Notes under the pieces: model-generated
What the model was told of the DNA's origin: nothing
The model's input: the letters and a program-made list of their open reading frames with translations, nothing else
The model's database searches: none
Made by a program: the position numbers and the translations under genes
Source of the DNA: Halorubrum sp. CSM-61
GTDB lineage: Archaea; Halobacteriota; Halobacteria; Halobacteriales; Haloferacaceae
Length of the DNA: 64,000 nt
Direction of reading: 5' to 3'
Assembly: GCF_003781945.1 (NCBI RefSeq)
Contig: NZ_RJJW01000007.1
Location: 124,001 to 188,000, forward strand
In this document: one piece after another, positions 1-64,000 of the stretch
How positions within the stretch are numbered: position 1 is the first letter of the stretch
How the letters are laid out: each line of letters opens with the position of its first letter

Positions 1-165
1 GAAGCCCTGAGCGCCATGACGGTCAGGGAAGACATTTACAACTCGAGTCACGGCGAGTTCGAGTACGTCGAGACTGGCGACGCGAACGGTCCCGTCTTCT
101 CGGTTATCTGCCCCGAGTGCCGGACGTACCTCTCGCACGTCCCATACCAAAATCTGACCACCTGA
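1..165 (+). CDS. C-terminal end of a zinc-ribbon protein (partial)
   Basis: An open frame enters from the left edge and stops at TGA 163-165, giving 54 residues. It contains ICPECRTYLSHVPYQNL, a CxxC knuckle. The same end is seen in the protein at 35653-36054 (CKECRTHLLHIPYHTL, preceded by a similar TYTSSDGEFDF segment), so the two genes are paralogues and the missing N-terminal part should carry a CPxC pair. It is probably a small zinc-binding protein of unknown function. The next gene starts 3 bases downstream, which suggests co-transcription. Confidence 0.7.
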   Translation, partial: EALSAMTVREDIYNSSHGEFEYVETGDANGPVFSVICPECRTYLSHVPYQNLTT

Positions 166-168
166 CCG

Positions 169-591
169 ATGGCATCCATCGACACCGATCCCGATATTAC
201 CGTCGGATACTCACGGCTCTCGCCAAACGCCGTGTGGTGCTTCTTCGACGAGATCGACGATGTCCCGAATCTGACCGCCGCCGAAGAACAGGGAGAGGCG
301 TGGGAGGCCCTTCTCGACGGCGACCGCATCGGAACGGCAGTCGTCGGTACCGTCGGAACGTCGTTCCTGAGTCGAATCATCATCACACCGAACGCGCGAC
401 GGATGAGCGTCGCGACCGCAATCTTCGACCGCCTCCAAGACGTGTATTGGTGCCTCCGCTGCCGCGTTCACAAGGATAATCAAGCTGGCATCAGGCTCGT
501 CGAATCCACCGGATTCCACCGGAAACGGAAGGGTCGCTACGGCGAACTTTGGTGGTACGATACACAACTCAACAACGTCGACGACAAGTAA
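169..591 (+). CDS. GNAT-like N-acetyltransferase
   Basis: 140 aa. The middle and end read like a GNAT fold: a strand followed by a basic turn and helix (RIIITPNARRMSVATAIFDR, about residues 69-88), then CRVHKDNQAGIRLVESTGFH (about 97-116), the usual position of the beta-5/alpha-4 'N..A..LYE..GF' motif. The acetyl-CoA loop (Q/R-x-x-G-x-G/A) is not canonical (ARRMSVA), so the assignment rests mostly on the C-terminal half. The substrate is unknown. It starts 3 bases after the preceding zinc-ribbon gene, so the two are probably one transcript. Confidence 0.6.
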   Translation: MASIDTDPDITVGYSRLSPNAVWCFFDEIDDVPNLTAAEEQGEAWEALLDGDRIGTAVVGTVGTSFLSRIIITPNARRMSVATAIFDRLQDVYWCLRCRVHKDNQAGIRLVESTGFHRKRKGRYGELWWYDTQLNNVDDK

Positions 592-632
592 CCCCTGGGT
601 AGCTTTCTCCCGTCCCAGGACCGTGCAGACGT

Positions 633-863
633 ATGAATCCAGAACTCGTCCATCCACGTGGGAACATCACGGCCGTACTCCCGCTGCTTGACCCAGCCCA
701 GCAGCGCCGCTATCAAGACGCCCTCAAGCGACGGGCCCGCGGCCACCTTCCACAGCGGTTCGACGCTTGTGCCGGCCGCGACGAGGCTCGCACATACTAC
801 GAGGGAAAGCCGACACCCCCATCCGGACGGCTAAGTGTGCCTCACCGTTACGGATACCGATGA
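633..863 (+). pseudogene. Possible remnant of a plasmid gene
   Basis: The first 58 or so residues (MNPELVHPRGNITAVLPLLD onward) read like ordinary haloarchaeal protein. The remainder turns Pro/Arg-rich and ends where the lower-GC island begins. A second open frame at 835-1071 (GTG start) may hold decayed downstream sequence. I read this as the truncated edge of an older gene cut by insertion of the 1-6 kb island. It could instead be a short real gene. No family is recognised. Confidence 0.3.
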
Positions 864-1071
864 AACCCCCGTTGGGCTGGTACTCCCCACTTCCGCTCGA
901 GACGCGTTTAGGGTACACTCTGAGGCGTTACAGAGGCCCCAGTCACTTATCCAGGGGGGTGACCATCACCTAGTTGGGGTTACCAACGTCTGTCCCGATT
1001 CCGTGTTTGCGCTGGGACCAACGAAGGAGACCACCAACGACTATAACTCGTCGCGATGTTTCGACAAGTAA

Positions 1072-1812
1072 ATGCCGAACAATCTTGAAAATGAGTCAGC
1101 GGAAAAGTCATCCGCAGACTCAGAGGATATCGTACTCTCCTCGTATGTTGCGTATAATCGGAAGGTCTTTCCAAAAATAGTTGACCTCCACGTTGAGGAC
1201 GGGGCAACTATTGCTGACGTGACTTATGGACGCGGGAACTTCTGGACCGACGTGCCGGACGAGAAGTACAAAGTATACAAGACAGATATCGACCCTGAAA
1301 AATCACCAGATAGTGAAGAGGGAGTCGATTGCCGTGACCTCCCCTACGAAGATGGTGAAATCGACTGTGTAGTGCTAGACCCTCCCTATGCAGAAGGATT
1401 CTTCCGGCGAAATAAAGACCACCTTGCAGGGAATGGCTCACATTCCAATTTCCGATCGAATTACTCTACAGGTGATGTGCATACCGGGGGGTCGAAGTAT
1501 CACCAAGCAGTCTTAGACCTCTACTTTGAAGCGGGGAAGGAAGCCAAACGAGTACTTAATGATGACGGTGTGTTTGTGGTGAAAGTTGGAGATGAGGTGA
1601 GTTCAAACACTCAATACTTGACACACATCCAGATAACAAACTTTTACGAGAGAGAGCTGAGGTTCTACACGAAGGATTTGTTCGTCGTAGAACGTCACAA
1701 CAAACCCTCTGTTTCCGGAATGCACAATCAAGTTCACGCACGCAAGAACCACTCTTTCTTTATGGTCTATAAAATGGATGGAGAGCCACAGAATATCCTC
1801 GAAACAAGTTGA
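1072..1812 (+). CDS. Site-specific DNA methyltransferase (DPPY type)
   Basis: 246 aa. A SAM-dependent Rossmann fold begins near residue 45 (TIADVTYGRGNFW as a degenerate motif I; YKTDIDP as the acidic end of strand 2). It is followed by the catalytic motif IV VLDPPY at 101-106, which marks an N6-adenine or N4-cytosine DNA methyltransferase. Residues 157-175 (RVLNDDGVFVVKVGDEV) fit motif V/VI. The gene is clearly richer in A and T than the plasmid backbone. A TATA-like box (gactataactc) lies about 25 nt before the ATG, which fits a leaderless transcript. It converges, 7 bases apart, with the helicase/nuclease unit at 1820-6234. By context it is the modification arm of a restriction-like system. 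It could also be an orphan methylase. Confidence 0.75.
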   Translation: MPNNLENESAEKSSADSEDIVLSSYVAYNRKVFPKIVDLHVEDGATIADVTYGRGNFWTDVPDEKYKVYKTDIDPEKSPDSEEGVDCRDLPYEDGEIDCVVLDPPYAEGFFRRNKDHLAGNGSHSNFRSNYSTGDVHTGGSKYHQAVLDLYFEAGKEAKRVLNDDGVFVVKVGDEVSSNTQYLTHIQITNFYERELRFYTKDLFVVERHNKPSVSGMHNQVHARKNHSFFMVYKMDGEPQNILETS

Positions 1813-1819
1813 AGACAGT

Positions 1820-3415
1820 TCAGCGGACCGTGAAGATCTCCATCCCGGTATCGAGGGGCATCGGGCTTACCGGGATCTGGAGTAAGTCGGTCACGTCCCC
1901 TCGTAGTGTTGCTTCCCCGTCGCTGGAATTACTCACTTCAGAGAACAACATCTTCCAAAGACGCGCATTGTCGTAGTCGTCAGAGTGCGATGGGATAAAC
2001 TCAATCAGTCGTTCGCTCACGATAACGATGAGCTTCTTTTTCATTCGGCTCAACGCGACATTGAGTCGGTTCGGACTGAGAATGAACTCCGCTTCTCTTC
2101 GGATGTAGTCAGGGTCGCTTACTGTACTCGATAAGATGATCACGTCGCGTTCACTCCCCTGAAATCTATCGACTGTATCAACCACACCTTCGCTAACTTT
2201 GCTTCCCAACGAGTCAATCAGACGACCCCGTTGGGCGTTGTGAGGAGTGATTATCCCGATATTTTCCTTTGAACGGTCAATCGGGGTGATTAGGCTATTT
2301 ACAATACCCGCCTCAAGTGCGTTAGATTGCTGACTCTCGCTGTCTTGATGGACGACAATCGAAATTGGACAATCTGGATTGAGTACTGTGTCGATCGCCT
2401 CATTTCCCGTCTTGTTGACCGCAAGAGGGTCCCGGTAGGCTCGAAGATGAGGATCATCCTCGGTGAAGGAACGATATCTCACCCCATCACGTTCGTACAC
2501 CAGCTTTCGCAAAATGCGAGCTACTTCCTCATCACATCGGTAGGTGATCTCCAGCCGATCTATCGGATACTCTACCGAAGTCGGCACCTCAACCTCGTCG
2601 AACTGCTCATCATCGCCAAACTGGTTCTCCCCACTCAGCAGCCGAAATAGGTCCATTACCGAAAGATACGGAACCAACTCTCGAATGGTTCGGCGGTCTT
2701 CTCGTTCCCAATCGTGCTTCTGGATGGGCGATAGTTGTCTGTGATCGCCTACGACTAGAGTCCTTGCTCCGTCTTTGGTAGATGACCCTGACATCAAGAA
2801 GTCAGTGACGGTCATCATACTGGCTTCATCAACCGCAAATAGGTCGAAGGTGGGTCGTATCGTCTCGTCAAATGCTTTCTTGATTATTCGATTTCCACCG
2901 CTCGGAGTTCCAAAAATGACGAAGCTGTCTGACCCTGCCCCCCAGTTGCTCAGTTGTTGTTGCCCCTCTAAGTCCCTTTTCAGGTCCTCAACCTTCGACT
3001 TCTCCGTATTGTAGTTGACCCGTTCAACATCAGTTTTAGTGGGGACAGAGTAGCCACGGTCACGCGATAAAGCGCGAATCAGGCGGAGCGAGTCTAGCTC
3101 GTCACACCCCTCTTCAGCCATAAGCGTATACTTGAAATCATCAACCTTCTTCAATATCGCGTTAACTGCTCGATGTGAGGGGGCTACAACTAACGCGCGA
3201 ATGCTTCCTCCATCGTTCATCTGGTCATATGAGGCACGCAGGAGCCCATGGGCAAGCGCCAAGGATTTTCCTGTTCCCGGGGGACCCTGAAGGATAGCAA
3301 AGTCATCCTCTTGGCGAGTGATGAATCTTTCTTGGCGGTCGTTTGGATAATCAAGTGAAGAACTACTCTCGACAAAGTCGAGGTATCCACGGTTTGGCTC
3401 TCCGTCATTGCTCAT
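1820..3415 (-). CDS. SF1 DNA/RNA helicase motor (Dna2/Upf1-like)
   Basis: 531 aa with a full set of superfamily 1 motifs. Q motif NDRQERFI (25-32), Walker A GPPGTGKS (44-51), motif II AVDEASMM (194-201), motif III LVVGDHRQLSP, motif IV ITYRC, motif V VDRFQGSERDVIILSS, and motif VI NVALSRMKKKLIVIV near the C terminus. The order and wording match the AAA_11/AAA_12 (Upf1/Dna2) branch. Such helicases normally carry an N-terminal beta-barrel before the Q motif; here there are only 24 residues. A candidate barrel sits at the C terminus of the upstream gene, whose stop overlaps this start by 4 bases (ATGA). The two proteins therefore look like one enzyme split in two. Role: ATP-driven unwinding or translocation for the partner nuclease. 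Confidence 0.85.
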   Translation of the reverse strand: MSNDGEPNRGYLDFVESSSSLDYPNDRQERFITRQEDDFAILQGPPGTGKSLALAHGLLRASYDQMNDGGSIRALVVAPSHRAVNAILKKVDDFKYTLMAEEGCDELDSLRLIRALSRDRGYSVPTKTDVERVNYNTEKSKVEDLKRDLEGQQQLSNWGAGSDSFVIFGTPSGGNRIIKKAFDETIRPTFDLFAVDEASMMTVTDFLMSGSSTKDGARTLVVGDHRQLSPIQKHDWEREDRRTIRELVPYLSVMDLFRLLSGENQFGDDEQFDEVEVPTSVEYPIDRLEITYRCDEEVARILRKLVYERDGVRYRSFTEDDPHLRAYRDPLAVNKTGNEAIDTVLNPDCPISIVVHQDSESQQSNALEAGIVNSLITPIDRSKENIGIITPHNAQRGRLIDSLGSKVSEGVVDTVDRFQGSERDVIILSSTVSDPDYIRREAEFILSPNRLNVALSRMKKKLIVIVSERLIEFIPSHSDDYDNARLWKMLFSEVSNSSDGEATLRGDVTDLLQIPVSPMPLDTGMEIFTVR

Positions 3416-6234
3416 ACATCATCACCCCGAATGAGGCCGTCCAAGAGGTGATAATAATGGTATCTCGGATTTTGACTGGGGCGATTTGATTGCAGTTCTT
3501 CTAGCACGTCGTGGGCGTGTGTTGAGGTCCAGTCGTCGGTCTGTCTATCCAAAATGTACCTATCTCCGGGTTTGAGGTGAACACAGCGGACGCCATAGCT
3601 ATAGCCCGCATCTGCTTCGTTTTGTACCCACACGTCGTGCCTGTGAACGTACTCAAACGTGTCTGGATTCGTGTTTGGTATGAAATTGCCATCTGTGTTG
3701 AATTCACTACAGCGGAGTGTGATGCTGCGGTCACCCGTATTCACGCTCTGGACTTCAACGGGGAGCCCCGACTCGATATCCGCTGGCTTCTTCTTGTCAT
3801 CCTTATGGACTTGTTGAGAGACGTCCCACGTGACAGGATTTGCAACACGATGAGACCCCGAAGATTCGTTTTCAGCCCCCTTCAAACGGCAAGTATACGC
3901 AACTTTTGAGGGGTCACTGAATTCATCAGGTTCGTACACAAGTCGTCCTGTTACAACAAGGTCGTCGCCATCTATTTCAGTCTCTTCCACTTCCACGATT
4001 GCCGCATGGCCCTTCTGTACACGCTCACGTGGTGCTTTTGCGTATTCTCGATACTTTTCTTGACGGTCAGCGTAGTGCTCTAGGTCGAGATAGTCGTTGA
4101 GAGACCGAGCCAAGTCGATGTCTCCCAAATTAAACTCAGGAAGTTCTGGGAGGTCGATTTGTTCTTTGCCGAGGAAGGGATTCTGATGGGACGCAGTACA
4201 CGACTCCAGATGGTGAAGTGCGTGGGACATTTTTTCTCCCAAGAGACCCACATCTTCCGGTGTGATTCTCTCGTCTTGCTTGTCAGCATCGTGGTATCTG
4301 TACTTCTGAATTTCCCACCTATCACGCCCTGAATCTGCCCAGTCTAGGTTTAGCTTCCCTTTTGCGGCCCAGATATACTCCAGAGGGATTTGATTGTCGA
4401 AACGTGCTTTGAGCGGGTAGAAATCGTCTGGATTCTGGATATCCGATTTACTGTGTAGTCTACCATTGCTGTCGGCTTCTACTGGCAGTTTGAAATTGAA
4501 CAGGTTGTACTTGAATGCATCATAGCAGTTGAAGGTCAATCCCCCACCGGACCGTGTCACCTCCCAGTTTGACTTCTTGAATAGACCGTCACAGCCGCAG
4601 TCACAATACTGCGAAGTCGCTTGGTCAAGAATCGGTAGAATACCACTTCCGGGATACCGGAGAGCGAATCGATCCTGAAGTTCGTCCTGTACTATACTGA
4701 CCATCGGTTGGTCGATCGCCTTTCGATACCCTAGGAGGTCCCGAACCGCATCGAACGAGTCCTTGTCATATCGAGGCATCTGACGGAGAATGCCATCTAC
4801 CAGAGCATCCCGCTCCATCCGGCTGAAGAAATATACATGCAACGCTGACCGTGTATCTCCTTCAGCCACGTGTTCTATGGCCGGGAATAGTTTGGAGAAG
4901 AAGTCCTCGAGCAAGTCGCCTTCAACCTCTAGAACCTCTTCTCGCTGGTCGTTATCTGGTAATCGGTCTACTACGGAACTAAATGAAAGTGCTCCAATGG
5001 CTGAATTGTTTCTGACAACTCGCCCAGCAAGCATAGCCAAGGAGTCGCGCATGAAGTCCTCCCGTACATAGAGATACACTCTGATGAGTTCGTCGGGATT
5101 GTAGTCCATCTTCTCTCGGGCATTTGGTGACGCGCTGGTTGATGGAAGGGTACTGTCACCTGACCCCTGAATCGGCGTGGCGTATAACGGCCCAGTTCGT
5201 GCCTGAGAGTCGTTCTGTGCTGCTTGTCTGGTTTGTATCCCACCCAACATAGCCTGTGCCCTCTGAACCATCCGGTCGACTTTCCCGCCAATTGTAGGTT
5301 CACTCAAAAGCTGCTTGACGGTATTCTCGTCGCGTGAAGGAAGTTCGTCGTAGACGTAGGGTTTCGGGTCTTCAATTTTCTCTTTCAGACCCGCGAGGTC
5401 CTCAATATCCTCGATATCATGTTTGTTGAGGATTCGCTGTTCACCCTCCGTGAGACCGAGTAGCGCCAAGTCCAGATTGTCCAGCGCATATTTGAAACAA
5501 TCCTCATTATACAGACAGGTGTTGCACTTACCAGTCAGAGAGAAGTTAACTTCGGCCTGTTTGTAAACAGAGTCTATCGTGCCATCCTCACGCAGAAGCC
5601 TTCGCACGTCTTCTCTGACGACTTCGGGTTCGGCAATAGTTTGAATTGATTCTGGGTCAGTGAAGTCTAATGAATCGCTTTCCCGATGGACTATGCTGAT
5701 TCGAACCTCTAACTCCTCTACGAGCGGCTGTAGGATGTTTTCAAAAATTAGTGCGTAGATACCCGCCTGAATCTGGTGATATGGCTGTACATCACTAGAA
5801 GCCTTGATTTCGAAGATATGCGCGATTATACCGCTATCGGGCGATTCCCAGAGAGCCAGCATATCCCCGCGTCCCTTGATTCCCCATACGTCGATGTAAC
5901 CGCGGGCAGGTGGTTGCTCAATAACAACAGGGTTCTGGACAGTCGCCTTGTCAACAAGACTGTCTAATTCTGTACGTACTTCCTGTTTTCCTATGTCTGG
6001 TTTATCGCTTACGTCCCAGTCAGAACCATCGTAAAGGCCGACTGAGTCTTGTTTGATATTTTCGGTAATATCATCCTCGAACCGGTTGCCAATTTCACTA
6101 AGGAACACGCCCAATTCGTCCTCATTCCCGGTGATTTTGCCGAGACTTTGTTGGAGGTAGCGAGGGCACTGTTCAAACCCAATAAAGAGGCCAATATCCC
6201 CCGGACTGAGAACAGGACGTGAAGATCCAGACAT
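3412..6234 (-). CDS. Cas4/RecB-like PD-(D/E)XK nuclease with Fe-S cysteines
   Basis: 940 aa from the ATG at 6234; an in-frame TTG lies one codon upstream. The N-terminal 250 residues carry the PD-(D/E)XK core: D124 in GRGDMLAL, E142-x-K144 in HIFEIKAS, and a QhxxY-type motif YHQIQAGIYAL at 152-162. One Cys at 23 (EQCPRYLQ) and three at 237, 240 and 246 (CNTCLYNEDC) match the 4Fe-4S arrangement of Cas4, AddB and Dna2 nucleases. The central 500 residues include another Cys cluster (CDCGCDG) and are unrecognised. The last 200 are beta-rich and may be the barrel missing from the partner helicase. It is the first gene of a two-gene operon. Expected activity is single-strand or end-processing DNA cleavage. 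Confidence 0.8.
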   Translation of the reverse strand: MSGSSRPVLSPGDIGLFIGFEQCPRYLQQSLGKITGNEDELGVFLSEIGNRFEDDITENIKQDSVGLYDGSDWDVSDKPDIGKQEVRTELDSLVDKATVQNPVVIEQPPARGYIDVWGIKGRGDMLALWESPDSGIIAHIFEIKASSDVQPYHQIQAGIYALIFENILQPLVEELEVRISIVHRESDSLDFTDPESIQTIAEPEVVREDVRRLLREDGTIDSVYKQAEVNFSLTGKCNTCLYNEDCFKYALDNLDLALLGLTEGEQRILNKHDIEDIEDLAGLKEKIEDPKPYVYDELPSRDENTVKQLLSEPTIGGKVDRMVQRAQAMLGGIQTRQAAQNDSQARTGPLYATPIQGSGDSTLPSTSASPNAREKMDYNPDELIRVYLYVREDFMRDSLAMLAGRVVRNNSAIGALSFSSVVDRLPDNDQREEVLEVEGDLLEDFFSKLFPAIEHVAEGDTRSALHVYFFSRMERDALVDGILRQMPRYDKDSFDAVRDLLGYRKAIDQPMVSIVQDELQDRFALRYPGSGILPILDQATSQYCDCGCDGLFKKSNWEVTRSGGGLTFNCYDAFKYNLFNFKLPVEADSNGRLHSKSDIQNPDDFYPLKARFDNQIPLEYIWAAKGKLNLDWADSGRDRWEIQKYRYHDADKQDERITPEDVGLLGEKMSHALHHLESCTASHQNPFLGKEQIDLPELPEFNLGDIDLARSLNDYLDLEHYADRQEKYREYAKAPRERVQKGHAAIVEVEETEIDGDDLVVTGRLVYEPDEFSDPSKVAYTCRLKGAENESSGSHRVANPVTWDVSQQVHKDDKKKPADIESGLPVEVQSVNTGDRSITLRCSEFNTDGNFIPNTNPDTFEYVHRHDVWVQNEADAGYSYGVRCVHLKPGDRYILDRQTDDWTSTHAHDVLEELQSNRPSQNPRYHYYHLLDGLIRGDDV

Positions 6235-6264
6235 CAATAGTCGATTGGTAGCATACCCGGTATG

Positions 6265-6273
6265 ATAATATTA
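6265..6273 (-). promoter_or_regulatory. TATA box of the nuclease-helicase operon
   Basis: Read on the minus strand, taatattatc lies about 31-39 nt before the nuclease ATG, a spacing usual for haloarchaeal promoters with short leaders. The surrounding 6238-6533 stretch is AT-rich and holds no convincing gene. Confidence 0.5.
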
Positions 6274-6533
6274 CCCCTGTCTATCATATTCACCAATTCC
6301 ATCTCTCTTGGCAAGCCAATGGACTAGTCATAGAGATGTTCTCGCTCTAAAAGCTCAGAACTCCCAGTTTTCGTCTGTCCAATTACGGAATAGAAATCCT
6401 ATGAAATGCCCCACGTCAACCAAAGAGATCACGCCTCAGCTTGGACAAAAAGTAGCTCAAGGCATATACGCGGAAGTGTGTCGCACCACCAGAAGTAGAT
6501 TTCTTCGTCGCCGATAGACAGCGAGCGCCTCTT

Positions 6534-7616
6534 ATGACCGACTCGACCAGAACTCCTCAAGCGCAGCTCACCGAGCTCGACTACAAGGGACACGTCCTCG
6601 AACAACCTCATACGGAACGAGTAACGGCTTCCGTAGAGACAGCCGAAGACCTCTACGCGACAGACGAAGGCGACCTTCTCTGGATCGATGGCACCGAATA
6701 CGCGGTTGTCAAGCGAAACTTCGGGATCTTCCACAGACCGCTCTCAGTCGTCGCCGAAGACGGCACACAAGGGCGGCTCATCGGAGGCACCATCAACCAG
6801 CAGTCGTCGATAGCCGGCATCGCATGGATACACGACCTCCCCGGAGACGACGAGTGCGCCCCGCAGCCGAGTGACTTGCTTGCGCGGTTCGACCGGGTCT
6901 ACCGCCTCGAGGAAGACCGCCTCGACTGTCTCCACGCCTGGACGCCCGATAGCGACCATCGCGTCTGTCCAGCGTGTGAAGAACGCAGTGGCGAACCGAT
7001 ACGTATCGAACAGCAGGCCGGCAAGACTGTCGAACTCCGACAGTGTACGAACACCGACTGCCAACACATCTATCGGTACGTTCGACCCTTCCCGGAACCG
7101 GATACCGCAGCCCTCCTCATTTCGACGGGCACAGTGGACTCTCCCGTGCTCGGATCGGGATACACCACGAGTGAAACTGTCGACGAGTATGAACTCTCAG
7201 GAGTCTTCCGCTGTACCGAGCAGGACGATTTCAAGTTCCCCGTCGAGACGAACCGTGGTCGCGACGACGGCTTTTACTCAGCCTCTGAAGTTGCCGCGTT
7301 CTGCAACCCAAAGCTCGATCACGACGATCCCGACAACCGTTTCGGTACCGTCACCGTCGACACCAACGACCACACTGGGGGAACAGTCATTCGATGGTGC
7401 GACGCACCAGGAAGTCAAGCGAAGATGACCGTCGAGTTTCAGGAGCTCGTCGGCGGAACGAGCTCGCCCACGCCGGACTACGACCGCGCTCTCGACTGGA
7501 ACCTCAACCGAGACGCGTTCACCGCAATTGTCGATCAGACTGGTCCAAGCTATACCGACACGTATCCTGACATTTCCTCTCAACAGAGCGCATCCAACGA
7601 TTACACAACCGCTTGA
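6534..7616 (+). CDS. Unknown protein with a zinc ribbon
   Basis: 360 aa, acidic and soluble. A CPACEERSGEPIR segment (about 148-160) followed by CTNTDCQHIYRY (about 175-186) forms a four-Cys zinc ribbon in the middle. Two beta-rich regions flank it; the C-terminal one ends in a polar tail. No catalytic motif is seen and I do not recognise the family. It starts 296 bases from the divergent nuclease operon and precedes the CPBP protease by 57 bases on the same strand, so the two may be co-expressed. Confidence 0.6.
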   Translation: MTDSTRTPQAQLTELDYKGHVLEQPHTERVTASVETAEDLYATDEGDLLWIDGTEYAVVKRNFGIFHRPLSVVAEDGTQGRLIGGTINQQSSIAGIAWIHDLPGDDECAPQPSDLLARFDRVYRLEEDRLDCLHAWTPDSDHRVCPACEERSGEPIRIEQQAGKTVELRQCTNTDCQHIYRYVRPFPEPDTAALLISTGTVDSPVLGSGYTTSETVDEYELSGVFRCTEQDDFKFPVETNRGRDDGFYSASEVAAFCNPKLDHDDPDNRFGTVTVDTNDHTGGTVIRWCDAPGSQAKMTVEFQELVGGTSSPTPDYDRALDWNLNRDAFTAIVDQTGPSYTDTYPDISSQQSASNDYTTA

Positions 7617-7673
7617 ATCACCCGACCGTTAATACCAGCGAGCCTGCAACCGATACACACGACGCGAACAGCG

Positions 7674-8438
7674 ATGGCCACAGATAGTACATTCGAGGAG
7701 GACATCATCTACCTCTGGCGAACGCTCCGCTCTATCGTCCTCGTACTCGTCTTCATCTTCGGCGCGATCGTTACCAGTCTCATCATCGGCTATGTGGGTA
7801 TCGTCGTTCTCGATCAGGCCTACCCAATTCCCCAGCAGTCAGAGACGGCACGCTTCCTCGCCTCCTCCGCGTTTAATGAACTCGGATACGCGATCTTTGT
7901 CGCTGGTCTCCTCTACTGGAAAACAGACCTCCTCCCCGAAGGCCTTCGCTTCCGTCATCCGACCCATCGCGACGCCCGCTGGATACTCGGCGGCATTCTC
8001 GTGATGATTGTCACAGAATACGTACTCACGTCCCTCTTCGCGTTTTTCAACGCTCCAACTGCACAGAACGCGGCTGCGATCGAGGCCACCAAACACGCCT
8101 CCCTTTCGATGTTCGGCGGACTCATCGTCGTATCCCTTCTCATCACTGGACCCTGTGAGGAAATCCTGTTTCGCGGCCTCATTCAAGAGTATCTCCGCAG
8201 GCACTTCTCTGCCATCGGAGCAATACTTCTCGCCAGCCTCTTTTTTGCGAGTGTACATCTCTTCGCCCTGCAGGGTTCTTTGAGCGGCCTCCGAAACGTC
8301 CTCCTCTCACTCTTTGTGCTATCACTCATCCTCAGCTTCGCCTACGAGCGTACCGACTCACTCTTCGTCCCGATCCTCATTCACGGTAGCTATAACGCTA
8401 TCCTCTTCGCCAGTCTCGGTCTCACTAGCCTCTACTAA
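7674..8438 (+). CDS. CPBP-family intramembrane metalloprotease
   Basis: 254 aa with about seven hydrophobic segments. It carries the three CPBP (CAAX protease and bacteriocin-processing) motifs: EEILFRG (about 161-167, the EExxxR signature), FFASVHLF (about 189-196, second motif His) and LIHGSYNAI (about 234-242, third motif His). The Glu pair and the two His residues are intact, so it should be an active membrane protease. In haloarchaea these proteins have varied roles and their substrates are mostly unknown. It lies between unknown plasmid genes, so context does not suggest a substrate. Confidence 0.88.
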   Translation: MATDSTFEEDIIYLWRTLRSIVLVLVFIFGAIVTSLIIGYVGIVVLDQAYPIPQQSETARFLASSAFNELGYAIFVAGLLYWKTDLLPEGLRFRHPTHRDARWILGGILVMIVTEYVLTSLFAFFNAPTAQNAAAIEATKHASLSMFGGLIVVSLLITGPCEEILFRGLIQEYLRRHFSAIGAILLASLFFASVHLFALQGSLSGLRNVLLSLFVLSLILSFAYERTDSLFVPILIHGSYNAILFASLGLTSLY

Positions 8439-8493
8439 CGGCCGTCTCGATCTCACCCAAGCCATCCCTCTGCTCACACCTATTCTACCGGTA

Positions 8494-8503
8494 TTTTTTA
8501 ATA
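8494..8503 (+). promoter_or_regulatory. TATA box
   Basis: ttttttaata lies 23-32 bases before the ATG at 8526, the spacing of a leaderless haloarchaeal transcript. Confidence 0.5.
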
Positions 8504-8525
8504 TCGGATATACGACGAGTGGGCT

Positions 8526-9037
8526 ATGCGTTTCGCATTAGCAGAAGCGAACTGGGGAGACGACGACGGCACCACGTCGCTCGCAATCGTGACACCAACA
8601 GACCTCGATCGGCCCTCAGAGTACGGCCGGGCCGCAACGGGCTATCAAACCGCTGAAATCGGCTACGAATTTGACTCCACATACGATCCAACCGTCAACG
8701 ACCACCCCGATCCGACTCCCGTCGTCTTCTACCCCAACGAACTCCGCGACATCATTACGGAAGTCCGGAATACGCTCCCCGTTGATCCATTCCACCCGCT
8801 AACTTCGATGTTCTCGTCGACTGGGCTGACGACCAGGAGGGTGGAGAAGGACTTCTCGCGGAGATCGGTACAAACGAAAAAGGAAAATGGTGTAAGCAGC
8901 TCAAGATGCTCCGAAACGACGGCGGCCACCCCTATCTCAAAGTCCAGCGCGGCGCCCACCACACTTGGCTCCGCGGATCGCCAACCCTCGGTCGCAAAGA
9001 GTTCGAGGGCGTCTTCGGAAACGTCACCGTCATCTGA
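8526..9037 (+). pseudogene. Frameshifted unknown gene
   Basis: From ATG 8526 the frame reads sensibly (MRFALAEANWGDDDG ... NTLPVDPFHP), then becomes Ser/Thr/Arg-rich from about 8799. One base out of register, good protein resumes: NFDVLVDWADDQEGGEGLLA, then KWCKQLKMLRND, HPYLKVQRGAHHTWLRG and FGNVTVI, stopping at TGA 9035-9037. A single lost base near 8796-8800 (a C/G run) explains both halves. The repaired product would be about 170 aa of unknown function. It could be a real inactivating mutation, a sequencing error or, less likely, programmed frameshifting. Its promoter looks intact. Confidence 0.65.
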
Positions 9038-9045
9038 CACGGGAA

Positions 9046-9420
9046 TCAGTCCCCCTTCGGATTGACAGGCGCGATATACTCGTTCTTCCAAGTGTCACCG
9101 TCTCGCCATTGCCAATAATAATACCTGTATCCCTGTTTCGGCTCCTTCACCGTGATGTAGGCCCCTGTAGCGGGGACATCATCGTAGTCGTCGGGGTCCA
9201 TCGAGACACCCTGCTCCTCAAGGTCTTCGACGACATCATCGTCGACAGCATCCTCGGGAGCAGTATCTGGAGATGCAGGTGGTTGCTCCCGCTTCCAATC
9301 GGCAAGAGCCTGTGCGTAGTCAGCCAAGTCCTCCAGCTCCTCGACCGATAATTCGTCTACCGTGTCTCGAACGTGTGCCGGAAGGTCAGGTCCAGAAGGT
9401 CGCTCAGTGTCGTCCGTCAT
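9046..9420 (-). CDS. Small acidic haloarchaeal protein (DUF6788-like C terminus)
   Basis: 124 aa. The N-terminal half is helical and acidic (ELSVEELEDLADYAQALADW). The C-terminal 35 residues (PKQGYRYYYWQWRDGDTW, then KNEYI) match the aromatic, basic-turn pattern found at the ends of DUF6788-type proteins, which are common on haloarchaeal plasmids and often lie near recombination or regulatory genes. The function is unknown; DNA or RNA binding is possible. It is divergent from the SWIM gene, and the inverted-repeat element at 9423-9465 begins 3 bases before its start codon, so the element may control both. Confidence 0.6.
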   Translation of the reverse strand: MTDDTERPSGPDLPAHVRDTVDELSVEELEDLADYAQALADWKREQPPASPDTAPEDAVDDDVVEDLEEQGVSMDPDDYDDVPATGAYITVKEPKQGYRYYYWQWRDGDTWKNEYIAPVNPKGD

Positions 9421-9422
9421 TA

Positions 9423-9465
9423 GTTACCCCACAGAGGGGCACATACATAACTATTGTGGGGTAAC
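9423..9465. promoter_or_regulatory. GTTACCCCAC/GTGGGGTAAC inverted-repeat element, copy A
   Basis: GTTACCCCACA (9423-9433) and TGTGGGGTAAC (9455-9465) are perfect inverted repeats. An A on the left and a T on the right extend the match to 12 bp. The 21-bp middle is AT-rich (acatacataactat) and could hold a TATA box. The element sits between two divergent genes and ends 60 bases before the ATG at 9525. It is one of four copies in the window. Confidence 0.75.
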
Positions 9466-9524
9466 TCGTGGTGAGCACTCTCCGGTTGGTTTCTCGCCCC
9501 CACAGATGGTGGAGGTAACTACGC

Positions 9525-10406
9525 ATGTCTACCCACCAGATCACCCCGACGGACGAGCACCTCCCACCCCTCGAACTTCCCCCAGGCGCGCTCGACGCAT
9601 CGCACCCTGACTATGAGAACACCACGGGTAGTGACCCACCGGAGATCGAGCCTATCGAGCACCGCATTCGTCTCGACATCATCGAAGCTGGCGGGCTCTT
9701 GTCTCACGACACCCACGCCCCCACCCCGCTCGCCCGGCAGTACATCCAGAAAACACTTGTCGATACTTACGAAAGCGAACACCGGTTCTTCCCCTCCTAC
9801 GACCGCCTCGATGACTTCCTGGACGAGGCTCCTGCCTTCCTCACAGGTGAGCTCGAACCCCATTACCGTGAGCTCGAACAGATTCGTGCCGATCGCCGAA
9901 AGTGGTACACGGAGCTCATTCCGAAAAACCTCGACACTATTCAAGGAACAGCCGACTCCCTTCTTCCCCTCCACGCAAACACTTTCCACGGAGTCGTCAT
10001 CGTCGACGGAAACACCGATCCAATCGGGTATGCCGACGGACACGATCTCGATGTAGACGATGTCATTCGGGAAGCCCAGCTCGATAACCACATCCTGCCC
10101 TCCGAATACGGGATCACTCTCCCGGCGCCGCTCCTCGTCGGGGAATTCGCCAGCGGGTCCACTTACGCGTTCCTTCCCTGGTCGGACGCCGTCGTCTGTG
10201 GCTGTCCCTATAAGCAGACGAACAAGTGGGCGGTGATGTGCAAACACGAACTGGCGGCTGCATCCTGTCTCGCCACCGCTCACGAAGGAGACGTCGATGC
10301 CAAGTACGTTCTCCCGATCGACGTCGGTGTTGACATCCCGCAGCGCGCCCGCCGGTTCGTCAGCCCGACCGTCGCAGCCACTCACACGCCCCGGAAGCAA
10401 CGGTAA
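9525..10406 (+). CDS. SWIM zinc-finger protein
   Basis: 293 aa. Near the C terminus CGCPYKQTNKWAVMCKH (about 224-240) has the CxC...CxH spacing of a SWIM domain, a zinc finger found in plasmid, transposon and recombination-related proteins and thought to bind DNA or protein. The N-terminal 200 residues are unrecognised. The leader upstream (tggtggaggtaactacgcATG) is almost the same as that of the gene at 23506 (tggtggaggaatctacgtATG), and both follow a GTTACCCCAC element. It is the first gene of a plus-strand run with 10412 and 10833. Confidence 0.75.
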   Translation: MSTHQITPTDEHLPPLELPPGALDASHPDYENTTGSDPPEIEPIEHRIRLDIIEAGGLLSHDTHAPTPLARQYIQKTLVDTYESEHRFFPSYDRLDDFLDEAPAFLTGELEPHYRELEQIRADRRKWYTELIPKNLDTIQGTADSLLPLHANTFHGVVIVDGNTDPIGYADGHDLDVDDVIREAQLDNHILPSEYGITLPAPLLVGEFASGSTYAFLPWSDAVVCGCPYKQTNKWAVMCKHELAAASCLATAHEGDVDAKYVLPIDVGVDIPQRARRFVSPTVAATHTPRKQR

Positions 10407-10411
10407 TCACG

Positions 10412-10765
10412 ATGACGCCTTCCATCACAGACCCGGGGAGCCACCCCCAGCTGCAGTGGCTCATTCGCGGGTCGCCCGCGATTACGCTCACTGAAGCTCT
10501 CCACAACGCGATCCCTGTCGAGGTCCTCGACAACACCGTTGTCGACGCTGACGCCTACTATCACGTCGCGACAGACACCATCATCGTCGTCCAATTCGAT
10601 ACGGTCCAAACCGTCCTCGAACGGGACGGTGCTCCTCTCCGCTGCCCAAACGACAACGACCCGGCTTCTTGTCCGTCGTGTGCTACTCAAGGAGACACGA
10701 CCGATTGCGATTCACTCGATAGCACCGACCACCATCCACACGATCCGTCACCAGCCTGTTCGTGA
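10412..10765 (+). CDS. Unknown protein with Cys-rich tail
   Basis: 117 aa, starting 5 bases after the SWIM gene, so probably in the same operon. The N-terminal 70 residues are a compact alpha/beta stretch (VVDADAYYHVATDTIIVVQF). The tail has CPNDNDPASCPSC and further Cys and His residues that could bind zinc. The family is not recognised. Confidence 0.55.
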   Translation: MTPSITDPGSHPQLQWLIRGSPAITLTEALHNAIPVEVLDNTVVDADAYYHVATDTIIVVQFDTVQTVLERDGAPLRCPNDNDPASCPSCATQGDTTDCDSLDSTDHHPHDPSPACS

Positions 10766-10832
10766 GTTCCGATGTCCTGCGGACTTCACACGTTCGACGA
10801 GAGTCTACCCAAGCACTCTACTCCTCCTGACT

Positions 10833-11504
10833 ATGCAGATTGACACAGCCACCCTCACACAGATCCAGAAGTATCGCGTCACCGCCGACCCGGTCGTCGC
10901 GAGTAACCACGCCGCCGGCGCCGCCAACCTCGAGGACGGTATCCACGAGGAACGCCGCGCACTCGTTGAGGACACTCCAACAGGTGAGCGTGTACCCGTC
11001 GCAACGTGGGGCGAGCTCGCGGCACTCTGTTCGACGGCCTCCCTCACGCACGCCGCATTCACGAACGCGAAGTTCGTCAGCCTCTACCAGTACGCCTTCC
11101 GCCAGTACCTCGACGGGATCGCCGGCAATGACCAGGAAGTGGACGCGATGCTTCCCTCGAACTTCCCGATCCTCCCCACAGACGACGAAATTCGCGATAG
11201 AGCCCGTGACCTCCGCGAAGCGCTCAAGCGCGACCGCGACCGCTGGTTCACCGAGCACGTCAATGAACTCGACATCGAAACCGACGGTGTCCCGACGGCA
11301 TTCTGGCTCCACGATTCCACGACGACGGCAGCAGAACTTCTCGCCGAGTGGTTCGCGGCCGGTGAGGTCTCCGAACGGCTTCTCCAAAGCCTCCCCAGTC
11401 TCCCCGGACAGACACTCGGTGTCGAAGTCGAGACGTCCGAGAGTACGTCCACTGGGACAGCAGGTCCAACCGACCCCGTGCAGGCCGGTCTCGATATGTT
11501 CTAA
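10833..11504 (+). CDS. Unknown helical plasmid protein
   Basis: 223 aa from the ATG at 10833; in-frame sequence upstream of this is Ser/Thr/Arg-rich and looks non-coding. It is mostly helical (AALCSTASLTHAAF; DRARDLREALKRDRDRWF) with a Ser/Thr-rich tail, and has no membrane segment or known motif. It follows the SWIM gene and 10412 on the same strand and may belong to that operon. Confidence 0.6.
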   Translation: MQIDTATLTQIQKYRVTADPVVASNHAAGAANLEDGIHEERRALVEDTPTGERVPVATWGELAALCSTASLTHAAFTNAKFVSLYQYAFRQYLDGIAGNDQEVDAMLPSNFPILPTDDEIRDRARDLREALKRDRDRWFTEHVNELDIETDGVPTAFWLHDSTTTAAELLAEWFAAGEVSERLLQSLPSLPGQTLGVEVETSESTSTGTAGPTDPVQAGLDMF

Positions 11505-11743
11505 TGGGGATTGTAAAAAGAATCCAGAGATTCATTTGGTACAACTCTAAGGACTGATAGGATAGGTGTGCGATATACACAGTGTTTTAGTAAAAACGCC
11601 TCTCGAGAGATTTTAGAGGTGCTCGAGATCTACGTAACGTTCATTCAGGAGAACAGAGATATTGACAACTTGGGCTAGGTGAGATCGAGAACTAAGCACC
11701 TTCACCCAGCCAATTTATTGTCATCCCAGTGGCTGAATCTCAT

Positions 11744-12226
11744 ATGGCTGACGAAAAATACGGTCGAATGAGTGAGGAGGCACGTTCATCCTTAGACCAC
11801 CTAATCGAAAATCAGAATCAATTCAGTGATCATTCGATTGAGGTAATTAAAATTAACCTCTTAGTAGGGAGCCTGGTTCTTACAGCAGGTTCGTTCTTAG
11901 CAAACAGTGTCGGTATAACTCCAATCCCGACGAAGGCGTACATATCTGGAGGTGTCGCGGTCTTAGCGTGGTTGGGTTCAATTCTGATGGCTGAACTCAC
12001 CTATTTTGGAATCCGGACGCACATCGGCGTTAGTCACTCGGCTATTGAGCACTTTCCCGATGTAGAAATTGAAGATATAGAAGAAGTATTATTGAGGAGT
12101 TATTCAGATATGCTCCAATATAGCGCTGAAGAGAACCGATCCACCGCTAGGCACATTATGCTTTCATTCGCACTCACGACGCTCTCGATAGTTGCGTTCT
12201 GTTTGACCGGAATCTTCCTAACCTGA
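11744..12226 (+). CDS. Small three-TM membrane protein (SLATT-like architecture)
   Basis: 160 aa from the ATG at 11744; an in-frame GTG at 11729 is less likely because the AT-rich promoter (aatttattg) lies close before it. A soluble helical N terminus is followed by two hydrophobic segments (LLVGSLVLTAGSFLA; GGVAVLAWLGSILMAEL), a polar stretch and a final hydrophobic helix (ALTTLSIVAFCLTGIFLT). A membrane pair plus helical regions resembles SLATT-type effectors, but this is an architecture match only. Base composition is lower in GC than the neighbours, and with the rhomboid gene it looks like an acquired module. Confidence 0.55.
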   Translation: MADEKYGRMSEEARSSLDHLIENQNQFSDHSIEVIKINLLVGSLVLTAGSFLANSVGITPIPTKAYISGGVAVLAWLGSILMAELTYFGIRTHIGVSHSAIEHFPDVEIEDIEEVLLRSYSDMLQYSAEENRSTARHIMLSFALTTLSIVAFCLTGIFLT

Positions 12227-12285
12227 TACGTTGGGGCGGATCTCAGTCGAAGCTGAGGGTCAAATTCCGACTCAACGGGTATGAG

Positions 12286-12297
12286 ACATTTTATTTT
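12286..12297 (+). promoter_or_regulatory. TATA box of the rhomboid gene
   Basis: cattttattttg centred about 30 nt before the ATG at 12321 supports that ATG rather than the in-frame TTG at 12306. Confidence 0.45.
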
Positions 12298-13692
12298 GTT
12301 GCTGTTTGAATTCAAGCACTATGAGTCGTGTGATGACTTTCCTCTCAAATAAGAGGCTGACTCTCTCGTTCATAGTGATCCTCCTCATTACCTATCTACT
12401 AGAACTTCTCACCATCGCCCAGTTGGGAATAGAGACGTTCGAGTTCTGGTTTCTCTTTACTCCAGGATTCGATCCCACACCGGCATGGATACTCTCCCTG
12501 TTTGCTCACGGAACAGTCCGACACCTGGGCGTGAATATCGTGGGAATTCTGGTGTACGGACTGGTGCTGGAGCGATATGTGGCGCGGAAGACGTATCTTG
12601 GTGTCTACGTCTCAACTGGTCTCCTCGCAGGACTCATCCACACGAACCTGACTGACAACATCGGAGCTGGGGCGAGTGGTGCGATTATGGGAATCGTCGG
12701 CTTCTATGCCATCGTGTATCTGGCGTTGTACCGGCCGAATGGTTGGAACGATCCATTGGAGAATGTCCGCTATGTCCTTGCCATCCTCGGGCCATTCGTA
12801 ATTGGTGCACAGTACGTTGTTGACATCTACGTCAACAATGGTGGATATGCCCATGTCGCCGGTGGAATCATAGGAATTCTTCTGGGACTCGTCTACGCGA
12901 GATCTCAGGTGGAGAGTTCTTTCTCCAGAACAATCGAGGCAGCCAGAGAGTCTCCGTTCCCAACGGCGCTCTTGGTACTGATCTTGGCCGAGACAGCAGT
13001 GATAGTCTACCTCCTGATAGTGACTCCAGAGAACCCAGCAACCTCAACGGCAGTCCAGGCTGGAGCCACAATCATCCTGGTTCTCATCACGATCTGGTAC
13101 GCAGACCACACGAGACGGAGCGCCGACCTCTTCCGACGTGAACTGGAATTGGAGACCCAACGGAACCATGCCGATACCCTCCAGATTCGTACTGACAAGT
13201 GGTTAGAAGAATTCCCATCCGTTCGTGAGACTGATGTCCCGCTATTCGTAGATAGAGATTCGATGCACGCAGTTCCGGAGAGTCTCCGAGGGGATCCGTA
13301 CTTCGAAGATCTCACAACGAATCACGCCTCATACCTCCAAGATTCTGTAGACCATATAGACAACCTCTACTCTGAATTTCTGGATATTCGCGATGATTTC
13401 ATAGATACCCTAAGTATCGACGAGTGTCCTGATATGAGGCAGGTCGACGTTCTTGAGGAGAACTACGCCAAATGGCTGTTCGAGCGAGTGCTACTGATGG
13501 AGCGGACGGGCAAGGACAAAGAGGATCTCAAATCAGCAGTCGGTGACGCCTTCGAAACCAGCGCAGAGGAGGAAGACGACCACTTCCGATTGTTTGGAGA
13601 TACGGACCAATTTCGGAGGAAACCGATTATGCTCTATCACTACAAGCGGTCCTTTGCGAACAGCCGAAAGGAACCGTACCATTCGTCTTTAG

Positions 13693-14997
13693 CTAAGACT
13701 CACACCTCGGTTGCGTAGCGGTAGCGAGCGTCTCTTGCAGTATCGGTCGTTGCTGGTGGATCTTCTGTGCATCTTCGATCAGCCGCTCCAACAGCGGCGG
13801 TGGCGAGTAGCCGAGATATTGGCCGAGTTCGTGGAGGATGAGCTGGGCGTGCGACCGGAAGGTCGCCGCCCAGCGCTCCGGCGGGAACACGATGTCATCG
13901 TCGGCCTGCTCGGTGACCAGATCCAACAGCTCACGACTCACCAGCAGCGACAGCAATGCAGCGTACAACAGAATTTTCACGACATCCGGATCGCTCGTGT
14001 CGAACTCATCCAGTTCGTACTGCGTCTTCAGCTCACGAAACAGGGTTTCTACCTCCCATCGACACCGATACAGCGTTGCGAGATCCGCCGGGAGAAACTC
14101 CTCTCGCGGTAGATTCGTGATGTACAGATGGTAGTCGTCGGCGTCCTCGTCGCGGACGCCGACGACGCGGAACCGCTTCGTATCCAGCGAGCGCGTTCCT
14201 TCGTACTGGCCTCGCTTGAACTCCGCTTCGACCTCTACGTCGATGTACTGTCGGTGCAGATCGTCAACGACATCGTGGATCTGTTCGCCCACCAAGGGCC
14301 TGGCGCGCCCGCGCCAGGCCCGCAACTCCTTCGTTATCACCGGATTCGCGTTCTGCTTCAGCCGACTCACGAAATAACCGTCGTTCTCGTCGATCAACGC
14401 GAAGCGGCGATACTTGAAGTACGCCAGATCGAGCAAAACAAACCGTCCTTGCAGCCATGAACCCGTCTTGAACAAGGTGCTGTCGTGCGTTTTCTCGTCG
14501 GTCACGTCGAACCGCTCAATCGTCTCGTCGGTGGCGTTGTGGAGCAGGTGGAGCTTCGCTCCAGCCTGCTCCTCGTGATGGGCTTTGAACTCCTCAGAGA
14601 GAAACTCATGCAACCGCAACACGGTTCCATCAGCGATCATCACATCCCTGAACCGGTCGATATCAGCGTCAACAGCCCCGGGAACAGCGACCTCGTCGAG
14701 CACGGCCTCGACGAGGTCGCGGAGATACTCCGCGAGTATCGGCGTCAACCGCTGATAGAAACCGCCAGGTGAGATCGTTTCATCAGCCGTCGAGTTGTAG
14801 CTACGTCTGAAGCCAGCGAGTGTTCGGCTCTCGCCTGCGGCGAAGCCGAACACGAGCGCCCACACGAGGACTGGAACCTGTAGCTTGCCCTCTCGCTCGA
14901 CCACGCCGAGTTCCTCGGCGTGCTCTTCGAGGAACTCGGAGGGAAACAGTGTAGTGAGCCGACGCATGATTCTCGATGAGGAGGCTTCTGTGTGCAC
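13693..14997 (-). CDS. IS4-family transposase
   Basis: 434 aa (405 if the later Met, MRRLTTLFPSEF, is used). The DDE catalytic core is visible: MIADGTVLRLHEF (first Asp), LLDLAYFKYRRF (second Asp), and YRCRWEVETLFRELKTQY with the Y-(2)-R-(3)-E-(6)-K pattern (YREK) of IS4 transposases. It resembles the ISH8 group of haloarchaea. It appears intact and active. The TAG stop lies in the flanking TTAGCTAA rather than in the element, so the last codon depends on the target. Confidence 0.9.
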   Translation of the reverse strand: MHTEASSSRIMRRLTTLFPSEFLEEHAEELGVVEREGKLQVPVLVWALVFGFAAGESRTLAGFRRSYNSTADETISPGGFYQRLTPILAEYLRDLVEAVLDEVAVPGAVDADIDRFRDVMIADGTVLRLHEFLSEEFKAHHEEQAGAKLHLLHNATDETIERFDVTDEKTHDSTLFKTGSWLQGRFVLLDLAYFKYRRFALIDENDGYFVSRLKQNANPVITKELRAWRGRARPLVGEQIHDVVDDLHRQYIDVEVEAEFKRGQYEGTRSLDTKRFRVVGVRDEDADDYHLYITNLPREEFLPADLATLYRCRWEVETLFRELKTQYELDEFDTSDPDVVKILLYAALLSLLVSRELLDLVTEQADDDIVFPPERWAATFRSHAQLILHELGQYLGYSPPPLLERLIEDAQKIHQQRPILQETLATATQPRCES

Positions 14998-15065
14998 AGC
15001 GGTTGCCTCCTCATTCCTCTCGAAAAGAAGCCTCGATAAGCCGTCGCTGTCACGTGATTCTGCTC
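13697..15065 (-). mobile_element. IS4-family (ISH8-like) insertion sequence
   Basis: 1,369 bp flanked by an 8-bp direct repeat TTAGCTAA (13689-13696 and 15066-15073). Joining the flanks restores the rhomboid reading frame exactly, which fixes the boundaries. The repeat is itself a palindrome. The ends (gactcacacc... and, inverted, gagcagaatcac...) match only weakly. ISH8-type elements are about 1.4 kb, usually with 10-11 bp duplications, so the 8-bp repeat is slightly short. Confidence 0.85.
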
Positions 15066-15265
15066 TTAGCTAAAGACGGATGGGAACCGTACATGTTCCG
15101 TATGTACGCCAGAGCTCCGCAGATGCATATTGACGATATTGAGTCGGTACCAGGATACTCTGATGCAGTCGACGCTGCTGAACTGCTTGACGACATCGAA
15201 ATGGAACTCGGGGAGTTAGAAAAGAAACTGATTGAGTACAATGAAGCTCCTAGGTTCGAGGGTGA

Positions 15266-15928
15266 GTGCGGTCTGATACTGGACATCGAATAGGTACTGG
15301 ATTCTTTCACGTCTGGACAGCTCCCGATGCCCCTCGATCAGTCGCCGTCTTCGACCACTTCGACAAGGTAGCTGTCAAAGCCATCGACGACCGCGTACAA
15401 GACTTCCACAACCGTGCTCCGGTCGCGACCGTCGACGCCGTAGAGGACGACCGTTCGGGTAGTGTTGTCCGAGCTATCGACAAAACCGTTGATTGGATGG
15501 AAGCTATCTCTCCCGGCGCTTGGAAACACCCTGCTGTCAACGAGGCTGAGTTCGACCCTCTACCCGGTTATGAACTCACGCACTACTACATCGAGAGCAG
15601 AGAGGTAATCGTCTATTACCATCGAGAAGGTACTCACGAAGGTCAGCGACCTACGGGGAGCACGACCACAGTCGGTCTCGAAGTGACCACTGAAACATAT
15701 CCATACCTTGTCGTCAAAGCGTGGCGAGACAGCGGAAACGCTACCGTCGCGCTCGCCCCGTGGGACTATGCACACGAAACTGAGATGGTCGACGTCCGAA
15801 ATCCACACGACGGGTGCGGACTCGACATCGCACTGACGATTGCTCGCGACTATGTTGCCGCCGTAATCGGCGATGACACCAATCCGCCTGCCGTCGGGCA
15901 AGCAAACCTCACAGCGTGGACACAGTAG
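15266..15928 (+). CDS. Unknown protein, possibly N-terminally truncated
   Basis: The open frame runs 220 codons from a GTG at 15266, inside the end of the rhomboid pseudogene. The first credible backbone-like residues are FFHVWTAPDAPRSVAVFDHF from about 15300. There is no good start between, so the 5' end may have been lost when the 11.5-15.3 kb module inserted. A later ATG in front of EAISPGAWKH (near 15497) could still give a shorter product. The body is a soluble alpha/beta protein with an aromatic stretch (YELTHYYIESREVIVYYH). No family is recognised. Confidence 0.5.
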   Translation: MRSDTGHRIGTGFFHVWTAPDAPRSVAVFDHFDKVAVKAIDDRVQDFHNRAPVATVDAVEDDRSGSVVRAIDKTVDWMEAISPGAWKHPAVNEAEFDPLPGYELTHYYIESREVIVYYHREGTHEGQRPTGSTTTVGLEVTTETYPYLVVKAWRDSGNATVALAPWDYAHETEMVDVRNPHDGCGLDIALTIARDYVAAVIGDDTNPPAVGQANLTAWTQ

Positions 15929-16006
15929 TTTACCATCCATACACTGTACAACAACCCTCACCAAGAATTTCTCACCCTCAACGAAGAGTGGAGGTTCTAT
16001 CGATAG

Positions 16007-16606
16007 ATGCACCAGCTTATCCGCGTACTTGTTCCCGGTACCACTCAAGACGACGCCCTCGCCCACGCTCACAGCGCCCTTGACAAACTCGTCGGTGTCG
16101 GCGTCGATACTGCCAGTGTCTACGACTACTACGGGACGTTCGATCAAGCGGACTCGCGTTACAAGTCGCACGTCGTGAACGTCATCAATGACGGCAGCTC
16201 TGAGACTGTCGACGAGACAACGGTCGCTCCAACGTTCCCACTCGACAGCGAGGAGGGACAAGCACTCCTCGATGACGCGCTCAAGGAACAAACGGAGGAG
16301 TTCCGAGATACGTTGTCGAGATTCCAGTCGAAAGTCAACGATCTTTCTGTTGAGGACGTGATGAACAACGTCGACGGAGTACGATTCCACCTAGGACAGC
16401 TCGCCGAATGTCGAGGACCTTCGGTGTACATCTACAACGAATATGGAGGCGGTCTCATATCACCGAAGGCCGTCGACGAATACATCGATCGCCTACAGAA
16501 CGCCTCGTCGGGTACTGCCGGCGTCGACGGTGACGCCGCAGCGGCCACAAAAGAAGATGAGCAGACACACCGGGGATGGCTCGTCCCCGCCGACGTCCAT
16601 TTCTAG
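16007..16606 (+). CDS. Unknown soluble plasmid protein
   Basis: 199 aa. The start MHQLIRVLVPGTTQDDALAH suggests a beta-alpha ferredoxin-like opening. The middle is helical (QALLDDALKEQTEEFRDTLS) and the end acidic and Ala-rich. The ATG lies just after a purine-rich gtggag. It is 6 bases from the next gene (16613), so the two probably share a transcript. The function is not recognised. Confidence 0.6.
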   Translation: MHQLIRVLVPGTTQDDALAHAHSALDKLVGVGVDTASVYDYYGTFDQADSRYKSHVVNVINDGSSETVDETTVAPTFPLDSEEGQALLDDALKEQTEEFRDTLSRFQSKVNDLSVEDVMNNVDGVRFHLGQLAECRGPSVYIYNEYGGGLISPKAVDEYIDRLQNASSGTAGVDGDAAAATKEDEQTHRGWLVPADVHF

Positions 16607-16612
16607 CGCTTT

Positions 16613-16918
16613 ATGGCGAGTGAATCACAGCTCTTCGAGACGCTTAACGACCCGAATCGGATAGCCTTCCGGGTGGAGCTCCCTGACGGGAAATCAACAG
16701 CGTTTGCGACGACTGGACGGACCGACGTTGCAGTCGGCGAGCGATACTGGAATTCCTACGACGGCGAACTATACCGCGTCACGATCGTCGACGACACGAC
16801 GGTTGAAGCAGTCCTCGAATTCGGCTGTGGGGATATCCTCCGATCAGTCTCCTTCGACTGTGAGTGGTTTACTCCAGACGGTCACTCCCTCCACCACATC
16901 GCTCCGGAGACCGAGTAA
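16613..16918 (+). CDS. Small unknown beta-rich protein
   Basis: 101 aa, mostly beta-strand by pattern (IAFRVELPDGKSTAFATTG; ELYRVTIVDDTTVEAVLEF). One short CGDILRSVSFDC segment holds two Cys. It lies between 16007 and the Mom-like gene with gaps of 6 and 27 bases, so probably in one operon. The family is not recognised. Confidence 0.55.
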   Translation: MASESQLFETLNDPNRIAFRVELPDGKSTAFATTGRTDVAVGERYWNSYDGELYRVTIVDDTTVEAVLEFGCGDILRSVSFDCEWFTPDGHSLHHIAPETE

Positions 16919-16945
16919 CCGCCATCACTCTGTTGACTCACCAGT

Positions 16946-17872
16946 ATGTCAGCACTTGCTTTCCCCGTTCGCGACGGTTCGGAACCAGCACCACTTGACC
17001 ATTCCTCCCTGACCAGCAACAAACCAACCGAGCTCTTATCGACGATCCGCACCGGCGACCACATCTTCGAGCGAACCGTCATCGACTCTCGAAATCGGTT
17101 CCCTATTCCCGAGGTGAAGGCTGTTTACCGACGTCGCGTCATCACTAACGTTGAGCTCACTCGTGAAGGATGTTCATTGGCCGTTAACTTCCAGGAACGG
17201 CTCCCTGCCGATGAGTCGTTGGTCGAAGTGCTCCATTCGAGTGATCCCGAGTGGCGTACATACCCGCCAGCGGGAATGCCGGATTTCCCACGACTGGACG
17301 TCGAACCTGGTGAAAAACCGGACTGGAGGGTCTCCCATTGGGAACCCGAGCGTGTCACGCCACCGCCTCTCGAGGACGTCACCGACCTCACAGTCCACCG
17401 CGTTTGTGGACGAGGGAGTCGGCAACTCGTCAATCACCTTCTTATCGGTGGTCCGGACGGCCGCATCGACCACCGCCTCGGCGGTGTCGCGAAATGGAAG
17501 GCCGGATTCATCGCTACCCAGGATGGGCATCCGTACTCAGTGGCGGTGCTCGCGCAGCCGTACACATACAGTTACGACGGGGCTCGTGAAGAGCTGTACG
17601 TTACACGGCTTGCGAATCACCCGAATCGCCCACCGAATACGTCGAGTTGGATGCTTGCGCGTCTTCGGGACTGGGTACGTGAGAATACCGACCGAAAGCG
17701 GCTCGTCGCGATCGCCGGCGTCGACGACAACACTGGAGTCTGCTACCGAGCCGCTGGGTTCGAACTCGATCGGATCAAACCCGTCTCGAGTACTGATTGG
17801 GAGAACCGTGAAGGACGTACTGTGCCCCGTCGCGACGAGTGGACGAAACGAAGGTACGTCTCATCAGTATAA
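16946..17872 (+). CDS. Putative Mom-like / GNAT acyltransferase
   Basis: 308 aa. The C-terminal 150 residues have a GNAT-type layout: FIATQDGHPYSVAVLAQP, then ELYVTRLANHPNRPPNTSSW (about 215-234), WMLARLRDWVRE, and RLVAIAGVDDNTGVCYRAAG followed by FELD. The combination of 'RLA...P.N..SW..AR....', an 'A..D...G..Y.AAGFE' motif and a downstream Arg/Trp-rich tail resembles the phage Mu Mom DNA-modification acyltransferase and its relatives. The N-terminal half is unrecognised. If correct, it would add a carbamoylmethyl-type group to adenines. A generic GNAT with another target is the main alternative. It ends 11 bases from the convergent orc1 gene. Confidence 0.5.
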   Translation: MSALAFPVRDGSEPAPLDHSSLTSNKPTELLSTIRTGDHIFERTVIDSRNRFPIPEVKAVYRRRVITNVELTREGCSLAVNFQERLPADESLVEVLHSSDPEWRTYPPAGMPDFPRLDVEPGEKPDWRVSHWEPERVTPPPLEDVTDLTVHRVCGRGSRQLVNHLLIGGPDGRIDHRLGGVAKWKAGFIATQDGHPYSVAVLAQPYTYSYDGAREELYVTRLANHPNRPPNTSSWMLARLRDWVRENTDRKRLVAIAGVDDNTGVCYRAAGFELDRIKPVSSTDWENREGRTVPRRDEWTKRRYVSSV

Positions 17873-17883
17873 CATCTGATTAG

Positions 17884-19281
17884 TCAGGCGAACCGTTTCA
17901 GCGAGGATTTAGAGATATCTCCGAATCGAGAATCCTCCATTACGATATCAAGGATAGCCTCTGGATTGTGGAGTAACCGATGAGAGTTGTGGCGGCCACC
18001 GCCTTTTCCCATATTCACCTCTTTAGTTTCGATTACCTGGCTGAGCTGCATCTCATCGAGGATATCCCGGAAGCGCCGTATCCCGATCGTGTCCATATCT
18101 ATCGCGTTAGTGATCTGCTGGTACGCATCGTAGAGTTCACCTGTTATGATGTAATCATCACGCGAGTAAAGTGACTTAGCAGCGATCGAGAGACAAGCCG
18201 CTTTCATTTGAGTGGGGGTTCCCTGGAGGAAGTCGCGGAATCGATCCTTTTCAAGTGCGTCTTGGGCTCTTCGCACGTGGTCTTCCTCAACTACGTCTGC
18301 TCCCTCACGATCGGCTAGCTCTCCTGCGGTCCTGAATAATCGCATTGCTTTCCGTGCATCACCGTGTTCCTGGGCTGAGAAAGCCGCGACAAGAGGAATA
18401 ACCTCATCAGTAAGAACATCATCACGAAATGCGTCATCACGCCCGCGAAGAATCTCTTGAATCTGATTTGCATTATATGGGTCGAAATTGAGTTCTTGAG
18501 TCTGGAAGGCACTCTTGGTGCGTGGGTTCAACTCGTCGAAGAAGTTGATTTGATTGCTTATTGCGATGATCCCGATCTGACACGACGTATCATTCGATTC
18601 GACTGCCTTCGCGAGACTCATCAGAACGTGGTCGCTCTTGAGAAGGTCGACTTCGTCGAGAATGATGATAGCCGAGTCGTAGTGATCGAGAATCTGCCAG
18701 AGGCGTTTGTAGAACTTGTCTTTCGGGAGCCCGGTATCGGGCATTTTCACGACGTCCTCATCCTCGTCATAGATATCCTCGTCGTTCAGTTGTTGGCCGA
18801 TTGTCGAGATGACTTGGACTTCAGTTGAGGATTTGGAGCAGTCTAGATACGTATGGCCTATTCGGATATCATCAACTGCCGCATTTACAGCTCGACGAGT
18901 GACGTATCGGGAGACGAGAGATTTTCCCGTTCCTGTTTTCCCAGTAATTGAGATGTGATTTGGGGCACCACCATAGACAGCGTCGTTCAGACAGCTGCTG
19001 ATAGTGGAAATGTAATCGTCACGTCCGACAATTCGATCGCCATCAGGTACCCAACCGACACGGACCATCTCCTTATTTTGGAAAACCCCCTTCCGTTGAG
19101 AAAAGAGCGGGTCGTCAACCTTGAATTGTTGACCGTCCCCGTCGCTTGATGGCGGTTTTCCATTCTCGTCTGGACTCCCCTTCGGTTCCGATGTTTGGAC
19201 GCGAGATCGGTCGTCTTGACCGTCTGAAGACGTAGAATCCAAATCTCGACTTTCATCGGAAGTCGAGGTGCCGTTTGACAT
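17884..19281 (-). CDS. orc1/cdc6: Orc1/Cdc6-type replication initiator
   Basis: 465 aa. An AAA+ core follows an 85-residue disordered acidic N terminus: GRDDYISTISSCL (initiator-specific opening), Walker A GKTGTGKSLVSRY (about 113-125), Walker B IIILDEVDLL (about 198-207), sensor 1 GIIAISNQINF, and sensor 2 region GDARKAMRLFRTAG. The C-terminal 130 residues (RDFLQGTPTQMKAACLS onward) are the winged-helix origin-binding domain. It binds ORB repeats and loads the MCM helicase. The gene points away from a 930-bp gap full of ORB-like repeats, the usual layout of haloarchaeal plasmid origins. It is probably transcribed as a leaderless mRNA. Confidence 0.95.
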   Translation of the reverse strand: MSNGTSTSDESRDLDSTSSDGQDDRSRVQTSEPKGSPDENGKPPSSDGDGQQFKVDDPLFSQRKGVFQNKEMVRVGWVPDGDRIVGRDDYISTISSCLNDAVYGGAPNHISITGKTGTGKSLVSRYVTRRAVNAAVDDIRIGHTYLDCSKSSTEVQVISTIGQQLNDEDIYDEDEDVVKMPDTGLPKDKFYKRLWQILDHYDSAIIILDEVDLLKSDHVLMSLAKAVESNDTSCQIGIIAISNQINFFDELNPRTKSAFQTQELNFDPYNANQIQEILRGRDDAFRDDVLTDEVIPLVAAFSAQEHGDARKAMRLFRTAGELADREGADVVEEDHVRRAQDALEKDRFRDFLQGTPTQMKAACLSIAAKSLYSRDDYIITGELYDAYQQITNAIDMDTIGIRRFRDILDEMQLSQVIETKEVNMGKGGGRHNSHRLLHNPEAILDIVMEDSRFGDISKSSLKRFA

Positions 19282-20207
19282 AGAGACACCGACGAAACCC
19301 GTTTACTTAAAAGTATTCCCACCTCGACTTCCGACGTAAATCTACCACGACGGAAAGTCTACTGGAAGGACTACCTCAATCGTCGAATAATCACGGAACC
19401 CAACACACACACCCCTTCGGTTCCGTCGTTACCGATGAACGTGTACCCCCCACGGGAAGGATAGGTACAATCACGGTTTAGAGGATAGAGCGCGTCTCTA
19501 CGGCGTTTCTGGACGTTCCAACCCGTCACCGAGCTTCGTCTTGAACGTTCCAGTCGCTCCGCTTCTTCCTTTCTAGTATTTCGTCCCGCGGAGTTGTTCA
19601 AGCTGTATTGTAATAAAGCTAGGGTGAAATAACTCAACTTTTACATATTCTTATCGTGGGACAGAATACAGACGACTCCTGCTATTCTCAGTCTAGTTAC
19701 CGCTTTTCCCGGCCGCTAACGTCGGAACTAGTGGGGTGTGTCTGGTCATCGTGATCTTGAGCTGCGTTGCCCTTGTCTATCTAACGACGGAACCGAAGGG
19801 GTGTGGGTCCGTCATCGAGTAGTGGTAGGATTTCCCCGAGACCAATTCTCTTCTCCAACCTTCGTTTATCGACATACAAGACCTGTTCTGCCCGTGGTAT
19901 CCTGAAGTATTCATCTTTTACGAGATTTCTGAGACTTTTCTTCCGTCTTTTCGTTCCACTCATCCCGCTCTTACTCTCATCTAAAGAGAGTAAATTCGCA
20001 CGCTAACGTCGGAACTGGTGGGGTGTCCCCTCCCGAAATCTGAGACTTCATACGATTTGACCCTCGTTTACGACGGAAGTCCAGGGGTGTCCCTATTGCC
20101 ATAACGCCGGAACCAGTGGGGTGTTTTTCGCCTCGCCTTACGACGGAACTGGTGGGGTGTCCCCTCTCTGGATTTTTCTCCCCTCGTTGAACTGAGGCGA
20201 TTTGTCG
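19282..20207. other. Replication origin with ORB-type repeats
   Basis: A gene-free stretch between orc1 and the methylase-like gene. Seven copies of a 23-24 bp motif, consensus TAACGnCGGAACYnGTGGGG followed by TGT, occur. One is on the minus strand at 19408-19431. Six are on the plus strand at 19717-19740, 19782-19805, 20004-20027, 20069-20091, 20102-20125 and 20138-20161. Each has the G-run end typical of origin recognition boxes. AT-rich DNA between the inverted and first direct copies (about 19610-19665, aactcaacttttacatattc) is a candidate unwinding element. Opposed boxes around an AT-rich segment beside orc1 is the known haloarchaeal origin layout. Confidence 0.88.
19303..19312 (-). promoter_or_regulatory. 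orc1 TATA box
   Basis: ttttaagtaa on the minus strand lies 22-31 bases upstream of the orc1 ATG, as expected for a leaderless transcript starting at the edge of the origin. Confidence 0.5.
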
Positions 20208-21095
20208 ATGGATTCCATCACCGACCCGAGTACATACGAACCAATCACTGAGAATCTCGATGAAGTCCACCAGAAAACGGACCTTCGTACATACGACGTC
20301 TTCACGAACTGGCTCAATTTCACCGTCACCGCTCTTAGTCGGAACGACGACGACTATCTTGACCTCGTTCACGATCTCACAGATCGTCTCCACGATGACG
20401 ACGATCTCACCAGAGATGTTCTCGAGATCTATGGGACTGCACTCGGAGCCCTCGTCAATACAATGGAAGAAACGACCGTTCCGGGATACCCGCACTCGGC
20501 GGAACTCCTCGGCGGGATTTACGAACACTACGGAGCTAACAGTGATGCCTTCGGCCAGCACTTCACACCCCAGAATGTCGCCATCGCGAAGGCTCAGATG
20601 CTCTTCAGCGCCCCCGAGAGCATTCGTGACGCCACTCCGGAGGACCCTATCACGATCAGCGATCCGGCGTGCGGGAGTGGTCGACTCCCATTCCACGCTG
20701 TCCAGCATCTCCGTCACATCTCTCCTAACACGCCCACTGTCGTCGTTGGACGCGACATCGACAAGACGTGCGCTCATATGGCCGTCATCAACTTTGCACT
20801 CCACGGCATCCCCGCGTATGTCGTCCACGGAAACTCCCTCACCTACGAGATGTGGCACGTATGGCGAGTAAACCATCCCACGCGAATCCTTACCGACTCA
20901 ACCGTCAACGGGGCTATCACTGAACTCGACCCTGACAACGCACCCATCATAACGAGCTTTGAGGAGGCCGATGGCTCCGCTCAGGACGACACCAACAACG
21001 ATAGCGACCTCTCCGAAGGAAACGTTGAGGACGCCGTCACGATCGATGATCCCGATACCATCGAGAACGTCACGCTTGACGCCTTCAGTGAATAA
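20208..21095 (+). CDS. N6-DNA-methylase-like protein lacking the catalytic NPPY motif
   Basis: 295 aa from the ATG at 20208. The HsdM/N6-methylase N-terminal signature is present: GQHFTPQNVAIAKAQM (about 117-132), then motif I SDPACGSGRLPFHA (about 151-164), and GRDIDKTCAHMAVINFALHG (motif II-III region). Beyond VVHGNSLTYEM, where NPP(F/Y) should follow, none is found, and the protein ends in an acidic tail. It may bind SAM and DNA without methylating, or may be the truncated half of a larger enzyme. It starts 46 bases after the last ORB, so replication-linked regulation or marking is possible. Confidence 0.72.
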   Translation: MDSITDPSTYEPITENLDEVHQKTDLRTYDVFTNWLNFTVTALSRNDDDYLDLVHDLTDRLHDDDDLTRDVLEIYGTALGALVNTMEETTVPGYPHSAELLGGIYEHYGANSDAFGQHFTPQNVAIAKAQMLFSAPESIRDATPEDPITISDPACGSGRLPFHAVQHLRHISPNTPTVVVGRDIDKTCAHMAVINFALHGIPAYVVHGNSLTYEMWHVWRVNHPTRILTDSTVNGAITELDPDNAPIITSFEEADGSAQDDTNNDSDLSEGNVEDAVTIDDPDTIENVTLDAFSE

Positions 21096-21118
21096 CTATC
21101 TGTATTCCACACTCCACA

Positions 21119-21649
21119 ATGTCCGTTGTTCTCCAATCCGAGGCGAACCGGCGTCAAGCCCTTCGAGAACTTTTCCAGGCCCTTGAGGACCATACGCCGC
21201 CTCCACGAGGTCTCGCACAAACCGAGTCTGGCGTCGTAGCTGCGATCGGGCCCGCACCGATGACCACCCGTGCGTGGTTCCTCGAGCGATACCCTCATCT
21301 CAAGGCCAGCGAAGAAACCGCCGAAGTGCAGGTCTATCGAGCGTACTGCTTCGACCCGACTCACACCCGAAAACCAACTACGGATCCCCGCGATCACATC
21401 CAAGGGAATTTCGTAGACGATCAGTTCGTCACCTGTCAAGTGTTCGTCCTTGATCTTCCTGCTACCAACTTCGAAAATTGTACGAGACTGGACGCAATCC
21501 TCCGGATCGCCAGCGAGCAATTCACTCCTATCATCCGTGACGGGCGACGTGTCCTTGAGAAGACGATTGTTGGCTCCGCTCGAGACGTCCACGCACTCTA
21601 TCAGCGCACTCGATATCAACCAGCTTGCGACCCATCGACGGATATGTGA
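21119..21649 (+). CDS. Unknown soluble protein
   Basis: 176 aa, 23 bases after the methylase-like gene. An N-terminal helix (QALRELFQALEDH) is followed by an alpha/beta body (CQVFVLDLPATNFENCTRLD). No motif or membrane segment is recognised. It probably belongs to the plus-strand run beginning at 20208. Confidence 0.55.
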   Translation: MSVVLQSEANRRQALRELFQALEDHTPPPRGLAQTESGVVAAIGPAPMTTRAWFLERYPHLKASEETAEVQVYRAYCFDPTHTRKPTTDPRDHIQGNFVDDQFVTCQVFVLDLPATNFENCTRLDAILRIASEQFTPIIRDGRRVLEKTIVGSARDVHALYQRTRYQPACDPSTDM

Positions 21650-21749
21650 ACTACACTGCTACCTCGATAGGAACGACGACTACACGCTCGCTCGCGTCGA
21701 CGACTAGCCAGTTCACGTTGGTCATTCGTAACATTACGGAGTTCTCACG

Positions 21750-22757
21750 ATGCCATCGAATTCCCAATCCCAACTCGATGCGTTCACGACGACCGAAGAA
21801 TCGACATCCGGCCACTCAACAAATACTCCCGCAGTAACATCGACGACTGAGAAGTCTGAAGCGACCCACTCCACAGCGGAAACACCGCTAAACGATTTCT
21901 ACGAAAATGTCCACAGGGTCTTCGAGGAAACATATCCGTCGGCACTGTTGAACGTCGATCAGGTTATGGCGCTCACTCCGGATCATAACGTCTTCTGTAC
22001 ATCTGACCTTCCTGATGAGCTCAAAGTCGCCCCAGCCCGTATCGGTCAGTGGGAACTCGATTACCACGACGATACGACCATCACCTACCGAGCCTCGGGA
22101 CGTGCCTTCGACGAACGATGGGGACAAGGCGGGTCGATTGTCCGACACCGTATCTATCTGAACGACTCCGGAGCGAACCGCGACGGGATGTGGCACTATA
22201 TGACCGAACTCGTGACCGGCTACGGGAACCCCTCACAGGTTCGGAAGGCAGACACCAGCGATAAGGCGCGACTTTCTGGGATACGCGGCTACAGCGTCCA
22301 GAACAACGACGGCGACTACGGTGTCTCCGGAGGGACGAACGCACGTATTGAAGACATCAAGACCGCAGTCGCGACGGTCGTTGCCCAACTCCATACAGAG
22401 CCCTCCACAATCCGAACGCACCTCCCTGACACCGACGACCTGGAGTGGACGCTGTCCAAATACGGCCTCAGGACGGCTACTTACGAGCGGCTGGCACCAA
22501 ACGAAACAGATTTCGACTACTTGCGTCTCACCGCAACGCAGGATCGCGTCTACCTCAAGGGGCTCAAAGAGAACGAGTCATCAGCTCAACACGACAGCGT
22601 ACCTGTCCCCATACCTGATTCGATCCCGCCCGGCTGTGCTACTCAGACCGAGCGAGCGACCACCGTTGTTGCCTCCTCGCTTTCCCCCCTGCTCATCAAG
22701 CCAATCCTCAAACCGCCAGTCGAGGAGGTGCTTGAAGCTACCGCGCTTCCGCAGTGA
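21750..22757 (+). CDS. Unknown haloarchaeal plasmid protein
   Basis: 335 aa with a disordered Ser/Thr-rich N terminus (about 45 residues), a folded middle (about 45-270) and a Pro-rich end. The middle includes EETYPSALLNVDQVMALTPD, YHDDTTITYRASGRAFDERW and RLTATQDRVYLKGLKEN. The function is not recognised. The last 60 residues differ in style from the rest; a frame change near the end cannot be excluded. Confidence 0.55.
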   Translation: MPSNSQSQLDAFTTTEESTSGHSTNTPAVTSTTEKSEATHSTAETPLNDFYENVHRVFEETYPSALLNVDQVMALTPDHNVFCTSDLPDELKVAPARIGQWELDYHDDTTITYRASGRAFDERWGQGGSIVRHRIYLNDSGANRDGMWHYMTELVTGYGNPSQVRKADTSDKARLSGIRGYSVQNNDGDYGVSGGTNARIEDIKTAVATVVAQLHTEPSTIRTHLPDTDDLEWTLSKYGLRTATYERLAPNETDFDYLRLTATQDRVYLKGLKENESSAQHDSVPVPIPDSIPPGCATQTERATTVVASSLSPLLIKPILKPPVEEVLEATALPQ

Positions 22758-22827
22758 GGATGAGACAGTCTCACTTCCCGGAACAGTCTTTTTCTTGCAC
22801 GAAGAAGATGGAGCAACAGCTCCAGAG

Positions 22828-23364
22828 ATGCATAGACGCGGTCATTACGGGCTCGCTCTTCTCGCCTTCTCACCGCTGGCGTTTCTCCTTACCGTTAGTC
22901 GAGCATCCGGAGAAGCCCTCTTGGGGATACTTATCGTCGCCGGCGTGGCACCGATTCCCGATATCGACCAGCGTCTCCCCTTCGTTTCGCACCGCGGTAT
23001 CACGCACACCGTCTGGTTCATCATCGTCGCGTCCACGATCGCAACGGCTGTGACGTGGGCCGCGGCGCTTCAGGGAACACAATCGGTGAACGGGACGCTG
23101 TCAACAGCAAGCGCTCCGTCTCTCGTTGTTCCTGCGCTTGGCGTCGGCTTTCTCGTCGCGCTGGGGCTCACGACGCACCTCCTCGGTGACGTGATAACGC
23201 CGATGGGGATCCAACCGTTCGCCCCCGTGGACGACACGGAGTACACGTGGAATCTTACGACGTCAGCGAACAGTACGGCAAATAACGCCCTCTTTGTCGC
23301 TGGACTCGGTGCCACAGGAGCTGCTATCTATATCCCGCAGGTCCTCGCGACGATCGGCGTGTAA
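22828..23364 (+). CDS. YdjM-family membrane-bound metal-dependent hydrolase
   Basis: 178 aa from the ATG at 22828. It begins MHRRGHYGLALLAFSPLAFL. IPDIDQRLPFVSHRGITHT (about 49-67) holds the conserved Asp residues and the H-RG-TH motif of the YdjM/DUF457 family. LTTHLLGDVITPMGIQPF (about 114-131) supplies the second His/Asp motif. There are four to five hydrophobic helices. Members are inner-membrane proteins with a predicted metal site; in bacteria one is SOS-induced, but the biochemical role is unknown. Confidence 0.82.
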   Translation: MHRRGHYGLALLAFSPLAFLLTVSRASGEALLGILIVAGVAPIPDIDQRLPFVSHRGITHTVWFIIVASTIATAVTWAAALQGTQSVNGTLSTASAPSLVVPALGVGFLVALGLTTHLLGDVITPMGIQPFAPVDDTEYTWNLTTSANSTANNALFVAGLGATGAAIYIPQVLATIGV

Positions 23365-23405
23365 TCGCGGCTCTAACGCGCTAATTGAGCAGGCCGTCTC
23401 TGTCA

Positions 23406-23448
23406 GTTAACCCACGAAATGGGCGATACCATCTCTGCGTGGGGTAAC
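23406..23448. promoter_or_regulatory. GTTACCCCAC/GTGGGGTAAC inverted-repeat element, copy B
   Basis: GTTAaCCCACG (23406-23416, one mismatch to the consensus) and CGTGGGGTAAC (23438-23448) are separated by 21 bp, the same total length (43 bp) as copy A. It ends 57 bases before the ATG at 23506. Confidence 0.7.
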
Positions 23449-23505
23449 TCAGATAGATTGTCGACCGAATTTCTCTCTCCCCTCTACTGGTGGAGGAATC
23501 TACGT

Positions 23506-23715
23506 ATGGGTAGTCTTTCTCGACACCGCGCACAGCAACGCTTCCGCAAGGCACTCGACCAGCGGCTCCAGGATACGTCGAGTCCAACCGAGACGTATTC
23601 AGCCTACGAGGAAGCCATCGAGGAGCTCATCGGATTGGCCCTCAACGCCGACGAACTCAACAAGGCAGCTTGCCGCGTCGCAACCGATCCCGACGCAATA
23701 GACTTCCCCGACTAA
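23506..23715 (+). CDS. Small helical protein controlled by element B
   Basis: 69 aa. The ATG at 23506 is chosen because the leader tggtggaggaatctacgt before it is nearly identical to that of the SWIM gene at 9525. The product is a charged helical protein (RAQQRFRKALDQRLQDTSS; EEAIEELIGLALNADELNKA) of unknown function. It is followed 10 bases later by the zinc-ribbon gene at 23726. Confidence 0.65.
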   Translation: MGSLSRHRAQQRFRKALDQRLQDTSSPTETYSAYEEAIEELIGLALNADELNKAACRVATDPDAIDFPD

Positions 23716-23725
23716 CGCCACACTC

Positions 23726-24217
23726 ATGTCCGAATCCGATCCGACCGACGACCGCTGGATCGACGCCCACAGCGTAACCTGCGCCATTTGTGGCTATCTC
23801 GCTGACGAACGCGAAACGAAGAACCTCTACAAAGACGACGACATTCACCTTGAGGGCGAGGCACATTGGGACTGCTGGGAAACCCACGACTGCCTCGAGG
23901 GCGGCTGGCTGATTCGCGATCCCGGCCTCGACGTCGAGGCAGACATCGATCCGCAGTCCGAGACCGTTTCACTCCCTGCCGTCTGCAAGGTCTGTGGGAA
24001 GGTTTACCGGATGTGCTACGACTTCGCCGCTCTCTACGACCCAGAGGCCGATACGTTCGAGGTACCGGTACAGATCGACGACAACATCCAGGGCCTCCTC
24101 AACACCGTCAATAGACTAGCCAACAACGGACAGATCGACCCTGAAGAAGCTCAGTACCTTCGGGATAACATCATCGCGATCAAGGACCGCCTCGGACAAC
24201 ACCGCTCACGCGAGTAG
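23726..24217 (+). CDS. Zinc-ribbon protein
   Basis: 163 aa. It has two Cys pairs: CAICGYLADERET (about 19-31) with CWETHDC (about 50-56), and CKVCGKVYRMCYDF (about 87-100). The C-terminal 45 residues are helical (GLLNTVNRLANNGQIDPEEA). No enzyme signature is seen. It is probably a DNA-, RNA- or protein-binding adaptor, co-transcribed with 23506. Confidence 0.6.
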   Translation: MSESDPTDDRWIDAHSVTCAICGYLADERETKNLYKDDDIHLEGEAHWDCWETHDCLEGGWLIRDPGLDVEADIDPQSETVSLPAVCKVCGKVYRMCYDFAALYDPEADTFEVPVQIDDNIQGLLNTVNRLANNGQIDPEEAQYLRDNIIAIKDRLGQHRSRE

Positions 24218-24255
24218 CAGAAGGCGACATTCAGCAAAGTTCAGCACAAAGTGCA

Positions 24256-24408
24256 TCACTCCGGTGCGACAACGTCCCCGCATCCCGGACACTCGGCCCA
24301 CACGCCTTCTGTGCCATCATCTTTTTCGTATTCAACTAGGGTCCACGCAGTAGTAATACGCTCATTACAGTCCGGGCAGTGACCGAGTATCTGCGTGTCG
24401 TCGGGCAT
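24256..24408 (-). CDS. 50-aa zinc-finger miniprotein
   Basis: A short minus-strand gene reading MPDDTQILGHCPDCNERITT, then TAWTLVEYEKDDGTEG and VWAECPGCGDVVAPE to a stop. The two CPxC knuckles separated by about 30 residues are the standard two-pair zinc ribbon of haloarchaeal miniproteins. It is convergent with 23726. No Shine-Dalgarno sequence is evident, as usual for short-leader haloarchaeal transcripts. Confidence 0.65.
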   Translation of the reverse strand: MPDDTQILGHCPDCNERITTAWTLVEYEKDDGTEGVWAECPGCGDVVAPE

Positions 24409-24569
24409 GGAAAGGGGATGGAAGGAGCGTGTGATAGTGTTCCTTCCACACGAACCTTGAATGTTGTCAAAAATGAGCTTTTAGCGGGCTTACAGGCCGT
24501 CCACACCAGAATTTCGGGGAGACAGCCCACCAGAACCATTAATTCAGAGCCGCCGGAACAGGACAACTT

Positions 24570-24724
24570 ATGAGTGTCCGCACAATTCTCGCTCGGTTTC
24601 TCTCCACCGGGAAGACAGAGATGGTCGTCGAGTGTCGCCAGTGCGGGACAACGTCTCTTCGGACACTGATGAATGTCCCGGGTGCGGATCGGAAGAGATT
24701 GGGTGCTATCAAATCCCGACGTGA
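24570..24724 (+). pseudogene. Frameshifted zinc-ribbon miniprotein
   Basis: ATG 24570 opens MSVRTILARFLSTGKTEMVV, then ECRQCGTT. One base later in register the second knuckle follows: SSDTDECPGCGSEEIGCYQ, ending at TGA 24722-24724. Adding one base near 24645-24650 would restore a 52-aa protein with CxxC...CxxC, a common haloarchaeal miniprotein pattern. A TATA-like ccattaattcag sits about 25-34 bases before the ATG. It is either a real mutation or a base-call error. Confidence 0.6.
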
Positions 24725-24756
24725 ATTTGTCACTGGCCGCATCAAGTGATCCGTCT

Positions 24757-24978
24757 ATGACGATCGAAACCGCACACAACGCTCCCGAAGCTGTCATCGC
24801 GCCGGTTGAGGAGATCCACGACTTCCTCGCGACTCGATTCGGTCGCGACGACGTCCTCGTTGAGGTTGAGTCATCCGGCGCCGTCCAGACCACAATCCAC
24901 CAGGACGCCGGCATCGAGTACCCCGGCGAATGGGACACTTTTCAAGATTTCACACCCTCATCAACCGACACCGCCTAA
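24757..24978 (+). CDS. Small unknown protein
   Basis: 73 aa from the ATG at 24757. It reads as one helix (EEIHDFLATRFGRDD) and two strands (VLVEVESSGAVQTTIHQ). The family is not recognised. It lies in the same direction as its neighbours, 79 bases before 25058. Confidence 0.5.
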   Translation: MTIETAHNAPEAVIAPVEEIHDFLATRFGRDDVLVEVESSGAVQTTIHQDAGIEYPGEWDTFQDFTPSSTDTA

Positions 24979-25057
24979 CCCTATTGGTCCCCTCGATCAC
25001 TTCAGCAGTCCCTCGGCTCCTAGCGTCTTTGTTTGCGGCCACGGGCCTGAACCGCTT

Positions 25058-25525
25058 ATGGCAACCCTGCAAGCAACCACCGCATCGAATCATCCGACCG
25101 TCGACCCCGATGCGGTCGAGGCTATCGAAGCAATCATCGACGATTACGACTTCTACGGGAGTTTCCACTCCCTGACCATCGGCGTCGTCGAACCCGACCA
25201 GGAGGACGCCGACCCGTACCTCGAACTCTACGGGTACGTCGCCTTCGAGGTCACAAAGCCAATTTTCGACGAAGACGGGAGTGTCGTCGATCGAACAGAA
25301 TACTGCACCGAGGAGTTCCTTGAACGTCTCGCTCCCCATCTTGAGGAGCAACTCGTCGTGGAGACCGTCGGATTCGAGAAGTGCCGTTTCCCGCTGCTTG
25401 CCGGCCAGTGGGTCGCTTGGCCTGATGGGACTCTTACCTACAATTCGTTCGACCACGCTCCTGAGAACCCGTCCGAGGAGTCGGCTACGGAAACTCCCGA
25501 CGCACCGTCTGAATCGTCTGCGTAA
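25058..25525 (+). CDS. Unknown acidic protein
   Basis: 155 aa from the ATG at 25058. It is alpha/beta with an acidic Ser/Thr/Glu-rich tail of 25 residues. Visible segments are DPDAVEAIEAIIDDYDFYGS, EEFLERLAPHLEEQLVVETV and PLLAGQWVAWPDGTLTYNSF. No motif is recognised. It is followed by the zinc-ribbon gene at 25547 after 21 bases, probably one operon. Confidence 0.6.
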   Translation: MATLQATTASNHPTVDPDAVEAIEAIIDDYDFYGSFHSLTIGVVEPDQEDADPYLELYGYVAFEVTKPIFDEDGSVVDRTEYCTEEFLERLAPHLEEQLVVETVGFEKCRFPLLAGQWVAWPDGTLTYNSFDHAPENPSEESATETPDAPSESSA

Positions 25526-25546
25526 TCCCACACCCAGCTCATCATT

Positions 25547-26062
25547 ATGGAACCACCAGATACAACGTCCGAGAATCAAGATACTGACGAGGACGCAGAC
25601 CCAGCCGCTGAGCCGACATACATCAGTATACAGCCAGCGTGTCCAGTCTGTCAGAACTCCAAGTTCGAATCTACCGAAGAAGGGGTGCCGAACAATTTCG
25701 ACACCCACTACGTCCACGTCAGATGTGCGAGATGCAAGACGCAGCTCACCATCGAGTATCGTGCCATCGATGTCTTCTGGCACGGCGGATTCGACGGCCA
25801 ACATAGCGCCGTTTCGCAGGACCTTCTCACCCCTATCCAGAACGAGTACGTCGATGAAGCATCGTATGGGATACTTCCAGATAGCGACCTCCTCTCGTCC
25901 CTTGACTGGCCGCTCACCTGTGACTGCGGCGAGAACCTCACGGGAAACGAGCTCGTCTCCGATCCAACCGTCCTCCCCGATCACGATGTCGACTACGATG
26001 ATCCCGACTGCGAAACCATCCTCTTTCGATGCGTGAACTGCGACACCATCGTCACCGTATAG
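25547..26062 (+). CDS. Protein with two zinc ribbons
   Basis: 171 aa. The first ribbon is CPVC (about 32-35) with CARC (about 63-66); the second is CDCG (about 125-128) with CVNC (about 164-167). The N terminus is acidic and disordered. It is probably a nucleic-acid- or protein-binding adaptor; the partner is unknown. It is one of at least seven small Cys-pair proteins in the window. Confidence 0.62.
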   Translation: MEPPDTTSENQDTDEDADPAAEPTYISIQPACPVCQNSKFESTEEGVPNNFDTHYVHVRCARCKTQLTIEYRAIDVFWHGGFDGQHSAVSQDLLTPIQNEYVDEASYGILPDSDLLSSLDWPLTCDCGENLTGNELVSDPTVLPDHDVDYDDPDCETILFRCVNCDTIVTV

Positions 26063-26135
26063 TGTCTCAGAGCGGCGGCTACAGAAAGTGCAGATAACAA
26101 CAGCGAATCAAACGAAATAGGATGACGAAATCGGC

Positions 26136-26303
26136 TTAGAGATCTCGAGTTTGAACGGTCTTCCTGTCGTTCGCGTCTGCACGACGCGCAGCATCGTCAA
26201 GGAGGTCAGCGACTTCCTCGTCAAGCGCATCGAAGAAGTCTGCCGAGACGTTCATTTCGTCGAGATGCTCTCGAACCTTCGATTGGACAATCAGGTCTGC
26301 CAT
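26136..26303 (-). CDS. DUF1931-type single-histone-fold protein
   Basis: 55 aa: MADLIVQSKVREHLDEMNVS, ADFFDALDEEVADLLDDAAR and RADANDRKTVQTRDL. This matches the DUF1931 family of archaeal mini-histone-fold proteins, which end in the DAARRAxANxRKTVxxRDL pattern typical of histone folds. It is probably a DNA-associated protein. A TATA-like ttaattattaa at 26330-26340 (minus) lies 27-37 bases before the start, so the transcript is likely leaderless. Confidence 0.85.
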   Translation of the reverse strand: MADLIVQSKVREHLDEMNVSADFFDALDEEVADLLDDAARRADANDRKTVQTRDL

Positions 26304-26401
26304 ACGATTCCCCGATTCTCAGACCCCGTCTTAATAATTAACGCCTCTATCGTTTGATTTCTCCCGTCCGATCGGTTCCGAGGACTCAGAATGCTCAAGA
26401 C

Positions 26402-26551
26402 TCAATCAACTCTGTTGAATAACTCATATACCTCACCAACATCAGATACGTCAGATACAATCTCGGCCGAACCGGCCACGTCCCCGACGTAACCCATCAG
26501 TAACACTCGCCCTCCCTGTAGCGCCCGCTCCGCGAACCATCCTCCACTCAT
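26402..26551 (-). CDS. Doubtful 49-aa reading frame
   Basis: A minus-strand frame reads MSGGWFAERALQGGRVLLMG, then YVGDVAGSAEIVSDVSDVGE and VYELFNRVD. The amino-acid use is protein-like, but it overlaps the promoter region of the gene at 26556 and has no recognised family. It may be a small real gene or a fragment of one. Confidence 0.3.
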   Translation of the reverse strand: MSGGWFAERALQGGRVLLMGYVGDVAGSAEIVSDVSDVGEVYELFNRVD

Positions 26552-26555
26552 CAGT

Positions 26556-28022
26556 ATGCCCACCTCGCTCTCCTACTGGACGATCCAACCCGACCGCTGG
26601 ACGTTCAACGCACAGAAGCTTCGTGATTGGGTCGAATCGCAACTCGACGGTCGCGTCCTCAACGCGTGTGCTGGACGGACCCAGCTCACCCATAATGGGC
26701 GGATCGTCCGGAACGACATCAATCCCGAGATCGATGCTGACTATCACGTTGATGTCCGCGATCTTCCTGACATCCTCGAAGCTGAATCGTTCGATATGAT
26801 CGTCCTCGACCCACCCTTCTCGGAACAACAGAACACGACTACTTACGATCGCGAGGACGACACACTACCTACGATCACCGAACTCGCTAGCGTGGTCGAC
26901 GCCCTTCTGAAACCCGGTGGTCGCGTCATCCGACTCGGCTATACGACGACGCTTATGCCGCCTGGGGAGGAGTATCTGCTCGAAGAGGTCACCATCTGGA
27001 ACACCCTCGGTCGCCAGCACGACTGGCTTGGGACCGTCGCTCAGAAACCCGATAACGAGACTGCGTCGGCAACCCGCCCAGTACACGTGACTGACGCCGC
27101 AGTTCCGAACGCAGGAGCCACTGCGTCAGGCGGTGTCGCGACCAGCGGGAACGGGAACACGCCCCTCTCCCTCGAGTACATCCGCCTCAGCCCCGAGATT
27201 ATGCCTCAAGACGGCGTCGCCGACTACCTTGCCACCCACCTCTCCGGACGTGTCCTCGACGTCTCGACGTACGAACGGTCACTCTCCCACGACGGCCACT
27301 TAGTGCAGACGAGCGTCGATGAATCCGTCGACGCCGCGTACCATTTCGACGAGCGTGAACTTGCCGCCGAATTCGCTGCTGACATCTTCCACACCGTCGT
27401 CGTGGACCTTCCGAGTGAGGCGTTCCAGCAGACCACTAATTATGGTGGCCGCACTACTGGCCGGGATACAGCACTCAAGCAGGAACTCCACCCACTCATC
27501 GCCGCGGGCGGCCAGATATTCCAAGTCGGCCACACCGCGACCTGTATGCCGCAGCGCCTCGACTATCGTCGATCCCGAGTCGCCGTCATCGAGCATCCCT
27601 GCGTCGAGCAGGACTGGATCATCAGTATCGACATGAAACAGAACACGGGACTCGATGTCCACGCGACCGACCGCTCACCCCTGGACATCCACGTGCCCGA
27701 CTCAGACGCCGAGGCACAGCACTCGTGTATTCGGTGTGGCGAGGGCTGGTATCTCCACCCCTCCTGGTACGTCGACTGTCCTACCTGCGGAGCGCGACCC
27801 GAGAACTACTGCGTCACCGACGACGACACCATCCTTTACCGCCCACACTCCGAGCGCCTTGACTACCTCGAAGAGCACCACAACCGACACGAATGCGATC
27901 CCGGCGTCACTTCCAGAACGCCATCCACTCTTTCCACCGACCAGGAGGACGACTCCACAACCTCCTCGACAGCCCCAACCGAACAGGAATCCCTCGAACA
28001 GTTCGCTTCACAGAAGAACTAA
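26556..28022 (+). CDS. Tandem DNA methyltransferase (one active-type, one degenerate domain) with zinc ribbon
   Basis: 488 aa in three parts. Residues 1-170: a methyltransferase domain with RVLNACAGRT as a variant motif I, VRNDINPEID, and an intact motif IV VLDPPF at 83-88. Residues about 205-370: a second copy with the same layout (SGRVLDVSTYERSL, AAYHFDERELAAEF) in which motif IV is replaced by VVDLPSEAF. Residues about 393-440: CIRCGEGW...CPTCGARPENYC...H, a zinc ribbon. Motif IV makes the first domain a candidate N6-adenine or N4-cytosine DNA methylase. The second may serve substrate binding or dimer-like packing. It resembles the 1072 enzyme around DPPF/Y. It heads a run of small zinc-ribbon genes and the PP-loop gene. 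Confidence 0.72.
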   Translation: MPTSLSYWTIQPDRWTFNAQKLRDWVESQLDGRVLNACAGRTQLTHNGRIVRNDINPEIDADYHVDVRDLPDILEAESFDMIVLDPPFSEQQNTTTYDREDDTLPTITELASVVDALLKPGGRVIRLGYTTTLMPPGEEYLLEEVTIWNTLGRQHDWLGTVAQKPDNETASATRPVHVTDAAVPNAGATASGGVATSGNGNTPLSLEYIRLSPEIMPQDGVADYLATHLSGRVLDVSTYERSLSHDGHLVQTSVDESVDAAYHFDERELAAEFAADIFHTVVVDLPSEAFQQTTNYGGRTTGRDTALKQELHPLIAAGGQIFQVGHTATCMPQRLDYRRSRVAVIEHPCVEQDWIISIDMKQNTGLDVHATDRSPLDIHVPDSDAEAQHSCIRCGEGWYLHPSWYVDCPTCGARPENYCVTDDDTILYRPHSERLDYLEEHHNRHECDPGVTSRTPSTLSTDQEDDSTTSSTAPTEQESLEQFASQKN

Positions 28023-28049
28023 CCTCTGTCCCCCACCCTTCCCAACAGT

Positions 28050-28331
28050 ATGTCCTCTCGCGCTCACTCTACGACAACTCGCCGCCAACACCATCAGCGC
28101 GCCTCAGCCCACGCCTGTCCCGAATGCGGAGCTGATCCGCTCATCATCATCTTCACTGACCCCGCCTCGAACGAGGACGCGACCTACTGGTTCGACTGTC
28201 CACACTGCACCTTCGCTTCGGCGCTTCGTGCGATCCCAACAACTGACGACGAACCCACTCCTCATGCCCCGTTAGCACAGGAAAATATCAACGAGTACGT
28301 CGCAGCGATCGACGTCGAACCACCGTTCTAA
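28050..28331 (+). CDS. Small zinc-ribbon protein
   Basis: 93 aa. CPECGADPLIIIF (about 23-35) pairs with CPHCTFASAL (about 50-59), the two-knuckle ribbon. The N terminus is His/Arg-rich. It begins 27 bases after the tandem methyltransferase, so co-transcription is likely. The function is unknown. Confidence 0.6.
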   Translation: MSSRAHSTTTRRQHHQRASAHACPECGADPLIIIFTDPASNEDATYWFDCPHCTFASALRAIPTTDDEPTPHAPLAQENINEYVAAIDVEPPF

Positions 28332-28406
28332 CAGCACCCTCCTCGCTCGGTGTGTTTTTCTCGCTCTTCGAGCCTGAAAGCCCGTCGAACGGGCTGCGTG
28401 ATCCAT

Positions 28407-28757
28407 ATGACCGAGACAGGCTCCACCACGTCCCCCGACGCCCGCAGCGAGACCTCCTACCAGCTCACTGGGCCCCGTCCAAGCGACGAACCGTACTGCG
28501 TCACAGCCATCGCACGCGACGACTGGGAGCCGGGTCAGCCCTGTCCCGAGTGTGGGACGTCCCACCTCCACGAGATGCATCTGAACGAGGAATGCGCGAT
28601 TCATCACGATGGGTCAAGCGCGTTCAGCGCCGCCCTCGATCGACTCGGCACCGTCGAGTACTGGTGTCCCGAGTGTGAGACCGTCCTCTACCGCTACGCC
28701 GCATACGCTCTCTGGCTCGCCCTCACAAACAACCTCGAGCACGACGCCTCAGTATGA
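28407..28757 (+). CDS. Small zinc-ribbon protein
   Basis: 116 aa from the ATG at 28407. CPECGTSHLHEMH (about 46-58) pairs with CPECETVLYRY (about 88-98). Its stop overlaps the start of the PP-loop gene by 4 bases (ATGA), so translation is probably coupled and the small protein may work with that enzyme. Confidence 0.65.
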   Translation: MTETGSTTSPDARSETSYQLTGPRPSDEPYCVTAIARDDWEPGQPCPECGTSHLHEMHLNEECAIHHDGSSAFSAALDRLGTVEYWCPECETVLYRYAAYALWLALTNNLEHDASV

Positions 28758-29680
28758 GCTCTACTGCCGCCGTCTCGTCGACGTCGGACTTCCGGCTGGG
28801 TTTCCCCGACGACGTCGACGCCGAGGCCGCGAACACCGCCCGTCGCGTGGTCAAGGCCGCCCCTGAAACAGACCGTGTCTACGCGCTCGTCTCCGGCGGC
28901 CACGATTCATTGACTGCGATGCACGTTGTCTATCAATCTCACTACCTCGATCTGGATGGTATCATCCACATCAACACCGGGATCGGCATCCCGGAGACGA
29001 CCGCATTTGTCGAGGAGCGAGCAGAAGCGCTCGACATCCCGTACTACGAGGTTGGGGCGCCCTGCGACGATCCGGGCCAAGAGCACGAGTACCGTCGGCC
29101 GCACGAGGAATACACGGCGCTCATCCAGCGATTTGGCTTCCCTGGCCCCGGAGCGCACAAGTATATGTACTGGAATCTCAAGGAGAAGCCGCTCTCGCGC
29201 TTCCTGAAGATGCTTGAGGACGACCTCCTTCTCATCTCCGGTGTCGCCCGGCACGAATCGCAGAACCGGATGGAAAACGTCGACGCGAGCGGTCAGCAGG
29301 AGTTCCTTGGCCATCCGACGATCTCTCCGCTCGTCGAATTCACTCCACTCGATGTTCGCCGCTACCGACGCAGCCTCGACCTCCCGATGTCACCCGTAAA
29401 GGAGACGCTCGAAACCTCGGGAGAATGCCTCTGTGGGGCGTTCTCCAAACGGAAAGAACTCAGGATGATCCGGCTCTTCTATCCCGATGTCTATCGGCGC
29501 ATTCTCTGTCTCGAAGCAACCGTCGGCGCGTTCGCCGCCCTGGACGACGGACCCGACGAGGCGTACAACCGCTGGGGCCATAACCGACTGAAAGACCACG
29601 AACGCGAGGCGATGGACGATCCTGACCAGATGCTCCTCTGCCAGAGTTGCGAGCAGCGCCATCAGTGCAATACCTCCTAA
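28754..29680 (+). CDS. PP-loop ATPase of the PAPS-reductase family
   Basis: 308 aa. The PP-loop SGGHDSLTAM (about 47-56) opens an adenine-nucleotide alpha-hydrolase fold. It is followed by IHINTGIGIPETTAFVEERA and GVARHESQNRM, as in PAPS reductases and DndC-type proteins. CLCGAFSKRKEL (about 224) and CQSCEQRHQC (about 296-305) give five or more Cys that could bind Fe-S or zinc. It has no sulfate-assimilation neighbours and none of the other dnd/ssp genes, so a role in nucleic-acid modification (thiolation or adenylation) is likelier than sulfate reduction. It overlaps the preceding zinc-ribbon gene by 4 bases and precedes the TGT-like gene by 187. Confidence 0.82.
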   Translation: MSSTAAVSSTSDFRLGFPDDVDAEAANTARRVVKAAPETDRVYALVSGGHDSLTAMHVVYQSHYLDLDGIIHINTGIGIPETTAFVEERAEALDIPYYEVGAPCDDPGQEHEYRRPHEEYTALIQRFGFPGPGAHKYMYWNLKEKPLSRFLKMLEDDLLLISGVARHESQNRMENVDASGQQEFLGHPTISPLVEFTPLDVRRYRRSLDLPMSPVKETLETSGECLCGAFSKRKELRMIRLFYPDVYRRILCLEATVGAFAALDDGPDEAYNRWGHNRLKDHEREAMDDPDQMLLCQSCEQRHQCNTS

Positions 29681-29867
29681 CCGTCGCTCTGGACCACAAC
29701 TCGTCACCTGAACGCTCGAACTCTCAAGATATGAAATCCTCCATCTCTCGGGACAGTACCTGTCTCGCGAGTCTTTCTTCGCGGCAGCTGGCCTGAGCCG
29801 CTGCACAGCACGGCATCCGTATCGTTCGTCAAGTATCGCTGCAACCAGCTGTTCACACCACCCGCGT

Positions 29868-30926
29868 ATGGCTTCCAGTTCCCTTCAGGTAGCCTCGGCT
29901 GCGGCTGAGCCGCAACGTCCGTTCACGCCACCGCACGCGGCACCCAAGCCGGACACCCTCGAGTCGGCCCGTCGCCCCGCATATATCGGCTTCCTCTTCA
30001 GAGCGCCGTTCGCCACAGACGCCTACAAACTTGGCTTCACCACGGGCATCCGTGAGGACTATCGCCTCCAGATCGACTCCTACCGGAATGTCGACCTCCC
30101 GGTGGTTATGCTCGACAACAAGTTCCACGACCCCGATCCCGACCGATACGTCGACCGGTTTCGCGAGTACGAACCCGATGTGGCCGTCATCGGTGACGCT
30201 GAGACGCCACAGGACGCCTGCGAGTACACCCAGCTCGCTCGCGACCTCCGCGAAGAGTTCCCGTCGACAACGTACATTATCGTCCCGAAGTGTCGCGAGG
30301 CAATCGAGATCATCGACGACGACCTCGTCCTCGGGTATCCGCTCGGCTATTCATCCCTCCACGCAGACGACTACAGCGACCCAGTGGACTGGCGTGACCG
30401 TCATATTCATCTCCTCGGCGGGAGTCCCCCCATCCAGTACGAGGCGCTCCAAGACCTCACGCAGCCAACACTCACGAATGCGCCGCCGGCGAACATCGTC
30501 GGAATGGACTGGAACGGACCAGCCAAGGTCGCCTACCTCGGAGAGTACTGGAGTCGCGATGGCTGGCAATCCGCTGACCATCTCGGGATTCGTGAGACTG
30601 TCCGTCGGAGTCTCCGTGAGATGCGTGCCTTCTGGCAGGAGCGCGATCTCTGGCCGGAGACGACCCCCTGTGACGTCTACGGAGAAGCGGTTCAGGAGCC
30701 ACAGGACCCCGTCTGGGCAGCGAGCGGGCGAAATATCTACGAAAAGCCGAGTCCCTTCGCTCCTGACGATGCACCGGTCTACGACCCGGAGGATCCCGAC
30801 TACGATCCGCTCGAGGATGCGATCGTTATCGCGTACGAAAACGGATGGACGCTTGCGTACCACAACGAGTCGGAACGGAAGCGTATTGAGTACCAGGAGG
30901 GACTCACGCCCGTCAGCGGTGATTAG
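29868..30926 (+). CDS. Putative DpdA/TGT-like transglycosylase (DUF6610-like)
   Basis: 352 aa. The middle has the pattern of a TIM-barrel tRNA-guanine transglycosylase relative: PDVAVIGDAETPQDACEY, TYIIVPKCREAIEIIDDD, VLGYPLGYSS, IHLLGGSPPIQYEALQ (about 181-196) and IVGMDWNGPAKVAYLGEYW (about 210-228). 'GG-P' followed by 'D-N' in successive strands is how viral and plasmid DpdA proteins, which insert 7-deazaguanine bases in DNA, look. The N terminus (YIGFLFRAPFATDAYKLG) and the acidic C terminus are unrecognised. No preQ0 synthesis genes are in view, but the host makes archaeosine precursors. I am moderately sure of the fold and unsure of the activity. Confidence 0.45.
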   Translation: MASSSLQVASAAAEPQRPFTPPHAAPKPDTLESARRPAYIGFLFRAPFATDAYKLGFTTGIREDYRLQIDSYRNVDLPVVMLDNKFHDPDPDRYVDRFREYEPDVAVIGDAETPQDACEYTQLARDLREEFPSTTYIIVPKCREAIEIIDDDLVLGYPLGYSSLHADDYSDPVDWRDRHIHLLGGSPPIQYEALQDLTQPTLTNAPPANIVGMDWNGPAKVAYLGEYWSRDGWQSADHLGIRETVRRSLREMRAFWQERDLWPETTPCDVYGEAVQEPQDPVWAASGRNIYEKPSPFAPDDAPVYDPEDPDYDPLEDAIVIAYENGWTLAYHNESERKRIEYQEGLTPVSGD

Positions 30927-30936
30927 TCTCTCTCGA

Positions 30937-30980
30937 GTTACCCCACGGCGAGGCATCTGCAACGTTCCTCGTGGGGTAAC
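30937..30980. promoter_or_regulatory. GTTACCCCAC/GTGGGGTAAC inverted-repeat element, copy C
   Basis: GTTACCCCACG (30937-30947) and CGTGGGGTAAC (30970-30980) are perfect inverted repeats; the total is 44 bp, one more than copies A and B. Inner bases (gcgagg / cct) add partial pairing. It ends 84 bases before the ATG at 31065. Confidence 0.75.
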
Positions 30981-31064
30981 TATGGTGACCGCTATCACCT
31001 CTGAACGGGAATTCACTCAGAAACGCGGGTTTCTCCCCACCGCCAAGCAGGTGAAGTGTTTCAT

Positions 31065-31340
31065 ATGTCAACAGCTGCCTCTACCGTCGACCCGGAAACG
31101 ATCGCACAAGCCGGTGACTCGCCTGAAACCATCCGCGACAAGGTCCTCCGCACGCTCTACCACACCGTCCCGGGAATCGAACTCGAGGATGTCCTCGAAC
31201 TTCGGGTACTCATCGATCCGCCGGCGAACGAAGATTCACATTCGAGGCAAGCGCAAGCCGTCCTCACAGCCGTCCAGGAAGAAGTAGAAACGTGGCCTGA
31301 CCCGCCGACGATCCACACCCCACCTTCGGCCTATGAGTAA
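31065..31340 (+). CDS. Small unknown protein downstream of element C
   Basis: 91 aa. The ATG at 31065 is preferred over the GTG at 31056 because a purine-rich aggtgaag precedes it. One helical region (ETIRDKVLRTLYHTVPGIEL) and a strand-helix pair follow. The stop overlaps the start of 31333 by 8 bases, so translation is coupled. The family is not recognised. Confidence 0.6.
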   Translation: MSTAASTVDPETIAQAGDSPETIRDKVLRTLYHTVPGIELEDVLELRVLIDPPANEDSHSRQAQAVLTAVQEEVETWPDPPTIHTPPSAYE

Positions 31341-31587
31341 GGCGTCATCCAACGGAGGCGAAGACACCGTGACTGACTCAGACGACAAGATCCTCGAGGA
31401 ACTCCCACCGAAACGATTTCTCGACACGTCCAACGCACGCCTCATCAAGGCGGGCCTCCACTGTATGCATTCCCGAGAGACGATCCAGCAGTACCTCGCT
31501 TACGAGAACCAGCAGAAAAACCGAACGTGGGTACAACGACTCCTCGCGAGACGAGCCCGAGAACTTGCCGACGAACAGTCGGAGTAG
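31333..31587 (+). CDS. Small unknown protein
   Basis: 84 aa, overlapping the end of 31065. A polar N terminus is followed by a basic helical part (FLDTSNARLIKAGLHCMHSR; VQRLLARRARELADEQ). The positive C-terminal helix is unusual in this acidic proteome and may contact nucleic acid. The family is unknown. Confidence 0.55.
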   Translation: MSKASSNGGEDTVTDSDDKILEELPPKRFLDTSNARLIKAGLHCMHSRETIQQYLAYENQQKNRTWVQRLLARRARELADEQSE

Positions 31588-31625
31588 TCACGAACACACC
31601 ACCGCTTCAAGTGGTCGTTCATCCT

Positions 31626-32612
31626 ATGACATCCGAACAATCAACCCTCAGTTCCCTCGGTCATTCAGATAACGACAGCACGTCAACCACCCAGAACGCG
31701 TCACCAGACGACTCCGACAGCTCATCTTCGTCACCTACTCCTCCAAATGACGACGCCTCTACGTCAGCCGAATCGAAGACTTCAACTAATCCATCGACCA
31801 CCGGCCGCTCTGGTGGACCACCGACAGACATCGATGAGGACCAGATAACAACGTTCGACGCCAGTGAGGAACTTGACGAATGGACGTCCACCTGCGAGGC
31901 CGAAAAACTCGATTACGCATATCTCCACGTCCAGGTGGACGTTTATCGAACACTCTCCGACACGTGGTGGGGACTCCGTGTTACGACACAGAAGAAGATA
32001 ATCGAGAATCATCGGAACAGCTATGGCGGGTATGTCGGACAGCGCCGCCCCGGTCCCGACGAACTCGTCGATACGATAATCAACTGGGTGACCTCAACGC
32101 TCGCCACACCTTACCTCCCCTTGGATGTCCACGATATCCCAATCGGTCACCATCTCCGGTCGGTTCCGAGTGACCGGATTCGTGTCTTCATCGGTGATGA
32201 CGCGGTCGACTTCCTCACACAACGCGACATCCCTATTGACGAGGTACTTACTGCACTGGACAATCTCGAAGAGCACTCACCCCCCTCAGCGTATAAGAAG
32301 CAAGTGAGAGAGTACTACGCTGCTCAAGATACTATCGACAATTCACGTACCCGTATCCGTAAAATCGAGCAGGCAATCGGGGCCGTATTCGGTGTCTCGA
32401 CTGGATACGGTGGGAACATCCCCAGTGCTCCGCCAGTGGAGTATGCTTCACTCTCTCCGGATGACCTCCTAGACGAGTTGAAAACGGAGCGCGAAACTCG
32501 GCAGACAGCTGAAAACAAACGAGATTCCCTCAAGGAGGACTTAGCGTCACAACAGTCTGCGTGGGCTGATGACCTCAAAACAACACTCAAAGAGTGTCTT
32601 CCATCGTTTTAG
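31626..32612 (+). CDS. Unknown protein with disordered head and coiled-coil tail
   Basis: 328 aa from the ATG at 31626. Residues 1-70 are Ser/Thr/Asp-rich and disordered. A folded middle includes YAYLHVQVDVYRTLSDTWWG and DRIRVFIGDDAVDFLTQRDI. The tail (DLLDELKTERETRQTAENKR) is a coiled coil. It is likely the third gene of the element-C operon (31065, 31333, 31626). No known motif is present. Confidence 0.6.
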   Translation: MTSEQSTLSSLGHSDNDSTSTTQNASPDDSDSSSSSPTPPNDDASTSAESKTSTNPSTTGRSGGPPTDIDEDQITTFDASEELDEWTSTCEAEKLDYAYLHVQVDVYRTLSDTWWGLRVTTQKKIIENHRNSYGGYVGQRRPGPDELVDTIINWVTSTLATPYLPLDVHDIPIGHHLRSVPSDRIRVFIGDDAVDFLTQRDIPIDEVLTALDNLEEHSPPSAYKKQVREYYAAQDTIDNSRTRIRKIEQAIGAVFGVSTGYGGNIPSAPPVEYASLSPDDLLDELKTERETRQTAENKRDSLKEDLASQQSAWADDLKTTLKECLPSF

Positions 32613-32692
32613 AAATATCCACACAACAACCCCTCAAGCTGTTCTACGTAGGTCTACCTCGCCCATTGCGATAGCGACATAGACTGATGCGT

Positions 32693-33775
32693 TTACATCT
32701 CAGCAGGGTCGTGAGCCTGCTTTTGGTACTGATTATAGAGATCCTCTCCCCATTGGACTACTGCTTCATTTGAACTGAGGACCATCGCGATATGTTCTCC
32801 CTCCCCAATTTTATTGTACGCCCCAACCGCGATCTGCTCCCTATCGTAGATACCAATGCCGAGCGTCAGTGGTTCGTCGAGACAGAAAATCTGAAAGTTG
32901 TCGTAGTTTGAGTCGTCCAGAAAGTACTCCATCTTTTCTTCATGGAGTCGCTGGTAGAGCGAGGCGTCGACGATTGCCTCCCCTTTCAGACCAAGCTTGA
33001 GCAGTTTATTGTACGCGCTAAAGAGCGTCGGGTTGAAAATCGATGTCAACACGCGGAAGTGATCAAGCCGTGGATCGCAGAGTTTGAGAGCTGTGGCCAG
33101 GACGATTCCTGGAGAGTGGGGTGAGGAGACATACAGCTTTGCGTCAGCGAGGGCTCGAACTGGAATCTCCGTTCTAATTGGACTGAGCCGTTGGAACCAG
33201 GGTGCTTTATCCAACACCTGCTCGATTGTCTCGGCCAGTTCCTCATACCGTTCTACTGTTTGTTGCCCAGCGGGCGTGAGCCTGTGAACACCGTCGCTCT
33301 CTACACTCCATCCTTCCGTCTCAAACATCCGTAACGCTCTCCGAACAGTTGCGCGAGACGGAGACCCGTTGGTTATGTCCACCAATTCGCTCGGGCGGCT
33401 GGGTTGCTCTGCAAGCGTTTGTAATAGCGGGATAGTATGTTTCGACCGAGTTAGCTGGGTGAGTGGCTCGCGATCGAGACTATCTGGACACGATTCAAAC
33501 GCTTCCAGCGTGATTTTCCCCCCTGCAGTCAGCACATATCCACCAGCATCAGCTGTTTTCGTCAAGCCCCAATCGGTGAGTTGCACGAGATGTTTCGATA
33601 CCGTCTGTCGGGTGATCTCTCCCGATTCTGCGATAGTCGAGGCCGTCTTTGCGCCTTCGTCGAGTGAACGCAGTATATCTAAAGAGGTGGACCCAGCAAG
33701 ATCACTAATGAATTCACGGACGACAATCCGTTCGTCCGTGAGTGGATTTGTGGTCGCACGCTCAGACTGCGTCAC
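32693..33775 (-). CDS. Transcription regulator with two HTH domains and FilR1-like domain
   Basis: 360 aa. The first winged helix (about 25-90) contains TASTIAESGEITRQTVSKHL. The second (about 105-170) contains PSELVDITNGSPSRATVRRA. The C-terminal 180 residues (LADAKLYVSSPHSPGIVLAT; YFLDDSNYDNFQIFCLDEP; IAMVLSSNEAVVQWGEDLYN) match the FilR1/DUF1724 sensor-like domain common in haloarchaeal regulators. Such regulators usually have one HTH; here it is duplicated. The gene is divergent from the P450 gene, whose expression it probably controls. Confidence 0.82.
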   Translation of the reverse strand: MTQSERATTNPLTDERIVVREFISDLAGSTSLDILRSLDEGAKTASTIAESGEITRQTVSKHLVQLTDWGLTKTADAGGYVLTAGGKITLEAFESCPDSLDREPLTQLTRSKHTIPLLQTLAEQPSRPSELVDITNGSPSRATVRRALRMFETEGWSVESDGVHRLTPAGQQTVERYEELAETIEQVLDKAPWFQRLSPIRTEIPVRALADAKLYVSSPHSPGIVLATALKLCDPRLDHFRVLTSIFNPTLFSAYNKLLKLGLKGEAIVDASLYQRLHEEKMEYFLDDSNYDNFQIFCLDEPLTLGIGIYDREQIAVGAYNKIGEGEHIAMVLSSNEAVVQWGEDLYNQYQKQAHDPAEM

Positions 33776-33937
33776 TTGTTTTCACCCGTTACTAAAGTGC
33801 GTACCCAACGCTATGAATATATCGCACAAATCTGATATTGAATCGAGCTTATTGGAATACCCTTCCTTTTCAAAACCCACCCGAAACCCGTCTCTCAGCG
33901 GTACTTTTTACATATACTGATACAAAGAGCGACTATC
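33776..33937. promoter_or_regulatory. Divergent promoter region of regulator and P450
   Basis: 162 bp between the two genes. ttttacatata at 33906-33916 is a TATA box 22 bases or more before the P450 GTG. On the minus strand ttagtaacgg near 33788-33798 may serve the regulator. The AT-rich middle (gaatatatcgcacaaatctgatattg) could hold operator sites. Confidence 0.5.
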
Positions 33938-35323
33938 GTGAGCTCCCAACTACCACCGGCACCGTCCGGTTATCCGATCCTCAAAAACGCTGTCCAGTTC
34001 GCTCGCGATCCATTCACGTTTGTAGAGCGGGCGACGTCGGAGTGCGGAGACATCTACCGGATGGCTCTCCCGGCAGTCGACGATGTCTTTGTTTTCACTC
34101 ACCCAGACCATCTTGACCGTGTCCTTGTGTCCGATGTCGAAGTCTTCGGGAAAACCGAGGACTATCAACGCGCGTTCGGGAACGGCCTCCTTTCGGTCGA
34201 GGGCCAGAAGTGGCGACAACAGCGTGATATGTTACAACCGCTCTTTTACCGAGACCACATAAGAGGCTACACAGAGCAAATGGTTGCGTGTACCGAACGA
34301 CGTCTCGAGACGTGGATTGTGGGTGAAACACTAGATATGGAGCCTGAGATGAAGAACCTCACTCTGGAGGTTCTCTTTTCCACGCTGTTCGGTCGTTCGT
34401 TGGTCCCAGGCGAGGATCAAGAACTTCGAGATGCCGCTGACGGACTCAACGAATGGTTCACACCATCATCGTGGATTCTGCCACCGTGGATCCCGACACC
34501 AGCACGGCGTCGATTCAATCAATCCACGAAGCGCCTCCGTCAGGAGGTTCGAAGATTACTCGAAGAAGGAAGCGAGCGAACAAGAATCTCAGAAGACGAG
34601 GCAGGTGGGTCCGAGGGCCAATCGAACTCTAAGCAGGGTGCTCACTCAAATACTCCAGACCTGCTCACACAGCTCCAAAAGGCGCGTAATAGGGCGGATG
34701 GATCAGATCTTACATTCGAAGAGATCGAAGATCAACTGATCACTATGGTTTTTGCGGGGCACGAGACGACAGCCGCAGCTCTCGCATTTACTTGGTACGC
34801 GCTGGCGACGAACCCAGACCTCCAAGAGCAACTTCATACGGAACTGGACACAGTTCTCGATGGAGACTCGCCCACTTACGACGACCTCCAAGAGTTGGAG
34901 TTCACAGACCGAATAATCACTGAAGCGTTACGGCTCTATCCACCAGTTCATACGATTCCGCGCCGGACGCTCACTGATGTCGAAGTCGGTGGATATCGGA
35001 TTCCCGAGGATTATGAGATCCATCTATCGATAATCCATGTCCATCGAGATGGACGGTTCTATGATGAACCTATGGCGTTCCGCCCGGAACGATGGACTGA
35101 TGAGTTTGAGGAGGAACTCCACGACTTTGCGTACGCCCCCTTTGGTGGTGGACGTCGAACTTGCATCGGTCGGGAGTTCGCTCTCTTAGAAGCAAAAGTA
35201 GTCCTAGCAACGGTCGGGCAGAAATTCCAATTTAATTGGGAGAACGACGAAGCAATTGAACTCGAACCGCGGGTTACGACTCGATCAAAAGAAGGCATCC
35301 CATTGCGAATTCGACAACGTTGA
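33938..35323 (+). CDS. Cytochrome P450
   Basis: 461 aa from a GTG start, the only start with a TATA box at leaderless spacing. It has the I-helix oxygen-activation motif AGHETTA (about 273-279), the K-helix ExxR (EALRLYPPVHTIPRR), the PERW meander, and the heme loop FGGGRRTCIGREFA with the axial Cys at 409. All key residues are intact. Haloarchaeal P450s (CYP174 group) are class members with unknown substrates. No ferredoxin or reductase gene is nearby, so host electron carriers are needed. The divergent FilR1-type regulator suggests induction by a small molecule. Confidence 0.95.
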   Translation: MSSQLPPAPSGYPILKNAVQFARDPFTFVERATSECGDIYRMALPAVDDVFVFTHPDHLDRVLVSDVEVFGKTEDYQRAFGNGLLSVEGQKWRQQRDMLQPLFYRDHIRGYTEQMVACTERRLETWIVGETLDMEPEMKNLTLEVLFSTLFGRSLVPGEDQELRDAADGLNEWFTPSSWILPPWIPTPARRRFNQSTKRLRQEVRRLLEEGSERTRISEDEAGGSEGQSNSKQGAHSNTPDLLTQLQKARNRADGSDLTFEEIEDQLITMVFAGHETTAAALAFTWYALATNPDLQEQLHTELDTVLDGDSPTYDDLQELEFTDRIITEALRLYPPVHTIPRRTLTDVEVGGYRIPEDYEIHLSIIHVHRDGRFYDEPMAFRPERWTDEFEEELHDFAYAPFGGGRRTCIGREFALLEAKVVLATVGQKFQFNWENDEAIELEPRVTTRSKEGIPLRIRQR

Positions 35324-35652
35324 GGGCAATCTTACACCTGATTCGATAAAAATTCCCTCTGTAATCATCGATTAAAGCTCCGCCTTCTGGACCTGTGTCT
35401 GTTCATACATTTTGACGGTGTAAACACGGGTGAGTATAACACACAATCCGGTAATATTCAAAAGCGTATCTCATGAACCGGAATTCAGTCGCCGATCTCC
35501 TACTCTTCCCATCTCTAAAGCAGTCATTACGGATCGATATCTGCCTGCCCGTCCTATCCGAATTAGACAATGTCAGTACACCACTAGTTCAAAACACACC
35601 GCTCCCGAAGTACCGCCCTGCCAACCGCTCCCTGCAATAGTAGAATGCCCCC
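35324..35652. other. Intergenic region without a convincing gene
   Basis: 329 bp, AT-richer than average. It holds several short TATA-like runs (ggtaatattcaaaag) and one 55-codon frame (35474-35641) with no protein-like features or known family. It may be the P450 terminator plus the promoter of 35653. Confidence 0.4.
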
Positions 35653-36054
35653 ATGACGACCATCGTTATCACACTGAAAAACGGAAAGACATCCACCGAC
35701 GGAGGAATCGATGTTTCGTCCAGCCAGTCGATGGCTCCGACCACTGATTCTCACAATATCAATCGTCACCTCGACCTCGACACAGTGGTCGCCCTCATCG
35801 AACAAATGCCCGAAGATGAGATCTGCGCCCGACAGAGTACCAAATATCCAAACTGGTCTCGAGGTGACCCTTGCCCTGTCTGTGAAAACACCGAACTCGC
35901 TATTATGGAACTTAGAGAAGCTACCTACACTTCCTCTGACGGCGAGTTCGATTTCGACCACTTTACAGATAACACAGGACCACAGCTTTCGATCGTCTGC
36001 AAAGAATGCCGGACACACCTCCTCCACATCCCCTATCACACACTAACTGAATAG
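35653..36054 (+). CDS. Zinc-ribbon protein, paralogue of the gene at 1-165
   Basis: 133 aa. CPVCENTELAIMELREATY (about 75-93) and CKECRTHLLHIPYHTL (about 116-131) form the two-knuckle ribbon. The last 55 residues align with those encoded at 1-165, including the IPYxxLT ending. The N-terminal 40 residues are polar. A start at the internal MAPTTDSHNIN (about residue 27) is also possible. The function is unknown. Confidence 0.6.
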   Translation: MTTIVITLKNGKTSTDGGIDVSSSQSMAPTTDSHNINRHLDLDTVVALIEQMPEDEICARQSTKYPNWSRGDPCPVCENTELAIMELREATYTSSDGEFDFDHFTDNTGPQLSIVCKECRTHLLHIPYHTLTE

Positions 36055-36238
36055 GCCGGCAACAACTCGCTCAGCGTTACGAAGTACAGCTATTGAGAAC
36101 ACATCTCCAAAGTACTCACCGCTCAATTAGGCACTCCTTGGACGAGAAACGGATATTTAGCGCAAGTTTAACTGAATCTCGGGCGGTCTGAAGAACACTT
36201 CGCTTTTATTGATGTGGACATAGAATTCCTACCCGGAG

Positions 36239-37069
36239 ATGTGCAAAGTCGACGATCTCATCGCAGAGTATGGGTTAACAGCCCCCGGATCTGACTATAA
36301 CTCTGTAGATGACTACCTCGCGAAACGGTGGACTGGAACTGACGGCCGCACTTCAGAAGGATATAAAAAACTCACAGACTGGTTCAACAAACGTGTTCTC
36401 AAGTCGATATATGAAAAATACGGGAGATCAACTGTTAGCATCCATTTGGACCGAGAATACGATGTTATTATAAACGAAGATAACATCCAACGCGCCGAGC
36501 TCGCGGCCGACCTCGAAGGCGACGGGATGGACATCGACGAACTCAAGAAAACGCTCGTCTCTCACGGTACAATCCGAAATCACCTCAAAAACTGTCTCGA
36601 AGTCGAAAAAGACACTCAGTCCACAACCAATTCCACTACTACGACTCGAGAGAAAGCCATCGCGTCGGCGAAACGAATGGCTGCCTCAAAAACAGAAAAC
36701 ATCCTTCCAGAACTTGCCAAAGACGGTGTTGTTCCTTTTGCAGACCAAGCCACCGTCGACGTCGAAATCAGACTACAATGCCCCAAATGCGACACACGGG
36801 TCCCCATCGAAGATGCAATCAAGCGGGGATACGTCTGTAACGACCATATGACGGATCCAACTAATACAGACCCACCCAACAACTCAACTCCAGATCCGTC
36901 GGAGAATACCGAATCTGACGAAGACGATTCACACCACCAATCAGATACAACGATGAATTCTGTGCCCTCATCACAAACCTCTCTCCTGCTCTCTCTACTG
37001 GCGCTCGGAGCCACTTCGTTCTCGTCCCAATCGCCTATGCTAATAGATAGTATGCTCAACACAGCGTAA
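36239..37069 (+). CDS. rdfA: RdfA family protein (rod-determining factor)
   Basis: 276 aa. The N-terminal 110 residues (CKVDDLIAEYGLTAPGSDYN; YLAKRWTGTDGRTSEGYKKL; LADLEGDGMDIDELKKTLVS) match the haloarchaeal RdfA family, which in Haloferax is needed for rod-shaped cells. A zinc-type CPKCDTRVPIEDA...C..H segment lies at about 181-203. A disordered acidic stretch and a hydrophobic, Leu-rich end (SLLLSLLALGATSF) follow. It is 2 bases upstream of an SMC-related gene, the usual partner of rdfA on haloarchaeal plasmids. Plasmid copies may act in partition or in condensing DNA rather than cell shape. Confidence 0.8.
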   Translation: MCKVDDLIAEYGLTAPGSDYNSVDDYLAKRWTGTDGRTSEGYKKLTDWFNKRVLKSIYEKYGRSTVSIHLDREYDVIINEDNIQRAELAADLEGDGMDIDELKKTLVSHGTIRNHLKNCLEVEKDTQSTTNSTTTTREKAIASAKRMAASKTENILPELAKDGVVPFADQATVDVEIRLQCPKCDTRVPIEDAIKRGYVCNDHMTDPTNTDPPNNSTPDPSENTESDEDDSHHQSDTTMNSVPSSQTSLLLSLLALGATSFSSQSPMLIDSMLNTA

Positions 37070-37071
37070 CC

Positions 37072-38862
37072 ATGACCTGGAATCTAAAAATCGAAAATAT
37101 CGCAGGCATCCATCGGGGAGAGGCTACGATCGAATCCGGTGTGAACGCCGTCCGAGCGAGCAACTGGCAAGGAAAATCGAGCTTCCTCACCGCAATTGAA
37201 ACAGCCTTCGGGACTGAAACAAGTCTCACCGAAGGCCAAGATCACGGTCACGTTGAGCTCGAAATCGACGACACCACCTACGCTGTCGATCTTGCCCGTA
37301 CCAACGGCACGATTACACAATCCGGCAATCCATACCTAACTGATGATGTCGATCATATCTGTGCTGCCCTCTTTGCGTTCCTCGATGAGACCAATGAGGT
37401 CCGGCAAGCCGTCCGTATGGGTGAAAATCTTGAGGACCTCCTCACTCGTCCCCTCGATTTCGAGAACATCGATGAGCAGATTGCCGACCTCAAAGCCGAA
37501 CAGAAACAGGTTGAGGCCGAACTCGAGCGAGCCCAAAACGCTGCTAACCGCCTCCCGCGCCTCCAAGAGAAAGTCACAACGCTCGAATCACAACTCGAAG
37601 ACCTCCAAGAAGAGTGGGACGAGCTCGACAACGAAGCATCTTCAGATAGTGACGCTCGAGACGAGCTGAGTAACCTCCGCGCCCAGCTCGAGAAGACCAA
37701 GACAGACATCAACCGGTACGAATCAACCGCAGATCGCGTCGGGGATGAACTTGAAGCAAAGAAAGAGGAACTTGAGACGTTGGATGTCCCAACGCACGAA
37801 GATCTCGAAGACGAACTCGAGGATCTCCAATCTGATCTCCACGAAATCGAACGGGATAAAGAACTCCTCCAGTCGATCTATGAAGTAAATCAGCGTGTTC
37901 TCGAAGAAGACCGTCTCTCGCTTCTCACAGACGTCTCTCACGATATGCTCTCTGACCAGCTTGCGTGCTGGATCTGTGGGAACGACACCTCTCGTGAAGA
38001 GGTCGGGGCACAGTTAGACAGTATCTCTGACCGTCTTAACTCACTTCGCGACCAAGAGTCGACTCTCCGCAAGAAGGTAAACGAGCTTCAGGAAAAACAA
38101 CAGACCGTACGGGACGCGGAGCGGAAAGAACGCGACCTTCGCGACCGCATCGGAGAGCTTGAATCCCAGCTTGATGACGCACAGACGAATCTTGAATCGG
38201 CCAGAGAACGAAAAGCTTCCCTCGAAGCACAGATTGACGAACTCGAAGATCAGGTCAGTGAGACGCAAGACCACGCGACTGACCTCCAGAGTGAGATCAA
38301 ATACACGGAAGCCGAGCTTGAAGATGCTCGTGGCGAACTTGAGACAGTCAAGTCGGAAGCCTCGCAGCGTGATGTCCTCGAGGAGGAACTCGAATCTCTC
38401 CGTTCCGAGGTCGAGGACCTCCGAACACGCAAGGAGCGTGTGAAGCGAAACACCCGGGACGCATTTGATTCTGCGCTCTCCGACATTCTCATAAGATTCG
38501 ACGTCGGGTTCGAGACAGCACGCCTCACCGACAACTTCGACCTCATCGTCGCACGTGGAGGCCGCGAAGCCAGCCTTGGCGCTCTCAGTGAAGGCGAGCG
38601 GGAACTCCTCGGCATCATCGCTGCTCTTGCCGGCCACGAAGCATTCGATGTCGCTGACCGGGTTCCCGTTATGCTGCTCGACGGGCATACCGGTCTCGAC
38701 GATACCAACATCCACCATCTCGTCGATTACCTCTCCGAACGCGCCGATGTCCTCGTCCTCTCCGCCTTCCCCGAGTACGACGCCTTCGAGGGTCACGAAG
38801 TCACTCCAACCAACTGGGAGACCATCTCCTACGGAGACGATGTTGAGGAAGTCGTAGGATAA
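37072..38862 (+). CDS. Archaeal SMC/Rad50-related ATPase
   Basis: 596 aa. The N-terminal ATPase half has a Walker A-like ASNWQGKSSFLTAIE (about 25-39). Two long coiled coils (about 130-280 and 330-465) flank a CWIC motif near 300, a Rad50-type zinc hook. The C-terminal half has LGALSEGERELLGIIAALAG (ABC signature, about 501-520) and VPVMLLDGHTGLDDTNIHHL (Walker B and D-loop, Asp where SMCs usually have DE). It is shorter than true SMC or Rad50 proteins (over 800 aa) and matches the archaea-specific SMC-related/Sph class. It forms an operon with rdfA. Confidence 0.85.
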   Translation: MTWNLKIENIAGIHRGEATIESGVNAVRASNWQGKSSFLTAIETAFGTETSLTEGQDHGHVELEIDDTTYAVDLARTNGTITQSGNPYLTDDVDHICAALFAFLDETNEVRQAVRMGENLEDLLTRPLDFENIDEQIADLKAEQKQVEAELERAQNAANRLPRLQEKVTTLESQLEDLQEEWDELDNEASSDSDARDELSNLRAQLEKTKTDINRYESTADRVGDELEAKKEELETLDVPTHEDLEDELEDLQSDLHEIERDKELLQSIYEVNQRVLEEDRLSLLTDVSHDMLSDQLACWICGNDTSREEVGAQLDSISDRLNSLRDQESTLRKKVNELQEKQQTVRDAERKERDLRDRIGELESQLDDAQTNLESARERKASLEAQIDELEDQVSETQDHATDLQSEIKYTEAELEDARGELETVKSEASQRDVLEEELESLRSEVEDLRTRKERVKRNTRDAFDSALSDILIRFDVGFETARLTDNFDLIVARGGREASLGALSEGERELLGIIAALAGHEAFDVADRVPVMLLDGHTGLDDTNIHHLVDYLSERADVLVLSAFPEYDAFEGHEVTPTNWETISYGDDVEEVVG

Positions 38863-38888
38863 CTCTCGCTGCTCACTCTCGATTTTAT

Positions 38889-39172
38889 ACCCCCGCGGGG
38901 GGTTAATCTCCCAACGACTTTCTGCGAAGACGCGACTTTTGGCTTCTATATACGACTCTGTCCGACCGCCCTGGCGTTCACTCATCACGCCCACGAGTAG
39001 CTGCTCTACTGTCTCCCAATCGCGGAAAACACTTTGTCGCCGGACCACATATCCGCAGGTAAGTTCGCCCCCTATGCGGCCAGTAGCACTCGCAGCTACC
39101 ATCATCCGGGTTACTATCCAGTCCCGGAGTGGTAATGTATGACCTCCCGGTTTGATACCCCCGCGGGGGATC
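38889..39172. repeat. Two ATACCCCCGCGGGGG palindromes
   Basis: acccccgcggggggt at 38889-38903 and gatacccccgcgggggatc at 39154-39172 share a 14-bp core, ATACCCCCGCGGGG. The first follows the SMC gene stop and could be a terminator. The second lies between the ATG at 39139 and the GTG at 39205 of the next gene. Two such sites flanking the start of the secretion locus suggest an operator pair. Confidence 0.45.
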
Positions 39173-41259
39173 AAGACAACCCCCGTCCATCCGACGAGCC
39201 TTCGGTGACGATCACTAGGGCTACACCTCGGCAGTTTTCCAGCCTCTTCGTCGCCTTCCTTCTCCTTTCGAGTGTCTGCTTCTCCACGATTGCGGTAGTC
39301 GCGACCAACGAATCCAACTCTACCGCGCAACCGCCGGTTGACGGGAATGCTCGGGTATTTGTCGCGAGTGACCGCGATACGGGGGCTCTCGGCATTCCGG
39401 GTGGCGGTCGTGGTGGCATCCTCCTCCGGTATGTTGTGGAGGCCAACGCGTCGACTGAAAATCTCTCTCGCGCAGTCGACACCTACACGCTTACGACCAA
39501 TCCAGAGACGCGCGTCCGTATTGATGGCTCACCCCGGACACTGCAGGAGTATCGACTTGACCAGTTGGCGAGAGTTGAACGAACAAACTCAACGAGTCGG
39601 TGGCCGGCAAGCGCACCGGACCGGGAGGATAGCATATTCATCAAAGACGGCTTCATCGCGTATATGGGTGCGACCAGCGCTGCCGAAGTGAACGCCCCAG
39701 GAGCGGAAACAAACGGCACTTATCTAATGGGGCCAGACGGGCGTGTCCTTGAGTACGTCGACTACCGCGTCGCCCTCCCAGAACCAAATACGACTACCCG
39801 CTATGTCCGCGAAACAAAGGATGTCACCCTCAACATCCCTGCGCCGGAGGATAACTCGTCGGACGACGTACAGACCGTCACCAAGACAGTTGAGTTCGAG
39901 ACGCTCGACGGTCACACTATCACGCGTACCGTCAGCGCCACCGGTCGTGGCCCGCTAACCGTAAATCGCTCTGTGACGGCCGTCGTCGGCGGCTATCGCA
40001 CTAACACCACATACGATCTCGCCTCACAACGGGTTGAGCGTAACCTCAGCATCGACGATCAGACGTGGTCGAAACACACGACACCAGAAACATCGGCACG
40101 AGAGGCCCGGTATATCGACTACGCAAACGCTCCCCCTTCGGATGGTGAGAGGCAACGTCTAGAGCTTCAGGCGACGATCAACGTCACCGCGGAAGTCACC
40201 ACTGATCACTATTTCTACCATCCGCACAACGATACGTGGACGTACACTCACACGGAAGTCAATGCCACCTATGATGAGCTCACCGTTACCGACGATCGGC
40301 CAGCCCACGTTGTCCCACCAGACAGCGTCTCGATTTCCCAGCGCGTAATTGAGGAACCACACGACCGCCGCTCCATCGTCCTCTCTATCGAGGGCCCGGA
40401 GCATCTCTCTGAACGGGCACTTTGGAGTTGGGCCGCCCTCAACGTAGAAGGAGACTCGAATGCTAGTGCCCAACGCCTAACGAACGTCTGGCAGGTCTAC
40501 GGTGTCCGTCAGTACCGCTGGGGCGAAACAACGTCGAACTGGGACACAGACCCACAACGTACGGAGTTCCCACCAACACTTGCCCTCCGACTCACTGCTC
40601 GACAACCGTCCCCAAGTGTTGAGGCCGTCGGAGAAACGGATGTGTATCGTCACGGACGGGTGACGGATCTCCGCCAGCGCACTGTTCCTGGCGTCTCGAA
40701 GCGGGCGACCCTGGCGGAAAATGTGAATCTCACTACGGCGACCGCCAACCAGACCTCGAGAATTGTCATCAGGGATGCCCCCGGTCAGATCACCTCAGTA
40801 ACGTCGGTCTTCGGGGATGAAATACCCGTCTCGACAACAGAGGTCACCTCGATGGAGGATTCGTCGCTCACCTACACAGTGATTCCGCCGGCAGAAGGGG
40901 AAGAAAACGAGCCGCCGGAACTCAGACTCCGTCTTACTGGCCCAGACGGAACTCCACTCCCGGATCGGAAACTGATCTTGACCGGGGCGGTCGAATCCTC
41001 AGTCACTACAAACGACAACGGTGTCGCCTACGCTACGTTCGATAGTGTGACGATCACCGCGCGCTTCCCTGGTGACCCATACACAGAGAATCACGACATC
41101 TACTACTCGTCCAGCCACACAACCGCGATCTCTCCCGGAAACGGGAGCCTGATTGTTGATCTCTGGACGTTCTTTTTACAGCCAGTACAGGCTGCTCTCC
41201 TCTCGCTGGCTGTGAGCGTAGGCTTGCTCGTCGGGGTCGGCTGGTATACCATCAAGTAG
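39139..41259 (+). CDS. Surface-exposed secreted protein of the T4SS locus
   Basis: 706 aa from ATG 39139. A GTG at 39205 would give a more usual signal peptide (VTITRATPRQFSSLFVAFLL...) and would leave the palindrome at 39154 outside the gene. After the hydrophobic segment comes a 600-residue extracellular region rich in NxS/T sites, ending in a beta-sandwich-like part (LRLRLTGPDGTPLPDRKLIL; NGVAYATFDSV) near 590-640. A C-terminal membrane helix (about 680-702) follows. Type I topology suggests a cell-surface contact or scaffold component of the conjugation apparatus. No close family is recognised. Confidence 0.7.
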   Translation: MTSRFDTPAGDQDNPRPSDEPSVTITRATPRQFSSLFVAFLLLSSVCFSTIAVVATNESNSTAQPPVDGNARVFVASDRDTGALGIPGGGRGGILLRYVVEANASTENLSRAVDTYTLTTNPETRVRIDGSPRTLQEYRLDQLARVERTNSTSRWPASAPDREDSIFIKDGFIAYMGATSAAEVNAPGAETNGTYLMGPDGRVLEYVDYRVALPEPNTTTRYVRETKDVTLNIPAPEDNSSDDVQTVTKTVEFETLDGHTITRTVSATGRGPLTVNRSVTAVVGGYRTNTTYDLASQRVERNLSIDDQTWSKHTTPETSAREARYIDYANAPPSDGERQRLELQATINVTAEVTTDHYFYHPHNDTWTYTHTEVNATYDELTVTDDRPAHVVPPDSVSISQRVIEEPHDRRSIVLSIEGPEHLSERALWSWAALNVEGDSNASAQRLTNVWQVYGVRQYRWGETTSNWDTDPQRTEFPPTLALRLTARQPSPSVEAVGETDVYRHGRVTDLRQRTVPGVSKRATLAENVNLTTATANQTSRIVIRDAPGQITSVTSVFGDEIPVSTTEVTSMEDSSLTYTVIPPAEGEENEPPELRLRLTGPDGTPLPDRKLILTGAVESSVTTNDNGVAYATFDSVTITARFPGDPYTENHDIYYSSSHTTAISPGNGSLIVDLWTFFLQPVQAALLSLAVSVGLLVGVGWYTIK

Positions 41260-41373
41260 CAATCCCTCGCAATATTCTCTCAAGATTGACGACACCCACT
41301 TCTTCGTCATTCAGCCGGCCTTGCGAACTTCAGTTGACGATGAGATCGTAGCGCGACTCACTGTCCTCGGTCA

Positions 41374-43446
41374 ATGGCTATCTCCGATTGGTTCGGGGAT
41401 AGAAGTTATAGGTATTGGACAACGTATTCTGACACAGCGATTCACATGGAGCGCTCTCCAACCACCCTTAGTAGGTGGCTCTACCGTGTCGGTCGCCGTC
41501 TTCGCCACCGAAAGTCTAGGGACTCAACAGAAACCTCCGCAATGGAACCGTCGACGTCATCCAGCATCCTCTCGGCCAAAATTCAAGACCGTCTCTTGGG
41601 TATCGCACCTACAGCTCAACAAACCGTTTCCTCCACTGCGGCGATGGCTGCCCTCCCGATCATTCCGCTATTTAATCCCCTTGACCCAGAGGATTGGTTC
41701 GAGGGGATCGTCAACACGCTCGCGACCGGCTTGACGAACGTCCTGGGCGAGGTTTTCGTGGGAATGGTCCAGGAGTTTCTCGTTATCGACCCGTTGTACT
41801 ACCAGGAAGGAGCGAATGCAACTTTTATACAGAATCTCCAGTACTCGCTGATTCTCTTTCCGACCGTCATCGTCCTCGGAACGATCGCGGCACTCTTTTC
41901 GGAAGCCCCAGAGGGCTCCTATTTACGGCAGGGAATCCGTATTGTTAAAGCCCTCTTCGCACTCGCTCTCATCCGTCCATTCCTCCACGTCGCTGTCGTC
42001 TTCACGAATAGCGTTACGAAGCTCGTGATGCCCGAGACTTACGCGGTCTCCCTCGCCGGCCCCGCCCTCAACAACGCCATCGGCGATTTGATGGGCTCGG
42101 CTATCGCCGCTGTGCTCGTTTACCTCGCCGCCGGTACAATCTCTCTCATCGCTATCGCTCTCGTTGTGATGATCCTCTTCCTCCGCATCTTTATGATCCA
42201 TCTCGTCTACACCGCTTTCCCGATCCTGCTTGTTATGTGGTACACCGACTGGGGACCACTCCGGTACGCGAACGACGTCGCTATGTTTGTCTTCAAGGTC
42301 ACAGCGTATCTCCTCCTCGCGGGGCCGCTCATCGCGCTCGCTCTTCAGACCGGCTGTAGTATGTCTGCCCCGGACATCTGTGTGGCTAACGCGAGCGGGG
42401 CTCACGGCCCGGAAGCACTCACTGCCGGAATTGACCCATCACAGAATAAGCTCGTCCTTTGGAAGCGGTTCCTCGGCTGGCTTTCCGGCCTCGGTCTCGC
42501 CGGTTTCGTCGGGATCCAGGCCCTGTCGATGGGTGGGAGTTCCGCCGGTCATCTTCTCGGGTTTAGTGGCCTGAGTGCGTTACGCGGCGGTGGCAGCGGT
42601 AGTCCGTCTTCGTCCGGAGGTAGTGGTGGTGGAGGAGGTGGCGGTGGACCGACTCCGTCCGGTGGCGGTGGCGCCGGACAGCACACCCTCCGAAACTTCG
42701 GCGGCGGTAGCGGAACCGGCCCAAAGGCGTATGGAGCGACTGGCTCAGCAAAACCCGAATTCCACCCCCGACAGGCAGCTAGTTCGGCGAAAACTAATCT
42801 GAAACAACGTGTCTCATCGGCACGGGATACTGCACGGAGTAACGCGCAGCGCGCCTACCGTGGCGTAAAATCACGGAAAGAATGGATGAGTCAGGCTACG
42901 TGGGGACAGGGCGCTCGAGCTGGGGCCGGATTAGCTGGCGGTGGCGTGGCGCTCGGTGCTCGCGAGGCAAAAGCGGGTGTGAGCCACGTGAAAAATAATC
43001 TCAACGAGCCGATTGCGAATTGGCCCGGCCACGCCTATCGGCGGGCGAAGAACGGCAATTGGAACCCACCGAATGACGATCTGGGTGCAAGTACGGACAG
43101 CGAAGTCACAGCGGATAATGAAGTGTTGGCACTACCTGAGGGGGATCCGCCTCTCCCAGAGGGTGAGACTCTGACCCCAGAGTATGAAGACAGAGCACTC
43201 GATCCCAAGGAAGCTCAAGCGGTTGCTGGCGGGTCCGACATCGAAGACGCGAATCCGCATTCGGTCAACGAACCAGTCCAAGCTTGGTACGACCGCGTGA
43301 AGGCAAAGGACCAGCAAAAAGTGGAGGCGATGCGCCCTGACCTCATCAATCGAGATGTCTCCCCGCCTTCCTCCTCACCATCGGAGGAACAAATCCAGGA
43401 GTCCGTCGACGACTACGTCGATAGAACCCGCAACACAGACTCATAA
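41374..43446 (+). CDS. VirB6/TrbL-like polytopic membrane protein
   Basis: 690 aa from ATG 41374. In-frame ATGs at 41446 and 41542 are possible, as the basic N terminus before ILSAKIQDRLLGIAPTAQQT is unusual. At least six membrane helices lie between about 155 and 390 (SLILFPTVIVLGTIAALF; IAAVLVYLAAGTISLIAIAL; FLRIFMIHLVYTAFPILLVM). A Gly/Ser linker (about 405-445) and a long hydrophilic tail follow. This architecture matches VirB6/TrbL proteins, the inner-membrane channel of type IV secretion. The position between a surface protein and VirB4 supports it. Confidence 0.7.
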   Translation: MAISDWFGDRSYRYWTTYSDTAIHMERSPTTLSRWLYRVGRRLRHRKSRDSTETSAMEPSTSSSILSAKIQDRLLGIAPTAQQTVSSTAAMAALPIIPLFNPLDPEDWFEGIVNTLATGLTNVLGEVFVGMVQEFLVIDPLYYQEGANATFIQNLQYSLILFPTVIVLGTIAALFSEAPEGSYLRQGIRIVKALFALALIRPFLHVAVVFTNSVTKLVMPETYAVSLAGPALNNAIGDLMGSAIAAVLVYLAAGTISLIAIALVVMILFLRIFMIHLVYTAFPILLVMWYTDWGPLRYANDVAMFVFKVTAYLLLAGPLIALALQTGCSMSAPDICVANASGAHGPEALTAGIDPSQNKLVLWKRFLGWLSGLGLAGFVGIQALSMGGSSAGHLLGFSGLSALRGGGSGSPSSSGGSGGGGGGGGPTPSGGGGAGQHTLRNFGGGSGTGPKAYGATGSAKPEFHPRQAASSAKTNLKQRVSSARDTARSNAQRAYRGVKSRKEWMSQATWGQGARAGAGLAGGGVALGAREAKAGVSHVKNNLNEPIANWPGHAYRRAKNGNWNPPNDDLGASTDSEVTADNEVLALPEGDPPLPEGETLTPEYEDRALDPKEAQAVAGGSDIEDANPHSVNEPVQAWYDRVKAKDQQKVEAMRPDLINRDVSPPSSSPSEEQIQESVDDYVDRTRNTDS

Positions 43447-43601
43447 CGATTCAACCTGAATCCCTCCACTGGTACCGAGTCCCCTCCAGGATCACATTAG
43501 AACCAGTAATTGACCATTCTATGCTGTTGCTCGAGGGGCGTGCTTCCCGGCTGATATTTTAAATAGCAGAACGCGGTAGATTAGTACAGAAACACAAACA
43601 C

Positions 43602-44780
43602 ATGGGTTCCGAAACGACCACCGCCCGTCGCGTGCTGGCGACTCTCCCTAGGCACCCACTCTCGATTTCGGATTTCATCAGCCTCCAAGCACCCGATAGT
43701 TTCGAGTCCCCCTCCACCTTGAACGGAACCGACATTCACACCCGAGTCGACAACTCCAACATCCAAAATCTGGGCGGCGTCGTCGCTATCGGTGATGACT
43801 GGGTCGATCGTGAGGGCATCGTTGGCTTCCGCTTCATCGCCGGAAACGCTTGGTTCGGTGTCGGCTTCGAACCAGAGACTGGCTGGACTATCCTCACCGA
43901 GGACTCCATCGACGAGAAGTTCTCGCAGGCTATAGATGATCGTATCGCGACTTGGGCGACCACCTTCTACGAGGAGGAAACCGCCCGGCCGTCGTTCTAT
44001 GATACTTTCGCGGCCGCCTGTGTGTCCCAGCTTCCACCGCGCCCGCTCCAGCACGGTGAACTCGGGGAGATACTCACCCCTGGGGGGATTTACCAGGAGT
44101 CCTTCGTTGAGGTGGTTCCCGTTCCCATCATCCAGATCGAACACACCGACAAGGTCATCGCCTTTTTGATGAAGGTTACTGCCCCTGATCGGTCCGGTCA
44201 CGTCGTTGAGTATGGGTACCGCCTCCACACCGACGGCGTCTGGCGCAAGGTATGGGCTGACATCATCCCCGGCGAAGCGACCGAGGAAGTCGGTCTCCGT
44301 GATCGGCCAGTCGCCACTCTCATCGATGACGCCAATCAGGATTACTTGAATGAGATTGACTTGCTCGTGGAGCCTCCGGCCGATCACATCCAGATTGAGG
44401 TCTACATCGATGTGATGTCACCAGAGCCAGCACCCGGTGGTATGTGGACTGCGGCATCTGACTGGTTCCCATCTATCGAGTACGGTGCTCCCATCGTGGG
44501 CCTAAATACTGATGAGAATCCGGGCGAATTGACTGTCGTCGGCTACCTCGAGGGAACGGAGACCGCCGTTTATGTCGGTCTCAACCGCCAGGATGACACG
44601 TGGGAAGAGATCATCTCTTTCGACCGCCCCGCCGACAAACGACAGGACACGGAAGTTGTCAATACTATCGACGGCTGGCTTCAAAGCCAGTACGGCGCGC
44701 TCGTTGGGCCGTCGCACCACCCGCTCATCCAGCTCACCGACTGGGAGTCGAAGGTTCCCGACCTCTTCGCGTCCGATTGA
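43602..44780 (+). CDS. Unknown soluble protein of the T4SS locus
   Basis: 392 aa, starting after a TATA-like tattttaaatag 30 or more bases upstream. It has an alternating beta and helix pattern without membrane segments or known catalytic motif (GIVGFRFIAGNAWFGVGFEP; VEYGYRLHTDGVWRKVWAD; DTEVVNTIDGWLQSQYGALV). It may be a cytoplasmic accessory factor of the secretion system. The family is not recognised. Confidence 0.6.
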   Translation: MGSETTTARRVLATLPRHPLSISDFISLQAPDSFESPSTLNGTDIHTRVDNSNIQNLGGVVAIGDDWVDREGIVGFRFIAGNAWFGVGFEPETGWTILTEDSIDEKFSQAIDDRIATWATTFYEEETARPSFYDTFAAACVSQLPPRPLQHGELGEILTPGGIYQESFVEVVPVPIIQIEHTDKVIAFLMKVTAPDRSGHVVEYGYRLHTDGVWRKVWADIIPGEATEEVGLRDRPVATLIDDANQDYLNEIDLLVEPPADHIQIEVYIDVMSPEPAPGGMWTAASDWFPSIEYGAPIVGLNTDENPGELTVVGYLEGTETAVYVGLNRQDDTWEEIISFDRPADKRQDTEVVNTIDGWLQSQYGALVGPSHHPLIQLTDWESKVPDLFASD

Positions 44781-44895
44781 CCTATCCGAGCGTAACAACT
44801 TCATCGTAGCCGCGATCGGAAGGGAGCTACTGAGCAGTCGGCGCGTCAGAGATGTGGTGTTATGGGGTGATATCCTGTATCAGAACTAGGCTGTC

Positions 44896-45237
44896 CTACC
44901 CCTTGAGAACCATTGCTGCGAATGCTTTTGCGAGCCGTCTCATAGTGTCTTCACCGAATCTGGCGTGGACATCGCGGATATCGCTATGGTCGACTTGTTT
45001 GGTCGCCCACGGTTCTACATAGGAGCGTTTCAATAACTCCCCGACTTCAGGTTCATCTTGTTCAACGGTGACGGCGTAGCGATTCTGTCCGTATTGTTCG
45101 CTTCCGGTCATTGCTGCGACCGTATAGAGCTCACCGTGGTCAGGACAGTCTTCGTCGGAGATGATAACGACTGGACGAGATGGCCGCCTCTCGTATGGAT
45201 CTGAAATAGATACAACGTGTCCGTGTTGATAGCCCAT
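44896..45237 (-). CDS. PemK/MazF-like toxin
   Basis: 113 aa. GHVVSISDPYERRPSRPVVI (start of the SH3-like barrel), ELYTVAAMTGSEQ, and LLKRSYVEPWATKQV, the '-K-S-V-PW...' part of PemK/MazF. MazF-type toxins cleave mRNA at short motifs. It is the second gene of a pair with the HTH protein 45241-45708 (3-base gap), so antitoxin is made first. It probably ensures plasmid maintenance. Confidence 0.8.
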   Translation of the reverse strand: MGYQHGHVVSISDPYERRPSRPVVIISDEDCPDHGELYTVAAMTGSEQYGQNRYAVTVEQDEPEVGELLKRSYVEPWATKQVDHSDIRDVHARFGEDTMRRLAKAFAAMVLKG

Positions 45238-45240
45238 CGA

Positions 45241-45708
45241 TTACTCCTCTACGGCATCCTCTTCAAGCTCTGCGATGATCTCTCCTGCTTCGTCTTCGGC
45301 AGTTGGTTCGTGCGTTTCGTCAGTTCCTGACTTTCCGTTCGGGTCAATGCTTGGAACTTTTTCTTCCCATCCTTCTTCAGCGTAGGCGTCATCGGTAGGC
45401 GCAGACTCGAAGAGCTGAACGACTGAGTCGAGAGATTCGAGCCGCTGCTTTAGCTTCTCGGCTCGGTCTGGGTCGACGTAGTAGGCACCTTGTGACCGTT
45501 CGACGAGCCCCTTCTCGAAGAGCCGCGTCATCGTCTTCGATGCGCTTGATTTACTGATATCGGTCTGGTCTGCGATTTCGCTTGGCGTGAAACCGTACTC
45601 ACGGTGAGAGAGCAAGAAGCGCAGCGCTTCGTACTCATTCGTCTCTGGTTTCACGGGGAACGGTTCGTCGTTTGTTAGTTCACGGACGTGGATTGGCATC
45701 GTTGTCAC
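45241..45708 (-). CDS. MarR-type HTH antitoxin/regulator
   Basis: 155 aa. A winged helix at about 25-75 (YGFTPSEIADQTDISKSSAS; MTRLFEKGLVERSQGAYYV) is followed by an acidic disordered tail, the usual plan for an antitoxin with N-terminal DNA-binding and C-terminal toxin-neutralising parts. It directly precedes the PemK-like toxin gene and probably represses its own promoter in the 45709-45839 gap shared with 45840. Confidence 0.78.
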   Translation of the reverse strand: MTTMPIHVRELTNDEPFPVKPETNEYEALRFLLSHREYGFTPSEIADQTDISKSSASKTMTRLFEKGLVERSQGAYYVDPDRAEKLKQRLESLDSVVQLFESAPTDDAYAEEGWEEKVPSIDPNGKSGTDETHEPTAEDEAGEIIAELEEDAVEE

Positions 45709-45839
45709 TACTTGTCACCGAGTGTCATTAAGACTTTCGCAGGACGCGCCGCATTGACGTCGTCTTCTAAGTACTCTTCAATCCCTATTGGGGAGAGAAT
45801 TTTTAGGCATTCACCACACGTATTCACACAAGACGTCCC

Positions 45840-47117
45840 ATGAAACGGTACCCAGTAGCCGGCCAGTTACTCGAGCATCGCCTCTTCTTCGGACTCAGCG
45901 TCAGCGATCTCGAAGTCGGCGTAATCCCACTCGCCGCTATCATCCTTGCGTCTGGTATCAACAACGTCTTCGAGCCCTCGTTCAGTGGGCTACTTACTAT
46001 CGGAAGCGGGATTCTCGGCCTCATTGTCGGCTTGTACGTTCTCTGGCGAACACCTGCCGGTCAGACCCCTCGCGAGTGGCTCATCGGGGCTGCAAAACAC
46101 AGCGTGGCCCCGGATCGCTATCTCTGGCAACCCGTCGAACGCGGTCTCGTTTCTGGACAGCACCTTGACGACATCTGCACCCTCCATTCTAAGGATTCCG
46201 ACCCCTCGGACGACAACAGTGATCCGGACCCAGAATCCTCGTCCTCGAGTGCCCCCCAGCAGTCCGCCTCAGATGATAACAGCGGTCAGCAAATCGTCAC
46301 TGACGGCGGGCAGATGCACTCTCGCGAACGCCCACAGCGCGACCCGAGCCAGTACTACCACCAGCTCACGCAGGAGGAAACAACAACGCAGGCGCAACTA
46401 GCTTTCGAGTACGTTCGCGAAGACGGTATTATAGTCACCGAGAGCGACAATGCGGAACCCGCGTACGTCGGCCTTGTTCACATCACCCCGACGAGTTGGC
46501 TTTCCCTCGACGATGAAGGACGCCAGTCTACGATCAACGCGTACGCTGATGTTCTCCGTGGAATCTCTTACCCCTTCCAAGTGCTCGCCCTTCCTCGTGA
46601 ATTTGACCTGACGACGCACTTCGAGGAGATCGAACGTGCAGCCTACGAGGCTGAGGATCCGCCAGACATTATGCAGCTTGGTCGGTCGACGTACATCGAC
46701 TGGCTCAACGAGTCGGTCGGTACCCGGCGAGTCAAAGTCCGTGATTTCTACATCGCCGTTAGGGTTGAGAGCTCGCACGTCCGAGAACAGTCTTATGGCC
46801 ACTCTACAGACGTTGTTTCGGGATCTCTCTTCCAGCGAATTGTCGGCTGTGTCAATTCTGTCACCTCCTCAGTTCGTTCTCGGATCGGCTCGAATACCGA
46901 CGACGACGTCATCGAACGACAGTGTATTTCTGAAGTTAGAAGTCGGCAACACGAGTTTGCCGAAGCACTCCCCAGGACCGGTGTTCAGACCGAAGTGATG
47001 GACGACCGGGCAGACGTTCTGGACGTCCTCTACCGCTACTACAACCACGCCGACTCACCACTCGACGAGTATTCTCCCAAATCCTACGCGGAAGTTCTCC
47101 CACCTCGCCGGCCGTAG
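45840..47117 (+). CDS. PrgI/VirB3-like T4SS membrane protein
   Basis: 425 aa. The opening KRYPVAGQLLEHRLFFGLSV and two close membrane helices (about 23-65) followed by WRTPAGQTPREWLIGAAKH match PrgI/VirB3-type proteins. An acidic linker (about 110-170) leads to a soluble domain (TQAQLAFEYVREDGIIVTES; HITPTSWLSLDDEGRQSTIN; YPFQVLALPREFDL) like the N-terminal domain of VirB4 ATPases. Such VirB3-VirB4N fusions fit a partner for the VirB4 gene at 47338. A TATA-like aatttttagg precedes the ATG. Confidence 0.72.
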   Translation: MKRYPVAGQLLEHRLFFGLSVSDLEVGVIPLAAIILASGINNVFEPSFSGLLTIGSGILGLIVGLYVLWRTPAGQTPREWLIGAAKHSVAPDRYLWQPVERGLVSGQHLDDICTLHSKDSDPSDDNSDPDPESSSSSAPQQSASDDNSGQQIVTDGGQMHSRERPQRDPSQYYHQLTQEETTTQAQLAFEYVREDGIIVTESDNAEPAYVGLVHITPTSWLSLDDEGRQSTINAYADVLRGISYPFQVLALPREFDLTTHFEEIERAAYEAEDPPDIMQLGRSTYIDWLNESVGTRRVKVRDFYIAVRVESSHVREQSYGHSTDVVSGSLFQRIVGCVNSVTSSVRSRIGSNTDDDVIERQCISEVRSRQHEFAEALPRTGVQTEVMDDRADVLDVLYRYYNHADSPLDEYSPKSYAEVLPPRRP

Positions 47118-47196
47118 TGATTCCCGACCATCCCAGCATCTCTACTTCCATCTTCTCGACTGTTCCTGCGGCACTTGAGGTAGGACCACTGCCAGC

Positions 47197-47238
47197 GTTA
47201 CCCCACGAGTGAATTATCTCTGTAGTTTGTGGGGTAAC
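47197..47238. promoter_or_regulatory. GTTACCCCAC/GTGGGGTAAC inverted-repeat element, copy D
   Basis: GTTACCCCAC (47197-47206) and GTGGGGTAAC (47229-47238) are perfect 10-bp inverted repeats with an AT-rich 22-bp middle (gaattatctctgtagttt). It ends 99 bases before the virB4 ATG at 47338. Confidence 0.75.
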
Positions 47239-47337
47239 TCGCTGCCCTCCCTCAACCCACTTGTCGAAACGCCTTCTTTGCGGAAAGCTATCAACGGGCG
47301 AAACCATTTACCGAGGCACTACGTATCCCACGATAGC

Positions 47338-49977
47338 ATGAGTAGCGTCCCAGTAGCCTGGGTACTCGGAATAGCATCTGCTACCGGGCAAGTGCAACAG
47401 ATCATTCAGACGATCCAGCGAGCGATCCAAGGCGGCCCGAACGCTCCGTCACCATTCATTCTTGTCGGCGTCGCTGTCGGCGTCGCCCTCCTCCTCGGTC
47501 TCGGTATTCTTGCGTCACGTCGATTTGTTGGTTCGGCTCAACATCCATCTACAAACGCAATGAAAGGCGCACCTGAGACGGAGGCCAACAGCGGCGTTCT
47601 GAATCGTCTTCTCTCTCGGCTTCCCGGTAGTTTTGGATCTATCCCTGGTGCCGGTACCTCCGCCCGAACAGATCCAGCCAACGTCAACCTCGAGGAAATC
47701 GACGACGAAACCTTCGACCGCGCCGTCAGCATCCTCGAACAGGAAGGCCGGGAGACGAGTCGGGCAAACATCCGTGAACAGGTTGCCCGCCTCATCGACT
47801 TCGAGGCCGCCGACCCCGACGAATTCCGCCTTGGACTCATCCAAGACGCCGACAGCCAAGCCCAGATCGACCAAGCGAGTGTCGCCCCACCAAGTATCGT
47901 CCCCGAAGATCCAACCACTCTCTACCGGAACGGCGAATTCGTCCGTATCCTCACTCCCGCAAGTGCTCCCGAGAGTGTCTTCGGTGGCTGGCTTATCAAC
48001 CTCACCACGACCAATCTTGACGTCCGCGTCAGCTACCATCACTCTCCCCGCGATCCCACAACGATCCGCGGTGCCCTCCAGGACCGTCTCACCGAACTCC
48101 AGATCGCCCTCTCTCGGAAGGAGGAAAAGGGCGCGACAGACTATCACGAAGACCTCAACCGCCGAGAAGAACTCGATCGTCTCCTTCGTCGCCTCACCGA
48201 AGGGACGACTCGACTCTACGACATCGGTATCTACATCGAAGTCGCTGGCAGTACCCGCGATGAACTCGAAGAGACCGCTCGGAAGGTCCAGCAACTCGTG
48301 GCTGACCGCGACGTCGAACTCGTTCCCCTTGAATTTCGCCAACTTGAATCTCAAGACGCGATCGCACCTGTCGTCTCCGACCCCATCCAGAACACGGACC
48401 TTATGGAACACGACGCGGCGGCCACCCTCTTCGGCTTCGTCGAGCCCGCCATCGCTCACGAGGACGGTGTCCTCTATGGCTTCGATGAGACCGGAAACCC
48501 TGTCATCGTCGACCGATACAGCCTCTCCGGCTTCTCTAAAGTCATCACTGGGAAGATCGGGTCCGGAAAAACGTTCGCCGCGAAACTTTCTCTCTGGCGC
48601 CGTCTCCTCATCGACCCTGAATTCACCGCTATCGCATTCGACCCCACCGGTGACGACTTTGTCGACTTCTTCGAGACCCTCGGTGGCGATGTCGTCACCT
48701 TCGGTGGCGACGTCACAATCAACCCGCTCGAAATCCACCGCGGTACGGGTGAGGCCGAAGACCCCTATAAGGACAAACTCCGTTCCTTGACGGGGATGGT
48801 GCGGACGTTCTACGATCAGAGCGGCGACAGCCTGAGCGCCGAACGTGCTGGCCTCATTCAGCAGGTCTTCCACCTTGCATACCTTATGTACGGTATCACT
48901 TCCGAACCCCGCACCCACGAACGCGAAAACCCCACTATGGAAGACGTCCTCGACATCCTCAAGGCCCTTGCTGATGGTGAGGATCCACTTGAATTCGTCA
49001 GCTACCAGGGAGACGCCACCGATCTTCACCGTGAGGAACGCGACGAGCTCGATGAACGCGTCGACGAAGTCACCTCCCGACTTCAGTCGAAGGACGACAG
49101 CAACCTCAAGTCCGAAGCCAACAGCCTCCTCCGCTCGCTCGAAGCCTTCCAGCCAGGTGGCGTCGCTGCGAACCTCTCTGGGAAGACGACCGTCGACCTC
49201 GAGGACGAGCGGCTCATCGTCTTCGATATGAGTGCCTTCCAGGATACCAATCAAGCCCCTCTCCTCCAGCACGTTATGCTTGATTGGAGCTACCAGCGGG
49301 CTCGCGAGAACTCCCGCCGGATGGAGGTCATCTTCGAGGAGGTTCACTACCTGCTCAGTCAGAAATCTGCCCGCTCGCTCATCGGCCTGTTCACCCGCCA
49401 TTCCCGACACTTCAACGCTGGCTTGACGCTCATCTCCCAGACTGCAGAAGAATTCATGCAGGAGACTGACGATGTCCACTCACCACGCGCGATCTACGAC
49501 CAGTGCGACATCAAGCAGCTGTTTTACCAGGAATCAATTTCAGACGAGGTAATCGACTACTACGACCTCTCCCCAGCTGATGTCGAGGCCATCCAGAGCT
49601 TTGCACGTGGACAGGAATCCGAGTTCAGTGAATGTCTCCTGAGCGTCACCGGAATCGCGCGTCGACATCTCGAAATCCACGCGAGCGAGCTCACGGTTGA
49701 TCTCCTTACTGAACCTGAGACGGCCGCCGCAACCGCTCAGTTGGTTGAACAGCGTCGCCAGCAGGCTGCCACCGCTCGCAGTGAACAGACTACCACCCAA
49801 CCAGAGGAGAGCGCTGATATTGCCGGTGGTTTAGGCGAAGAAGTTGCTGAGAAGGAAACTACTGACTCCAGTACGAAATCCAGCGAAACTAGTGAGCCTC
49901 CAACTGACCCCATCACAGACGGAAGTGGGGGGTCACCCTCCTCTGGGGACGCTGCTGACGACACTAACTCCGAATAA
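47338..49977 (+). CDS. virB4: VirB4-family conjugation ATPase
   Basis: 879 aa from the ATG at 47338; earlier in-frame sequence runs through element D and is unlikely to be translated. One membrane helix lies at about 40-60 (FILVGVAVGVALLLGLGILA). The N-terminal VirB4 domain spans about 170-370. Walker A TGKIGSGKTFAAKL lies at about 403-416 and Walker B RRMEVIFEEVHYLL at about 659-672, then GLTLISQTAEEFM (motif III, with SQ). An acidic tail follows. It powers assembly or substrate transfer in type IV secretion. The membrane anchor in the ATPase itself is common in archaeal and Gram-positive types. Confidence 0.9.
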   Translation: MSSVPVAWVLGIASATGQVQQIIQTIQRAIQGGPNAPSPFILVGVAVGVALLLGLGILASRRFVGSAQHPSTNAMKGAPETEANSGVLNRLLSRLPGSFGSIPGAGTSARTDPANVNLEEIDDETFDRAVSILEQEGRETSRANIREQVARLIDFEAADPDEFRLGLIQDADSQAQIDQASVAPPSIVPEDPTTLYRNGEFVRILTPASAPESVFGGWLINLTTTNLDVRVSYHHSPRDPTTIRGALQDRLTELQIALSRKEEKGATDYHEDLNRREELDRLLRRLTEGTTRLYDIGIYIEVAGSTRDELEETARKVQQLVADRDVELVPLEFRQLESQDAIAPVVSDPIQNTDLMEHDAAATLFGFVEPAIAHEDGVLYGFDETGNPVIVDRYSLSGFSKVITGKIGSGKTFAAKLSLWRRLLIDPEFTAIAFDPTGDDFVDFFETLGGDVVTFGGDVTINPLEIHRGTGEAEDPYKDKLRSLTGMVRTFYDQSGDSLSAERAGLIQQVFHLAYLMYGITSEPRTHERENPTMEDVLDILKALADGEDPLEFVSYQGDATDLHREERDELDERVDEVTSRLQSKDDSNLKSEANSLLRSLEAFQPGGVAANLSGKTTVDLEDERLIVFDMSAFQDTNQAPLLQHVMLDWSYQRARENSRRMEVIFEEVHYLLSQKSARSLIGLFTRHSRHFNAGLTLISQTAEEFMQETDDVHSPRAIYDQCDIKQLFYQESISDEVIDYYDLSPADVEAIQSFARGQESEFSECLLSVTGIARRHLEIHASELTVDLLTEPETAAATAQLVEQRRQQAATARSEQTTTQPEESADIAGGLGEEVAEKETTDSSTKSSETSEPPTDPITDGSGGSPSSGDAADDTNSE

Positions 49978-50110
49978 TACTCTTCCATTCTCTTCTCGCT
50001 CCGTCTACCTTGCCTCTCGTCATTTCTCACCTCCCCTGTAGTCCACCAGCACAGTCGGAGAGAGCGGGTTTTCGCCTGTACTCCCCGGTGGAGTTAAGTG
50101 TTAGACCAGC

Positions 50111-50596
50111 ATGGTTCAAACTAACCGGGAGACAGATATGACCAGCGTACTCCTCGGTGTCCAGCTCGTAGCTTTTGCCATCGCGGATGCCCTCCCTGGT
50201 GGCCTACGCGGGCTTGGACTCCTCACGGCTGCCCGCGCACAGTTCGCGACGATAAAAGCCGACCTGATGGCTCAGGCCGCGCCGATTTGGACTCGGCAGA
50301 TGAGTGTGATCTTGCAGGCAGACTGTCCAGATGGGACTGAGGTTAGCTCAAATGAAGTCATCCAGTCCATCCACAACATCAACGACTTCATCTTCCTCCT
50401 TGGGTGGACGCTCGTCCCCGGAGGATTCGTCCTCGGAGGTATCCTCTACTTCTACGGCTGGAACCAGTCTTGGAAAAAGCGGGGCCTCCGGCTGATGGTT
50501 GGCGCGGTCGCGATCGCCGGCGTCATCCTCCTTTGGGGCGCTATCGCTAACCTCATCCAGTGGGCGACCGGCGGCACTTGTGCGCCCACCACGTAA
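50111..50596 (+). CDS. Small membrane protein, candidate VirB2-like pilin
   Basis: 161 aa from ATG 50111 (152 aa from ATG 50138). Three hydrophobic stretches are seen: TSVLLGVQLVAFAIADALPG, FIFLLGWTLVPGGFVLGGIL and LMVGAVAIAGVILLWGAIAN, with a Cys near each end of the exported loops (QADCPDG, GGTCAPT). The last two helices separated by a short basic turn (NQSWKKRGLR) resemble VirB2/TrbC pilins. The position between virB4 and virD4 agrees. Assignment is by architecture only. Confidence 0.5.
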   Translation: MVQTNRETDMTSVLLGVQLVAFAIADALPGGLRGLGLLTAARAQFATIKADLMAQAAPIWTRQMSVILQADCPDGTEVSSNEVIQSIHNINDFIFLLGWTLVPGGFVLGGILYFYGWNQSWKKRGLRLMVGAVAIAGVILLWGAIANLIQWATGGTCAPTT

Positions 50597-50691
50597 CGGC
50601 GTTGAGTGGATCACTGGCGCTGGCAGACTACCGCCTTGCCGTCCCCACCTTCTCGGCGTCATCAGTAACTACAACCTTGACCACGCTCTTG

Positions 50692-52140
50692 CTAACGCGA
50701 GCTGTCACACCCCTGTCGCTCTCGGAGTACCGCAATCCTGTCCTCGACTGAGGGGTGAACTCGAAGGAACCACTCGATAACAAACGGAGCCCCCCACGGA
50801 AGGGACGACGTCCCGGTCTTCTTCGAACTCTCCTTCGCTCGGAGATCGGCAACCGACTGCAATGCGGTTATCGCAGTCTCACTTCCCACCCGTTGTCGTT
50901 CGTATTCGTCGGCAGCCAACTCAGCTCGGCGAACCCACCGTACGAGGCCGAACCGGAACCCGAACGCGAGAATGCCCATCACCACACCGAGTGTCTGCAT
51001 CGATGGCGAAACAACCGCGAGTATCCCACCGACACCACCGAAGAAAATCAATCCGGCCCCAGCAGCGAGGCGAAGATGTCCAAGAACGTGATGCCCGTGC
51101 TCGTGGTGGAGGATTGCGCGGAGTGATTCTGGCGAAATACTGTCATCTTCGAGGAGGGTCTCGCCAACGAAGACCCGGCGAAAGGGCCAGACACCCGCCG
51201 CCATCGCCGTCGACCGAAGCCCCACCGTGGCAACCCAAATCGACGTGTGGGGGTCAGCATCGATCTCCTCTGGTACGATCGCTGCGTATTCTTCAGGTGT
51301 GAGCGGCCGCGCCATATTCAGAAACGGCAAGAGCGTGATTGCGAAGAACAGGTAGGTGAACGTGAGCGCCCAGGTCACCGGCATTCTGAGCTCAGATGGA
51401 ATCGGCAGCGCCGTCCACGGGGCTACAACTAATATAAAGAGTCCACCAACGACCAACGCAACCCGGAGAGCGTGATCGTGGCGCGCCTCCGGCGTCTCAA
51501 GATGACTTGTCGTCTCCCTCCAAAACATCGAGATGAACGGCGCACCTGTCACCGCCAAACACCCGAAATAGCTCGCAAGGATGAGCATCGGAAAGAGTCC
51601 TTTGACGACGACATTCGGTGAGGGCATCGGATATTCTGGCGTTAGTCTAACAAAGAACACCCAGACCAGAGTGGTGAATCCACCACTGACGATAGACCCC
51701 CCTAAGAACAGCACGAAGAAGTTGTTCAAGTGATCTGGAAGCCAAGAGACCCACCGAAAGCCTTCGGACACTTCATATTCTTCCGAGGCGGTTTGATCCG
51801 TGTTTTCCGATGATTCCGTCGACGCCGATGCCTCTTCGCGGTTCAACCTATACTCATCGTAACGGTTTACCACAGCACCGATCTGCCAGCCAAGTCCCAC
51901 TGCGATAAGCATCGGGACCGTCACCCCGACGAAGAGCAGCGCCGTCGCCGATGTAACCCCAAACACGAATCTGACCAGAACATAACTGAAGCCCGCCACT
52001 ATGGGGGCAGTAAGAAACACACCCAGCCCCCACCAGACCAACGTATCGACCGGCGAAGGTATCCACGCAAGCGACGAACGAGCCTCGGATAGGACTCGTC
52101 GCCACCGTGGACAGGGGCTTGAGTCGCCATTCGAGGTCAT
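50692..52140 (-). CDS. M48-family (HtpX/Ste24-like) membrane metallopeptidase
   Basis: 482 aa. Six or more hydrophobic helices surround a zinc motif ILHHEHGHHVLGHL (HExxH, about 341-354) and a downstream AELAADEYERQRVG, whose Glu is the third ligand region. Active-site residues are intact. It faces the secretion genes on the opposite strand. It could process surface or pilus proteins of the apparatus, or be an unrelated quality-control protease. Confidence 0.88.
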   Translation of the reverse strand: MTSNGDSSPCPRWRRVLSEARSSLAWIPSPVDTLVWWGLGVFLTAPIVAGFSYVLVRFVFGVTSATALLFVGVTVPMLIAVGLGWQIGAVVNRYDEYRLNREEASASTESSENTDQTASEEYEVSEGFRWVSWLPDHLNNFFVLFLGGSIVSGGFTTLVWVFFVRLTPEYPMPSPNVVVKGLFPMLILASYFGCLAVTGAPFISMFWRETTSHLETPEARHDHALRVALVVGGLFILVVAPWTALPIPSELRMPVTWALTFTYLFFAITLLPFLNMARPLTPEEYAAIVPEEIDADPHTSIWVATVGLRSTAMAAGVWPFRRVFVGETLLEDDSISPESLRAILHHEHGHHVLGHLRLAAGAGLIFFGGVGGILAVVSPSMQTLGVVMGILAFGFRFGLVRWVRRAELAADEYERQRVGSETAITALQSVADLRAKESSKKTGTSSLPWGAPFVIEWFLRVHPSVEDRIAVLRERQGCDSSR

Positions 52141-52333
52141 CTTTTACCGTAGATCATGCTATCTGAACCCAAAAATTGTCCGGGGGCTCCAGTCCCTCGA
52201 CCCACAACTGGCTATGAAAACGAGTGCTTAGGAGACACCGCGCCTCGACTGAGCGAGCAATCAATCGGCCCAAAACTCCCGAATAGTATTTTACGCTGAG
52301 CAGATGAAATATCTGTAGAGGCCACTACTGGCT

Positions 52334-55300
52334 ATGCCGACGCTCCCAGCCTTCACTCGAGCTTGGCTCTCGCCGGCCCCGCTCACCGATGACCATACCC
52401 AGTCGCCGCCCGATACAAGGACAGATCGCACTTCGCATCCGTCGCGGTCGGTAGAGCCGACCCAGACGTCTCGGTCCCCTCGCTCAGGCCGTCCGAGGAA
52501 CCGACGTCCCCTCTACGGTGTTCTGTTGACCCTCAGCGTCATCGGTATCCTACTCACGGCGGCCACTGGCCCAGCTATCGCAGCACACCCCGCTGACTCC
52601 ACGAGTACCACAGAGAGCCAGAACCTCTCTTCTACTTCGCTGCAATCCACGAATGTAACCTCGCCGTGCCAAACTCAGAACAATAACTCGTACGGATGGA
52701 CGGAACACTACGCGTGTATCCAAGTTCATCTCTACCAGCAGGATCAGGATCTCTCGATCTTCCCAGAAGACGCAACACAGGCCCGGGAAGCTGCGAAGAA
52801 CGGAGAGTCGGCTGAAACCATCGAGGATTGGCTCTTCCGATACTATCGTACGGAGCAATACCCCGACTGGTGGATGCCGTCAGAGGAACAGATTGAGCAA
52901 ACCCCGAAGCTCAAGCTCTATCCACTCACGAACGAAACAGTTCACGAGTACGAGACCGCTCAATCTCTCTCCGTCTTTCCGGAGGATGCTCGAGCCGTCC
53001 GGTTTGCGGCAACTCATAACGCGACGGTAAACGAACTCCGGATGGCCCTCCTCAACTACTACGCCGTTCAGTGGGATCAGGGCTGGCGGCCGAACTCAGA
53101 ATCATCCACGACTACCACGACCAACGCAACCGCAGGAGGGGGCTCAAACGGAGGGGAATCGGAGAGTACCGCCGAGTCGAGTTCAAGTAGCGCTTGGTAT
53201 GCTCCGTATCTTAGTGGGATCGTCGACGCCGCAAATCAATTTCGTGGATGGATGAGTGGAGTGCAGGAGTTCATCGGTGGGCTCCTCATTTGGAGCTTCA
53301 AGAATCCCATTATCGCAGGGATTGTCATCTTCACGTCTCTCGTCGTGTTCCTCCTTCTCGGAGTCGCCCGTCGGATGCGGCGGACGTGGACGGCGATGCT
53401 TGCGGTCTGGTCTCGATTCGTCCGCGCGATCGTCTGGGTGGCCGATACTATTGGCATCGGAACGCTCCGGCGAACACAAATCAAATTCTTCCGATTCCGT
53501 CGCACTCTCAACGTCTATGCTCACGCGCTCGCAGCGATAACAGGCTGGGCAATCCGCGAAGGGTTCCACCGTGTCGACCGTACGATCACAGACTACGTCA
53601 CCGACGAAGACTCCAGCACGTGGTCGTATATCGCACCACCCGCTCACGCAAGCGCCAGTAGCACAGCTGATGCCGCCGTCTCGGAGACAGCGTACGCGAA
53701 GAGCAAGCGCCTCCTCGATCCTCTCGATGCACCAGCCGTGTACGAACTCGATGAGGATGAACCACCGCGACCAGGAGACGACCTCTGGTACCGCATTACG
53801 GCCTCCGATCAGCCGGCCTCACCGGAGACAATCACCAAACAGATCGAAGGTCTACCCAATCTCACTGACGGGCTAGAAGTCATCATCCGATCGGCACCTC
53901 ACGACCCCGAGATCGGAGGAGAAGAAAGCGAGCTTCAAACTACTGAAGGCGATGGCAACCGACTCGCAATCGAGGTTCTAATCCACTTCATCGAGGACGG
54001 CCAGACGAGCACGCTCGACCGGACGAAACACAACTGGGTACGACAAGCCTTCGGTGGTCCCGACTACGACGTCACACCCGTCTCGACGACGCTCCAGCGA
54101 CTCCTCCGCGCCCGGCCGTACCGGCGGTGCAAGCATCTTCTCGGGAATGATGCGACCCCATCAGCGACGTTCCCTTGGAGTAACGCGCAATCATCGGACG
54201 CCGCGACAGACGGTGGGCGGACTCTCGACGAGGACACGCCCACACCGAGCGAACGTGCAGCTGCAGCCGAGGCGATTCCTCAACGGTACTTCCGAGAGCA
54301 TCTTGAGGATCAGTTCACTGCGGTTTGCCCGGAAGCGCCCGTGAGCTATCCACTCGGTTCCCGAGGAACCCGCCGTTGGGACTTCCTCCAGCGACTCAAC
54401 GTCTTCGACGAAACCGCTGCCGAAGAAGCCCCTCCGATGGAAGCCGCTCTCGATGCACTCCTCGAGACCGACGAACCTGCACTACTCCGTGCCCGGATTA
54501 CATCCGCAGGCGACCTCAGCGACATCATTCGGCAGAAACTCGACGTCATCGAGGGTGAGGAAAGCACCCAGTTCGACAAACGAACGAATCGCCGTGGGCG
54601 TAGCCGTGCGACACCAAGCTCGGGAGAGAATACCACCGAGGAAGACCGGGCTGCTGCTCGAGAACGAGAGAGTAGTCGGGTCCGTGGGGAAGTCGCGAGC
54701 GCGGAAGGGACACGGAACGAAGAACTCCAGAACAAGGGTGTGACTCGGAGTTTCAAAGTCACGATGGATGTCTTCACCCAACCCACACCCTTCTTGAACG
54801 ACGCCCTCGAAGAGACTGCTGGAGGGTCAGTTGAACCCTCCTCAGAGGCCCACCCCGTCCCCTCCCCCCTCTTCCATTCAGACGAGGACTCCACCTCTGC
54901 CTCGACAAATACGGCGAGTGACGGGGGCGTCTTCACCGAAGAACAGCCCGATCTCAACGAGATAGACAGTACTGCCGATCTATCTGGTTCCGACACCGAC
55001 ATCGAGACCTTAGCGAGTCGAGGTGACACTCTCCGAGTGACTCCCGAGACGCTCGCTAAAGCCGCAGCCAGCCAGCGGACTACGGCTCGCGACGACGCCT
55101 GGCGGCTCGCAAAAACGTGGGCGACTGCTGCTGACGGCGAGTTCAACAAGCTCACTGAACCACCAGAGAACAGCCGCCTCGCAAAGTGGGCACGGCAGTT
55201 TGGGTGGCGGAGACATACGCTCGGACAGCTCCGTGACTCGTACCGTTTTCACCGCGCTCAGGAGTATGCTGGTAGGGCACCCACATTCGGCCTACACTAC

Positions 55301-58300
55301 TCTCTCCGTCGCCGCTGGCCGATCGTCCTCGCCGCCGCCGACGAACTCCCTTCGTTCACAGCACTCCCGAGTACCAGCGCTGTCTCGGACGACCTCGCAG
55401 CCCATATGGAACGCCAACTCTCCCACACAGCCCCACTCTCTGAACTCTCTCCTGCCGAGGACAACGAAATCATCGGTACGGACATTGACGGGGCCACGCT
55501 CGGCTATGCGTTCGATCGTCTCCACGCTAGCGACCTCACTCGTCCCGTCAAACATCGCACGGACTATATGGACCGGTCGATCCTCCACCAAGGGCTCCCC
55601 GGCTCCGGGAAGTCTGTCGACCAAGCTCACGAGATCGTCGAGCGTCGGAAGGCCACGAACGGCCCCATTATCATCTACGCCGGCCCCGGCGCAAACGTCG
55701 GTGAACTTGCTGTGCGCGGTCTCTTGGATGAATTCGGCGGAGACTGGGTGCGCGAGCACGTCCACTGGTTCGATATGCCTGAGGTCCTCCCCGGACTAAC
55801 GGTCTTCGACACACGACCCGCCCAACAGGCTGACGACGCCCACGGCAACCCCCAGGCTGCAGAGAGCGTCGCGACCGACGACACCCCTCCCCAGCGCCCT
55901 GATATCGCTTCCAAGGACACCAGCTGGGAGACACACGGCTCACAGGTTATGCAGACTGTCCGGAAGATAGCCGAACTTCTGATGGGTGAGAGCGACTTCC
56001 AGAACGCCCGCGTGTCTCGTGATGTCCTTCGGGCCCTCGGGACGGCTGGCTTTTCACCACACACATATCCGACAGGCGTCGATGGCACGCCTGCGTACAA
56101 GCGGAAAGGCGGTGATACCAGCAATAACACGCTCCCAACTGCCGACGACCTCGTGAGCGGCGGAAATCGCTCCAACGATGAAAACGAGGACGATTCAAGA
56201 TCTCGACAGCCCACCGTGATGCCGTTCCGCTGGGGGTACGACGCCAGCCCGAACGTCTATCCCCTCTGGCAGCTCCAAGAGCAGACCCAGCAGGTCACCG
56301 AACTGACGAGGTTGATGGATCCGGATATTCCGATCAATCCTAAGGATTTACTGCCTGATCCGGGCTCGCACGCAGTCAAGCGGAATATGGAGACGCCGTT
56401 CAACAATCAACAGCACACCGCCCAGCAGATCCTCGGCGGTGTCACCAACCGTTTGAACGCGCTTACGACGGACGCCCGTCTCGCGCCCCTCTTCAATAAC
56501 ACGACCCGGCGGTTCTCCTTTGCCGACTTCCTTTCTGGCGATCGCCAGAACGACGTCCTCATTTTCGACGTTGAGGATCTCGATCCGGACGCCCAGCGTG
56601 ACTTCGTCCTTACACACGAACTCCTAATGCAGTACGAACTCGAACTCTACAAGTCCTTCCTCAAAGAGGAGGCAACTGCGGACGATTACTACGTCAGCGT
56701 CTTCATCGACGAGGCCGGCCGCCTCGTCGAGCCGGATGACCTTGCAAAGATGATCGCCGTCGCCCGCAACCACTCTGTCTCCCTCTCACTTGCCGTCCAG
56801 ACGCCCGACCAGCTCTTCGACGCCGACACCGACAACAGTGTTGGCGACGACCCGACGTACGCCGAGATCATCGGTAATATTCAGACGACCGTCGTGCGTG
56901 CCGGTGAAATCACGCGTCAGCAGGCAAAGGCGCTTTGTCCGGCCGACCTCGAGGTCGAGGACTTCATGGATCACGTCCGCGATCTCCCCGTCGACCACCG
57001 GCTCGTCCAGTATCCGACACCTTCCGAAGGAACACGGTCTCAGACCATCGAAATCGCCCGCATTCCCCTTCCGAACTGGCATCAGGATGCCGAGGAAGCC
57101 CCCGAAGGATACGATTCTCGCGAAGATTTCGAGGAGGCCTTCCGAGAGGTTCGCGCCGATGTCATCGACCAGACGAACGAAGAGTACGGAATCCCCGACG
57201 ACGAGTCAGAATCGGCTGTCCGTAACCGGGCGATTCTCAACATCCCCGAACTCGCCCACCATCTCACAATAGACGACCCACTCCTCCCGGTTGTCCTCGC
57301 GTGGGCGACTTGGATAGTCGCTCGTGACCCACCCAACGGGCCCGGTGAAGAAACTCTGCACAGCGTCTCCAACACCGACAGCAAGCTCCCTGACCTCGAA
57401 GACCCAGTTGAACCAAATAATGATTCGACGATAGAGGACTCCCCGGCTGAGGAAGTCAGCGCGATAGATGTCCTATCGGACGATGCAGGACCCGATGAAT
57501 ACACAGCTGAATCGGTATCTACCAGTCGCGAGAACGATTCTCCATCCACTACGAGCGAGCAGCCAGATACGCTGTTCGACTCAGGTGGGTGGGCTCGCGA
57601 CCAGTGGGATGAGGCGAAGACCGAGCTCACCCAATCCAATACCGAGCGCCAGACTCCTCCCTCGGCCGCTGAGAGCTCAGGCCCTGCGTCCAGTCTTCAT
57701 CACGTCCTGAAGGGCAGTATGACGACTGACGAGTGGGAGGAGCTTACCGACCTCCTCGAGAAGGGGAAGTCGCTTTCCCCAGAAGAATGGGCGATTCACA
57801 CCGACCTCCCGACGTACCGGAAAGATGAGGAATCCATCCAAGCCCGTGCGCTCAACAGCCGTGTCGCGACTCTCCTCAACCAAGGTATCCTCACCGAGGA
57901 TGAAGTGGCCCGGATTCAGGAACTCATCGATCTCGCACGGGATACCGGGAACTGGCCACCGACTGCGGTTCGTGATCGTCTCGACACGGAGTCCGAAACT
58001 GCGCCAGCAGACAAATCGTTTCCCGAACAGCAAAGCGCCACTGTGGATAACGAGAGTGTGTCCGCGGCGATCGAACGCCGCCGGACCAGTGAGAGAAATT
58101 CTGTTGGGATCGACCCGTTCGATGGGGAGGAACCACGACCCGGAACGTACCGCTGGGTGCGCCTTGACGAGATGTACCGCCGGCTTCGCCTCGAAGTCGA
58201 GAAAGTCCTCGCCACAGAGGGCCTCAACGAGGGAGAACGTAATCGTCGCCGCGATGCCCTCCCCTCGCTCAAGGCGTGCGCCGATGAGATCGAGGCGTTA

Positions 58301-60370
58301 GGCACCATTATGACCCATCGGGGCGTCGCTGGCGACACTCCCATCCCGGAAACAGACGGTATCTTCGAGATTGAACTCGCGAAGCACCGTGACGACGTCC
58401 CCGGCGACGAGGGCTACGCCATTCGGTTGACTCCCGAGGGTGCTCGTCTCCTTCTCGAAAACGTGTTTTCGACTGGCTGGGTCGCAACCGCTGGGACCGA
58501 TACTCACGATACCGGCCTTCGAGACGCTATGACGGCACTCGAAGACGCAGTCCCCACCCGAGTCAGTGGCCGGATCATCGACCAAGACACCGGGGACATC
58601 CCGGACGCCGTCCTCACAGTCTTCGCCAGCGAGCCTACGGAGTGCTTCGCTGACGACATCATCTCATGCACAGTCGAAGAGGAGACCGACCCACGTCGAC
58701 ACCCCACGAAGAAACTCCGTAACCTCAAGAAGGCGCTTAACACTACTACGAAGAGTGGCGAATGTCGCCTCCCCATCTTCGTCGCCGAAACGCCGTGGGA
58801 CGAAGACGCAGGGGCCCCCGACCTTGGACCTGCCACCGCATTATCGAACATCCTCCGTGATCCGATGAACACTCAGTGGTCGGGTCGCCGGTTCTACTCG
58901 CAATCGAACACGCCAATCGAATTCGACGGCGGCGCCCGCGACGGCGGTGTCACCGCTGTCGTCCCCCGATCGGACACAGAGAGCGCCGGCACGTCGATCT
59001 GGATTCGCGACCCGGACCCCGACTCGGACGACTGCCTCCTCGTCGCCCCGACCGCCGACAACATCGGCCATCCCGATGACGAGGATATACACCTTCGTAT
59101 CGCTCCCGGTGACTTCCAGAACCTCACTCCCTCGAGCATCCCGTACCGGGCGACATGTCCCCCGAGAAGTGCAAACGAATCAGCTCGCTATATCGTCGAG
59201 ACTCCGGGTAGCGAACAGACGTACAAGTACGAGACGGAAGAGCGGTTCCGTGAGGATTGGGTCCGCGTCAACAAGCCATTCGTACCCGACATCGAATTCC
59301 GGCACCAGGACTACCCAGAAACCGCATATGCCACCCTCGTCCGATACGAGCCGCCCCGCGCCGGCGACGACGCACAGGCACGTATCGCCTGGTTCGATCA
59401 TCGGACCTCGGGCGACGAGGAGATGGGGACGCTTCGGCCCGTCGAGGACCTCATCGAAGCGATTCAGACGGGCGAACTCAAGCCGGCGTCCGCTGACCCC
59501 GGAACGGCACCCGAATGGACTCACGAAGACGAAGTCTCGACCGACGAAGCACAAGACTCTGAAGTGGATGAGGAAGACACTGGCGCGTCATCATCGACGG
59601 ACGAGGCACCAGACGAATCCACTCCCGAGCCATCCGACAACAAGGACGAAGAGCTTGACGGCGATGATACTGACACAACGCAGTCCGAGGAGGGAGAGAC
59701 AGACGATACTTCCGAACCACTCCAGGATGAGGGGAAAGCAGCTACCGCCGCGTTCATCGCGGCTTACCTCCGTCCTGCACCGAACAACGTCGTGGACGTG
59801 GATATCGCCTTCGACCGTTGTCAGGAATTCGCGAGCACGCACAACCTCGTCTCACCAGAATCAGAGGACGAGTTCGCAGAAACGATCGATTCCCTCTTCG
59901 ATGCGTTCGACACGGACACCGGAATCGACGGAGACCTCTTCGACATCGATCGCGACGTCATCAGTGCCCTCGAAGAGGGATTCAATATTGTCTCAACGTC
60001 AGGTGGAAACGAAGACAGCACTCGAACCGTTATATTGGGTGTGAAGATGGTTGATCCCACAGAAGAAGACACGTCGTTCTTAACGGAAGCAGCGCCCGAG
60101 CAGTCGGCAGGTGGTGCGGCGTTCATTGCGAACCAGCTCACGTCCGACCCTGACGGAGCGCTTCCGAGTTCGGAAACCTATGACGAATACGTCGACACCG
60201 TCACCGACTGGGGATTCGAGTCTCTCCCTGACCGAGGTTCGAGTGTGACGTTCAAACGGTTCCTCCAAATCTGGGGTGCGGTGCTGTTCGGCGTCTCGGT
60301 CGAACGGAAACGCCGGCGGATCGACGGGTCGCCTACGCGGTGCTATACGCACCTCGAGTGGCGCGAGTAG
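52334..60370 (+). CDS. virD4: Giant VirD4/TraD-like coupling ATPase
   Basis: 2,678 aa. A signal-like helix (about 57-80) precedes an exported region of 230 residues with N-glycosylation sites and repeated 'LSIFPEDA...AAKNGES' and 'LSVFPEDARAVRFAATHNAT' units. A second helix is at about 315-340. A large cytoplasmic part has Walker A HQGLPGSGKSVDQAHE (about 1085-1100) and Walker B YYVSVFIDEAGRLVEP (about 1452-1467), the VirD4/TraD coupling-protein signature. Beyond about residue 1650 follow acidic linkers, several unrecognised domains and a C-terminal winged-helix-like end (GVSVERKRRRIDGSPTR). Usual VirD4 proteins have 500-800 residues. It should bring the DNA substrate to the channel. The gene is last in the locus, beside the foldback region. 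Confidence 0.85.
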   Translation: MPTLPAFTRAWLSPAPLTDDHTQSPPDTRTDRTSHPSRSVEPTQTSRSPRSGRPRNRRPLYGVLLTLSVIGILLTAATGPAIAAHPADSTSTTESQNLSSTSLQSTNVTSPCQTQNNNSYGWTEHYACIQVHLYQQDQDLSIFPEDATQAREAAKNGESAETIEDWLFRYYRTEQYPDWWMPSEEQIEQTPKLKLYPLTNETVHEYETAQSLSVFPEDARAVRFAATHNATVNELRMALLNYYAVQWDQGWRPNSESSTTTTTNATAGGGSNGGESESTAESSSSSAWYAPYLSGIVDAANQFRGWMSGVQEFIGGLLIWSFKNPIIAGIVIFTSLVVFLLLGVARRMRRTWTAMLAVWSRFVRAIVWVADTIGIGTLRRTQIKFFRFRRTLNVYAHALAAITGWAIREGFHRVDRTITDYVTDEDSSTWSYIAPPAHASASSTADAAVSETAYAKSKRLLDPLDAPAVYELDEDEPPRPGDDLWYRITASDQPASPETITKQIEGLPNLTDGLEVIIRSAPHDPEIGGEESELQTTEGDGNRLAIEVLIHFIEDGQTSTLDRTKHNWVRQAFGGPDYDVTPVSTTLQRLLRARPYRRCKHLLGNDATPSATFPWSNAQSSDAATDGGRTLDEDTPTPSERAAAAEAIPQRYFREHLEDQFTAVCPEAPVSYPLGSRGTRRWDFLQRLNVFDETAAEEAPPMEAALDALLETDEPALLRARITSAGDLSDIIRQKLDVIEGEESTQFDKRTNRRGRSRATPSSGENTTEEDRAAARERESSRVRGEVASAEGTRNEELQNKGVTRSFKVTMDVFTQPTPFLNDALEETAGGSVEPSSEAHPVPSPLFHSDEDSTSASTNTASDGGVFTEEQPDLNEIDSTADLSGSDTDIETLASRGDTLRVTPETLAKAAASQRTTARDDAWRLAKTWATAADGEFNKLTEPPENSRLAKWARQFGWRRHTLGQLRDSYRFHRAQEYAGRAPTFGLHYSLRRRWPIVLAAADELPSFTALPSTSAVSDDLAAHMERQLSHTAPLSELSPAEDNEIIGTDIDGATLGYAFDRLHASDLTRPVKHRTDYMDRSILHQGLPGSGKSVDQAHEIVERRKATNGPIIIYAGPGANVGELAVRGLLDEFGGDWVREHVHWFDMPEVLPGLTVFDTRPAQQADDAHGNPQAAESVATDDTPPQRPDIASKDTSWETHGSQVMQTVRKIAELLMGESDFQNARVSRDVLRALGTAGFSPHTYPTGVDGTPAYKRKGGDTSNNTLPTADDLVSGGNRSNDENEDDSRSRQPTVMPFRWGYDASPNVYPLWQLQEQTQQVTELTRLMDPDIPINPKDLLPDPGSHAVKRNMETPFNNQQHTAQQILGGVTNRLNALTTDARLAPLFNNTTRRFSFADFLSGDRQNDVLIFDVEDLDPDAQRDFVLTHELLMQYELELYKSFLKEEATADDYYVSVFIDEAGRLVEPDDLAKMIAVARNHSVSLSLAVQTPDQLFDADTDNSVGDDPTYAEIIGNIQTTVVRAGEITRQQAKALCPADLEVEDFMDHVRDLPVDHRLVQYPTPSEGTRSQTIEIARIPLPNWHQDAEEAPEGYDSREDFEEAFREVRADVIDQTNEEYGIPDDESESAVRNRAILNIPELAHHLTIDDPLLPVVLAWATWIVARDPPNGPGEETLHSVSNTDSKLPDLEDPVEPNNDSTIEDSPAEEVSAIDVLSDDAGPDEYTAESVSTSRENDSPSTTSEQPDTLFDSGGWARDQWDEAKTELTQSNTERQTPPSAAESSGPASSLHHVLKGSMTTDEWEELTDLLEKGKSLSPEEWAIHTDLPTYRKDEESIQARALNSRVATLLNQGILTEDEVARIQELIDLARDTGNWPPTAVRDRLDTESETAPADKSFPEQQSATVDNESVSAAIERRRTSERNSVGIDPFDGEEPRPGTYRWVRLDEMYRRLRLEVEKVLATEGLNEGERNRRRDALPSLKACADEIEALGTIMTHRGVAGDTPIPETDGIFEIELAKHRDDVPGDEGYAIRLTPEGARLLLENVFSTGWVATAGTDTHDTGLRDAMTALEDAVPTRVSGRIIDQDTGDIPDAVLTVFASEPTECFADDIISCTVEEETDPRRHPTKKLRNLKKALNTTTKSGECRLPIFVAETPWDEDAGAPDLGPATALSNILRDPMNTQWSGRRFYSQSNTPIEFDGGARDGGVTAVVPRSDTESAGTSIWIRDPDPDSDDCLLVAPTADNIGHPDDEDIHLRIAPGDFQNLTPSSIPYRATCPPRSANESARYIVETPGSEQTYKYETEERFREDWVRVNKPFVPDIEFRHQDYPETAYATLVRYEPPRAGDDAQARIAWFDHRTSGDEEMGTLRPVEDLIEAIQTGELKPASADPGTAPEWTHEDEVSTDEAQDSEVDEEDTGASSSTDEAPDESTPEPSDNKDEELDGDDTDTTQSEEGETDDTSEPLQDEGKAATAAFIAAYLRPAPNNVVDVDIAFDRCQEFASTHNLVSPESEDEFAETIDSLFDAFDTDTGIDGDLFDIDRDVISALEEGFNIVSTSGGNEDSTRTVILGVKMVDPTEEDTSFLTEAAPEQSAGGAAFIANQLTSDPDGALPSSETYDEYVDTVTDWGFESLPDRGSSVTFKRFLQIWGAVLFGVSVERKRRRIDGSPTRCYTHLEWRE

Positions 60371-60540
60371 CCTCTTGATTTTCTCTCTCAGTCTACCGCC
60401 TCGATCTCCCGTCTAATACTATGAAATCAAACTGATATTTCCGATAATTTCCCTTCTGACGGTGTCCCTTAATCCTCGATTTTCTAGAACTATTACTGAA
60501 TAGCATATTTTGGATAAACCACCGGACGGAACGGTAATAC

Positions 60541-60905
60541 AATACTGGAACGGTAAATCGGAACGCGAATCTCTGAGGACTCACAAAATCACCATATAGC
60601 GTCGGGATGGTAAACTGGAACGTCAATCATTAGCATACACTCCCGAAAGGACCGGATCCTTTTGCAAACTGGAACACCGTGCAGTCTTGCGGTTTTCACC
60701 GGAAACCTGGACACATCTACGCACCACCACACACCAGCATCTCGATAAACTGGAACTCCGCGCAGTCTTGCGATTTCGGGCCTATAGTCAACTCCGTGCT
60801 CAGAACACCCTTCGAGCGACTCTCCGCACTCTCGAAACTGGAACGCTACGCAGTCTAGTGATTATCCCCGGCTATTGAGAAACTGGAACACCCCCTTTCC
60901 CACTA
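60541..60905 (+). repeat. AAACTGGAAC direct repeats
   Basis: AAACTGGAAC occurs at 60612, 60666, 60747, 60835 and 60880, with a variant aatactggaac at 60541. Three copies (60666, 60747, 60835) share a longer unit, AAACTGGAACnCyrn followed by GCAGTCTtGyGrTTwTC, about 32 bp. Spacings are irregular (45-88 bp). They lie in an AT-rich stretch after virD4. Possible roles are a second origin, a partition site or part of oriT. Irregular spacing and degenerate units argue against CRISPR. Confidence 0.7.
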
Positions 60906-61661
60906 GTATAGAGGGGGCAGATTCGTGTGAAAGGGGGGTACCGATGTGTTCCGGCGAGCGGGTACCCTGGCAGCGGGTACAGGCTGGCCCCCTGGGCGGT
61001 CGTCGAAGACGAGTGTCTGATGCGTATCAGATTGTGGAGAAGTCGGTAGCCGAAGCCGAGGTGAATAGCCGTTGTGTGTCGCGTGGAGAGCGCGGCCTGT
61101 CGTAACGTAGGAGCTGGTGGGTGGCGTCGAGGTGTAGCATCGAGCGCGCGTGGGGAACATACGGCTTTGCGTACGAGCGAGTGGGAGTGGATGGTCGTGT
61201 CGCGGTGGTGCCTACACTAGGGTCTGCTGGCTATCGCACGGGGACGTCAGGGTGCGTATCTCAAACAGGCTAGGGACGTGCTGCGTATCGCGGCTCTCGC
61301 CTCGTGGTTCGTTCTCAGCGTGAGGATTGGGCACGGTGACGTCGACTTCGCGAGGGGCTGTCGGCTGTACTCGAGGCGGGGGGTCGCGCCGTCGTGAGAC
61401 GCCGTGGGCTGTCGATAGAGCATAGTGGTGTGGCCTCGGCGGCCGAGTGGTCGCTGTCGCCACCGCGTTCCGGCGTGACGGCCGTCGGCTCGCTGCTCTG
61501 GCGCGTATGGATGCCCAATCGGTGTGTCTCGAGAAGGGTGCCGCGCGCGTCGGGGTCGCGCGCGCTTTGGATCGAGACCGCCGCGACGAGCAGAGCTCGT
61601 CGGACGGTCTCCGTGGGTGAATTAGGACCGCGTCGTAGCGGCGGCTGATTTCCGGGACCTG
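60906..61661. other. G/T-rich gene-free stretch
   Basis: About 750 bp whose plus strand is conspicuously rich in G and T. Open frames here are Arg/Ser-rich and unlike haloarchaeal protein. Two local hairpins are visible: cgcgcgcgtcggggtcgcgcgcgc near 61545 and GAGACCG...CGGTCTC with an inner GACGAGC/GCTCGTC stem at 61574-61611. It may be a non-coding RNA gene or leader of the following array. Confidence 0.4.
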
Positions 61662-62564
61662 CTCCACACGCTCTGGCCGCTGACGGCGGGCCACGATTTC
61701 GGGGAATCGCGTAGCTTTCCCCGAAATCGGCCGCCTCACCGGCCAGTCCGTGGGAGCCGATGTCGTCCACTCACCCGCCGAAGTCCGCGGATTGCGCGGT
61801 CACGAGACACCGACGCGAACCGGACCCTACCCGCGAGCGCAACCCGCTCGCGGGTCCCTTCCAGTCCGCGACGGCGCCTCGTAACACCGCTCATCGAGCG
61901 GATTCGGCGGCCTCGGGAGACATCGGGTCGTGCTACGACCAGGTTTCCTCACTCGGTCGCCCCCCTTGCGCTGGCGCGTGCAGTAGCGCGCGCCGCGCAC
62001 TCACCGGGAGGGGCCGCCGGAGCCACCAGCGATTTCCGCGGACCCTACCCGCCCCCACCGGGGCGGGTCCCTTCCACGGAAATCGGGCGCCTCTGTCGGC
62101 CTCCCGGCGAGTCGGGGCGAAGCCGGGCACGGGGCCTGCCGAGCCGAAGGCACGGGAGATCGCGTCGCTCACTCCGTTCGCCTGAGTCATACGTCGCCAG
62201 CACGCTGAACCGGACCGGGTCACGATTTCGCGCGGATACCTTCCCGCGCTCGCAAGCTCGCGCGGGCCCCTTCCACACGAAATCGACCGGTTCAGCGCGC
62301 GGCGACGCACGACTCAGCCCGGCCATATGCGGCCGATTCATCTGCGTTCACCGACCCGCACCCGGACCTCGATTCCGGCAGACACTACCCGCCTTCGGCG
62401 GGTCCCTTCTCCCGGAATCGGCCGTGCGCGGCTGGTTCACGTTGTTCATCGGCCGCATCTGCCGGGTTCGCGACTCCCGTACCTCGGCGGGCAGGGCCCC
62501 GCACCGGGCTTCGTTCTGGCGGTACGGGCCACCCGCCAGAAGCCGCCGAGCAAAAATTAATTTC

Positions 62565-62898
62565 TTTCCTCTTAAGCGTCCACGGGACGGGCGGGGGAAG
62601 CCGCCGTGCCGTTCCTGACCTGGCACGATCTCAGCGGACCCTACCCGCGCTCACACGTTCGCGCGGGTCCCTTCCACTGACATCGGCCAGCTCACGACGG
62701 CAGCCGGCTCCCCTGCCGGTACCCGACGGCGCTCGCGCTATCACACACGCGCGAGCGCCGTCGTTCCGACAAGCTCGAGACCCTGACGCGGGCCGCGATT
62801 CCGCGGAGATACTTCCCGCGCTTCGCGCGGGCCCCTTCTCCACGGAATCGGCCGCCTCAGTACCTCTCGCCGTGTCGGAAGGAACGCTTAAGAGGAAA
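62565..62898. repeat. Outer inverted repeat TTTCCTCTTAAGCG enclosing two foldbacks
   Basis: tttcctcttaagcgtcc (62565-62581) and ggaacgcttaagaggaaa (62881-62898) are inverted copies about 300 bp apart, bracketing foldbacks six and seven. The AT-rich left flank (caaaaattaatttc) gives the left copy a promoter-like look. They could be facing promoters or the outer arms of a compound structure. Confidence 0.55.
62725..62762. repeat. Perfect 14-bp hairpin
   Basis: GACGGCGCTCGCGC (62725-62738) and GCGCGAGCGCCGTC (62749-62762) pair perfectly around a 10-base loop (tatcacacac). It lies exactly between foldbacks six and seven and has no apex motif. A stable GC hairpin without a T run is not a typical archaeal terminator. 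Confidence 0.7.
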
Positions 62899-63436
62899 CC
62901 ATCCCCCCCACTTGTCGGATATGAACTGCACGTCTTGGGGAGACCACTTGCCGGATGCCTCTGGCGCGTGCATTCCCCTGATCGCGGCCGCCTTCGGCAG
63001 ACACTACCCGCCTTCGGCGGGTCCCTTCTCCCGAACGCGCCCGCGTCAGGGGTGCACCCGCCGGACGCCTTCCAGCTTGTGGCGCTGGGCGCGGGCCTCG
63101 ATTCCGGCAGACACTACCCGCGGCGCATCCGGTCGGTGCGCCGCGGGTCCCTTCTCCCGAAATCGGCCGCGCCAGCGTCCAAGACGCACAGTCCCTTCCA
63201 ACTGTTGAGGGGGATTGAAATCATAGAGTCAGGTAGCCCGTGACAGGGCGTCGGGCCGTCGGCAGGCGGCGCCGGGCGGTCGGCGTGCGGAACGTCGGCC
63301 GCTCAGGCGCGCCCCGCGGTGGGTTTGTTCGCCCCTCCGCGCGGTGAAGGGTGTACGAATACACCCGTCGGTCGGCGGTCAGAAGGCGGGCGCGGTGGAG
63401 CGCGCCCAACAGGGGATCACTCCCCGTGAAACAGCA

Positions 63437-64000
63437 ATGTCTAGTTTCAACTCAGGGCAAAAAAGCCCATCGGCGGTTGGACAGCCTGACAAGTACGACG
63501 AACTCGAGATGGATCTGCTCTACAGCAGTCCCCATCTGGAGAACGGCGATAACGTGGTCGGTGTGGACATCGACAAACGCCCCCCGACCCCGAACGACGA
63601 ACCGGTCGAGGACAGCCGGGGGCAGGAACTCGTTCCTGGAAACTATGCGCGAGAACGCTCGGCGCGGATGGACGCGCAGTACCGGGCGGCTGCCTCACAG
63701 CACGAAACGTCGGACGAGGACGACCAAGAAGACGAGACGGGGCTCCCCCACAGGCGCGAGATGACCGGCCGCGCAGGTGGCACCTACGCGGATGTTCAGG
63801 CAGTGATGCACGGCCAGCAGTTGGGCGACGTCGTTGAGGGCGATGTCGGCGAGCTGGTGCGCGGCGTCTCCACTGGGGTCTACTGGGAGCAGGCACTCGC
63901 GGAAATGGACATCCCCGAGCCTCGACGCGACCTGCAAGCGCCGTTCGCGGAGGTGTCCCCGGAGCACTACACGCTAGCGACTGAAGAGCGAATGCGCGGC
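63437..64000 (+). CDS. Acidic protein of unknown function (runs off the window)
   Basis: An ATG at 63437 opens a frame that stays open to the edge (188 codons). It reads MSSFNSGQKSPSAVGQPDKY, then LLYSSPHLENGDNVVGVDID and later REMTGRAGGTYADVQAVMHG and VSTGVYWEQALAEMDIPEP. Asp/Glu-rich, soluble, haloarchaeal codon use. No family is recognised. It is the first gene after the foldback array (245 bp of GC-rich DNA lies between), so the array could be its regulatory region. Confidence 0.7.
   Translation, partial: MSSFNSGQKSPSAVGQPDKYDELEMDLLYSSPHLENGDNVVGVDIDKRPPTPNDEPVEDSRGQELVPGNYARERSARMDAQYRAAASQHETSDEDDQEDETGLPHRREMTGRAGGTYADVQAVMHGQQLGDVVEGDVGELVRGVSTGVYWEQALAEMDIPEPRRDLQAPFAEVSPEHYTLATEERMRG

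Follow-up and report, generated by a model that had tools for sequence, protein, structure and literature searches.

Three adjacent genes in the window, by which we mean the whole stretch of 64,000 nucleotides that was analysed, encode a DNA methyltransferase, a nuclease subunit and a helicase subunit. We propose that this trio is a plasmid-borne, ATP-dependent restriction-modification (R-M) module in which a DNA2-like helicase-nuclease takes the place of the endonuclease, and we put the probability of this reading at roughly 0.55. Since the methyltransferase lies beside a split enzyme, at the position that a classical restriction enzyme has in relatives, the trio is probably an unusual restriction system that destroys foreign DNA.

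Gene layout and anatomy of the helicase-nuclease

The methyltransferase gene (1072-1812, plus strand, 246 aa) is convergent to two minus-strand genes, of which the nuclease subunit gene comes first (3412-6234 and 940 aa from an ATG start, or 3412-6237 and 941 aa from a TTG) and the helicase subunit gene second (1820-3415, 531 aa). A re-check of the open reading frames returned the positions and the convergent arrangement that had been given in an earlier note on this DNA. All three frames are open and their motifs complete. Their GC contents, 0.464 for the methyltransferase, 0.508 for the helicase and 0.498 for the nuclease against 0.565 for the window, bear out the low-GC island which that note had described.

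The nuclease subunit partially matched TIGR03491 (TM0106 RecB-like) at E 2e-7, with weak Cas4 hits as well. In the 941-aa protein as modelled by AlphaFold2 (mean pLDDT 83), residues 1-262 (5452-6237, minus strand) form a Cas4/DNA2/AddB-like Fe-S PD-(D/E)XK nuclease domain, for which VIA-align gave Z scores of 12.3 with Cas4, 9.4 with AdnA, 8.7 with DNA2 and 8.4 with EXO5. Of 28 relatives, 27-28 retain Cys24, Cys238, Cys241 and Cys247, together with Asp125, Glu/Asp143, Lys145, Gln157 and Tyr161. The profile match, the Cas4 fold and the conserved cysteines agree with the Cas4-like Fe-S nuclease first read from the sequence, and by its residues and fold this is the four-Cys Fe-S PD-(D/E)XK domain of a DNA2-like enzyme of the Bad type, the Fe-S cluster being predicted. 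Residues 377-691 (4165-5109, minus strand) adopt an RNase H fold like that of DEDD exonucleases (VIA-align Z 10.3 with DNA polymerase alpha and 9.3 with 3'hExo), in which the canonical DxE was not recognisable and a consensus V-Q-x-D stands at the expected place; this degenerate domain probably only binds DNA. Residues 706-919 (3481-4122, minus strand), on the same polypeptide, form a stalk/beta-barrel domain resembling residues 5-159 of IGHMBP2 (VIA-align Z 8.0) and Senataxin (7.7); a Z near 8 is modest by VIA-align's own guide, and the position of the barrel beside the RecA domains fits. We assigned these domains by aligning Foldseek's candidate structures with VIA-align, as Foldseek alone returned no match for the nuclease subunit at E <= 0.001.

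The helicase subunit matched AAA_12 (E 9e-23) and AAA_11 (E 2e-16), and by profile the structures of SMUBP-2, UPF1, DNA2 and Sen1. It comprises both RecA domains, RecA1 and RecA2, of an SF1B helicase of the UPF1/DNA2 type, which upholds and narrows the SF1 assignment made earlier, and its motifs GPPGTGK, DEAS and FQGxERD are intact and kept across the trio loci. In UPF1-like helicases such as IGHMBP2 and Senataxin, the stalk/beta-barrel directly precedes RecA1. Part of the helicase therefore sits in the nuclease polypeptide, and the gene border cuts through the helicase, with the barrel on the nuclease gene and the RecA domains on the next. Thus the SF1B helicase with an N-terminal beta-barrel expected of a DNA2-like enzyme of the Bad type is present, spread over two overlapping genes rather than contained in one polypeptide in all five genomes that hold the trio. 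The overlap is 4 bp in the window (ATGA in the junction DNA) and 8 bp in the four relatives, and these overlapping stop and start codons point to coupled translation of nuclease and helicase. In most haloarchaea the two are fused into one protein of ~1500 aa. Judged from the modelled anatomy, the nuclease and helicase proteins very probably form one DNA2-like helicase-nuclease; the domains recognised in the earlier note stood, and its two independent proteins became halves of one enzyme.

A sequencing error was rejected as the source of the split, since the break recurs identically in the four other genomes, where the start and stop codons overlap. One further genome (G378; L230 7210-11927) has split independently at the border seen in the trio, beside a 1578-aa YprA-like helicase and without this methyltransferase, so that the split alone is not a marker of the trio. 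We also observed a second kind of split at four loci (L213, L222, L224 and L234), where the helicase is cut between RecA1 and RecA2 into overlapping or adjoining genes, each followed by a small protein of 125-172 aa from one family.

The methyltransferase family and its usual partner

The methyltransferase matched PF01555 (E 2e-9) and contains DPPY, as had been noticed from the sequence. It is a small DPPY enzyme of a Type II R-M family, with motif I ahead of motif IV, and 11 relatives keep both D103-P-P-Y106 and, in the motif I region, D49-V-T-x-G-x-G. A search of solved-structure profiles for its specificity gave no informative match, only ParB domains reached via fused relatives. Haloarchaeal members of the family fused to an N-terminal ParB-like domain (L073-L078) form one clade and have varied neighbours.

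We compared 118 loci of this family from bacteria, archaea and viral contigs. At 62 of them, the methyltransferase has a partner gene of ~200-230 aa (~215 aa) with a D...ExK motif, a PD-(D/E)XK endonuclease, which was convergent to the methyltransferase in 52 of 53 aligned members. A model of this partner (pLDDT 88) resembles PD-(D/E)XK enzymes, best I-Ssp6803I and then Hjc and SwaI. The endonuclease cluster (c0, L080-L159) is widespread, and its scanned members had no Pfam, NCBIfam or PADLOC match. The window's methyltransferase belongs to the same Type II family as these PD-(D/E)XK-paired enzymes, and in the window the helicase-nuclease occupies the position that the endonuclease has in other loci, convergent to the methyltransferase and directly downstream of it. 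We also considered, and rejected, that a cognate Type II endonuclease is encoded at another place in the genome, as the ~215-aa family was not found anywhere in the five trio genomes. With the usual partner of the methyltransferase missing from every one of them, the DNA2-like pair appears to stand in for it.

Homologues of the methyltransferase are also present in 38 viral contigs, none of which has the nuclease-helicase pair. Virus-borne copies of the pair were rejected, as two scans of viral contigs with the nuclease found no homologue.

Conservation, descent and mobility of the trio

Counts of relatives come from whole-genome searches, as no relative turned up when contigs were scanned with patterns of the nuclease. 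Of 391 haloarchaeal genomes, 43 contain the nuclease and 13 a clear methyltransferase homologue. The split form seen in the window is a clade of five genomes, namely the window's own, Halomicrobium katesii (G114), Halobellus inordinatus (G095), G215 and G151. In all five, the same methyltransferase family lies directly beside the pair, with genes overlapping or nearly touching, and only one of the 38 other nuclease-bearing genomes has this family, on another contig (Fisher p 6e-6 for the linkage; 4e-5 when the near-identical pair is counted once). The co-occurrence that the earlier note had asked about was thus found, and the recurrence in four other haloarchaeal genomes led us to reject the methyltransferase as a chance neighbour. 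Four trios are same-strand operons in the order nuclease-helicase-methyltransferase, with an overlap of the methyltransferase reading frame in three of the four, and the window is convergent. No further trio-level match was found in 170 genomes of the family, nor any nuclease match at E 1e-20 in sampled genomes of the phylum outside the class. Upstream of the Halomicrobium katesii trio, L067 5455-6312 gave a weak match to ADDT (amino acid:DNA transferase) at E 7e-5, below the cut-off.

The five trio subunits form one clade in the nuclease tree (support 100/100). In the methyltransferase tree the window's protein stands apart from the other four, both lying among endonuclease-paired haloarchaeal methyltransferases, and 0 of 200 bootstraps united them. 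The combination of one nuclease clade with separate methyltransferases suggests, as far as the trees go, two origins of the pairing or a swap of the methyltransferase for another of its family. G215 and G095, which belong to different families, share 8.56 kb at 99.4% identity including the trio, and on this identity the shared segment is taken as a recent transfer between families.

By its sequence the window's contig is plasmid-like: between 40 and 64 kb, the window shares 97.9% identity with ~148-kb sister plasmids in Natronomonas marina and Halorarius halobius. The trio lies in a segment (581-6499) that is missing from these two plasmids, where 797 other bases stand instead. With blastn, L236 (NZ_CP101163) matched positions 1-580 at 89.5% and 6500-13679 at 95.8%, with nothing between. 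Since the sister plasmids match up to base 580 and again from 6500 with other bases between, the trio is plasmid cargo. An IS4-family ISHme2-like element (13679-15083) is likewise missing from the two sister plasmids. Just upstream of the window lies a defence-rich stretch (L079, G000:C8:109001-128000, 273-11337) with genes for a DUF1156 methyltransferase, a GmrSD Type IV enzyme, an McrC-like (McrBC-like) protein, an AAA ATPase and an unnamed 786-aa protein.

Carriage on a plasmid and absence from its sisters would also suit a selfish addiction module, with the same restriction biochemistry under selection chiefly for keeping the plasmid in the cell through post-segregational killing, and haloarchaeal R-M genes do behave as selfish elements (PMC6471742). 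This explanation overlaps with the R-M reading, and we consider it improbable in its own right; in G114 and G151 the trio lies on contigs 3.0 and 0.9 Mb long, so it is not bound to plasmids. The plasmid location, together with the DNA2 homology, could instead reflect a repair or replication module of plasmids in which methylation controls DNA2-like flap or break processing, in the way that Dam controls MutH. We give this only a slim chance, in view of the patchy distribution (5 of 391 genomes), the cargo-like insertion, the integrase neighbours, the recent transfer between families, and the GmrSD, McrBC-like and DUF1156 methyltransferase genes in the neighbourhood.

Known systems and the proposed function

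No PADLOC 2023 system matched the trio when its genes and the next gene were scanned, in keeping with the earlier view that it is absent from catalogued defence systems. The same scan found no DrmA/DrmB, PglZ or BrxC match, so the lack of DISARM and BREX partners noted previously also held. Only weak cross-matches to MADS were obtained (mad2 at E 8e-5, mad8 at E 0.011). For Mokosh, only the helicase core matched MkoA (E 5.5e-47, positions 623-1080 of 1112), the scan of the trio yielding no full-length MkoA or MkoC with their partner domains, and neither the rest of MkoA nor any MkoB match.

Among R-M systems, Type II loci such as L071, L081 and L138 have methyltransferases 53-68% identical to the window's, convergent as in the window, but their partner is a ~215-aa PD-(D/E)XK endonuclease without a motor, from a family that the trio genomes lack; in place of an ATP-independent, sequence-specific endonuclease, the trio has a partner with intact helicase motifs. 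With Type III systems (Mod/Res) the trio shares a methyltransferase and a helicase/PD-(D/E)XK partner, ATP dependence being presumed for the trio. However, Res is an SF2 motor, whereas the trio combines an SF1B helicase (of the UPF1, SMUBP-2 and DNA2 kind), an Fe-S nuclease and a split chain, without a Mod-like methyltransferase.

The closest precedent is Bad of Geobacillus stearothermophilus, a DNA2-like helicase-nuclease in a single 1245-aa chain that adjoins a methyltransferase in every Geobacillus examined and was proposed, with it, as a novel restriction enzyme (PMC7430649). The earlier idea of a new restriction-like trio stood as to conserved linkage and the lack of a catalogued match, but the notion of such a pairing as a novel restriction enzyme already had this precedent. 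Set beside the published description, both have an Fe-S RecB-type nuclease and an SF1B helicase beside a DNA methyltransferase. The trio differs from Bad in methyltransferase kind, split and history: Bad is bacterial and a single chain with a methyltransferase of the Type III Mod kind (GCCAT, m6A), whereas the trio is haloarchaeal and split, with a small Type II kind.

Beyond the trio, the nuclease-helicase family has different neighbours. Genes for 7-deazaguanine (QueC, QueD, QueE or TGT) lie within 6 kb at 12 of 49 loci, a ~1578-aa DEAD/MZB helicase gene follows within 39-113 bp at six of the 49, and a C5 methyltransferase lies within 200 bp at two. A distant bacterial split pair (Skermanella) sits in a Dpd cluster, near profile matches to queE, a 6-carboxytetrahydropterin synthase gene and dpdB. 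The family thus recurs beside modification genes of differing chemistry. The fused homologues beside QueC/D/E, TGT and YprA-like helicase genes in haloarchaea, with their ~1578-aa helicase, recall haloarchaeal BRIGADE systems (PMC12458937). Unlike BRIGADE and Dpd systems, the trio has no adjacent 7-deazaguanine genes: a search up to 6 kb around the four operon trios found none, and each trio genome has just two TGT genes, neither of them near the trio; those of the window's genome are on other contigs.

For most fused relatives, no methyltransferase is recognisable up to 6 kb away, and some of them lie beside Argonaute genes or are followed by an Mrr-type endonuclease (L002, L203; L003, L004). 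These neighbourhoods, and structural kinship with AddB, AdnA, EXO5 and DNA2, would suit an autonomous defence enzyme that degrades ends or single-stranded DNA (RecBCD/AdnAB-like) of linear viral DNA or replication intermediates, with the methyltransferase a companion that shields the plasmid from the restriction of other hosts and does not control the nuclease. We judge this unlikely, as the same methyltransferase family is in contact with the pair throughout the clade, with overlapping frames in three of four operons, and as the window's methyltransferase is convergent to the pair, which is the usual place of its cognate endonuclease.

In the R-M module that we favour, the methyltransferase, whose family and motifs are observed, would mark a short motif in the DNA of host and plasmid. 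The nuclease and helicase, as one enzyme split between barrel and RecA1, would have to assemble to work, and this enzyme would replace the family's usual sequence-specific endonuclease. Its substrate would be unmarked DNA, engaged probably at ends or gaps, or at sites that the methyltransferase helps to locate, as Mod does for Res in Type III systems; the engaged DNA would then be unwound and degraded by the Fe-S nuclease. In favour of the R-M reading are the linkage in five of five clade genomes (Fisher p 6e-6), the endonuclease missing from trio genomes, relatives beside other modification modules and the Geobacillus Bad precedent (PMC7430649). Weighing against it, the nuclease-helicase showed no target-recognition domain, the five trios include two near-identical copies (8.6 kb at 99.4%), most fused relatives are without a nearby methyltransferase, and an AU test on a reduced set did not reject one origin of the trio methyltransferases (p 0.25). 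Furthermore, DNA2-like enzymes need ends or single strands, not intact circular DNA.

Tentatively, and as a possibility we would not yet favour, the DNA2-like nuclease-helicase may be a general, exchangeable haloarchaeal restriction motor for chemically different marks, made by a small N6/N4-type methyltransferase here and by a C5 methyltransferase or 7-deazaguanine genes elsewhere. The trio could then be the simplest representative of a new class of ATP-dependent restriction, one whose Type II methyltransferase gave up its endonuclease in exchange for a split DNA2. What had been a suggestion from one enzyme, Bad in a novel restriction system, becomes a comparative case for a DNA2-like motor in the endonuclease's place, and with three genes in genetically tractable haloarchaea it becomes testable how base modification steers an end-dependent helicase-nuclease.

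Follow-up and report, generated by a model that had tools for sequence, protein, structure and literature searches.

Several large non-coding RNAs, among them GOLLD, ROOL and OLE, are described as having extensive, covarying secondary structure and poorly understood functions; GOLLD (800+ nt) and ROOL are located on phages and prophages (PMC12286853). A bacterial megaplasmid, that of Lactobacillus salivarius, is reported to encode a long non-coding RNA of 520 nt with proven expression (PMC5643018). Structured single strands are also described in the leading regions of plasmids, where each of the Frpo/ssi single-strand promoters is a strand-specific imperfect hairpin upstream of SSB genes (PMC11541004).

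We analysed 64,000 nt of haloarchaeal DNA (hereafter the window) contained in a 229-kb contig that has only haloarchaeal relatives in the plasmid collection. The window carries an array of nine tandem foldbacks, in a single orientation and at a single genomic locus, which we read, with a probability of about 0.5, as a new, ornate structured non-coding RNA of about 1.6 kb on the minus strand, with putative transcription and promoter. Similar to GOLLD, ROOL and OLE as described, the array is large, non-coding and extensively covarying in structure; it differs from them in being haloarchaeal, in its length of about twice the 800+ nt of GOLLD and in its nine tandem arms with one repeated tip (PMC12286853). 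GOLLD and ROOL are often, if not strictly, near tRNA genes, whereas no tRNA gene was found within the 64-kb window. Like the L. salivarius RNA, the array would be a long non-coding RNA located on a large plasmid, a likeness by description that implies no relationship; it differs in its greater length and in being archaeal (PMC5643018). The first-pass annotation knew of no described haloarchaeal family of such a form, and this holds: no Rfam family reached its gathering score in the 64-kb window and permissive hits were sub-threshold, the best on the array being that of 6C RNA to a perfect hairpin (E 0.049, 33.8 bits, cut-off 47). GOLLD, ROOL and OLE were absent from permissive scans of the array and of the loci L029, L058 and L092, and literature searches on haloarchaeal large noncoding RNA, plasmids, GOLLD/ROOL in archaea and structured-RNA covariation returned no paper that we recognised as being on the array. 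We place the array nearest in kind to the ornate RNAs, as a member of no named family, differing from them in host domain, length, modular build and neighbours.

Nine tandem foldbacks had been proposed at 61662-63191, and our covariance model recovers nine units in order; the array extends slightly past this interval, and the whole folded element runs on the minus strand from about 61590 to about 63250. Eight of the nine foldbacks have a common tip, GGACCCTACCC..stem..GGGTCCCTTCC on the plus strand, or close variants of it. Searched with up to one mismatch, GCGGGYCCCTTCY occurs eight times in the window (0.38 expected), each time in the array, on the plus strand and without mismatch. On the minus strand, the model places unit 2 at 61800-61884 (67 bits), unit 3 at 62018-62097 (78.2 bits), unit 4, with a variant tip, at 62212-62297 (60.3 bits), unit 5 at 62358-62432 (75.9 bits), unit 6 at 62614-62697 (74.9 bits), unit 7, again with a variant tip, at 62784-62862 (58.8 bits), unit 8 at 62977-63051 (73.6 bits) and unit 9 at 63087-63177 (68.7 bits), matches that hold by construction since the model was built from 31 sequences that include these eight canonical units. 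The divergent unit 1 (61682-61741, minus strand), which forms the left-hand start of the array, has no canonical tip and matches weakly (26.2 bits, E 0.0028; stem 61694-61706/61717-61729).

The innermost part of a typical unit is a variable stem-loop beginning ACCCGC/GCGGGT. Outside it follow a mismatch loop of 4x4 (CMCT/CCCT), a helix of 3 bp (RGA/TCY), a 1x1 mismatch and, last, a long arm specific to the copy. The blocks of the copy 2 arm that were said to recur in the opposite arm are indeed present, and eight arms contain, close to the tip, a purine-rich internal loop, typically AGGG facing AGKG. In the outer stem of unit 5 (62339-62441, minus strand; strands 62339-62352 and 62434-62441), GTGAAC faces GTGAAC; by eye, in the five-lineage alignment, this looks like a tandem G.A motif whose flanks covary. 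Integron attC arrays also consist of imperfect foldbacks, bulged and variable at the tip, which are recognised in single-stranded form. The array resembles them in its tandem imperfect foldbacks but has no gene-sized spacing between units, its canonical tips being 126-265 bases apart and too close for ordinary cassettes, and the order of its units is fixed in five lineages. An extra hairpin with a 15-bp perfect stem lies at 62724-62763, and a domain around it and units 6 and 7 (62565-62898) is closed by a 15-bp perfect long-range helix pairing 62565-62579 with 62884-62898, both on the minus strand. Because of the extra hairpins and this helix, the array is better described as one branched structure than as nine separate foldbacks, a refinement of the first-pass annotation, whose observation is otherwise confirmed.

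The arms had been noted to diverge in pairs, and from this it had been argued that folding is selected. We aligned 31 of 36 unit sequences, leaving out Salinib_5017 and four near-duplicates (two more units, Hrufus 5792 and Hsalinum 7149, are absent from the unit set). Among the 31 units, 86.7% of cells are paired (73.3 shuffled), 12 of 18 pairs have changed on both sides (8.1 shuffled), and 67 paired cells are double-changed compared with 21.5±3.9 in shuffled alignments, a count reached in 0 of 500 shuffles; the covariation score is 0.290 (0.100 shuffled), and slid structures score far lower. Units were gathered by a pattern on the right-hand tip strand, so that inner pairs are partly fixed by selection, and the count was therefore repeated on the outer helix alone, which is untouched by the search pattern. 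There, 75.6% of cells are paired (53.1 shuffled), all nine pairs have changed on both sides (6.9), 54 cells are double-changed (17.4±3.1) and the score is 0.450 (0.137). The first pair of the RGA/TCY helix is G-C in 20 units and A-T in 11, with zero mismatches.

Compensatory change was also counted over the whole array, with pairs defined on the window sequence alone and the alignment made by sequence only. The pair counts include noise, as the five-lineage alignment misplaces the first ~240 columns in Hlito and parts of units 4 and 6 in Hlito and G174: from the array of the window to that of Hlito, 109 pairs are double-changed, 76 of them to Watson-Crick pairs, compared with 15-21 double changes, 7-10 of them Watson-Crick, among the 150-159 pseudo-pairs of six slid controls; the corresponding counts are 107 and 69 for Hpelag and 147 and 100 for G174. 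Slid pseudo-pairs in these three comparisons are Watson-Crick in 18-53% of double changes, and in twelve comparisons between more diverged lineages true pairs are so in 62-73%. Compensatory change thus exceeds both shuffled and slid controls, indicating that the fold is kept while the letters change, which supports the selection argued for earlier.

Matching arms could also be kept by mutational upkeep, that is, by template switching between the arms of a palindrome, without selection on folding. In the tip of unit 5 (window ~62390-62400; L056 ~3290), the inner loop reads CTTCGG in the window and CCGAAG in Natribaculum breve, an inversion such as template switching would give, and the small number of G-U pairs in the array also agrees with this process. 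Template switching would, however, tend to erase mismatches, whereas in 31 of 31 units the tip loop has an unchanged CT on its left and CCCT on its right (the right-hand one being required by the collecting pattern, the left-hand one not) and the flanking pairs covary; the conserved unpaired boxes described below argue against it as well. We regard this explanation as very improbable.

For the 1660-nt stretch, the fold energy is -998.6 kcal/mol on the plus strand and -1136.6 kcal/mol on the minus strand, compared with -763±10 and -831±11 kcal/mol, respectively, in dinucleotide shuffles (n=24), an excess of ~23 s.d. and ~28 s.d. Excess stability over dinucleotide shuffles (more than 20 s.d.) and compensatory change among homologues, two of the properties on which the first-pass annotation had staked its proposal, are both found. 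The folded strand is the minus strand. Across the five full lineages, minus beats plus by 134-181 kcal/mol, of which composition accounts for 68-100, and in five of five the minus-strand excess over shuffles is 4.0 to 8.0 s.d. The minus-plus difference is -138 for the array of the window (-68±11 in 24 shuffles) and, with 10 shuffles each, -146 for Nbreve (-81±8), -181 for Hlito (-100±11), -138 for Hpelag (-73±10) and -134.5 for G174 (-94±10); a repeat strand run on the window's array gave 8.7 s.d. As a positive control, 16S rRNA from the same genome favours its sense strand by 6.1 s.d. (-77 vs -39±6). The short SRP and RNase P RNAs show the correct direction weakly, with 0.6 and 1.8 s.d., and for RNase P RNA the raw energy of the antisense is even lower than that of the sense strand. 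Three distant loci also have hairpins before the OB-fold gene (see below); among them the minus preference is clear in G282 only (3.0 s.d.), absent in G138 (0.7 s.d.) and replaced by an opposite lean in G001 (1.3 s.d.). The consensus fold of the five lineages has energies of -769 on minus and -650 on plus, which carry no composition control.

This preference bears on a function as double-stranded DNA, in which a cruciform or repeat array would serve plasmid replication, partition or topology and be read by a tip-binding protein. The single array of this genome, fixed in order and orientation, and the adjoining replication-type genes (RPA-like, PCNA, helicase) would suit such a function, but it predicts no strand preference beyond composition, and a preference is seen in five of five full lineages; we hold it to be improbable.

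Purines account for 63-75% of the positions left unpaired on the minus strand (16S sense, 67%). G-U pairs make up 4.9-7.9% of minus-strand pairs; the genome's own 16S, SRP and RNase P RNAs have 9-11% and shuffled arrays 11.5-13%, and this scarcity fits DNA better than RNA. A further strand test, comparing G-T with A-C mismatches, was first taken as strong proof for the minus strand and then set aside: among window pairs that became single mismatches in Natribaculum breve, 23 are A-C and 5 G-T on the plus strand, but a slid-partner control shows the same bias without pairing (minus strand, six slides summed, G-T 56 and A-C 24; true pairs 27 and 8). In the twelve remaining lineage comparisons G-T/A-C comes to 0.9-1.7, and the 31 core units lean modestly in the same direction (A-C 23, 49.0 expected from independent columns; G-T 5, 23.2 expected).

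Among 391 genomes of the class, the tip pattern is present in five and the unit covariance model matches ten, with 5-8 units in G000, G174, G275, G283 and G137 and one unit in G001, G138, G273, G281 and G282. In the family set, six of 170 genomes match, each with 5-8 units, four of them already among the 391-genome matches. Segments of 3 kb on plasmids of Natronomonas marina and Halorarius halobius (NZ_CP101155.1 and NZ_CP101163.1) are each 98.9% identical to the window, and this near identity points to recent transfer of the plasmid type between two haloarchaeal genera. Natribaculum breve and longum are about 89% identical to the window, and further carriers are Halobellus rufus and clavatus, Halohasta litorea, Halorubrum laminariae, and Halosimplex pelagicum (chromosome) and salinum. 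Five full lineages (that of the window, Nbreve, Hlito, Hpelag and G174), hosted on haloarchaeal plasmids or integrated elements, have the same ordered array at 60-93% mutual identity; the set of copies is fixed in its order and passed on as a whole. Three further lineages (G138/G281, G282 and G001) have one or two units, with other hairpins too in G138, G282 and G001; the matches in Salinibaculum (L047) and G273 (L093), weak or partial, are not counted as lineages. In a DNA similarity search of plasmids with the G001 region, the matches listed (20 of 51) cover the flanking gene only and gave no array.

The common tip and orientation of the units might suggest a cluster of a mobile repeat of the MITE or REP-like kind. 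The first-pass annotation had already argued that the units are not simple duplicates of a mobile element, and we agree: all matches in the genome fall in one cluster, with no dispersed copies elsewhere, the order is the same in five lineages and the arms differ between units. A mobile repeat is the least probable reading that we weighed, and we give it almost no weight.

The array had no match in phages by DNA similarity, nor in viral contigs by the strict pattern. Exact matches to the tip pattern outside haloarchaea (15 of 26 loci) have no enclosing arms by eye and score at most 24.8 bits in the covariance-model scoring, which covered L031, L034, L035, L036 and L042; we attribute them to chance or unrelated repeats. 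Ten lie in two Acidimicrobiia MAGs and one each in Helicobacter, an alphaproteobacterium, Phycisphaeraceae, Treponema and Fibrobacter. In the Acidimicrobiia MAGs the exact tip CTACCCGC..GCGGGTCCCTTCY stands in ten contig stretches (L031, L034, L035, L038, L040-L044 and L048) with C-rich flanks and without the haloarchaeal arms, perhaps as an unrelated dispersed repeat. Local folding profiles of the DNA upstream of 13 more distant OB-fold genes (for G249, the first 5.2 kb) showed no comparable folded stretch in 12, which means that the OB-fold family as a whole is not marked by the array. Upstream of the remaining one (L130, G169), ~1.3 kb folds strongly without the tip motif and is possibly a remote version.

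The array occupies a non-coding gap with a VirD4/TraG-like gene on the left and an OB-fold gene on the right, both on the strand opposite to the folded one. The left-hand gene (52334-60370, plus strand, 2678 aa) has weak domain matches (E 0.0005 and 0.0002) and stands after a gene for a VirB4-like ATPase, whose match (E 9.7e-43) falls short of the cut-off. In nine of 11 genomes tested, the array contig also carries a gene of the VirB4 kind (E at most 1e-8), with weak matches in G138, G174 and G281; it lies ~35 kb from the array on the chromosome of G391 and on another contig in G392, and none was found in G282. The right-hand gene, a divergent RPA/SSB-like OB-fold gene (63437-64000, plus strand, continuing past the window; the ATG start is our choice), adjoins the array in eight of eight lineages. 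Its product matches the NCBIfam replication factor A family (E 2.7e-10, below its cut-off) and, by profile, archaeal SSB and related solved structures, and had no match in phages. Farther right follow a second RPA-like gene (above the cut-off), PCNA, a helicase and a TFB gene. In L054, two similar genes (12984-14543 and 16515-17744) lie downstream of the array. We presume them to resemble phage primase-polymerases; the first had no primase-polymerase match in Pfam or NCBIfam and the second none in NCBIfam.

At the right end of the array, the box CTATGATTT (63218-63226, minus strand) is the only CTATGATYT in the window. CTATGATYT (ATATGATTT in G174) is found there on the minus strand in seven of eight lineages and is missing in place in G138/G281, the CTATGAT site of G138 being on the far side of the unit and scored absent. 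A short hairpin, GCCC-TGTCAC-GGGC (63236-63249, minus strand), stands 9 nt 5' of the box; such a hairpin 8-9 nt before the box is predicted in five of seven lineages (that of the window, Hlito, Hpelag, G282 and G001), and in Nbreve and G174 a different pairing is predicted, although similar short arms can be drawn by eye. GGAAGGG (63193-63199, minus strand) is the putative 5' end of the RNA; in all five full lineages GGAAG keeps a nearly constant distance of 26-28 nt from the box start. On the minus strand, TATGATTT/ATTTCAAT is the sole A/T-rich stretch from 63460 to ~62570; a crude test places A/T-rich 8-mers (7 of 8) near 63214-63225 and 62551-62567 and nowhere else, with zero in the nine units. 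By eye, the CTATGAT box matches poorly the TATA/BRE-like sequence upstream of the SRP RNA here. Further minus-strand boxes are conserved across 30-40% divergence: GTGAGGAAACCTGGTCGTAGCACGACCCGATGT (61920-61952), identical in four lineages and partly kept in G174 in the five-lineage alignment; GTCCCGGAAATCAGCCG (61642-61658), near the 3' end of the folded strand, with one change in G174; and ACAAGYTGGAAG (63069-63080), in four of five lineages. Towards the left, conservation with Natribaculum drops beyond ~61570 and has ended by ~61200. On that side of the array (window 61526-61578), a hairpin GTCTCGA..TCGAGAC in a stretch 82-94% identical to Natribaculum may be part of the element's 3' end. 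Minus-strand folding, the fixed ordered set and the terminal conserved box beside a divergent OB-fold gene all go beyond what the first-pass annotation had claimed.

The right end and its neighbours also bear on a role of the array as single-stranded DNA, a structure for conjugative or other strand transfer in which the minus strand would be the transferred strand, the hairpins an origin-proximal structure, ssi/sso-like priming sites or single-strand promoters, and the hairpin with CTATGAT a nick or recognition site. A hairpin, 8-9 nt and a conserved box form the layout of a relaxase origin, which the hairpin, spacer and box of the array resemble. A single-strand promoter folds from the template strand of its gene, and for the OB-fold gene that strand is the minus strand, as observed. 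VirB4/VirD4-like and RPA/SSB-like OB-fold genes flank the array, and G-U pairs are scarce. OB-fold proteins are described as participating in the relaxosome of a Gram-positive element, which offers a precedent (PMC12614216). Like the Frpo/ssi promoters, the array lies directly upstream of an SSB-type gene, on a conjugative-type element, with strand-specific hairpins; it differs from them, as described, in having nine hairpins over 1.6 kb in place of a single promoter structure, in its arms, where the crude test gave no A/T-rich promoter boxes, and in its archaeal transcription machinery (PMC11541004). Against this role, no relaxase domain was found among 14 proteins of the element scanned, four of four related plasmids are typed as non-mobilizable without relaxase (a typing that may miss archaeal enzymes), the nine units are without A/T-rich 8-mers, and with a minus-strand nick at CTATGAT the OB-fold gene would enter last, not first. 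A literature search on oriT in haloarchaea found no described haloarchaeal transfer origin. We consider single-stranded DNA the main rival, a possible but rather unlikely reading, and prefer RNA to it, a weighting left unchanged by the strand runs on Nbreve and the short RNA controls and by the outer-helix count.

Pointing to RNA are the purine-rich unpaired positions, the conserved single-stranded boxes, the apparent tandem G.A motif of unit 5 (seen by eye) and the box-to-GGAAG spacing, which resembles that from TATA to start. As RNA, the array would be transcribed towards the left, in the direction opposite to the RPA-like gene, with a putative promoter including the CTATGAT box, and would fold as a chain of nine hairpin arms. 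Eight arms with the same kind of purine-rich loop would present eight copies of one docking motif, and the conserved single-stranded boxes and long-range helices would order the whole molecule. By analogy with ornate phage and plasmid RNAs, its role may be that of a scaffold or particle for the plasmid. Somewhat more tentatively than the RNA reading itself, we propose an undescribed class of archaeal structured RNA of very large size, which conjugative-type plasmids of haloarchaea would carry and spread and whose nine-arm chain displays eight copies of a purine-rich docking motif and is possibly an RNA particle or a scaffold for the RPA-like protein.

Were the array single-stranded DNA, it would mark where haloarchaeal conjugative plasmids start or establish transfer. 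If it is RNA, as we prefer, it would rank with the largest known structured non-coding RNAs other than ribosomal RNA, in archaea, where we know of no ornate RNA of such kind, and its diverged lineages would already supply the homologues needed for structure work.
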